From IMG/VR virus record IMGVR_UViG_3300025853_000580, positions 1-25,581 of that record: a stretch of DNA of 25,581 nt. One strand, given 5' to 3'. Made by a program: the position numbers and the translations under genes. Under the pieces are notes generated by a model that saw only the letters and a list, made by a program, of their open reading frames with translations, had not been told where the DNA came from and made no database searches. Shown here piece after piece: positions 1-25,581 of this stretch (the first letter of the stretch is position 1; each line of letters begins with the position of its first letter). This stretch comes from a virus.

Positions 1-1
1 G

Positions 2-154
2 GTTGCTTTACTAGCAGGAAGAGGTAGGCTGAGGATAAGGTATGCGGATAACTCCAGCGCTAGGTTATTGTCTATCCCTACAGAGTCGGGGGTAGATCCT
101 TGTGAACCACAGATTGATGATGTATTTCAAATAGTAGAAGACACTGAAGTATGA
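2..154 (+). CDS. C-terminal end of an unidentified protein (5' truncated)
   Basis: The reading frame is open from the window edge and ends at the TGA at 152-154, giving about 50 residues. The start lies outside the window. The tail ends in an acidic stretch (DDVFQIVEDTEV), and the stop overlaps the ATG of the next gene as ATGA, the same junction used by many real gene pairs here. That overlap is the main reason to accept it. No family is recognisable from this fragment. Confidence 0.6.
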   Translation, partial: VALLAGRGRLRIRYADNSSARLLSIPTESGVDPCEPQIDDVFQIVEDTEV

Positions 155-513
155 AGCCAGAACTACAAGATGCGTGTGAATCGCTAGAAATGCTCGGCCG
201 AGAATATGGATTCCGTCCTCAGCTAGAGAGAACTGTAGGAAAGAAGCTACCGATCAGGATACTGCTATCTAGAAAAGACGGGTATACCGTATTCCTTTCG
301 ACCCAAAGCGAGAGGATACAGTTTTACTGGCAGGGATATGGACACGACCAGATAGAGCATCTAGCCCAGGACTACATAAAGGATGATCCAGATGACACTG
401 CTAGAGCTATCCTAAAGAAAGCGTTACGACTGGAAAGCAAATTCACAACGGAAAAGACGAAACAAGTGATAGACAAAATTCTAAAACATAAGACCGATCA
501 CAACCTGCCATAG
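151..513 (+). CDS. hypothetical phage protein, 120 aa
   Basis: I do not recognise a family. The protein is soluble-looking and charged, with no membrane segment or signal peptide. It starts with a predicted helix (residues 1-20), has a probable beta region in the middle (PIRILLSRKDGYTVFLST, then RIQFYWQGYG), and ends in a Lys-rich helical tail. The ATG overlaps the stop of the preceding gene by 4 nt, which suggests translational coupling and fixes the start. A strong intrinsic terminator follows 27 nt after the stop, so this is the last gene of its transcription unit. Confidence 0.75.
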   Translation: MKPELQDACESLEMLGREYGFRPQLERTVGKKLPIRILLSRKDGYTVFLSTQSERIQFYWQGYGHDQIEHLAQDYIKDDPDDTARAILKKALRLESKFTTEKTKQVIDKILKHKTDHNLP

Positions 514-539
514 GGGTCGATCATACTACTCTTTTCCAC

Positions 540-578
540 GACCCTCGGAGACTCCTACCTCCGGGGGTCTTTTTTTTT
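540..578 (+). terminator. strong Rho-independent terminator
   Basis: An 11 bp stem (GACCCTCGGAG, 540-550, with CTCCGGGGGTC, 559-569, one U-G wobble) closes an 8 nt loop and is followed by nine T (570-578). It separates the upstream small genes from the sigma-like gene at 621. Confidence 0.9.
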
Positions 579-590
579 GAAACTGAAAAC

Positions 591-599
591 GATATATAG
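591..599 (+). promoter_or_regulatory. candidate promoter element GATATATAG
   Basis: This nonamer lies between the terminator at 540-578 and the TTG start at 621. It resembles the TATATTTAG elements elsewhere in the window, and the identical nonamer recurs at 25554-25562, also just after a gene end. A TTTG (576-579) lies upstream, but its spacing is shorter than at 16943 and 19890. A promoter is needed here because the upstream terminator is strong; this is the best candidate, but unproven. Confidence 0.35.
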
Positions 600-620
600 G
601 TAAAATAGTTAGCAAAAAAC

Positions 621-1112
621 TTGACCATCGAAGACTGGATTAAAGATAATTACCAGATTCTTGCGGAAGCAGCTCAGAACATCTCTAAGAATAATGATCT
701 GCACGAAGAACTGCTACATTATTCGCTAGACCAACTACTAGGTAAGGAGCAGGTGGAGGATATTATCTCATCTGGTGGAGCCAACTTCTATACGATACGA
801 ATTATGATGAACTCATGGCGTAGTACTACTTCAGAGTTCTATCGCCTTTATCGCCGGCCCTCCTCCGAGATAGAAGAATATTCCGTTCCAGCAGAAGAAG
901 AGGAAGACACAGAGTGGATAGGAGAGACAGCTAAGAAGATACAACAGGAACTAGATAAGCTACACTGGTATGACGCCGAGCTATTTAAAGTGTTTGTAGA
1001 GGAAAATCATACTATGTCCTCGTTATCCCGCGTTACAGGAATTCCTCGTACGTCCATATCACTTACCATTAACCGCATTCGTAAGCATATTAAAAATAAA
1101 CTGAGAGAATGA
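621..1112 (+). CDS. sigma-70-like (ECF-type) transcription factor, probable
   Basis: 163 residues. The N-terminal part (about residues 8-40) has the spacing of a sigma region 2 helix pair (LAEAAQNISKNNDLHEELLH). After an acidic linker (EYSVPAEEEEDTEW), the C-terminal part (about 115-163) reads as a sigma region 4-like helix-turn-helix (LSRVTGIPRTSISLTINRIR). The inferred role is to redirect host RNA polymerase to phage promoters. The start is TTG at 621, because no in-frame ATG precedes the conserved-looking N-terminus. It is the first gene after a strong terminator, and its stop overlaps the next ATG. The alternative is a plain HTH DNA-binding protein without polymerase contact. Confidence 0.6.
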   Translation: MTIEDWIKDNYQILAEAAQNISKNNDLHEELLHYSLDQLLGKEQVEDIISSGGANFYTIRIMMNSWRSTTSEFYRLYRRPSSEIEEYSVPAEEEEDTEWIGETAKKIQQELDKLHWYDAELFKVFVEENHTMSSLSRVTGIPRTSISLTINRIRKHIKNKLRE

Positions 1113-1366
1113 TCGACTTAATACTACAAACCATATTAGTCGGCACTGCGACCGCATTGCTACTGAACCTGCGACCGTATCAGCGGATCATCGCATTTCT
1201 TAGACTGGACCGCAAACCCTTTAACTGCCCGACATGTTTAAGTGTATGGACAGCTCTGCTACTTTTCATACTTTATTTTAACCATCCTATCGCGGAATCC
1301 ATTATAGCAGCCCTCGCAGCAGGCTTTATAGGAGACCGGACGGACAACGCACTTAATACGATATGA
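1109..1366 (+). CDS. small membrane protein with CPTC motif (DUF1360-like)
   Basis: 85 residues with two hydrophobic helices (about 3-20 and 47-75) flanking a basic loop that carries a Cys pair (FNCPTCLSVW, about residues 38-47). Two membrane segments with a C-x-x-C-x-x-x-W motif recall the DUF1360 family of small membrane proteins with no established function. It overlaps the sigma-like gene by 4 nt and the next gene by 4 nt, so the three are probably co-translated. The paired cysteines could bind metal or form a disulfide. The family match is from memory and only moderate. Confidence 0.65.
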   Translation: MIDLILQTILVGTATALLLNLRPYQRIIAFLRLDRKPFNCPTCLSVWTALLLFILYFNHPIAESIIAALAAGFIGDRTDNALNTI

Positions 1367-1611
1367 CACCAGCACAAGAAGAGTTATTGGCGAAACCGCA
1401 ATGGTATTCAGGAATTAAAAGATCATGGAGCCCAGCCGATCTTCGGGAAGCTTACGAGCTGCACAACAGACTGACCGGGCAGAATAAAAGTGATAGTGGT
1501 TGCAATGCCTGCAGACGAGCCGTTATCCAGACACTACAACATCAGTATCAAATAGCATTAAGACAAAAACAAAGTGAAAATGAAGGAAATTTGGGTACCA
1601 GTAAGTACTAA
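1363..1611 (+). CDS. small CxxC protein, 82 aa
   Basis: A charged soluble protein with a central GCNACRR motif (about residues 46-52) after SWSPADLREAYELHNRLTG. A similar arrangement occurs in short Bacteroidota phage proteins of unknown function encoded near the small terminase. The last ~11 residues are read through the start of the HNH gene at 1580, in a different frame, so the original C-terminus may have been altered when that gene inserted. The start ATG overlaps the preceding stop by 4 nt. A single CxxC pair is too few for a classical zinc finger unless the protein dimerises. Confidence 0.65.
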   Translation: MTPAQEELLAKPQWYSGIKRSWSPADLREAYELHNRLTGQNKSDSGCNACRRAVIQTLQHQYQIALRQKQSENEGNLGTSKY

Positions 1612-2059
1612 CGAATTGTACGAAGTTAGTAATCTCGGCCGAGTTAGGTCTTGGAATAATCACGGTAAAAACCCGCGGAGTAAACCAAAAATTTTATCCC
1701 AAACCGACAAGGGAGGATACAAATACGTGCATATAAATAAAAATACTAAAGCAAATGCATATACTGTACATCGGTTAGTTGCAAAAGCTTTTATACCAAA
1801 CCCAGATAACAAACGTACGGTTAACCATTTGGATAAGAACAGAGGTAATAATCACGTAGAAAATTTAGAGTGGACTACTCATTCTGAAAATGAAAGACAT
1901 GCAAAGGCAATAAAAATTACACTTACTAAAGACGAAGTTGTTAAACGCTTTGATTGTTTAATAGATGCTGCAGATTTTTTAGGTGTACATAGAGCTAATA
2001 TTAGCAAATTAAGACGCGGCAGAGTTAAAACCGTTTACGGCTGGGCTATGTTAAAATAA
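1580..2059 (+). CDS. NUMOD4/HNH homing endonuclease
   Basis: A 159-residue free-standing homing endonuclease. The N-terminal NUMOD4 module is clear (WVPVSTNELYEVSNLGRVRS, about residues 4-23). An HNH_3 nuclease core follows: HRLVAKAFIPNPDN, then VNHLDKNRGNNHVENLEW with the metal-binding His and the Asn pair intact. The C-terminal third (FDCLIDAADFLGVHRANISKL) resembles a NUMOD1-type DNA-binding helix-turn-helix. ATG 1580 is preferred over GTG 1574, because paralogs start close to the EIW/EMW motif. Its codons are more AT-rich than those of its neighbours, which fits an invading element. It is wedged between the CxxC protein and the small terminase candidate. Confidence 0.9.
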   Translation: MKEIWVPVSTNELYEVSNLGRVRSWNNHGKNPRSKPKILSQTDKGGYKYVHINKNTKANAYTVHRLVAKAFIPNPDNKRTVNHLDKNRGNNHVENLEWTTHSENERHAKAIKITLTKDEVVKRFDCLIDAADFLGVHRANISKLRRGRVKTVYGWAMLK

Positions 2060-2070
2060 CAAACTAAATC

Positions 2071-2370
2071 ATGCCATTCGAAAAGGGAAATACATTAGGA
2101 CAGGGTCGACCTAAAGGAAGTCCAAATAAAACGACCAAGGAAATTCGGGACGCCTATAAAAAACTATTAGAGGATAACCTAGACAACATGAGCATTTGGC
2201 TGGCCGATGTAGCCGCGGATGATCCAAGGCAAGCTATCGATCTTATGTTAAAGCTTAGCGAGTATATCTTACCCCGTTTAGCCCGCCAAGAAATCACGGG
2301 CAATGACGGAGAGGATCTATTCAAGAACATTCAATTTAAATTCCAAACACCAGACTCAGATGCCGACTAG
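2071..2370 (+). CDS. probable terminase small subunit (DUF5681-like)
   Basis: 99 residues. The N-terminus has the pattern of DUF5681-type proteins (GQGRPKGSPNKTTKEIRDAY, about residues 10-29), a basic DNA-binding segment followed by helices (KLLEDNLDNMSIWLADVAADDP). Proteins of this type often lie just upstream of the large terminase and are treated as small terminases that recognise the packaging start. Here only one small ORF separates it from the large terminase. The ATG is 12 nt after the HNH stop. The family resemblance is good, while the packaging role is inferred from position. Confidence 0.7.
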   Translation: MPFEKGNTLGQGRPKGSPNKTTKEIRDAYKKLLEDNLDNMSIWLADVAADDPRQAIDLMLKLSEYILPRLARQEITGNDGEDLFKNIQFKFQTPDSDAD

Positions 2371-2617
2371 TAGAAAACGTGGGGGAAAAAAGGCCCACAA
2401 AAAAAGAGTGCAGAAGCGTAACGCCCAGATTGCTAAGGATGAAAAGTGGACACAAGACTTTATGAAGAACTATCAGGTTAACGACCAGATGTTAAAGGAG
2501 ATTCAGACAGCTAAGAAGAATAACGACCAAGCTTACAAAGAAGAACTGGCCAAGCGTATAGTAGCCCCGCAGAATGGTACTAAACTAACGATAACAGGTG
2601 GCTCAGATAACGAGTAA
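2360..2617 (+). CDS. small basic hypothetical protein
   Basis: An 85-residue protein using ATG 2360. Its N-terminus is extremely basic (RKRGGKKAHKKRVQKRNAQ), followed by a helical charged segment and a TGGSDNE tail. The frame is open further upstream to ATG 2303, but that extension lies wholly inside the preceding gene; the start at 2360 overlaps it by only 11 nt. It overlaps the terminase start by 20 nt. A nucleic-acid-binding packaging accessory is possible, but I recognise no family. Confidence 0.6.
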   Translation: MPTSRKRGGKKAHKKRVQKRNAQIAKDEKWTQDFMKNYQVNDQMLKEIQTAKKNNDQAYKEELAKRIVAPQNGTKLTITGGSDNE

Positions 2618-3887
2618 CTTTGTTCCTTACCCTAAGCAGTATGAGATTATCCAGGGTATCTTAGAGGGCGACGCTAAGTATCACGTCCTCCTCGCCCCGC
2701 GTCAGATGGGAAAGACCCTGCTTAGTATAAACCTGTTATTGTACTACTCCATTAACTATCCGGGCACGTATAACATCCTCTGCTCACCTATCTTCAGTCA
2801 GTCTAAGAAGACCTTTGTAGACATGGCTAAAGCGTGCGGTATTAACAACCCCTTGATTCAGTCTACTAACGCCTCGGAACTCATAATGACCTTTAAGAAC
2901 GGCAGTACCATCCGAATGCTCTCGGCCGAGTCAGGTTCTAATATTAGAGGGATCACGGTCTCGGGTATAGCCATCCTAGATGAATCTGCTTTTATCGACG
3001 AGTACGTATGGTCAGAGGTGATACGCCCGGCCACTATGATCCTCGGTAAGAAAGTACTGTTTATCTCGACCCCTTTTGGCTCTAACTGGTTTAAGAAGAT
3101 CTACGACTGGGGACAAGACAAGAACTTTCCAGAGTGGGCGAGTTACCGAATTAACCCCGAGGATAACCCTTACTTAAATAAACAAGACCTAGAAACGGCG
3201 AGGTTAACGGTGCCGACCAACACATACCTCCAAGAGTTTCTGGGTATGTTTATAGATGGCTCGGGCTCGGTTTTCGAAGAATACGGGACCTGCGCAACGT
3301 TATCCTCGTTAGCCTCTGAGCCAACCCCGGGGATAAGGTACTGGGCTGGACTCGACCTCGCTATCCAGGAGGACTTTACAGTTCTTACTATCTTCGACGA
3401 CCGGGGTAACTTAGTAGACTTCTTTAGACAGAACAGAACATCCTGGGAGGAGATTATCGGCGAGGTCAGTTACAGAATCCAAAAGTGGAACGCGCACACT
3501 TTAGTAGAACTTAACTCTATCGGCTCGGTAGTTTATGAAGCCCTGAAGAAAGCAGCGCCGGGTTTAGTAGAGGGCTTTACTACAACCCAGTCTTCTAAGC
3601 AAGACCTGATAGAAGCCCTGAAGCTCGCCTTTACCCGCCACGAAATACAGATACCCAAAGAAGAGGTCCTCCCAGATTTACACACGGAACTATCGGTGTT
3701 TACATACAAGATGCTAAGCGGAGGTAAGATCAGTTACAGTGCGCCCTCCGGTATGAATGATGATATCGTTATGAGTTTAGCTCTAGCGCTAAAGTCTTTA
3801 CAGTCCAATAAACGCCGGGGTCAGTACGCTGCTGTCAGTGGACGCTCAGTACCGTTTTTTGCAGCCGGTGGAGGAAGACGAAGATAA
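2598..3887 (+). CDS. terL: terminase large subunit
   Basis: The packaging motor that translocates DNA into the prohead and cuts concatemers. 429 residues, a usual length. In the ATPase domain, the Walker A variant APRQMGKT is at residues 33-40, Walker B AILDES at 125-130 with the catalytic Glu, and the coupling motif STPFGSN at 157-163. The RNase H-like nuclease follows, with acidic residues at D253 (GLDLA), E304 (VELNS) and D388/D389 (MNDDIVMSLAL). All key residues are present. The GTG start at 2598 sits inside the end of the previous gene, and no ATG occurs before the motifs begin. The C-terminus is Gly/Arg-rich. This is the most certain call in the window. Confidence 0.96.
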   Translation: MAQITSNFVPYPKQYEIIQGILEGDAKYHVLLAPRQMGKTLLSINLLLYYSINYPGTYNILCSPIFSQSKKTFVDMAKACGINNPLIQSTNASELIMTFKNGSTIRMLSAESGSNIRGITVSGIAILDESAFIDEYVWSEVIRPATMILGKKVLFISTPFGSNWFKKIYDWGQDKNFPEWASYRINPEDNPYLNKQDLETARLTVPTNTYLQEFLGMFIDGSGSVFEEYGTCATLSSLASEPTPGIRYWAGLDLAIQEDFTVLTIFDDRGNLVDFFRQNRTSWEEIIGEVSYRIQKWNAHTLVELNSIGSVVYEALKKAAPGLVEGFTTTQSSKQDLIEALKLAFTRHEIQIPKEEVLPDLHTELSVFTYKMLSGGKISYSAPSGMNDDIVMSLALALKSLQSNKRRGQYAAVSGRSVPFFAAGGGRRR

Positions 3888-3908
3888 CTCGGCAAGTAAC
3901 CCAAGAAA

Positions 3909-3917
3909 TATATTTAG
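3909..3917 (+). promoter_or_regulatory. candidate promoter element TATATTTAG
   Basis: It lies in the 48 nt gap between the terminase and the tail genes, beginning 27 nt before ATG 3936. The same nonamer precedes genes at 16989 and 19936 at 26 nt. It matches the Bacteroidota -7 box TAnnTTTG except at the last base. No TTG is found at the expected upstream spacing. An AAGGA at 3926-3930 could act as a weak ribosome binding site. Confidence 0.45.
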
Positions 3918-3935
3918 TTAAAAATAAGGAATCAT

Positions 3936-4409
3936 ATGCCTGACTCAGGACCCATCAGAACATACAAAGAAGTCATAGAGTACTTCGAAACCTTGTGTAA
4001 CTCCCACCTGGCTATCAAGCAGTTTCAGACCGGGCAGATCTCGGATATCGATGTCCAGACAGAGACACTAACGCCAACCCAGTATCCGCTAGTTTTCCTC
4101 ATCTATAGAAACGGAAGCATAGACGGCGGGGGTAAGACCTCTTTCGATTTCACCCTGCTCGTTTGCGATATCGCTAAAGACCGTACTAACCTCGAGGTTA
4201 ACAGGTTAAGCCAGTGTCACGATATTTTACAGGACCTGATAGCTAAGATTGTCCTTACCTCCTGGAAAGAAGTAGAGATGACTGTAGATACCCCGATTAT
4301 CACTACGCCTTTTGTAGAGAGGTTTAACAATAGACTCAGCGGTTGGGGAGCAGAAATAACAGTAACGGTTAAAGCCCCGCTAAACCTTTGCTTTGCAGCT
4401 TTTGAATAA
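3936..4409 (+). CDS. probable tail terminator / head-tail joining protein
   Basis: 157 residues of mixed alpha/beta character: an N-terminal helix (TYKEVIEYFETLCNSH), beta strands (YPLVFLIYR, FDFTLLVCD), a central helix (SQCHDILQDLIAKI) and a terminal strand pair (FNNRLSGWGAEITVTV). This pattern and its position directly before an HK97 gp10-like gene resemble tail terminator proteins of siphophages, which cap the tail tube and join it to the head. The assignment rests on fold pattern and context, not a catalytic motif. Its stop and the next start overlap as TAATG. Confidence 0.55.
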   Translation: MPDSGPIRTYKEVIEYFETLCNSHLAIKQFQTGQISDIDVQTETLTPTQYPLVFLIYRNGSIDGGGKTSFDFTLLVCDIAKDRTNLEVNRLSQCHDILQDLIAKIVLTSWKEVEMTVDTPIITTPFVERFNNRLSGWGAEITVTVKAPLNLCFAAFE

Positions 4410-4777
4410 TGACTAAGATAAACCTCACACCAGTACTAAAGAAAGCGGCCAAGGTTATTAGAGCCCGGCTGCTTTTACAGGTACCGGTTGCTAGTGGTTC
4501 ACTCAGAGACTCTATCGAGGTGTATGTCAGAGACAACGAGATTATTGTAGAGTACAACGAGTACGGAATGTACACTAACCTAGGTACAGGACCTTATCGT
4601 GTAGACGAGGCCGACAAATACGAAGGGGATAAAGAAGTAGAAGGCGGGGTATTCGCCCAGGAATGGACGGCGTTACCAGAGTCAGATATAGCCGAGATAA
4701 ACCTGATGATAGAGAAAGAAATAGATAAAGCCTTAGATAAGGTGGAAGACCCAAAAGATATAATCTTCGAGATATGA
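4409..4777 (+). CDS. HK97 gp10-like head-tail component
   Basis: 122 residues. The pattern VPVASGSLRDSIEV followed by YNEYGMYTNLGTGPY (about residues 25-66) is characteristic of HK97 gp10-family proteins, which act at the neck or tail completion stage: a long N-terminal helix, a basic segment, then a beta domain with a conserved NLGTG turn. The C-terminal half is acidic and helical. It overlaps the genes on both sides by 1-4 nt, so stoichiometry is probably set by coupled translation. Confidence 0.75.
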   Translation: MTKINLTPVLKKAAKVIRARLLLQVPVASGSLRDSIEVYVRDNEIIVEYNEYGMYTNLGTGPYRVDEADKYEGDKEVEGGVFAQEWTALPESDIAEINLMIEKEIDKALDKVEDPKDIIFEI

Positions 4778-5586
4778 AAGTATACGAAATAAACGGGAAG
4801 GAATACAAGATCGGTAGGCTAACGATACAAGACTACTATAACCTCAAGAGAGACATCTATGTTCAGGACCTAGAGTCTTCTTTTAGCCTGGTCTCTAAAA
4901 TTACAGGTTGTCCTGAGGAGGATCTCAGATCTCTCTCTTACCAGAACTGGTTAACCCTGCTGGTCGACGTACAGGAACAAGTAAACCGGGCCTTATCAGA
5001 AACTGGGGAGGCTTTAAAAACCTGCTTTGAATTCGAAGACACCCTGTATGGTATGCTGGATCTAAACGAATGTACTATCGGTGAATTTGTAGACCTCGAT
5101 ATCATCTTATCCTCGCCCGATGTAGAGACGAGGTTACACGAGATCATGTCTATTCTGTTCAGGCCCGTTATAGATCCCAACGAGATCCCTTACAGAATAC
5201 AGCCTTATGACTCGGCCATTACTAAGGTCAGAGCGGAAGCCTTTAAAAAGATGGATCTTTACCAGGCGCGAAAGGCGCTAGGTTTTTTTTTGGATTTCGT
5301 AAGGGTATCTTTCGAGCATACTCTGGAATATTCGATACAGTTGATGAGGGAGAGCAAGATGCTGACTCAAGATCAGATAGAGAGAATAAAAGCGATCCTA
5401 TGGCAATTGCACGAGGCTGGTATTCAACTCTCCTCGTCCTCGCATCTGAAGATCCCCTCAGACTTGATGAAGCAACAAAACTTCACCACAAAGCGGCCTT
5501 CAACTTCATCTCGTGGAGAATCGACCGGGTTAAACAACAACAGCGAGAGATGGATGAAATTTCTAAAAAATATAGGACATAACTAA
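4774..5586 (+). CDS. tail assembly chaperone-like protein
   Basis: 270 residues. The start (YEINGKEYKIGRLTIQDYYNLKR) resembles phage tail chaperones and related proteins that bind the tape measure protein during tail assembly. The mid region is helical and acidic. The last ~55 residues in this frame are Ser/Thr/Asn-rich and look less protein-like (SSSSHLKIPSD, TKRPSTSSRGES), whereas the -1 frame over the same DNA looks better folded. A run of nine T at 5283-5291 offers a slippery site. Many siphophages make a longer or shorter chaperone by frameshift, which makes this notable. The ATG overlaps the previous stop by 4 nt. Confidence 0.6.
   Translation: MKVYEINGKEYKIGRLTIQDYYNLKRDIYVQDLESSFSLVSKITGCPEEDLRSLSYQNWLTLLVDVQEQVNRALSETGEALKTCFEFEDTLYGMLDLNECTIGEFVDLDIILSSPDVETRLHEIMSILFRPVIDPNEIPYRIQPYDSAITKVRAEAFKKMDLYQARKALGFFLDFVRVSFEHTLEYSIQLMRESKMLTQDQIERIKAILWQLHEAGIQLSSSSHLKIPSDLMKQQNFTTKRPSTSSRGESTGLNNNSERWMKFLKNIGHN
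5283..5291 (+). other. poly-T9 tract, possible -1 ribosomal slippage site
   Basis: Nine consecutive T lie within the chaperone-like gene; in the zero frame they are read G-F-F-L. T-TTT-TTT satisfies the X-XXY-YYZ rule for tandem -1 slippage. After the tract the -1 frame stays open to the TAA at 5580-5582. No obvious stimulatory hairpin was identified by eye. A sequencing length error in the homopolymer cannot be excluded. Confidence 0.35.
5400..5582 (+). CDS. alternative-frame ORF inside the chaperone-like gene
   Basis: This -1 frame ORF is embedded in the 3' end of the chaperone-like gene and stops 4 nt before it. From ATG 5400 it encodes 60 residues with amphipathic, well-mixed composition (STLLVLASEDPLRLDEATKL, then FNFISWRIDRVKQQQREMDE), more protein-like than the main frame there. 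The open frame extends back to 5247, past the T9 tract. It may be the downstream half of a frameshift product (about 269 aa in total if slippage occurs at the T tract), a reinitiated small protein, or chance. I recognise no family. Confidence 0.35.
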   Translation: MAIARGWYSTLLVLASEDPLRLDEATKLHHKAAFNFISWRIDRVKQQQREMDEISKKYRT

Positions 5587-5588
5587 TT

Positions 5589-6965
5589 ATGAGTATTACA
5601 GGAACATACTACGAGCCTAAATGCTGGTCACCAGCATATAACCCTATCGTATGGTCAATACAGTCTAACAAGAACACCGAGGTAGACTTCTCGTATATCT
5701 TCGACCTCTATGTTAACGGGGCCACCGCATACAACTATAGGATTAAGCAACGCCCTAACCCAGCAGGAGCGGGTATGGTCGATGTAGCCCCGATCATGCA
5801 GTCTTACATTACGCTCACTAACTACTCGGCCGAGAGTGGCTGGGGTTTACCTTTCAGAGACAGCTCAGAGATTGTAGCCCAGCTAGATGTTAAAGCTGGA
5901 GAAGAGTACATCGGCGCTGACGGACAGCTTACTATCTTCGACGGCTCGGGCGCAACTGGAGCACCTAACTTCGACTTAGCAGATTACGAGAACAACGGAG
6001 AGGTAAGGGTAATCCCGGCCGCCCTGGACTATCAGACATCTCGCGTTAATATGGCTGCTGCTTATGATTACCCATTCTGGGATCAATACATCATGGGCGG
6101 TACGGGCCAGTTCCTGAAACGAGACACTAACGACATCACAGTAAGACCACAAGACTACCACACGCTGGCTTTCTTAAACTGGAATGACCTAGCAGCTGGT
6201 TCTTACGCATCTCCGGTTCAAGGTATAAACGTAGAGTACTTCGGGGCAACCGGTTCTATCTCTTCTACGTTCTACCAGAACACCACAGCTAACGGCGGAG
6301 GCCCACAGCCATTAGCCTCTTACGTCTCTGCTACTAGATCACAGCAGTACGACATGATTACATTCGGCTGTGGTCCAGCCCAGTTAACCCTGCCAGCTGG
6401 TACGACCTACTACGAGGTTAAGGCTTACTACAAAGCAACAGGTACACCATCCACGGCGCCCAATACGGTAGCCTCAGAAACTGTTACCTTCACGCTAAGC
6501 ACAGAGTGTAACGACCTGTATGAACCTGTGAGACTATCCTGGCTAAATGACCTCGGCGGGCGGGATTACTACACCTTCGATATGAAGTACGAGAAGAGCA
6601 CTAACTCTACAGAGAGCGAGTACTATCAGACAACCCTAGATTGGTCAAGCGTTAGACCAGTGCAGCTAACCTCAGATACTCACACCAACGAGAACTGGCA
6701 GCGCGGCGGAAACAAGTCTTACAACAAGGTGGTAACGGAGACCTTCCTGATAGAGTCTAACTGGCTAGACCAAACTAAGGTAGACTTCCTGGGCGCTATC
6801 ACAGAATCCCCGAGTGTGTGGGCTTATATTGGTAGCAACAAGATCCCATACACTGCCAAGGTCAACAACGCTAGTTACAGCTATAAACTAGTGAAGCAAG
6901 AAAAGCTAGTACAGGCATCTTTCGAGCTAACCATAACTAAAGTACAACAAAAGCAGAACCTCTAA
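5589..6965 (+). CDS. virion structural protein, probable tail component
   Basis: 458 residues, rich in Tyr, Thr, Asn and Ser, with a beta-rich profile typical of tail or baseplate proteins. The opening (WSPAYNPIVWSIQSNKN, then FDLYVNG) and the later TECNDLYEPVRLSWLNDLGG block recall a conserved structural protein of Bacteroidota phages encoded next to the large tail protein that follows. It carries two GATG tetrapeptides, a linker-like motif shared with other virion proteins here. It has no enzymatic motif or transmembrane segment. The stop overlaps the next ATG by 1 nt. A distal tail or tail-tip role is inferred from context. Confidence 0.65.
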   Translation: MSITGTYYEPKCWSPAYNPIVWSIQSNKNTEVDFSYIFDLYVNGATAYNYRIKQRPNPAGAGMVDVAPIMQSYITLTNYSAESGWGLPFRDSSEIVAQLDVKAGEEYIGADGQLTIFDGSGATGAPNFDLADYENNGEVRVIPAALDYQTSRVNMAAAYDYPFWDQYIMGGTGQFLKRDTNDITVRPQDYHTLAFLNWNDLAAGSYASPVQGINVEYFGATGSISSTFYQNTTANGGGPQPLASYVSATRSQQYDMITFGCGPAQLTLPAGTTYYEVKAYYKATGTPSTAPNTVASETVTFTLSTECNDLYEPVRLSWLNDLGGRDYYTFDMKYEKSTNSTESEYYQTTLDWSSVRPVQLTSDTHTNENWQRGGNKSYNKVVTETFLIESNWLDQTKVDFLGAITESPSVWAYIGSNKIPYTAKVNNASYSYKLVKQEKLVQASFELTITKVQQKQNL

Positions 6966-9900
6966 TGGCGAACATACAACTATTTGCTCAGAAACAAGGC
7001 GAGACTGGATTTTCAAGTTACTACGAGCTGGACCTGTATAAGGAAGAGCCGATCAAGATCACTAAGTCAGTAGAAGACCTAGTAGATCCTCAGAAGACGG
7101 CCAGTAACTTCTCCCGTACTTTTAGAGTTCCCAACACCTCAGTTAACGGCCAGTTCTTCAAGGCCGTGTTTAACGTGAACTCTATAGACTTTGACGCAAC
7201 CCAGAAAGCGGACGCGTACATCAATGTTAACGGGACCTACTTTATCAGCGGTAACATCCGGATCACCCAGATCTTCCGTAACGACTCTCAGGGCAAAATA
7301 GAGTATGAGCTCATCTTCATGGGCGAGACCAGCAACTTCGCCAGTATTGTTGGACCTAAGGATCTATCGGATCTAAACCTAAACCAGTATGCTCACACCA
7401 TTACTTACGCTCAGATACAGTACTCCTGGCTAGGTACTTTATTCGGCGGCGATATAGTTTACCCGCTAGCAGAATGGGGTTATAGTTATACTTCCGGTGT
7501 ACCAGATCAGAACACGCTTTCTAGATACGACGGTGTTGCCAGTTTATACGGCTTTACTAACTCTTCTTTCCCGCTAACACAAAGCCAGTTTAAACCAGCC
7601 ATTAGAGCTAAGGCGGTATGGGACAAGATCTTCGAGGAGGCCGGGTTTACTTATGAGTCTACATTTTTAGATGACGACATCTTCAGGAACCTTTATCTGA
7701 TCTCTACTAACGACTCTCTGCCTACACAGAACGAAGCATCCCAATTCGAGGTTGAAGGAGGGTTTCAATATCTAGGTCCTCTTTCTGCACCCGGCGTACC
7801 TCTACAGCTAGAATTCGACACTGCCTTTATTAACACAGGTAACGACTTCTACTTAAACACCGACAAGTATATCGCCCCGTTTAGCGGCCAGCCTTACACT
7901 TTTGAACTAGAGTTAGATCTAGATCTCTATCCGGTACCTACCACACCGCAATATATTACCCTAGTACTTCAGGTTAACGGTGTTACAGTACAGACGAGAA
8001 CAGCTACTTATGATTCCTCACCTTGTCAATGGCTCGGATCCTATACTTCTCCTTGTATTCAGCCTTTGTACTACAACGGGACCAACACGGTTATTCCGTT
8101 TAGTGTAAATCTAAATGCTGGTGATGAGGTTACAGTACATTTAGTTAAACCTGCTGGCTTTACTACTATTACGACCTATGATCAGAGGTTTAGAGGTCTA
8201 GCACCTAACTCGGTTAATCCATCAGGTCTTATGCCTGCTAACTACAAGCAGATAGATTTCCTCAAGGGCATCAACGACAAGTTTAAGCTTATCTGGGAGC
8301 CAGATCCATATAACCCTAAGAACTTCTTTATAGAACCCTGGAAAGACTGGGTGGCTCAGGGAGAACAAAAAGACTGGACGGGCAAGCTTAACGAAAACAA
8401 GGACATCTCTATCCAGCCGAGGTTCTACACTCAGCCCCGTCAGCTGGTGTTTAAAGACTCTAACGAAAGTGACCTGTATAACTTCTCTTACGAGCAGGAA
8501 TACAAAGAGGTATTTGGCGAGCTTAAACAAGACTCCGATATAGAACTAATCACTGGGTCTAAGGACATTAAGACTATTTTCGCCCCTGTTCCACTAGGAC
8601 CTATCGCCAATGCTAAAAAGTTCTTAATCCCTCACTTTGCTAAGGATACTGAGGAGGAACGCCAGCCAATTCAGGTTAAGCCTCGACTGATGTACTACAA
8701 TGGACTTCAGTCAGCACCATACACCTGGTATATGGAGAATGACGCCGGTGTAGCCACGGCCCAGACGCTGTATCCGGTATTCTCACAATTCGACAGATAC
8801 CCATTTAACACTCAGGCCTTTGACTTTAACTGGACTAACGTACCTCAGTACTGGAAACTACTAGATGTTACCGAAGCAGTAGGCTCGGGCCGGACGGGTA
8901 AAACAGCTTTCGGGGAATTCTGGGCTAAATGGTACAACGATACCTACTCTTCTTATTCTAGAATTTTAGAAGCCTCGTTCGTATTAGATCTAGATGATAT
9001 TTCACAACTTAGGTTTAACGACCTCATCTATGTTAAGGACGCCTGGTATCAGCCAATAAAGATTACCGACTATGTCCTCGGGGATAAGGCTGAGGTTAGA
9101 TGTCAGTTACTAAAACTAGGTACTGTTGGGGTTAACATCCAACCTGGAGCAACCGGGCCGGGTTCAGGACCAACGTTCTACACTTATAAAAATCTTTGCT
9201 ACGATGCAACAGATCAGTGTGAAGCTTACTGCTGTGAAAACAAGACTACATACACGATATACACGGCCGCTGGAACACTCGCCTCTTCGGGTCAGTGGTT
9301 TATGGACACCGGATTATCGGTTCCCGCTCTTAGTGGCTGGTATTACGACGGCGCTCTTACTTACTACATTTCTAATAACGGCCAGCTACAGCAGATAGGC
9401 ACGGGATCAGGATGTTCTTGTCTCCCCCCGACGGTTTCTTCTAAAGCCTGTACATCCACTTCTTTCTGTACATCTTGTTGTTGCACCTCTTTCGTTACTG
9501 ATGTCTACTACAACGGTACTTCTCTGGATACCTCTACACTCGCTTATGCGGACGCATCATACAACCCGCTGGTTCCTGGTAACTGGTATAGAGAAACAGG
9601 AACTAATAACTCAGTTCAGATAGGCTCGGACGGGGTTACTATAGTTCAGGTCGGTAACTGCCAATCTTGTATCTGTGACACCCTAGTAGATGACGCCCTT
9701 GTTGGAACAGGCGACACCTCAAACGCCAACGGTGCTACTGGAAGCTGTTGTGGAACCGGCACTACCGGGGCATTTGGGTTTAACGATGTTTACTACGACG
9801 GACCAACCTGGAAAGGCGCCACCGGATATTACTTCGACCCATTTAAGCTACAGCCGGTCGGAGGTACAGGTTCTATGTACCTATCGGATGGCGAGACTTG

Positions 9901-10324
9901 GAAGAATGTAACAGCTGGATCCCCAGGCGCTACCGGAGCGTGTCCAGATCCTCAGTCAGGAGCATGCCCGGGCAAGAGTAAGGTTATAGCTACCAACATG
10001 GAAAACGCAAGCCCGACCAATACCGAAATGGTACTTACTTACGAGACCAGCCCAGATGGAATCAACTGGTACTACAACGGACAGCAAATAGCCTCGGGTA
10101 ACTCCTTTAACAACGGATATACCCCGGTGTGGGATCCTACGCACTTTTGGAGGATGAAGATGTTCGTGGATCCTCTTTACGGCGGTACAGTGTCTTACTC
10201 CCTCTATAAAAACGGAAATCTTATTCATATAGACGGCGGGACATCTACGTTCCCATTCTACACCCTAGAATATGGACCAATCGGTACAGATAACTACGAT
10301 ATTGATTTTGCATGGGTACCATAA
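6965..10324 (+). CDS. large tail protein with Cys-rich C-terminal repeats
   Basis: 1119 residues, the largest gene in the window. The N-terminal domain (YYELDLYKEEPIKITKSVED, then FSRTFRVPNTSVNGQFF) matches my memory of a large tail protein common in Bacteroidota phages, probably a tail-tip or hub component. Residues 1-740 are beta-rich. Residues 745-1001 contain 18 cysteines by my count, including CC, CCC and CxC clusters, against three in the rest of the protein. GATG linkers (for example near 729, 923 and 991) separate the segments. The last ~110 residues form a separate beta-rich domain that could bind the receptor. The gene lies directly upstream of the tape measure gene. Confidence 0.7.
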   Translation: MANIQLFAQKQGETGFSSYYELDLYKEEPIKITKSVEDLVDPQKTASNFSRTFRVPNTSVNGQFFKAVFNVNSIDFDATQKADAYINVNGTYFISGNIRITQIFRNDSQGKIEYELIFMGETSNFASIVGPKDLSDLNLNQYAHTITYAQIQYSWLGTLFGGDIVYPLAEWGYSYTSGVPDQNTLSRYDGVASLYGFTNSSFPLTQSQFKPAIRAKAVWDKIFEEAGFTYESTFLDDDIFRNLYLISTNDSLPTQNEASQFEVEGGFQYLGPLSAPGVPLQLEFDTAFINTGNDFYLNTDKYIAPFSGQPYTFELELDLDLYPVPTTPQYITLVLQVNGVTVQTRTATYDSSPCQWLGSYTSPCIQPLYYNGTNTVIPFSVNLNAGDEVTVHLVKPAGFTTITTYDQRFRGLAPNSVNPSGLMPANYKQIDFLKGINDKFKLIWEPDPYNPKNFFIEPWKDWVAQGEQKDWTGKLNENKDISIQPRFYTQPRQLVFKDSNESDLYNFSYEQEYKEVFGELKQDSDIELITGSKDIKTIFAPVPLGPIANAKKFLIPHFAKDTEEERQPIQVKPRLMYYNGLQSAPYTWYMENDAGVATAQTLYPVFSQFDRYPFNTQAFDFNWTNVPQYWKLLDVTEAVGSGRTGKTAFGEFWAKWYNDTYSSYSRILEASFVLDLDDISQLRFNDLIYVKDAWYQPIKITDYVLGDKAEVRCQLLKLGTVGVNIQPGATGPGSGPTFYTYKNLCYDATDQCEAYCCENKTTYTIYTAAGTLASSGQWFMDTGLSVPALSGWYYDGALTYYISNNGQLQQIGTGSGCSCLPPTVSSKACTSTSFCTSCCCTSFVTDVYYNGTSLDTSTLAYADASYNPLVPGNWYRETGTNNSVQIGSDGVTIVQVGNCQSCICDTLVDDALVGTGDTSNANGATGSCCGTGTTGAFGFNDVYYDGPTWKGATGYYFDPFKLQPVGGTGSMYLSDGETWKNVTAGSPGATGACPDPQSGACPGKSKVIATNMENASPTNTEMVLTYETSPDGINWYYNGQQIASGNSFNNGYTPVWDPTHFWRMKMFVDPLYGGTVSYSLYKNGNLIHIDGGTSTFPFYTLEYGPIGTDNYDIDFAWVP
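9197..9967 (+). repeat. Cys-rich protein repeat region in the large tail protein
   Basis: Residues 745-1001 of the large tail protein contain about three diverged modules. Each has a Cys cluster (QCEAYCC, FCTSCCC, GSCCG), then a DVYY-[ND]-G-like strand, a W-Y segment (SGWYYDG, GNWYRETG), and an IG/VG turn before the next cluster (CSCL, CQSCIC, ACP). Spacing is about 60-80 residues. Repetition is at protein level and has drifted in DNA sequence. Confidence 0.55.
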
Positions 10325-10341
10325 ACAGTAAATGGGAAAAG

Positions 10342-10350
10342 TATATTTAA
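10342..10350 (+). promoter_or_regulatory. candidate promoter element TATATTTAA
   Basis: It is one base different from the TATATTTAG elements, begins 24 nt before the tape measure ATG at 10366, and lies in a 41 nt gap. The following leader is A-rich (AAATAAAAAGC) and has no Shine-Dalgarno sequence. Confidence 0.4.
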
Positions 10351-10365
10351 AATAAAAAGCTTACA

Positions 10366-12582
10366 ATGGCTAAAAAGACCAAGGACATAGAATTTAGGGT
10401 TAAGGTTATTAACGAGAGCGGCGATGTTGTTGAAAAAACAGTAAAGAACATTAATGACCTAGAGGAAGCCTTAAAAGGAACTCAGGATGCCTTAAAGAAC
10501 GCAGATATTGGCAGCGCTAAATGGAAAGAACTTAACTCAGCTGTTGAACAAAACGCGAAAGCTTTAGGTAAAGCCAGCTCGGCGGGTAAAGGTCTAGGAG
10601 ATCAGTTCTCTGCTATCCCCGGCCCGATAGGACAGGTTGCTCAAGGGGTTAAGGGTTTAGGTACAGCCTTTAAAGCTCTAATAGCCAACCCAGTCGGTCT
10701 TATCCTAGCAGCTATAGCAGCAGCTTTAACCACGCTCTATAAGGCTTTCACCTCTACTAAAGAAGGAGCCGAGAAGATGGAGCAGGTCTTCGCTGGTGTT
10801 GGTGCTGCTATAGATGTATTACGAGACCGGGTACTAAAAGTAGGCGGTGCTATAATTAAATTCTTTAAAGGAGATTTTGCTGGTGCTGCTGAAGACGTTA
10901 AAGGTGCTTTTACCGGTATTGGTGAGGAGATAGCTGGTGAATTTAACCAAGCGATGGCTCTTAAAAAAGAACTCCAAGCTATCGATGATGCTACTAGGGA
11001 ATTAAACAATAGCCGGGCCGAGCAGAATAAACTTATAGCCGAGGCTAAGCTTAAGATTAACGACGAGAATCTAAGTTACGAAGATAGGCTATCAGCCCTA
11101 GAAGAGGTAAGGGAAGCAGAGATTAAACTCGCCAAGCAAGAGGAAGAACTAGCTCTAAGAAGATACGAAGCTATTAAAGCCCAGAACGCTCTAAGCGATA
11201 GTTCTGCAGAAGCCTTACAGGAAGAAGCCGATGCTTACGCGGCTTTACAGAACGCTCAGCTCGCCTCTTTCCAGAAACAGAAGGAACTCTTCGACCAGGA
11301 GAAAGCTCTTCGTGATAAAGCAAAAGCCGAAAGAGAAGCAGCAGCGAAAGCAAAACAAGCTATCGACGACCAGATCAGAAAAGCTGAGCAAGAGAACCTG
11401 CTGGCCTCTATAGAAGACGAAGAAGAGAGAGCGAGGAAAGCAGCGGAGATACAGCTATCCGAGCAGATGCTAGCTATCGACAGACTAGAGGCATCTACGG
11501 AGCAAAAGAATAAACTGAGAGAAGAGGCCGAGGAAAAGTATCAGCTCGCGGTTAAGGCTATAAATGATAAAGCTGAGGCGGATAGACAAAAGAAAGAAGA
11601 AGAAGCCAAAAAAGCCAAAGAAGAGGCCGATAAGGAAGAGCTGGCCAAAGCTCAGGAAAAAGCAGATCTTCTTAAGACTATCCGGGAGGCTACAGCTACT
11701 ACAGAAGAAGAGGAAAGACAACTAGAGATAGAAAAGATACAAGAGTACTACAATAAACTTATTGAAGAAGCCGAAGCTTTTGGTCTAGACACTACAGCCC
11801 TAACAGAAGCTAGGAATAACGCTGTCGCCGCCAAGAATAAAGAGCACCGAGAAAAAGATGTCGCTGATGAAATAGCAGCAGAGCGTCAAAAGCTAGAAGC
11901 AAAAGCAGATATCACAAAGCAAAGCTTAGAAACTGTAGCAAGCTTAGTAACGGCTTTTGCTGCAGATAACGAAAAAGCACAGAAAAGAGCTTTTAATGTT
12001 CAGAAGGGTGTTAATATAGCAACAGCTACTATCGACACCTACCTTGCAGCAACTAAGGTACTATCGGCGGCATCAGCCAACCCAGCCACCATACTATTCC
12101 CAGGTTACCCAGCACTACAAGCTGGACTTATTATAGCTGCTGGTCTTGCTAACGTGGCAACTATAGCTAAACAACAATTCCAACCAGCTGGTGGTGGCGG
12201 AGGCGGAGATGCTGGAGGTGGCGGCGGAGGTCCAAGACCTTCTAAGTTTGCTAACGGTGGTTTACTTGAAGGTCCCTCCCATTCTCAAGGAGGTATAAAG
12301 ACTAATTTAGGAGAACTAGAAGGCGGGGAATATGTAGTTAATAAGGAGTCAACTAAGAAAAACTTTGAGCTACTGGAGAAAATAAACAGCATGAAGGTTT
12401 CTCCTATAAACTCGTTTGATCACGAAAGATTAAAAGCCGTGACAGGTATTCTGAGAGAACACGATAAAGGAATTATGTCAGGATCTAAGGAAACCCCAGT
12501 TATGAAAACCTATGTAGTAGCCTCCGAGGTAAGTTCACAACAGGAAGCGGACAAGAGAATCTCAGATTTGGCAAGACTCTAA
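10366..12582 (+). CDS. tape measure protein
   Basis: Sets tail length and sits inside the tail tube before DNA ejection. 738 residues. An N-terminal helical region is followed by a strongly hydrophobic segment (NPVGLILAAIAAALTTLY, about residues 108-126), a long highly charged coiled coil (about 190-530, Glu/Lys/Ala-rich), a second hydrophobic stretch (QAGLIIAAGLANVATIA, about 585-600) and a Gly-rich linker near 609-625. The C-terminal segment (FANGGLLEGPSHSQGGIK, then LEGGEYVVNKEST) is typical of tape measure proteins in Bacteroidota phages. At the usual ~0.15 nm per residue this suggests a tail of about 110 nm. The length is modest but complete. Confidence 0.9.
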   Translation: MAKKTKDIEFRVKVINESGDVVEKTVKNINDLEEALKGTQDALKNADIGSAKWKELNSAVEQNAKALGKASSAGKGLGDQFSAIPGPIGQVAQGVKGLGTAFKALIANPVGLILAAIAAALTTLYKAFTSTKEGAEKMEQVFAGVGAAIDVLRDRVLKVGGAIIKFFKGDFAGAAEDVKGAFTGIGEEIAGEFNQAMALKKELQAIDDATRELNNSRAEQNKLIAEAKLKINDENLSYEDRLSALEEVREAEIKLAKQEEELALRRYEAIKAQNALSDSSAEALQEEADAYAALQNAQLASFQKQKELFDQEKALRDKAKAEREAAAKAKQAIDDQIRKAEQENLLASIEDEEERARKAAEIQLSEQMLAIDRLEASTEQKNKLREEAEEKYQLAVKAINDKAEADRQKKEEEAKKAKEEADKEELAKAQEKADLLKTIREATATTEEEERQLEIEKIQEYYNKLIEEAEAFGLDTTALTEARNNAVAAKNKEHREKDVADEIAAERQKLEAKADITKQSLETVASLVTAFAADNEKAQKRAFNVQKGVNIATATIDTYLAATKVLSAASANPATILFPGYPALQAGLIIAAGLANVATIAKQQFQPAGGGGGGDAGGGGGGPRPSKFANGGLLEGPSHSQGGIKTNLGELEGGEYVVNKESTKKNFELLEKINSMKVSPINSFDHERLKAVTGILREHDKGIMSGSKETPVMKTYVVASEVSSQQEADKRISDLARL

Positions 12583-12587
12583 AAAAG

Positions 12588-12596
12588 AATATTTAG
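12588..12596 (+). promoter_or_regulatory. AATATTTAG element, short-spacing class
   Basis: It lies in the 18 nt gap after the tape measure gene and begins 13 nt before ATG 12601. The element at 24381 has the same 13 nt offset. It is too close to the start for an ordinary leader, so it may drive a leaderless or near-leaderless transcript or simply be an AT-rich translation leader. Confidence 0.3.
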
Positions 12597-12600
12597 CAAC

Positions 12601-14037
12601 ATGGAGCGAAAGATTATTGACTTAGAAATTATAGAAGACCTCGAGCAGTCAGGGGTGGACGCTATAGCACTCGTAGACGAGCCAGCTATAGGTAAGTACT
12701 GGATGTACTTTAAAAGTGAAGATTTTGTAGAGCCCAGGTCAGGAGAACAAGAAAGCGACTTCATCAGTAGATGTGTCCCTGTTCTTATGGACGAGGGTAA
12801 GACACAAGATCAAGCGCTAGGTGCTTGTTACGGCATGTGGAAACAAAAGTTTGGTATAGACACCTCATCTCTACCTCCTTATGTACACCAGACCGACGAG
12901 GAGATTATAGAAAAAGACCCGAAGATGGAGTTCAGCGAGGAACTAGATGTATTTGGTTACAGGACTAAGCATTTCTTTATGTGTCCAGCAGCCACCGCCC
13001 AGTTTAAGCAACTGATAGCCGACTCGGCCCAGGAAGATGACTACGGAATGGTCAGAGCAGCAGCAAGAGCAGCTGACGGTATCTTTGCTATTGAACACAA
13101 CGCTATCAATAACGACTTTGCTTCTACTGCTGACCTGAAAGAAGCGATGGTCCTGCTAGAAGACTTCAACGACGTTATGGCCGAGATTTCTAAGAGGACC
13201 GGTAAGAGTTACGACACCGCCTATATGACTCAGCATATCGAAAAGATACACAGCTATCTTAATAAAGGCTTACCCGAGGTTAACGGGGATAAGGTTAATA
13301 TGGCTGCTGTAGAGGACCTAAAAGTAGGCGATCCGGTTAGCTGGAAGGTTGGTACCGCTGAAGACCAAAATCCTAGAGGTAGGATCAGAGAGATAGTACG
13401 TGACGGATCTAGACGTGTACCGGGAGTAGACTTTAAAATCGAAGGTACACCAGATAACCCCGGCTACATTATCGAGATCTACGAGCGTAAGGACGGAGAC
13501 TGGGCGCCTACTAAAAAGTATGTAGGTCGTAAAGCAGGATCACTAATTAAGAACATAGAGTTCAAGACGTGGCGGGGTATGTTCGCCGATGAACACGAGA
13601 AGGTTATAGTCGCCCCGGTTGCTATCCCCAATATAGAAATCATTAGGAAGGGCGAAGACGGAGAACCTTACTGGGTACGCTTTAGTAAAGAGACCATCCA
13701 GAGAATGGCCGAGAAATTTATGAAGGAGCTACGTAACAAAGACACTAACATTCAGCATGTAGATGACCTAGACGCTGGTAGCTATGTTTTCGAAAGCTGG
13801 ATAGTAGAAGATGCTGCTACAGATAAGGCCAACACTAAGTACGGTTTAGAAGTACCAGAAGGTTCCTGGGTTACAAAGATGAGAGTGGAGAACGAGAACA
13901 CCTGGAACAAGGTGAAGACGGGAGAACTAAGAGGGCTCAGTCTACAAGGAAATTTCGTGGAGCGTTCGGAATACGAGGCTTATAAAGAAGACAAGCAAAA
14001 AATAGAAGACCTCGTTCGTATACTAAACGAAATCTAA
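12601..14037 (+). CDS. multidomain prohead protease (XkdF / S78_2-like)
   Basis: 478 residues. The C-terminal third (about residues 335-465) matches the XkdF-type phage serine protease: VIVAPVAIPNIEIIRK, then TNIQHVDDLDAG with candidate catalytic H386, and GELRGLSLQGNF with candidate S447. Such proteases mature the capsid shell and scaffold. Upstream are three extra segments: a start common in this group (DAIALVDEPAIGKYWMYF), a Cys-containing block (FISRCVPVLMDEGKTQDQAL) and a helical domain (about 115-225). A Tudor-like beta segment (VGDPVSWKVG, about 240-310) precedes the protease. The scaffold and capsid genes lie close downstream, which supports the role. Confidence 0.8.
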   Translation: MERKIIDLEIIEDLEQSGVDAIALVDEPAIGKYWMYFKSEDFVEPRSGEQESDFISRCVPVLMDEGKTQDQALGACYGMWKQKFGIDTSSLPPYVHQTDEEIIEKDPKMEFSEELDVFGYRTKHFFMCPAATAQFKQLIADSAQEDDYGMVRAAARAADGIFAIEHNAINNDFASTADLKEAMVLLEDFNDVMAEISKRTGKSYDTAYMTQHIEKIHSYLNKGLPEVNGDKVNMAAVEDLKVGDPVSWKVGTAEDQNPRGRIREIVRDGSRRVPGVDFKIEGTPDNPGYIIEIYERKDGDWAPTKKYVGRKAGSLIKNIEFKTWRGMFADEHEKVIVAPVAIPNIEIIRKGEDGEPYWVRFSKETIQRMAEKFMKELRNKDTNIQHVDDLDAGSYVFESWIVEDAATDKANTKYGLEVPEGSWVTKMRVENENTWNKVKTGELRGLSLQGNFVERSEYEAYKEDKQKIEDLVRILNEI

Positions 14038-14053
14038 AAATAAAAACAGCGAT

Positions 14054-14224
14054 ATGAATAAAGAACAAACATTAGGGATAATCAGACACTTCTTGTCTGG
14101 TTTTGGCTCGATTGCTATCTACAAAGGTTGGATTGACGAGTCTACTATGCTAGAGTTACTGGGTGGGGTCATGACGATTGTGTCGTTTGCCTGGTCAGCG
14201 CTATCTAAAAAAAAGGAAGACTAA
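14054..14224 (+). CDS. holin-like small membrane protein, 56 aa
   Basis: A short gene starting at ATG 14054 and ending at TAA 14222-14224. The pattern (TLGIIRHFLSGFGSIAIYKG, then LLGGVMTIVSFAWSALSKKK) matches small phage holin-like proteins of the Pam3 gp28 type: an IRH motif, a first hydrophobic helix, a G-W-I/S turn, a second helix ending in W-S, and a Lys-rich tail. Holins form lesions in the inner membrane to time lysis. It starts 17 nt after the protease stop in an A-rich leader, and its end overlaps by 4 nt the end of the convergent HNH gene. No endolysin adjoins it. Confidence 0.7.
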   Translation: MNKEQTLGIIRHFLSGFGSIAIYKGWIDESTMLELLGGVMTIVSFAWSALSKKKED

Positions 14225-14715
14225 TCTAGGTGTTTCCAGTATTTGCGATTACAGATATAGCGAATATTGGTTGAACTAACCGGATAATCAAGGGCGATTG
14301 CTACATAGCTTTCGCCTTTTTTTCTGCGAGCCCGTATAGTTCTCACGTCATCTTCGGTTAATATTGCTCTTCCATTAGAGATCCCCCTAGGTATATTTCG
14401 GTTGTGATTTTGTTCCTTGGTCGTTACCCACCGTAAGTTAGTAACTACATTATTAGTTGAATTACGGTCTATATGATCTACCTGGGGTAAGTTATCTGGA
14501 TTAGGTATAAAGTATGCAGCTACTAGTTTATGTACATACATGCTTTTTTGCTTACCATTTATAGAGGCTCGAAAGATAAAATACCCTGTTTCTTTTTTAT
14601 ACAACTTTAGAAACCTAGGTCTACCGAACTTACTGCTTAACACTCGGCCGTGATTAGAAATATAGTAATCAGGTGCCTCGGCTATAGGAAGCCACATCTC
14701 TTTTAATTCTTCCAT
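14221..14715 (-). CDS. NUMOD4/HNH homing endonuclease, reverse strand
   Basis: The only minus-strand gene in the window, 164 residues. NUMOD4 module: EMWLPIAEAPDYYISNHGRV (about residues 6-25). HNH core: VHKLVAAYFIPNPDN followed by VDHIDRNSTNNVVTNLRW, with the active His and Asn residues intact. The C-terminal segment (LTEDDVRTIRARRKKGESYV) looks like a helix-turn-helix for site recognition. It shares the FIPNPDN motif with the other two intact copies. It sits between the holin-like peptide and the scaffold candidate, in opposite orientation to all neighbours, so it is likely expressed from its own promoter in the 14716-14785 gap. Confidence 0.9.
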   Translation of the reverse strand: MEELKEMWLPIAEAPDYYISNHGRVLSSKFGRPRFLKLYKKETGYFIFRASINGKQKSMYVHKLVAAYFIPNPDNLPQVDHIDRNSTNNVVTNLRWVTTKEQNHNRNIPRGISNGRAILTEDDVRTIRARRKKGESYVAIALDYPVSSTNIRYICNRKYWKHLD

Positions 14716-14752
14716 GCTTTATCTATTAGGAAATGTCACATCGCAATATACG

Positions 14753-14760
14753 TATACTTA
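14753..14760 (+). promoter_or_regulatory. possible promoter region for the scaffold/capsid genes
   Basis: The 70 nt gap between divergent starts (14715 minus, 14786 plus) must supply signals for both sides. TATACTTA at 14753-14760 resembles the other elements; its spacing to ATG 14786 (33 nt) is longer than elsewhere. A poly-A tract and CTTTGTATC immediately precede the start. Confidence 0.3.
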
Positions 14761-14785
14761 CCGATATAAAAAAAAACTTTGTATC

Positions 14786-15382
14786 ATGAATTCATACAAG
14801 AACAAATTAAACCAAATCCGCGTCGTTCTAGGCATGGAGGTTAAGCTTGCTTCTGAAGAGTTGATTGACGGTACTGTTGTAGAAGCTGAGGTATTCGAAG
14901 AAGGTTACCCTCTTTTCGTGAAGAGCGAAGAGGGCGACACCCCGGCTCCAGCAGGACAGCACGAGACTAAGTCAGGCCTTATCGTCGAAGTAGACGAAAA
15001 CGGCAAGATCGTAAAAGTAGAAGAAAAAGCAGCCGAAGAGTCAGAAGGTGCCGAGGAGGCAGTCGAGGTTACAGTCGAAGCCGCTGAAGAGGAAGTCGAA
15101 GTTAAAGTAGACGCCGAAGAAGAAGTAGAGGTGGAAGACAAAGTAAAAGAAGCCCTCGAAAAAGTAGTGATGGCCGTTGAGGAGATCGCTGCTGAAGTAG
15201 CCGATGTAAAAGAAAAGGTTGCTATGATGGAAGAGAAATACGCTAAGTTTGCTAAAGAACCTGCAGCTAAGAAGTACCCAACCATCACCAACGAAAACTT
15301 CTCTTACGAAGGCGCAGACAAACTTGAAGCACGTGTTGCTGCATTGCAAAGGCTTAAAGCAGAAAAGTTCTTCAAGAAATAA
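14786..15382 (+). CDS. probable capsid scaffolding protein, acidic
   Basis: 198 residues from ATG 14786. A longer frame reaches ATG 14714, but that would overlap the divergent HNH start and lacks an A-rich leader. The N-terminal part (NKLNQIRVVLGMEVKLASEE, then GTVVEAEVFEEGYPLFV) is compact. The middle (about residues 80-130) is a Glu/Val/Lys low-complexity stretch, followed by a predicted coiled coil (EEIAAEVADVKEKVAMMEEK) and a basic C-terminus (KAEKFFKK). Acidic, helical proteins directly before the capsid gene are usually scaffolds. No sequence motif proves it; position and composition are the evidence. Confidence 0.65.
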   Translation: MNSYKNKLNQIRVVLGMEVKLASEELIDGTVVEAEVFEEGYPLFVKSEEGDTPAPAGQHETKSGLIVEVDENGKIVKVEEKAAEESEGAEEAVEVTVEAAEEEVEVKVDAEEEVEVEDKVKEALEKVVMAVEEIAAEVADVKEKVAMMEEKYAKFAKEPAAKKYPTITNENFSYEGADKLEARVAALQRLKAEKFFKK

Positions 15383-15415
15383 AAAACCTAAACACTAAAA
15401 AAAACTTAAACTATT

Positions 15416-16297
15416 ATGGGATTTTCATTATCAACCCTTAGTTCATTTACCCTAGAAGATTCGGGTATTTTGATCCAGAAGGCCGTCTTGGGAGCGGACC
15501 TTGTTGACTATATCGACGTTCGTCCTGGTTACCCTGAAGCAACTGTAGCTGTTAACGTCTTGGGCGGAACGGCAGATTTCCAAAATTCATCTTGTGGATG
15601 GACCTCAGGCGGTTCTACCAACTTCACCCAAATTTCAATCACTAACTCAGCTAAGTCTTGGAAGCAGTCTCTTTGTCTCGAGGACTTGAGAGCTTACTGG
15701 TTGTCAACTCAGTTGGATTCTTCAGCTTACGGAGAAAATCTACCTTTCGAGGAGGCTATCTCTAATTACATGGTTGAAGAGTCAAGAAAAGCTGCTGAAG
15801 CTGTTATCGGCTCTCAGATCATCAGCCAGGTTACAGTATCGAATGGAGCCTCCCAGGGGGCTACAGCTGCTTTCACTAGCTCTACTGCTTACGCTAAAGC
15901 TCTACAAATGATCGACGCTTTGCCATTGTCAGTTGCTAACAGAGACGACTTGATGATGTTCATGAGCTACGCTTCTTTCAGAGCTCTTATGACCAACTTG
16001 GTTGCTCTTAACTTGTACCACTACGCTCCTGGAGTTACAACTGGAACTGGTCTCGGCCAATCAGTAGTTATCCCTGGAACTAACATCACTGCTATTCCAG
16101 TCGGCGGATTTGGTACTTCTAACCGCGTCATCTGCGGTCCTGCTAAGCACATCATAATGGTATGTGGCTTGGTTGAAGACACAGATAGAATCGACGCTTG
16201 GTGGTCACGTGATAACCAAGAGATGAGACTCATCGCTAAGTTCACCAACGGTGTTGGAGTTCTTGTTGAGGAATTCTCTACTAACGACTTAGCTTAA
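15416..16297 (+). CDS. probable major capsid protein (HK97-fold)
   Basis: 293 residues, beta-rich, without enzyme motifs. Features typical of capsid proteins of this phage group include a helix with a conserved acidic start (LPFEEAISNYMVEESRKAAE), a middle segment with AYAKALQMIDALP, and a C-terminal beta region (HIIMVCGLVED, DAWWSRDNQEMRLIAKFTNG). It follows the scaffold candidate by 33 nt with an A-rich leader (AAAAAAAACTTAAACT) and no Shine-Dalgarno. Its codon choice differs from the neighbours: 12 of 26 leucines are TTG by my count, and GCT dominates alanine, as expected for a very highly expressed gene. A hairpin follows the stop. Confidence 0.8.
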   Translation: MGFSLSTLSSFTLEDSGILIQKAVLGADLVDYIDVRPGYPEATVAVNVLGGTADFQNSSCGWTSGGSTNFTQISITNSAKSWKQSLCLEDLRAYWLSTQLDSSAYGENLPFEEAISNYMVEESRKAAEAVIGSQIISQVTVSNGASQGATAAFTSSTAYAKALQMIDALPLSVANRDDLMMFMSYASFRALMTNLVALNLYHYAPGVTTGTGLGQSVVIPGTNITAIPVGGFGTSNRVICGPAKHIIMVCGLVEDTDRIDAWWSRDNQEMRLIAKFTNGVGVLVEEFSTNDLA

Positions 16298-16315
16298 GTC
16301 TAAAACCAATATCAG

Positions 16316-16340
16316 GGAGAGAGGGTAAAACCTCTCTCCT
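16316..16340 (+). terminator. hairpin after the capsid gene, weak terminator
   Basis: A perfect 9 bp stem (GGAGAGAGG, 16316-16324, with CCTCTCTCC, 16331-16339) closes a 6 nt loop (GTAAAA). Only a short TTAT follows, so it may attenuate transcription or protect the capsid mRNA 3' end rather than terminate fully. Confidence 0.6.
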
Positions 16341-16367
16341 TATACCCAAAAAAATAAATTTAACATT

Positions 16368-16892
16368 ATGCCCTGTTCATTAACACAAGCAATAGCTTTA
16401 GATTGTATCGATAGCATTGGCGGTATTAAAACTGCATATGTTGGGGTTGATATTGTGTTTTCTTCAGTGAGTTACGATGCTAACAATCAGATCACTGGAG
16501 CGACAGGAACTGGAACGTTCTATCAGTACGAATTACCAAAAAACACTGCGAATTTCGTAGAGACTGGTAACATTTCTGAAACCAACGGTACTGCTTTCTA
16601 TTCACAAGCTTTGACTTTCAACTTGCAGAAACTATCTGCCGATAAGAGAAACCAACTTCTACTCCTATCTAGAAACAGAGACATCAAGATTATCTTCCAA
16701 GATAACAACGATAAACTCTGGTTGGTAGGTAAAGATCGTGGCGGTGTCACTACCGCTATGAGTGCTAACACTGGTACAGCACCTGGTGACGCTAATAACT
16801 ACGTTATGACCGTTACTGCTGACGAGCCAGAAATGGCTTACGAGATCGACGCACTTACTTCTCTAAGCGGATTTACTATCACAACAGCCTAA
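16368..16892 (+). CDS. probable major tail tube protein
   Basis: 174 residues. The opening (MPCSLTQAIALDCIDSIGGI) and the pattern that follows (YELPKNTANFVETGNISETN, then FNLQKLSADKRNQLLLLSRN, IFQDNNDKLWLVG) match a conserved Bacteroidota phage structural protein generally considered the tail tube subunit. The C-terminal strand block (NNYVMTVTADEPEMA) is also typical. The leader is A-rich (AAAAAAATAAATTTAAC) without a Shine-Dalgarno sequence. It lies after the capsid gene rather than next to the other tail genes. The gene ends at a strong terminator. The tube role is family inference and not certain. Confidence 0.65.
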   Translation: MPCSLTQAIALDCIDSIGGIKTAYVGVDIVFSSVSYDANNQITGATGTGTFYQYELPKNTANFVETGNISETNGTAFYSQALTFNLQKLSADKRNQLLLLSRNRDIKIIFQDNNDKLWLVGKDRGGVTTAMSANTGTAPGDANNYVMTVTADEPEMAYEIDALTSLSGFTITTA

Positions 16893-16913
16893 CACACAAA
16901 AAGGCTAACTTTA

Positions 16914-16944
16914 GGAACCGGGGTTAACGCCCCGGTTTCTTTTT
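16914..16944 (+). terminator. Rho-independent terminator, copy 1 of a duplicated cassette
   Basis: The stem AACCGGGG / CCCCGGTT (16916-16923, 16930-16937) is extended by G-U and G-C pairs at its base, with a TTAACG loop, then TCTTTTT. The same hairpin with a compensatory G-C to A-T change occurs at 19848-19878. Confidence 0.9.
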
Positions 16945-16971
16945 GTCAGATGATTGAGTTTTTATATTTAG
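16943..16971 (+). promoter_or_regulatory. candidate Bacteroidota-type promoter, copy 1
   Basis: TTG at 16943-16945, 17 nt spacer, TATATTTAG at 16963-16971, and the GTG start 26 nt from the beginning of the box. This fits the known TTG / TAnnTTTG promoter of Bacteroidota apart from the last base. The -33 element overlaps the terminator T tract. The same layout recurs at 19890-19918. Confidence 0.6.
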
Positions 16972-16988
16972 ACATAAAAGGATCTTAA

Positions 16989-17471
16989 GTGATTACACTA
17001 ACGCCAAATACAACCAATACATTCGTGATCTATGTAGACACCATAGACAACGAGGTACAGACATTCGGTGACTATTTTCTATTTGGATTTCAGAATGGGT
17101 TTACTAGAGAATGGACGTATGTAGTACCCACTGTATTAACCCGCAATACGAGATACCTTAAGTTCGAAATTACGGTAACCCCCAACACGGTAGACGACCC
17201 GTTAAATGGTTCAGTATATTTAGCTCCATCTGGTAACTGGGACTATAAACTATGGAACACCCAGACAGCAACGCTTAACCCCGCATCTGGTGATTTACTA
17301 GACGAGGGTCAGATGTCTCTAGAAGACTTAACCCCGGCCGAGGTTACCTTTACCCCTTACATAAGTAACAACGAGAAATTATCTTCTTATGTCTACTACT
17401 CTGCTAATGGAGTTTGGAACACTACTCAAAACGTTTGGGATGCTTACCAAAAATTATGGCAGCAAGCTTAA
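16989..17471 (+). CDS. virion-associated protein of unknown role, 160 aa
   Basis: Beta-rich, with many aromatic and Thr/Asn residues (TFGDYFLFGFQNGFTREWTY, then KFEITVTPN, WDYKLWN). It ends in a Tyr/Trp/Gln-rich segment (YYSANGVWNTTQNVWDAYQK). The beginning (ITLTPNTTNTFVIYVDT) resembles small structural proteins that accompany tail or decoration genes in Bacteroidota phages. The start is GTG at 16989; no ATG precedes the conserved-looking strand, and it lies at a fixed distance from the promoter-like box. An AAAGGAT seven bases before the start may help ribosome binding. No specific function can be given. Confidence 0.7.
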   Translation: MITLTPNTTNTFVIYVDTIDNEVQTFGDYFLFGFQNGFTREWTYVVPTVLTRNTRYLKFEITVTPNTVDDPLNGSVYLAPSGNWDYKLWNTQTATLNPASGDLLDEGQMSLEDLTPAEVTFTPYISNNEKLSSYVYYSANGVWNTTQNVWDAYQKLWQQA

Positions 17472-17475
17472 AAAT

Positions 17476-17484
17476 TATACTTTA
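17476..17484 (+). promoter_or_regulatory. possible promoter-like element TATACTTTA
   Basis: It sits in the 30 nt gap before ATG 17502 and begins 26 nt upstream of it, the same offset as the TATATTTAG elements, but has one extra base before the TTT. No upstream TTG is evident. Confidence 0.25.
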
Positions 17485-17501
17485 AAAAAAATAACACGAA
17501 T

Positions 17502-17792
17502 ATGGCTAACCCCACTCCTCAAGAATCATGGAACTCTGACGTTGTACTAGAAGTTATAGCGAAAGAGCTACAGTACGCTAGCCCTAATAATGCTGAACTA
17601 ATTACTCCCGGATCTGCTTTAGCCTCGGGCGTTACTAACTTCAGTCTATTGCTTTCAGCAGCTGCTACTGTTACCTGTACTCCTGTTGGTGCTACTGGCG
17701 CTATCGCTTTGTCGCTTCCTTCAGGATATAATCCTATCAGGGTCTCTAGCGTGACTACAGTTTCTACTGGCAGCGCCTGGGCACTTTACTAA
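17502..17792 (+). CDS. small virion protein, possible spike-base or decoration protein
   Basis: 96 residues. The second half (TVTCTPVGATGAIALSLPSG, then YNPIRVSSVTTVSTGSAWALY) resembles the short beta domains of phage spike-base or head-decoration proteins, in which an Ala/Leu-rich strand is followed by a PIRV-type strand and a terminal aromatic. It has a GATG tetrapeptide like other virion proteins here. The leader is A-rich, with no Shine-Dalgarno. The next gene begins 15 nt after its stop. The fold similarity is from memory and short, so the role is tentative. Confidence 0.6.
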   Translation: MANPTPQESWNSDVVLEVIAKELQYASPNNAELITPGSALASGVTNFSLLLSAAATVTCTPVGATGAIALSLPSGYNPIRVSSVTTVSTGSAWALY

Positions 17793-17806
17793 AAAACTAA
17801 AACCCA

Positions 17807-19522
17807 ATGCTGAATCTTAACCTTAACACTATAAGTACAATTTTAGGGGCACCAGCAGCGGGTCCCACGCCACCACCTATTCCGGTGGTTAATTTTAGTG
17901 CTTCTACTACAGGACCAAATGCTGGAGATACTGTAGATTTCACAGATCTTTCTACCAACTCACCAAATTCTTGGCTTTGGTCATTCCCTGGTGGTACACC
18001 ATCTAGCTCTACTCTACAGAACCCGAAGATCACCTACGGTTCAACTGGATCTTACGATGTTACACTACAAGCTGGAAACACAGGCGGTACTGGTTCTCTA
18101 ACTAAGTCCAACTACATCAACGTACAAGCAGCCTGGACCCCGGCAGACTTTAACAACGTGGTTTACTGGTGGAACACTAGCTACGGTGTTACCGAATCGG
18201 GCGGAGCAATTACAGCTTGGCAGGATGAATTGCTAGGTGAGACACTAACTAACTCTGGTGGTTCTGGTATGACCTACACGGCCACGGATCCACAGTTCAA
18301 TAACCAGCCATCGCTTTATCAGGATACAACTAAGTCTACCCTTGTAAACAGTGGTCTTACATCTTACATCTGGCCAGATCCTTATGTAGACTATTGTCAG
18401 ATCTACATTGTAAAACCAGAAACTAGCTCAGGTTGGGCTATAGTCGGTGGTAACACTGCTATTAGCGGAGCAGGAGAATTGATAGCAGCTCAAGGTACAA
18501 CCTCTGTTAGCAACGAATATGGGGCTTACACCTTTGCATCTGGTACTGGTACTGTAATAGATTCAGGCTTACCTATAAAGAACGAGCTGGCTTATCTCTT
18601 AGTTCAGAAAACCGCTGCTGGGAATATTGAGATTAAAGTTAGTAAGGACACAATCTTCAAAAGCTTTGCTCTTGGAGGTAGAGTTATAGATTCTAACCCA
18701 TATAAGATAGAACTCGGGGGTTATACCAATTCACTGAAACCTAAAGGTTACATCTTAGAAGCTATCTACATAGACGGTATTCCTTCTAATGCAGAACTCA
18801 CTAACTTAGCAACCTACATTAACAATAAGTACGGCCCGCTAAATGATCCTTGTCCTTCTACTTTGATTAGCACTACGGATCTTTGGTCTTACTACAAATT
18901 CGATACAGGTGGTACTGGTTTAACCCACGACTACTCAGGTCAGGGTTACACGCTAACTAACAACGGTGTCGGAGCTACAGCGGGTATCTTCAGCGGTGGT
19001 GCTAACTTCGACGGTACTGGTTATATGACTTCAGCAACCGATCTTGGTCTAGAGCCATTCTTAGGTTCAGTAGGTTGGACTCTTGCTACTTGGGTGTCTT
19101 TAAATGATCTTACTCAAAGTCAGACCATTTACCATAAAAGAAGGGTTTCTCCATCTCCCCAAGGTACAAAAGTACGACTTGATCCTCAATTAGGAGCTAT
19201 TTTGGTTACTATGACAGGATACAGTATGAACTTTACCTACCCTGTTGGTAAATTTGTAGACGATAGCTGGCACCATGTAGCTGTTACCTGGGACGGAAGC
19301 AACGTCAGATGTTATGTTGACGGGGTTAATACCGGTACTACAGCAAGGTCTACCTACAATAACGCTACTACTATACCACTCAACATCGGTAGAGATGAAG
19401 TAAACAATAACCAGTATTTAGATGGTAGACTCGAAGAGTACATCATCTATCGTAACAGAGATATAGGCGCTACCGATATAGCAGCTCTAGCGGCAGGTAC
19501 ATGTCCACTAACAAATCCATAA
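17807..19522 (+). CDS. PKD plus LamG-like adhesin, virion-displayed
   Basis: 571 residues. A Pro-rich linker (GPTPPPIPV) precedes a PKD domain at about residues 27-107: VNFSASTTGPNAGDTVDFTD, then SWLWSFPGG and YGSTGSYDVTLQA. Two concanavalin/LamG-like regions follow. The first (about 108-345) contains WWNTSYGVTESGGAITAWQD. The second (about 355-565) has the LamG_3 pattern: LWSYYKFDTGG, GIFSGGANFDGTGYM, WTLATWVS, WHHVAVTWDGSNVRCYVDG, and a final DGRLEEYIIYRNR. Such domains bind carbohydrates and are often displayed on phage capsids or fibres. It is probably a receptor- or mucus-binding adhesin. Confidence 0.8.
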   Translation: MLNLNLNTISTILGAPAAGPTPPPIPVVNFSASTTGPNAGDTVDFTDLSTNSPNSWLWSFPGGTPSSSTLQNPKITYGSTGSYDVTLQAGNTGGTGSLTKSNYINVQAAWTPADFNNVVYWWNTSYGVTESGGAITAWQDELLGETLTNSGGSGMTYTATDPQFNNQPSLYQDTTKSTLVNSGLTSYIWPDPYVDYCQIYIVKPETSSGWAIVGGNTAISGAGELIAAQGTTSVSNEYGAYTFASGTGTVIDSGLPIKNELAYLLVQKTAAGNIEIKVSKDTIFKSFALGGRVIDSNPYKIELGGYTNSLKPKGYILEAIYIDGIPSNAELTNLATYINNKYGPLNDPCPSTLISTTDLWSYYKFDTGGTGLTHDYSGQGYTLTNNGVGATAGIFSGGANFDGTGYMTSATDLGLEPFLGSVGWTLATWVSLNDLTQSQTIYHKRRVSPSPQGTKVRLDPQLGAILVTMTGYSMNFTYPVGKFVDDSWHHVAVTWDGSNVRCYVDGVNTGTTARSTYNNATTIPLNIGRDEVNNNQYLDGRLEEYIIYRNRDIGATDIAALAAGTCPLTNP

Positions 19523-19526
19523 CAAG

Positions 19527-19811
19527 ATGAGTATATTAGATTCTATAACAACACCAGAAGTCTTAGGGGTTACCGAAGGTATGTCCCAGGCAGAGATTAA
19601 CGCCTACTTTGTAGCTCAGGGATATTCTGAGACTGGCCCGGACAGTTTTGAGAACGGACCATATAGGTATGAGACTACCCCGGAGCAGTTAAGTTATTTC
19701 TATGATGAATGGGTCTCCGTTATATTAAACGTGAGTATAGCAGATGAAGCTTACTTAGCTTACTGGATACAGAAAGAAATAGACGAGTCCCAAAATCAGC
19801 CAACGCTATAA
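19527..19811 (+). CDS. hypothetical acidic protein, 94 aa
   Basis: An acidic protein with no membrane segment. Visible features are a helix-turn start (MSQAEINAYFVAQGYSETGP), a Tyr/Pro stretch (NGPYRYETTPEQLSYFYDEW) and a terminal helix (EAYLAYWIQKEIDESQNQ). The ATG lies 4 nt after the adhesin stop, so it is almost certainly translated with it, and a terminator closes the unit after it. A chaperone for the adhesin is conceivable from position alone. I do not recognise the family. Confidence 0.65.
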   Translation: MSILDSITTPEVLGVTEGMSQAEINAYFVAQGYSETGPDSFENGPYRYETTPEQLSYFYDEWVSVILNVSIADEAYLAYWIQKEIDESQNQPTL

Positions 19812-19847
19812 CCCTCCGTCTCATCTAGAGATGTCTCTATATAGCTA

Positions 19848-19878
19848 GGAACCGAGGTTAACGCCTCGGTTTCTTTTT
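19848..19878 (+). terminator. Rho-independent terminator, copy 2 of the duplicated cassette
   Basis: AACCGAGG / CCTCGGTT (19850-19857, 19864-19871) with the same TTAACG loop and TCTTTTT tail as the hairpin at 16914-16944. The one-pair difference is compensatory (G-C there, A-T here). The preceding ~35 nt after the stop at 19811 contain only a small AGAGA/TCTCT inverted repeat. Confidence 0.9.
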
Positions 19879-19889
19879 GTGTACTGCTA

Positions 19890-19918
19890 TTGTCAGAAAT
19901 CCCATTTTTTATATTTAG
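19890..19918 (+). promoter_or_regulatory. candidate Bacteroidota-type promoter, copy 2
   Basis: TTG (19890-19892), 17 nt, TATATTTAG (19910-19918), then the GTG start 26 nt from the beginning of the box. Spacing and box are identical to copy 1 at 16943-16971, and TCAGA also follows TTG in both. Confidence 0.6.
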
Positions 19919-19935
19919 AGAAAAACATCTAACCA

Positions 19936-20853
19936 GTGGATTTAACTAATACAAGAATACAGAATACCTACGGTGGAGTAATGAACGTGGGTGCTACTGG
20001 GTTTAACGAGAACTTTCAACGAATTACCGACGGTTTTGGTAACCCCATGCCTCTCGAGGCATCAACAAGCGGGGTTAACTTCACTGGGAATATTTACGTC
20101 AACGGTGTTACAGGTCTTATCGGATCTTCAGGTACCTCGGGTACTTCAGGTGTAAACGGTCCTACTGGCGCTACCGGTGCTACCGGACCACAAGGTGCAG
20201 ACGGAATTTCGTCAGGTAAAAACTACTTCTTTAACATTCAAGAATACGGAGGGGTTACTGGATATCATCTACTAGGTACAACGCCAAATGGAAGGGATGA
20301 GGCTACACTAAATCTAACGTTACCCGGCGGGGCTACAGGTTACATCGATCTTTACATTACTGGAGAACTAGGATTTACCACTATCCCAGCGGGTGTACAA
20401 GATTTTAGTATCTTCCTGGAATTACCTACAGAAAACTCCGATATGGACGCCTACGTAGAATTAGAACTAGCTAACTCTGCCGGTGTAGGTTACGGAACTA
20501 CTATTACGACCAATACCCAAAAGATAGGATGGGTAGAAGCAGGTGTACCTTTTAGAACAGAGCTTACAGCGGTGTTTAACCAGACCACTATCAATACTAC
20601 GGATCGGATGATCGCTAGGATCGTGGTACACAACCAAGACGCTACCTCTAGGACAGCGACCTTGTATTCGCAAGGTAATTCTTTCTACTCTTTCGTCAAT
20701 ACCTCTATCGGGGTAACGACATCTAAGTTTGTGTCTAACGAAAACGACATCTATGCTAGTACAGCTGCTGTTCAATACGTTATTACACTAACACAAGCAG
20801 AGTATGACGCTATCGTATCTCCGCAAGCAAATACACTGTATGTCGTGATATGA
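19936..20853 (+). CDS. tail fibre-like protein with collagen-like segment
   Basis: 305 residues from GTG 19936. The N-terminal module (TRIQNTYGGVMNVGATGFNE, then DGFGNPMPLEAST; about residues 4-45) is shared with the protein at 21764 and probably anchors both to the virion. A collagen-like Gly-X-Y segment (residues 63-90) forms a flexible or trimeric stalk. A beta-rich head follows (DLYITGELGF, FSIFLELPTENSDM, TATLYSQGNSFYSF). The last residues (YVITLTQAEYDAI, LYVVI) form an ending common in phage fibre and structural proteins. It overlaps the next ATG by 4 nt. The role is probably host recognition. Confidence 0.75.
   Translation: MDLTNTRIQNTYGGVMNVGATGFNENFQRITDGFGNPMPLEASTSGVNFTGNIYVNGVTGLIGSSGTSGTSGVNGPTGATGATGPQGADGISSGKNYFFNIQEYGGVTGYHLLGTTPNGRDEATLNLTLPGGATGYIDLYITGELGFTTIPAGVQDFSIFLELPTENSDMDAYVELELANSAGVGYGTTITTNTQKIGWVEAGVPFRTELTAVFNQTTINTTDRMIARIVVHNQDATSRTATLYSQGNSFYSFVNTSIGVTTSKFVSNENDIYASTAAVQYVITLTQAEYDAIVSPQANTLYVVI
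20122..20205 (+). repeat. collagen-like Gly-X-Y repeat coding segment
   Basis: 28 residues (63-90 of the fibre protein) in which Gly recurs about every third position, with GTSGTSG and GATGATG blocks. The DNA has short direct repeats of GGCGCTACC/GGTGCTACC. Such tracts form trimeric stalks in phage fibres and can vary in length by recombination. Confidence 0.75.
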
Positions 20854-21767
20854 TAAAGCTTAACGCAGAAACGGTAACCAATCTTTATCTCGGCGGAGCG
20901 AATGTTCAGGCTGCCTGGCAAGGTGTAGTAAAGGTTTATCCAGCTACCGGAGCAACCGGCGGTTTACCCCCAGGTAGAAATGCTTACTATCAGTCTATTC
21001 TAAATATAGGCGCTCTAAATGGCTACACCTTACCTAGCCCGGCCCAGCAAGATCTACAAAATAACTTACTACAAGAACTAGTAAATCAAGGGATATGGGA
21101 TAAACTGGATGTATTCTATGTCTTCGCCAACGACGGATCCAAAGAGTTTGGTAACCTAAACTGGAAAGATCCAGGAGCATATGAGTGTACTACTTCTGGT
21201 TCCCCGTTATGGACTGCTGACCAGGGATACACAGGTTTACCTGTTTCTACTACTTATGTAGACACAGGCTTTAATGTAGGAGCTACGAGCTCTAAATTCA
21301 GTAGTGGGGACGCCAGTTTATTTGCTTACGTGTACAACGATATACCTAACAATACCTACGGAGATATCGGACTGATAGAGCAACCCCCTTACACAGGAAT
21401 ACAATGGGGAGCAATTAACTCTAGAATGCCAGCGATAGGTGCTCTTAACAGCAGAGCAGAATACAACCTACTAGATACGTCAACTTATCCTTTCTGGACT
21501 TCGGATGTACCAACCTCTGTAGGTTTCTCCCATGTAGATAGATCTAACTCTACTCAGATTAAGTTCTACAAAAACGGTACACTGCTAAATACTAGATCGG
21601 CTACTCAGACAGCCATGCCTTCTACACTAACACTACAGTTCTTACGCGGTAGACTTGCCGCCGATTATTCAGCCAGGACGGTTTCGATAGGCGGTGTAGG
21701 TTCTTCGCTAACTACAGAGGCAAATGCCTTTTACACCGCTATAAATACTTATATGACTTCGATATGA
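20850..21767 (+). CDS. probable adhesin / tail fibre-associated protein
   Basis: 305 residues. The N-terminus (IKLNAETVTNLYLGGANVQAAWQGVVKVYP) follows the pattern of phage structural proteins that begin with a short beta module ending in VYP. A PATGATGG linker then precedes the main domain (about residues 42-305), which is rich in Tyr, Ser and Thr with motifs such as FYVFANDGSKEF, LFAYVYNDIPNNTYG and IKFYKNGTLLNTRS, plausible for a carbohydrate-binding jelly-roll. No enzyme motif is seen. It overlaps both neighbours by 4 nt (ATGA), forming one translational unit of three virion proteins. Confidence 0.65.
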   Translation: MIKLNAETVTNLYLGGANVQAAWQGVVKVYPATGATGGLPPGRNAYYQSILNIGALNGYTLPSPAQQDLQNNLLQELVNQGIWDKLDVFYVFANDGSKEFGNLNWKDPGAYECTTSGSPLWTADQGYTGLPVSTTYVDTGFNVGATSSKFSSGDASLFAYVYNDIPNNTYGDIGLIEQPPYTGIQWGAINSRMPAIGALNSRAEYNLLDTSTYPFWTSDVPTSVGFSHVDRSNSTQIKFYKNGTLLNTRSATQTAMPSTLTLQFLRGRLAADYSARTVSIGGVGSSLTTEANAFYTAINTYMTSI

Positions 21768-22060
21768 ATTTAGAAAATCAACAAATCAAAAACACCTACA
21801 CAGGGGTACTTAATATCGGCGCTACAGGTATGAGTGATATCTGTGCAGAAGTAACAGATGGAGCTGGTAACAACCTAGGTATACAGGTGTGTAACTGCTG
21901 TACTAAGTTTACCAAGGCGAATATCTTCGCAGCAAATCTACCTGGCCCCTATACAAGCGACGCGGATTTTTATGGTAACTACTCTGGCGCTACAGCGGGT
22001 CAATTATACTTAATAACAAGCGGCGGCGTTACTAGCGTTACTGTAGCAGGAAATAACTAA
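21764..22060 (+). CDS. short virion protein sharing the fibre N-terminal module
   Basis: 98 residues. The start (NQQIKNTYTGVLNIGATGMSD, then DGAGNNLGIQV) is clearly related to the N-terminus of the fibre gene at 19936. It is followed by a Cys cluster (VCNCCTKF, about residues 42-49) and a short domain ending in a beta strand pair (GQLYLITSGGVTSVTVAGN). It looks like the anchor module with a minimal distal domain in place of a full fibre. The Cys cluster recalls the repeats of the large tail protein. The start overlaps the preceding stop by 4 nt. It ends 5 nt before the portal gene. Confidence 0.7.
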   Translation: MNLENQQIKNTYTGVLNIGATGMSDICAEVTDGAGNNLGIQVCNCCTKFTKANIFAANLPGPYTSDADFYGNYSGATAGQLYLITSGGVTSVTVAGNN

Positions 22061-22065
22061 AAATT

Positions 22066-23202
22066 ATGATATACCAATTCAATACAGACTTCGTTCCAGA
22101 TCTTACAGTACCTGAAATCTTCAAGGTGCGCGGTAAGAACTGGGTTTCCTTTGGTCAAGACAACCTATACCCACAATACATTACAGAGCTTTACAACAAG
22201 AGCGCTATCAACAGGACCTCTCTAATCTCTAAGCAACTTAATGTAGTGGGAGAAGGGCTAGAGACTACAGATCCACAGTACAACTACGTACTAAACAGAG
22301 CCAACGATATGGAAGGCTGGAACGATGTCTTCGATAAGTGCGCGCTGGATTACGAGATCTTCGGTGGTTTTGCTCTTAATGTTATCTGGACCCGCGATGG
22401 TAAGAATATCCACTCTTTCTATCACATCCCTTTTCAGGATGTCAGGTCAGGGGATTACGACATACAAGAGGATAAGGTAACACACTACTACTACTCTAGT
22501 GACTGGAAGAACTTCAGAAAGCATAAACCAGTCGCCTATCCTACATTTGATCCCAATACAGCGGAAGATCATCCTAACCAAATCCTGTACTACTACGATT
22601 ACCAGCCCGGGTCTAAGTACTACCCGCTACCATCTTACTCAGGATCTTGCTCAGATATCGAAATAGATGTACAGGTTTCTACACTACATCTCAGCAACCT
22701 AGAAAACGGACTAAACCCATCTCTCTGGATTAACTTTAGAAATGGTATACCCGACAGTGACATGCAACAGCAGTTGTATCAAGAGATCGCTAACGGTTTT
22801 AGCGGAGTAGAAGCTACGGGTCGTTTCTTTGCTACGTTTAGTGACTCGGCCGAGACTGCTCCAGAGATTACCACAATAGAGTCAGCCAACGATGATTACT
22901 ACGTTAACCTCGAGAATAGGATAACCACAAGGATCTTAACTGGTCACCGTATTACCTCCCCATTACTATTGGGTCTATACCACGAAGGAGGAGGTGGACT
23001 CGGATCAAATAAAGACGAGATCCTAACAGCTCACATGCACTTTACCCGCACCGTTATTCAGCCGGATCAGAAAGCGATGCTTAAGCCTTTCAATAGACTC
23101 CTTTGGTACCACGGCTATAATAGCACGCTGCAGATTAAACCGCTTGCTTTATTTCCTGAGGATAAGACTGGCGAGATAGACGAAACGGAAGCGATGGAAT
23201 AA
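22066..23202 (+). CDS. portal protein
   Basis: The dodecameric ring at the capsid vertex through which DNA enters and leaves. 378 residues. Family features are WVSFGQDNLYPQYITELYNK near the start, SAINRTSLISKQLNVVGEG, CALDYEIFGGFALNVIW, and HIPFQDVRSGDY, followed later by a long helical segment (RFFATFSDS, LTGHRITSPLLLGLYHEGGG, LTAHMHFTRTVIQPDQKAML). The C-terminus is acidic. This pattern is typical of portal proteins in Bacteroidota siphophages. Its location after the fibre genes rather than beside the large terminase is unusual. The start is ATG 22066 with an A-rich leader. Confidence 0.88.
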   Translation: MIYQFNTDFVPDLTVPEIFKVRGKNWVSFGQDNLYPQYITELYNKSAINRTSLISKQLNVVGEGLETTDPQYNYVLNRANDMEGWNDVFDKCALDYEIFGGFALNVIWTRDGKNIHSFYHIPFQDVRSGDYDIQEDKVTHYYYSSDWKNFRKHKPVAYPTFDPNTAEDHPNQILYYYDYQPGSKYYPLPSYSGSCSDIEIDVQVSTLHLSNLENGLNPSLWINFRNGIPDSDMQQQLYQEIANGFSGVEATGRFFATFSDSAETAPEITTIESANDDYYVNLENRITTRILTGHRITSPLLLGLYHEGGGGLGSNKDEILTAHMHFTRTVIQPDQKAMLKPFNRLLWYHGYNSTLQIKPLALFPEDKTGEIDETEAME

Positions 23203-23215
23203 TTATATTGCGGAT

Positions 23216-23677
23216 ATGGAAATTTGGAAAGACATAAAAGGATACGAAGGTTACCAGGTAAGTAACTATGGGCGGGTAAAAAGTCCTAACAAGATTCTCA
23301 CTGCTACTCCTAAAGGTACTGGCTATTTTACGGTGAATATTGCTCAACAAAGAAAGTATATTCACAGGTTAGTAGCTGAAGCTTTTATACCTAATCCTGA
23401 TAATCTACCCACGGTAGATCATATCAATAGAGATAAGTCGGACAGCTCTGCAAAAAATCTGAGATGGGCAACCCAAAAAACCCAGATAGAAAATCGCAGA
23501 GATATGAGTGGGGAGAAACATCCAAATTATAAATTCGACGAGTATGTGGTTAAAAAAATACTCAGACTTAAAAAAGCGGGATACAACGTAAGCGAAATCT
23601 CAAGAAAAACCGGAGCAAGCACACGTACCGTAATTAGAAAATTAGAAAAATATTATGCCGAATCCTCCAATCAGTAA
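23216..23677 (+). CDS. NUMOD4/HNH homing endonuclease
   Basis: 153 residues. NUMOD4 module: EIWKDIKGYEGYQVSNYGRV (residues 2-21). HNH core: IHRLVAEAFIPNPDN then VDHINRDKSDSSAKNLRW; the catalytic His is present, although the NN of the other copies reads DS here. The C-terminal helix-turn-helix (ILRLKKAGYNVSEISRKTGA) probably recognises DNA. It lies between portal and adaptor genes, and the adaptor start is inside its last 23 nt, so removal or insertion at this site must preserve that start. Its composition is more AT-rich than its neighbours. Confidence 0.9.
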   Translation: MEIWKDIKGYEGYQVSNYGRVKSPNKILTATPKGTGYFTVNIAQQRKYIHRLVAEAFIPNPDNLPTVDHINRDKSDSSAKNLRWATQKTQIENRRDMSGEKHPNYKFDEYVVKKILRLKKAGYNVSEISRKTGASTRTVIRKLEKYYAESSNQ

Positions 23678-24296
23678 CCCAGAGGTTTTATTCATTAGTG
23701 AAGAAAAACTAAAAGCGTTTACGAGCATCAACTACAACCTGTCTCCGGACGATCTTGTACCTTTCGTATTCGACAGCCAGAACATTTATCTACAGAACCT
23801 AATAGGTGCTTCTTACAAGAATGCTCTAGAAGGCCGTATCTATGCTGGTACGACCACTACCCCTGACCAGACGTTATTGGATAACTTTATAGGTCCTTAC
23901 CTTTGTAACTATGCACTCTATCTTGCTCTCCCCACCATTAAGTACCGCATCTACAACAAGGGCGTACTATCCGGTACCTCTGAAAATGCAGATACAGTTA
24001 CGCTAGAGGAACTACAGTTTCTGATGACCTCGGTCAAGAATGTAGCAGAGAACTACGGTAGGCGTTTGCAGGAGTGGTTAAACTTCCACAGTTCAGATTA
24101 CCCCGAATACGCTGCCCCGAATATCGAGGATGGACAACTGCCAGATAAAGCTAACAGCTACTCTAACAACCTAGTTATTCCCCACTATCCATATGCTGCT
24201 AACAAAAGACTAGCTCAGTGGACTCCAGGAAGGGGAAGACGAGGTGGTTACTACGGAGGTATAGACTGTTACAACCTACCTGATTCTAATTCATAA
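23655..24296 (+). CDS. head-tail adaptor / connector protein
   Basis: 213 residues. The N-terminal half (VLFISEEKLKAFTSINYNLS, then DDLVPFVFDSQNIYLQNLIG, YKNALEGRIYAG) has the pattern of the connector proteins that sit directly after portal genes in Bacteroidota phages. It is mostly helical (LCNYALYLALPTIKYRIYNK, LMTSVKNVAENYGRRLQEWL). The C-terminus is Gly/Arg-rich (GRGRRGGYYGG). It would bind under the portal to close the head and receive the tail. The start is ATG 23655, inside the end of the HNH gene, chosen because this methionine directly precedes the conserved pattern. Confidence 0.7.
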   Translation: MPNPPISNPEVLFISEEKLKAFTSINYNLSPDDLVPFVFDSQNIYLQNLIGASYKNALEGRIYAGTTTTPDQTLLDNFIGPYLCNYALYLALPTIKYRIYNKGVLSGTSENADTVTLEELQFLMTSVKNVAENYGRRLQEWLNFHSSDYPEYAAPNIEDGQLPDKANSYSNNLVIPHYPYAANKRLAQWTPGRGRRGGYYGGIDCYNLPDSNS

Positions 24297-24298
24297 TT

Positions 24299-24418
24299 AT
24301 GGACAAGAAGTTAAAGCATAACCCAATTAAGTTAAGTAAGTCGTATGTCTCTAGCAGGCAGAACGAGAATAGACTAAAAAAATATTTAAGCAAATGTCTA
24401 CAACCACCGACACGATAA
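24299..24418 (+). CDS. possible small basic protein, 39 aa
   Basis: Starts at ATG 24299, 2 nt after the adaptor stop, and ends at TAA 24416-24418, overlapping the next gene by 25 nt. It encodes a very basic peptide (MDKKLKHNPIKLSKSYVSSR, then RLKKYLSK). Placement right after a stop and the A-rich leader of the next gene inside it make the case ambiguous. It could be a real small gene or untranslated leader. Confidence 0.35.
   Translation: MDKKLKHNPIKLSKSYVSSRQNENRLKKYLSKCLQPPTR
24381..24390 (+). promoter_or_regulatory. AATATTTAAG element, short-spacing class
   Basis: Begins 13 nt before ATG 24394, the same offset as the AATATTTAG element before the protease gene at 12601; both continue into GCAA just before the start. 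A promoter for a near-leaderless transcript, or an AT-rich translation leader. Confidence 0.3.
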
Positions 24419-24618
24419 ACTATGTTATTTCAGGACTAACGAAAGAACCGGTTACGTATCTAAATGTAGGCGCTATCGCCGTCAGTATGTCAGACATTGA
24501 ATTCTACTTTAAGGTAGTTCTTTACTCAGTTTCCATCGTTGCCTCTATCTTGGTTTCCCGCAAATACCTGTTGGAGATCAAGAAACTAAAGGAGAACGGC
24601 GAAGATACAAGAAGTTGA
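24394..24618 (+). CDS. probable holin, single- or double-span membrane protein
   Basis: 74 residues. A moderately hydrophobic stretch (YLNVGAIAVSMSDIEFYFKV, about residues 21-40) is followed by a strong membrane helix (VVLYSVSIVASILVSRKYLL, about 40-59) and a charged Lys/Glu-rich tail (EIKKLKENGED). This layout is common among phage holins that sit late in the structural cluster. It is the second holin-like gene in the window, after the one at 14054. The next gene starts in its stop codon (TGATG). No endolysin is found in the remaining window. Confidence 0.55.
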   Translation: MSTTTDTINYVISGLTKEPVTYLNVGAIAVSMSDIEFYFKVVLYSVSIVASILVSRKYLLEIKKLKENGEDTRS

Positions 24619-25196
24619 TGATTCTAAAGTATAAAGAAAATCCCCGACACTTTTTCGAATGTCAGGTTCCTCCTATAGGAGAAGAGACATGGGTGGACCA
24701 CTTTAAATATCCTATCCGGGTCAGCAACTACGGGAGGATATTACCTCATAACCCGGAATATCAGTATGAGTTACAGGCCCATTATTCTACTTTTGGTCGT
24801 AATGCAAGGTCAGGAATATACAACGGGGAGCAGATGCAATGGAATTCTAAGGTTATGGAACTCCCAGGTCAGCCTAGACTAGTTTTAGAGGCTTACACGG
24901 GAGAGGATCTTAAAAATATACAGATCACCAACCTTAATTTCAATATACTAGATAACAGACCTGAAAATCTAGTTCCAGTTAACTCTTTAAGTTACCAAGA
25001 AAAGGCCCACCGTAAAATAGACTTACAATATTTTATAGAGAATACGATAGACTACATGCATAAGCTCGCAAATAGACTAGGGCCAGACACGGATAAAATA
25101 GGATATTTCAAGCTACTCCGCATACCAAAGGGTTATATCCAAGCTTACAAGCATAAATATCAGGGGGCGGCTAAAAAACCATTTTTTAACTTTTAA
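24618..25196 (+). CDS. degenerate NUMOD4/HNH-like protein
   Basis: 192 residues from ATG 24618; TTG 24615 is an alternative. The NUMOD4-like start is present (EETWVDHFKYPIRVSNYGRI, about residues 22-41). After a longer insert, LVLEAYTG takes the place of the LVAEAFIP motif. The HNH core position reads LNFNILDNRPENLVPVNSLS: the Asn-Leu end is kept, but the catalytic His of the other copies (VDHI) is replaced, apparently by Asn. The result should be a DNA-binding protein without nuclease activity, or one with a different active site. The longer C-terminal domain (DLQYFIENTIDYMHKLANRL) is not seen in the other copies. Confidence 0.65.
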   Translation: MILKYKENPRHFFECQVPPIGEETWVDHFKYPIRVSNYGRILPHNPEYQYELQAHYSTFGRNARSGIYNGEQMQWNSKVMELPGQPRLVLEAYTGEDLKNIQITNLNFNILDNRPENLVPVNSLSYQEKAHRKIDLQYFIENTIDYMHKLANRLGPDTDKIGYFKLLRIPKGYIQAYKHKYQGAAKKPFFNF

Positions 25197-25198
25197 TC

Positions 25199-25552
25199 AT
25201 GGGTATACGCTTTTCTACCCGGTTAGTTTTCTTAATTGGTAACTACGCGGTTAAAATCCCTATCGACAGACGCGGCTGGTTACAAGGGATAAACGAGCGG
25301 GAACTCTGGAATAAGTATGGGTCATCTAATCTCGTCCCATTAGTTTGGGGATTAGGCGGTATAGTTTGTCAAAGACGGGCGGAGTCGTTATCAGAATTTA
25401 GAGACGACTATGCAATAGTACTAAAGCAGCAAATACCAGAACTGGACATAGACAATTGTGATCTATATTGCCCCGCCAACTGGGGTAAGTATAACGGCCA
25501 AGTAGTTCTAATAGATTACGGGATAGATGAAAACATTTCAAAAATGTACTAG
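25199..25552 (+). CDS. minimal protein kinase-like protein
   Basis: 117 residues. Kinase-like landmarks in order: a strand with Lys (NYAVKIP, K19), a helix with Glu (INERELWNKYG, E33/E35), a hinge-like LVPLVWG, then NWGKYNGQVVLIDYGI, where N94 and D106 resemble the metal-binding Asn and the D of DFG (here DYG). Similar tiny proteins occur in other phages, usually unannotated. At 117 residues it lacks almost the whole C-terminal lobe, so catalysis is doubtful. Its ATG begins 2 nt after the preceding stop. The kinase resemblance is inferred from motif order only. Confidence 0.5.
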   Translation: MGIRFSTRLVFLIGNYAVKIPIDRRGWLQGINERELWNKYGSSNLVPLVWGLGGIVCQRRAESLSEFRDDYAIVLKQQIPELDIDNCDLYCPANWGKYNGQVVLIDYGIDENISKMY

Positions 25553-25553
25553 G

Positions 25554-25562
25554 GATATATAG
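25554..25562 (+). promoter_or_regulatory. candidate promoter element GATATATAG at the window end
   Basis: The same nonamer as at 591-599, located just after the last gene stop. It probably serves a gene beyond the window. The rest of the final 29 nt shows no complete feature. Confidence 0.3.
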
Positions 25563-25581
25563 AATGTAACGGCCATTTTTT

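Follow-up and report, generated by a model that had tools for sequence, protein, structure and literature searches.

Tandem cysteine-rich modules with pairwise co-varying cysteines in a probable tail-tip protein of an IMG/VR virus

The large tail protein encoded at positions 6965–10324 of the window, i.e., the entire 25,581-base IMG/VR record IMGVR_UViG_3300025853_000580 of an uncultivated bacterial virus, carries three diverged cysteine-rich modules of about 85 residues each, and the cysteines of such modules are gained and lost in pairs among related viral proteins. The favored reading, to which a probability of roughly 70% is given, is that this region represents the C-terminal arm of a tail-tip (hub) protein, an array of domains with intramodule disulfides that would oxidize after lysis. 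The gene, its neighbors and the parts of its product are as follows:

5589–6965, plus strand: 458-residue protein, directly upstream; order kept in relatives
6965–10324, plus strand: large tail protein of 1119 residues, probable tail-tip/hub, bearing the cysteine modules
6965–7714, plus strand: conserved body, residues 1–250 (49–72% identity, 14 relatives)
7727–8218, plus strand: predicted C1q/TNF-like jelly-roll inserted in the body, residues 255–418 (fold match of the model)
8219–9169, plus strand: conserved body, residues 419–735 (39–71% identity, 14 relatives)
9176–9442, plus strand: cysteine module A, residues 738–826 (C745, C752, C756, C757, C817, C819); pairs predicted by the co-variation scheme 745-757, 752-817, 756-819
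9437–9697, plus strand: cysteine module B, residues 825–911 (C829, C835, C838, C839, C840, C899, C902, C904); pairs predicted by the co-variation scheme 829-840, 835-902, 838-899, 839-904
9701–9994, plus strand: cysteine module C, residues 913–1010, diverged (C928, C929, C993, C1001); no pairs assigned
9995–10321, plus strand: C-terminal all-beta domain, residues 1011–1119, without cysteine
10366–12582, plus strand: tape measure protein, directly downstream (phrog_1506, E 2.5e-13); same place in relatives

The protein contains 21 cysteines: residues 354, 364 and 713, and 18 within residues 745–1001 (codons at 9197–9967), exactly as counted in the preliminary description. Such clustering is not expected from random placement (hypergeometric probability 1.3e-9), and the best 257-residue window reached 18 cysteines in none of 5000 shuffles. 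Neighboring cysteines no more than two residues apart occur six times in residues 745–1001 vs. 2.3 expected, a value reached in 50 of 5000 shuffles. Across 18 proteins (L024 was omitted for its masked residues), cysteine makes up 5.13% of the sequence past residue 735 vs. 0.23% before it, and histidine 0.33% vs. 0.41%.

The three repeats proposed earlier were recovered by the module profile as A (E 6e-30), B (5.8e-28) and C (3.7e-21), with six, eight and four cysteines; these E values are low by construction, since the profile was partly built from the same sequences, and real modules in relatives that did not contribute to it range from E 2.7e-24 to 8e-3. The closing CxC motif ascribed to each repeat is present in A and B and missing from C, the most diverged of the three, which also lacks the helix motif around the cysteine at module position 7 (C7). 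Searches of Pfam, PHROGs and NCBIfam assigned no family to the module, and neither did Pfam and PHROGs for 15 relatives; a match to DUF6690 (E 0.24) was under the cut-off and at chance level. For the C-terminal domain family searches gave nothing above the cut-off, PADLOC returned no match, and the sole library match of the whole protein was phrog_38559, of unknown function, at residues 20–138 (E 4.8e-10).

Scans of viral contigs revealed 6 loci with the protein as a query and 21 with the alignment; three of the latter (L002, L026, L027) stop inside the gene and the other 18 read through the array. Near-copies are present among them (L014/L016/L017, L009/L010 and L008/L025). All 18 contain modules, and their number, which the preliminary description had suggested comparing, varies from two (L012, L014, L016, L017) through three (ten loci) and four (L018, L019) to five (L023, L024). 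For each of 56 modules the closest relative lies in a different protein (56 of 56), indicating that the arrays are not recent duplications. Two homologs outside this clade, of Nonlabens phage P12024L_46 and of Parapedobacter, carry no modules; the latter, the sole confirmed match in a genome scan, aligns over residues 27–252, and no module was found in the Parapedobacter genome. Searches of 50,697 phage records with the window gene, the module region and the arrays of relatives gave no match except MW202828.1, weakly hit (E 0.2) and recognized on follow-up as a plain module (E 5e-9 and 1e-6, and by the profile). Loci L018–L022 encode a second type of cysteine-rich module beyond the array, and the C-terminal end of the L019 protein is a DUF5122 beta-propeller.

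Pairing was analyzed in 62 non-redundant modules from 22 array ORFs, picked by length and module number from 110 ORFs with hits. Likeness to the N-terminal body was not separately established for six of the sampled loci (L032, L034, L036, L093, L039, L059), in four of which (L034, L093, L039, L059) the gene for the 458-residue protein adjoins the array ORF. The cysteine count is even in 54 modules and odd in eight; the odd counts of module C in the window, L008 and L011 arise because the next cysteine lies just beyond the module boundary (four each when extended), and that of the second module of L018 likewise reflects a cysteine just outside. Eight cysteine positions were scored in the 56 modules that possess the C7 motif, leaving out six without it (five of module C type and the second module of L023). 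C7 and C72 are invariant (56 of 56), in line with cysteine conservation in homologs, which the preliminary description had made a condition of its proposal. C1 and C12 are both present in 35 modules and both absent in 21, C10 and C69 both present in 33 and both absent in 23, with no module retaining a single partner of either pair (phi 1.0 for each). C11 and C74 occur together in 47 modules and are both missing in seven; C11 alone is found in two and C74 alone in none (phi 0.86). The remaining pairings have phi of at most 0.38.

The rule for assigning the closing cysteines was set three times, and the third, which produced these figures, yields the cleanest table: three cysteines were taken as all present, and two were assigned by their distance from a conserved glycine. 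The top three pairs are the same under all rules, phi for 1-12, 10-69 and 11-74 being 0.96, 0.82 and 0.69 with the first (closing-motif pattern) and 1.0, 0.78 and 0.83 with the second (distance from an anchor position). Fisher P values are indicative only, as the modules share descent and such values overstate their independence. On a module tree built without the cysteine columns, the partners change on shared branches in 8 of 8 cases for 1-12 and 11 of 11 for 10-69, and on three shared branches for 11-74, out of three for C11 and five for C74. The scheme appears to be confined to tail-protein arrays, given its poor fit in a second non-redundant set of 69 modules, taken from other loci after removal of near-copies of the array loci: the C7 motif is missing from 58, and only 41 of the 69 have an even count. 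The motif is present in 11, of which the modules of L024 and L035 fit in five of six cases, the sixth having a masked residue, and the five of L056, L067 and L085 break the scheme. N-terminal solo modules end in CPxC and lack the N-side partner.

These patterns bear on the two options of the preliminary description, metal binding and disulfides formed after release. Binding of zinc or an iron-sulfur cluster by the cysteine clusters would agree with the CxxC and CxC motifs and with assembly in the cytoplasm, and has a precedent in the four cysteines of lambda gpL, which hold an iron-sulfur cluster at the tail tip (PMC10721106). However, the pairs vary singly, whereas the ligands of a metal site would have to be kept or lost four at a time; modules with four, six and eight cysteines coexist, mostly in even numbers, and residues 738–1010 of the window protein contain no histidine; the weak matches to Pfam Fe-S_biosyn, seen in 2 of 15 relatives, fall at residues 480–536, outside the array. 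Since the pairs are gained and lost independently, disulfides are favored over a four-ligand metal site, which is unlikely, and disulfides, which would form after release, are the better supported of the two options.

The disulfides could instead join subunits or neighboring modules and thereby cross-link the tip, as do the inter-subunit bonds that hold the sheath and baseplate of phage Milano (PMC10811340, PMC10491603). Co-variation is, however, intramodular, and phi between cysteines of adjacent modules ranges from −0.11 to 0.20 (30 pairs), so bonds between neighboring modules are rejected; links between the same module of different subunits would be invisible to sequence. Cross-linking of this kind is therefore considered unlikely, and bonds within modules remain the preferred reading.

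The AlphaFold model of modules A and B (30 rows; mean pLDDT 90, pTM 0.55) comprises an entering strand, a short cysteine helix and a beta meander, repeated twice. The predicted helices, at residues 751–756 and 834–838, would put C7, C10 and C11 on a common face: positions 0, +3 and +4 are separated by at most 100 degrees and +5 points away, which matches the predicted pairs. C839 and the C12 residues, placed just beyond the helix end, weaken this fit. A PDB fold search with this model gave a best E of 0.14 and a best VIA Z of 3.2 over 41 residues; such weak matches of a model are no proof of a new fold. FimH, the best sequence match of the module among solved structures (E 0.22), was taken as chance. 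Six BFVD entries matched at E ≤ 0.001, and no function is named for any of them.

On the favored reading, small beta-meander modules follow one another in tandem toward the C terminus of a tail-tip (hub) protein. Within each full module, the short helix would present C7, C10 and C11 on the same side (offsets 0, +3, +4), from which they would bond to C72, C69 and C74, respectively, in the closing segment, while C12, on the opposite face, would be linked to C1 of the entering strand. As many as four disulfides per module would join its two ends, producing a row of stapled loops. The protein probably folds and is assembled in the cytoplasm with free thiols; upon lysis these would oxidize, and the exposed arm would become resistant to unfolding and proteases. 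Together with the C1q-like domain, the arm may project from the tail tip toward the host surface.

Assignment to the tail, already made in the preliminary description, agrees with the position of the gene next to that of the tape measure protein. A tblastn search (25 loci) showed that both neighbors, the 458-residue protein and the tape measure protein, are kept in most relatives, and the location between them suggests that the protein is probably a tail-tip or hub protein. As in hub proteins of the Tal, gpJ and gp27 kind, the gene adjoins the tape measure gene, here on the upstream side. Siphovirus hub genes are usually located downstream of the tape measure gene; the region 5589–12582 would thus show the reverse of the usual order, and relatives are alike in this.

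Residues 255–418 of the model are a C1q/TNF-like jelly-roll fold. They match the Caprin-2 C1q domain (VIA Z 14.2, rmsd 2.4, 127 residues aligned; Foldseek 3.1e-8), and C1q chains are also retrieved at the sequence level with the family profile (E 9.6e-5). Pfam C1q (PF00386) was detected in 1 of 15 proteins, under its cut-off (E 0.0044, 17.7 bits vs. 23.7). The full-length model is moderate (pLDDT 69), and the matches listed in its fold search all fell on the C1q-like part, none outside it. Identity to the 14 relatives is 14–33% in the C1q-like domain and 14–59% in the modules against 39–72% in the body; fast evolution against a slow body is a usual sign of host-facing parts, suggesting that both the domain and the modules face the host.

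A related question is whether the modules bind anything themselves. They may be mere rigid spacers or a protease shield, with the C1q-like domain as the sole binder, a role compatible with disulfides and only somewhat short of even odds. Consistent with it, conservation is lowest in the C1q-like domain, module number is variable, and C1q domains of marine phages were proposed to be receptor binders (PMC3909814, PMC7468147). Modules A and B are, however, variable too (15–59% identity), and the module occurs elsewhere as an N-terminal domain, where the role of a spacer is less obvious.

This wider distribution was revealed by a motif scan of viral contigs, in which 147 stretches matched, 92 were confirmed and 80 kept. 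Many matches are near the N terminus (about residues 3–60) of ORFs of about 60 to 1000 residues, some with proline- or threonine-rich linkers. The module was found in 2 of 395 sampled Bacteroidota genomes. One copy is probably of phage origin, as it adjoins what by eye is a tail-collar-like protein; in the other genome it is present in two secreted-looking proteins with LRR/Ig-like features, also recognized by eye. In the Bacteroidota loci L111 and L113 a module with few cysteines forms the C terminus of such secreted-looking LRR/Ig-like proteins. Literature searches on cysteine-rich phage tail modules, phage disulfides and phage C1q domains turned up no description of such a module. It is tentatively suggested, with more doubt than confidence, that the module defines a new small domain family of uncultivated phages and secreted-looking Bacteroidota proteins with one to four end-to-end disulfides, whose tail-tip arrays would serve as a redox-matured adhesive or armor arm, soft in the cytoplasm and locked upon lysis.

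Several other genes of the window deserve mention. The 98-residue protein at 21764–22060 contains a CNCC motif, kept in its two viral relatives, which had been taken as a hint of a feature shared with the array; the module profile gives no match there, and this link is not supported. By eye, its N-terminal stretch NTY.GV.N.GATG...TDG.GN is shared with the product of 19936–20853, a collagen-like protein with a Phage_tail_C domain, and this common stretch is likely a virion anchor. The gene at 17807–19522 encodes PKD and Laminin-G-like domains and represents a second candidate adhesin. Judging by the look of the sequences, HNH/NUMOD4-like homing endonuclease genes are located at 1574–2059 (plus strand), 14221–14715 (minus strand) and 23216–23677 (plus strand), and the ORF at 621–1112, with a TTG start, resembles a sigma factor.

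Proteins of tailed phages fold under the reducing conditions of the cytoplasm, and disulfide-rich domains are unusual among them. A module that is widespread and has a predicted bond pattern would offer a clean case for studying when and how phage tails oxidize. Disulfide staples would toughen the part of the particle that meets the host; the module could also provide a stable scaffold and serve as a marker by which many uncharacterized tail proteins of uncultivated phages could be named.

Among known systems, the N-terminal 130 residues resemble those of Nonlabens phage P12024L_46 (a weak match at residues 5–137, E 3e-6), which differs in having 751 residues, two cysteines and no module; its gene is located upstream of a gene (31037–33097) whose product is weakly similar to the tape measure protein of the window. 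Folds like that of residues 255–418 are present in the short tail fiber of cyanophage A-1(L) (8ke9; Z 13.1, rmsd 2.9, 136 residues aligned) and the portal-tail complex of cyanophage A4 (9k09; Z 13.5, rmsd 2.9, 135 aligned). Compared with the C1q/TNF-like domains of phage receptor-binding proteins, the copy in the window is inserted within a conserved body, and the likeness has no bearing on the cysteine modules. Lambda gpL similarly bears a cysteine-containing domain at a siphophage tail tip, with the cluster on the outer surface, but there four cysteines surround one cluster (PMC10721106), whereas the window protein has independent pairs in repeats. Another parallel is Agrobacterium phage Milano, with cysteine-rich virion proteins and tail disulfides that can stiffen the virion, an effect undone by DTT (PMC10811340, PMC10491603). 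Its bonds are mainly between subunits (sheath, tube, baseplate, collar), whereas those proposed here would lie inside the repeated modules of one protein.

Follow-up and report, generated by a model that had tools for sequence, protein, structure and literature searches.

The window analyzed here is the whole 25,581-nucleotide stretch of the IMG/VR record IMGVR_UViG_3300025853_000580, a contig from an uncultured tailed phage that carries terminase, tape measure, portal, and fiber-like genes. The junction hairpins, the promoter sites, the sigma-like gene, and the ORFs from the capsid gene to ORF E described below lie on the plus strand. A major capsid protein-like ORF (15416-16297; no named family) is followed by a tail-tube-like ORF (16368-16892), which matches phrog_19091, a family of unknown function, and is kept in all relatives; the capsid and tube genes were assigned by gene order. 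Downstream are ORF A (16989-17471, 160 aa), conserved and with no assigned function, ORF B (17502-17792, 96 aa), present only in the window's subclade, a variable block comprising ORF C, with PKD and LamG domains, and ORF D (17802-19814), and the fiber-like ORF E (19936-20853), with collagen-like and Phage_tail_C domains. ORFs E and G have an N-terminal stretch of ∼50 aa in common (19936-20100 and 21764-21920); relatives retain this stretch although the remainder of E differs among them, and it is perhaps a virion-anchoring domain. Interspersed among the phage genes are three ORFs (1574-2059, 14221-14715, and 23216-23677) that visual inspection and their similarity to one another mark as HNH-endonuclease-like; the second of these is antisense, and its start adjoins the scaffold promoter described below.

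On the basis of the portal and tube proteins, the nearest catalogued relatives infect Bacteroidota (Nonlabens phage P12024S and phages of Bacteroides and Parabacteroides). The start codons of the window have no evident Shine-Dalgarno sequences, which is usual in Bacteroidota (PMC6847099). A bacterial genome collection searched with the capsid protein (MCP) yielded no relatives and thus no host via a prophage, and the junction 1 DNA had no similarity to catalogued phages. Judged by its protein relationships, the phage group appears to be of a Bacteroidota type, and it is previously undescribed in the literature searched. Relatives (given L and G numbers) were collected via the capsid protein, and four divergent contigs, with capsids 30-38% identical, were added through a sigma-like gene.

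Two junctions interrupt the virion genes. At junction 1, directly after the tail-tube-like gene, a hairpin with a T-tract of intrinsic-terminator-like form (16913-16944) is followed by promoter 1 (16944-16970; TGTCA at 16944-16948, N15, and ATATTTA at 16964-16970) and then by ORF A. Junction 2 has the corresponding hairpin 2 and T-tract (19847-19878), promoter 2 (19891-19917; TGTCA at 19891-19895, N15, and ATATTTA at 19911-19917), and ORF E. An earlier note on this DNA had described the two as copies of a single module, and its coordinates were correct, with the hairpins at 16913-16940 and 19847-19874. Both copies have TTG, 17 nt, and then TATATTTAGA (16963-16972 and 19910-19919), and GTG codons at 16989 and 19936 each lie 26 nt from the start of that box. 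The relevant likeness is a 35-nt stretch common to both hairpins in which 33 positions are identical (94%, 2 mismatches; blastn within the genome, E = 4e-9); the longest exact repeat shared within the window is 16 nt, which is not above chance. The two copies are thus real, but they do not form a single rigid unit, because copy 2 carries ∼10-12 extra nt (TGTACTGCTA) between the T-tract and TTG. The GTG starts, also pointed out in the earlier note, are present in both units but are incidental, because the orthologues in other lineages begin with ATG. Assembly error is ruled out by contig L018, which was assembled independently from another metagenome, represents this phage with identity over 7603 bases, and includes both copies. 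A GTCTCTATATA-like sequence at 19815-19846, just ahead of hairpin 2, is also present in L006 and L003.

All lineages examined have a hairpin at the place of junction 1. A strict scan detected one, together with its T-tract, downstream of the tube gene in 12 of 14 lineages, and folding revealed it in the other two (G024 and G026); when 200 random sequences were scanned for each lineage, 0-4 had such a hairpin. It is also seen at this place in P12024S and the more distant L019-L028 when the printed sequences are inspected by eye. Its form, a GC-rich hairpin and then a T-tract, is that of an intrinsic terminator. The stems and loops are unrelated among lineages (AACCGGGG/CCCCGGTT in the window, AGGACTAG-GAAA-CTAGTCCT in L011, and GGCCGGGA/TCTCGGCC in G018), and their occurrence at one orthologous place indicates that the structure of the tube-gene hairpin is conserved. 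Selection on the RNA structure had been proposed from a single compensatory pair between the stems of the two copies. That change from G-C to A-T is real but weak when taken alone, and the unrelated stems argue far better for a selected structure than the single pair does. Among the five closest hairpins, orthologous and paralogous, 100% of cells were paired and two pairs had double changes; shuffles matched this in 37 of 500 cases, so these counts agree with a selected structure but alone are not strong.

The element following each hairpin, recorded previously as TTG-TCAGA and TATATTTAGA, is predicted to be a phage-family promoter, TGTCA-N15-ATA[CT]TTA, belonging to a conserved late set. In 15 stretches totaling ∼295 kb, the gene strand had 30 occurrences of this motif and the opposite strand had none, and spacings from 10 to 22 other than N15 gave at most one match each. 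Restricting the second box to ATATTTA left 19 sense and 0 antisense sites (0.025 expected), and the [CT]GGCA variant at N15 was found at 11 sense and 0 antisense sites. All of the TGTCA sites listed sit 3-45 nt before an ORF start, and the motif recurs before the same genes, namely, the scaffold/capsid operon, ORF A (after the tail-tube gene), the portal gene, and, in some lineages, fiber gene E. Two conserved boxes at a fixed spacing, on one strand, and ahead of structural genes are as expected of late promoters for a phage-encoded sigma factor.

At least three strong sites are present in the window (14734, 16944, and 19891). The site not yet mentioned (14734-14760, TGTCA-N15-ATACTTA) lies before the scaffold/capsid operon without a preceding hairpin and has an orthologous site in L003, L007-L017, G018, G022, and G024. 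Matrices trained without the window, whether near relatives were included or not, ranked the two junction promoters and the 14734 site first in the window; these three scored 22.5, 21.7, and 16.1, compared to 3.9 for the best minus-strand site and 14.6 for the best of 100 shuffled windows; promoter 1 was the top-scoring site of the window with a matrix from other phages. Weaker candidate sites precede ORF 3936 (3890-3916, CGGCA-N15-ATATTTA), ORF 12601 (12569-12595, TGGCA-N15-ATATTTA; orthologous in L010 and G022), and ORF 17502 (17457-17483, TGGCA-N15-ATACTTT). In the sigma-bearing divergent contigs, the motif is present with ATACTTA or ATATCT as its second box; the latter is found in the G024 promoter. 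At the portal genes of G022, G026, and G018, the promoter box is just 3-6 nt ahead of the first start codon, and such distances imply nearly leaderless mRNAs and count against the promoter reading. A literature search, with most subscription papers outside its reach, returned no description of this phage group or of such promoters in Bacteroidota phages.

A candidate reader of these promoters is encoded at 621-1112 (163 aa, TTG start), where PHROG matches, the predicted fold, and orthologues point to a sigma-factor-like protein. The matches to PHROG sigma families were weak (E = 4e-4 and 1e-3), a Pfam search gave no sigma model and a weak TrmB-type HTH, and a PDB sequence search with this ORF gave nothing useful. 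The AlphaFold model, obtained from a shallow alignment, had a pLDDT of 77 and a low pTM of 0.47, and its fold matched ECF sigma factors with a middling Z of 8.6. In this predicted fold, residues 1-84 match RpoE (5uxx_C, Z 8.5, 3.0 Å over 77) and residues 95-163 match the C-terminal part of a sigma factor (3mzy, Z 8.3, 1.9 Å over 68), again with middling Z values. By predicted fold alone, the protein would thus have the domain content of an ECF sigma factor, with regions 2 and 4, no region 3, and a low-confidence linker. Orthologues with 45-61% identity and an invariant region-4 stretch, IPRTSISL, were found in 9 of 9 divergent lineages whose contig covers the place of the gene (the window, G003, G004, G006, G008, G018, G022, G024, and G026). 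All nine also carry the promoter, a co-occurrence that is confounded by the shared ancestry of the lineages. The product of ORF 621-1112 most likely reads the TGTCA-N15-ATA[CT]TTA promoters. A further terminator-like hairpin (540-572) lies just before this gene and is followed by a different, non-TGTCA region. In the distant relative L033, the sigma-like gene (1492-2369, minus strand) is seemingly split into two adjacent ORFs, one with a region-4-like part.

The same junctions could instead be read by the host primary sigma factor, sigma-ABfr of Bacteroidota, with or without a phage activator on TGTCA, in which case ORF 621 would be an unrelated helix-turn-helix protein, as its weak TrmB-type match might suggest. 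The TTTG and the AT-rich -7-like box TATATTTA of the phage sites do resemble the host consensus (-33 TTTG/-7 TAnnTTTG; PMC6847099). The near-invariant G of TAnnTTTG is, however, replaced by A at the matched sites, so that TATATTTA does not conform to TAHHTTTG, and no TAHHTTTG box was found within 120 nt upstream of the window genes. Moreover, real Bacteroidota promoters have a weak -33 box (PMC6847099), whereas TGTCA is near invariant at a rigid spacing, and the structures matched by ORF 621 are whole sigma factors. We therefore regard reading by the host factor as unlikely. For the hairpins, conservation of structure with variation of sequence would also fit a role in protecting mRNA 3' ends or in setting their processing, with little termination. 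This role is improbable in our judgment, as nearly all lineages have a T-tract immediately behind the stem, often with a promoter right after it, which is how a terminator is classically arranged.

The earlier note had proposed that the module is a portable insulation cassette allowing each adhesin block to be expressed or swapped on its own. In an extended form of this idea, the duplicated module would bracket fiber blocks and act as a homology arm for their exchange. The block of ORFs C and D is indeed replaced in L006 (17802-19814) and in L003 (∼17795-19886). Hairpin 2 begins 32 nt past the point where the L006 replacement ends on the right, and this closeness, together with the 94% identity of the two hairpins in one genome, speaks for the proposal. 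The left edge, however, is at 17801, the boundary between genes B and C, and lies 0.8 kb downstream of copy 1. Of the two copies, it is copy 2 that marks an exchange edge; the pair does not bracket the block, and the module flanks this variable block on its right side and not on its left. Many copies of the family promoter occur without a hairpin, and at junction 1 of L008 an insertion of ∼380 bp splits the hairpin from the promoter; the parts of the module are therefore separable. The note had also staked the idea on paired copies in relatives, and no relative beyond the window's subclade (the window, L018, L006, and L003-L005) has hairpin 2. The cassette idea is largely refuted as stated, and we consider exchange by such a unit very improbable. 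The order of terminator then promoter, and the separation of virion-gene units that it would bring about, are supported by the relatives.

The results are consistent with both copies being terminator-promoter junctions at which the virion genes are divided into late operons of their own, probably under the phage ECF-like sigma factor, and we hold this reading with good confidence. The layout would be scaffold, capsid, and tube genes, stop; start, ORFs A, B, C, and D, stop; start, ORFs E, F, G, the portal gene, and onward. Each hairpin with its T-tract would end the upstream transcript immediately ahead of the -35 box that follows. Polymerase from the strong capsid operon would thereby be kept from running over and occluding the downstream promoter, and the level of each operon could be set by its own promoter. 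Recognition of the family-wide promoter by the product of ORF 621-1112 would join the operons into one late regulon, with all of them turned on together late. With somewhat less assurance, we favor the broader view that this Bacteroidota-type phage group carries a self-contained late system, in which an ECF-like sigma factor and an orthogonal TGTCA-N15-ATAYTTA promoter serve all virion operons in place of the host TAnnTTTG, with terminators set against the -35 box at conserved places. The analysis provides a clear, testable late-transcription map for an uncultured phage group, and the comparison of relatives allows a conserved regulatory device to be told apart from what looks like a duplicated cassette. 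Should the pairing of sigma factor and promoter prove true, Bacteroidota, in which Escherichia coli promoters do not function, would gain a compact orthogonal promoter system.

Several known systems resemble this arrangement. In phages phiEco32 and 7-11, a phage sigma factor has dedicated middle/late promoters that precede structural genes (PMC4331800). The window phage shares with them a predicted phage-encoded sigma factor and a repeated, predicted phage-specific promoter before structural genes, found by intergenic comparison; the phiEco32 consensus is TAATGTATA, whereas the window phage has two boxes with a rigid N15 and belongs to another phage group. Among cultured phages, Nonlabens phage P12024S (NC_018271, Inhavirus) is the nearest relative in its portal and tube proteins and, like the window, has a terminator-like hairpin after the tube gene. 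Its gp33, annotated as sigma-70 region 2, precedes the terminase gene and so has a relative position like that of ORF 621; gp33 was rejected as a direct relative, with no detectable sequence similarity. Unlike the window, P12024S has a portal protein that is only 25% identical, is without TGTCA-N15-ATAYTTA, and has another repeated box. This box, TTTTCGTTA-[AC]-TATA..ATGAA, occurs at 163, 3015, and 23945 (L034), in each case with the start codon of a gene at its end, and is perhaps the late promoter of that phage. The hairpins themselves are like intrinsic (Rho-independent) terminators in their predicted GC-rich stem, short loop, and T-tract, with which a gene block closes at its 3' end, but unlike the usual ones in that the junction 1 T-tract abuts the -35 box of the next promoter. 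Terminators adjoining promoters are ordinary in phages. This type of device is already known, and what is new is its members in an undescribed Bacteroidota-type phage group.
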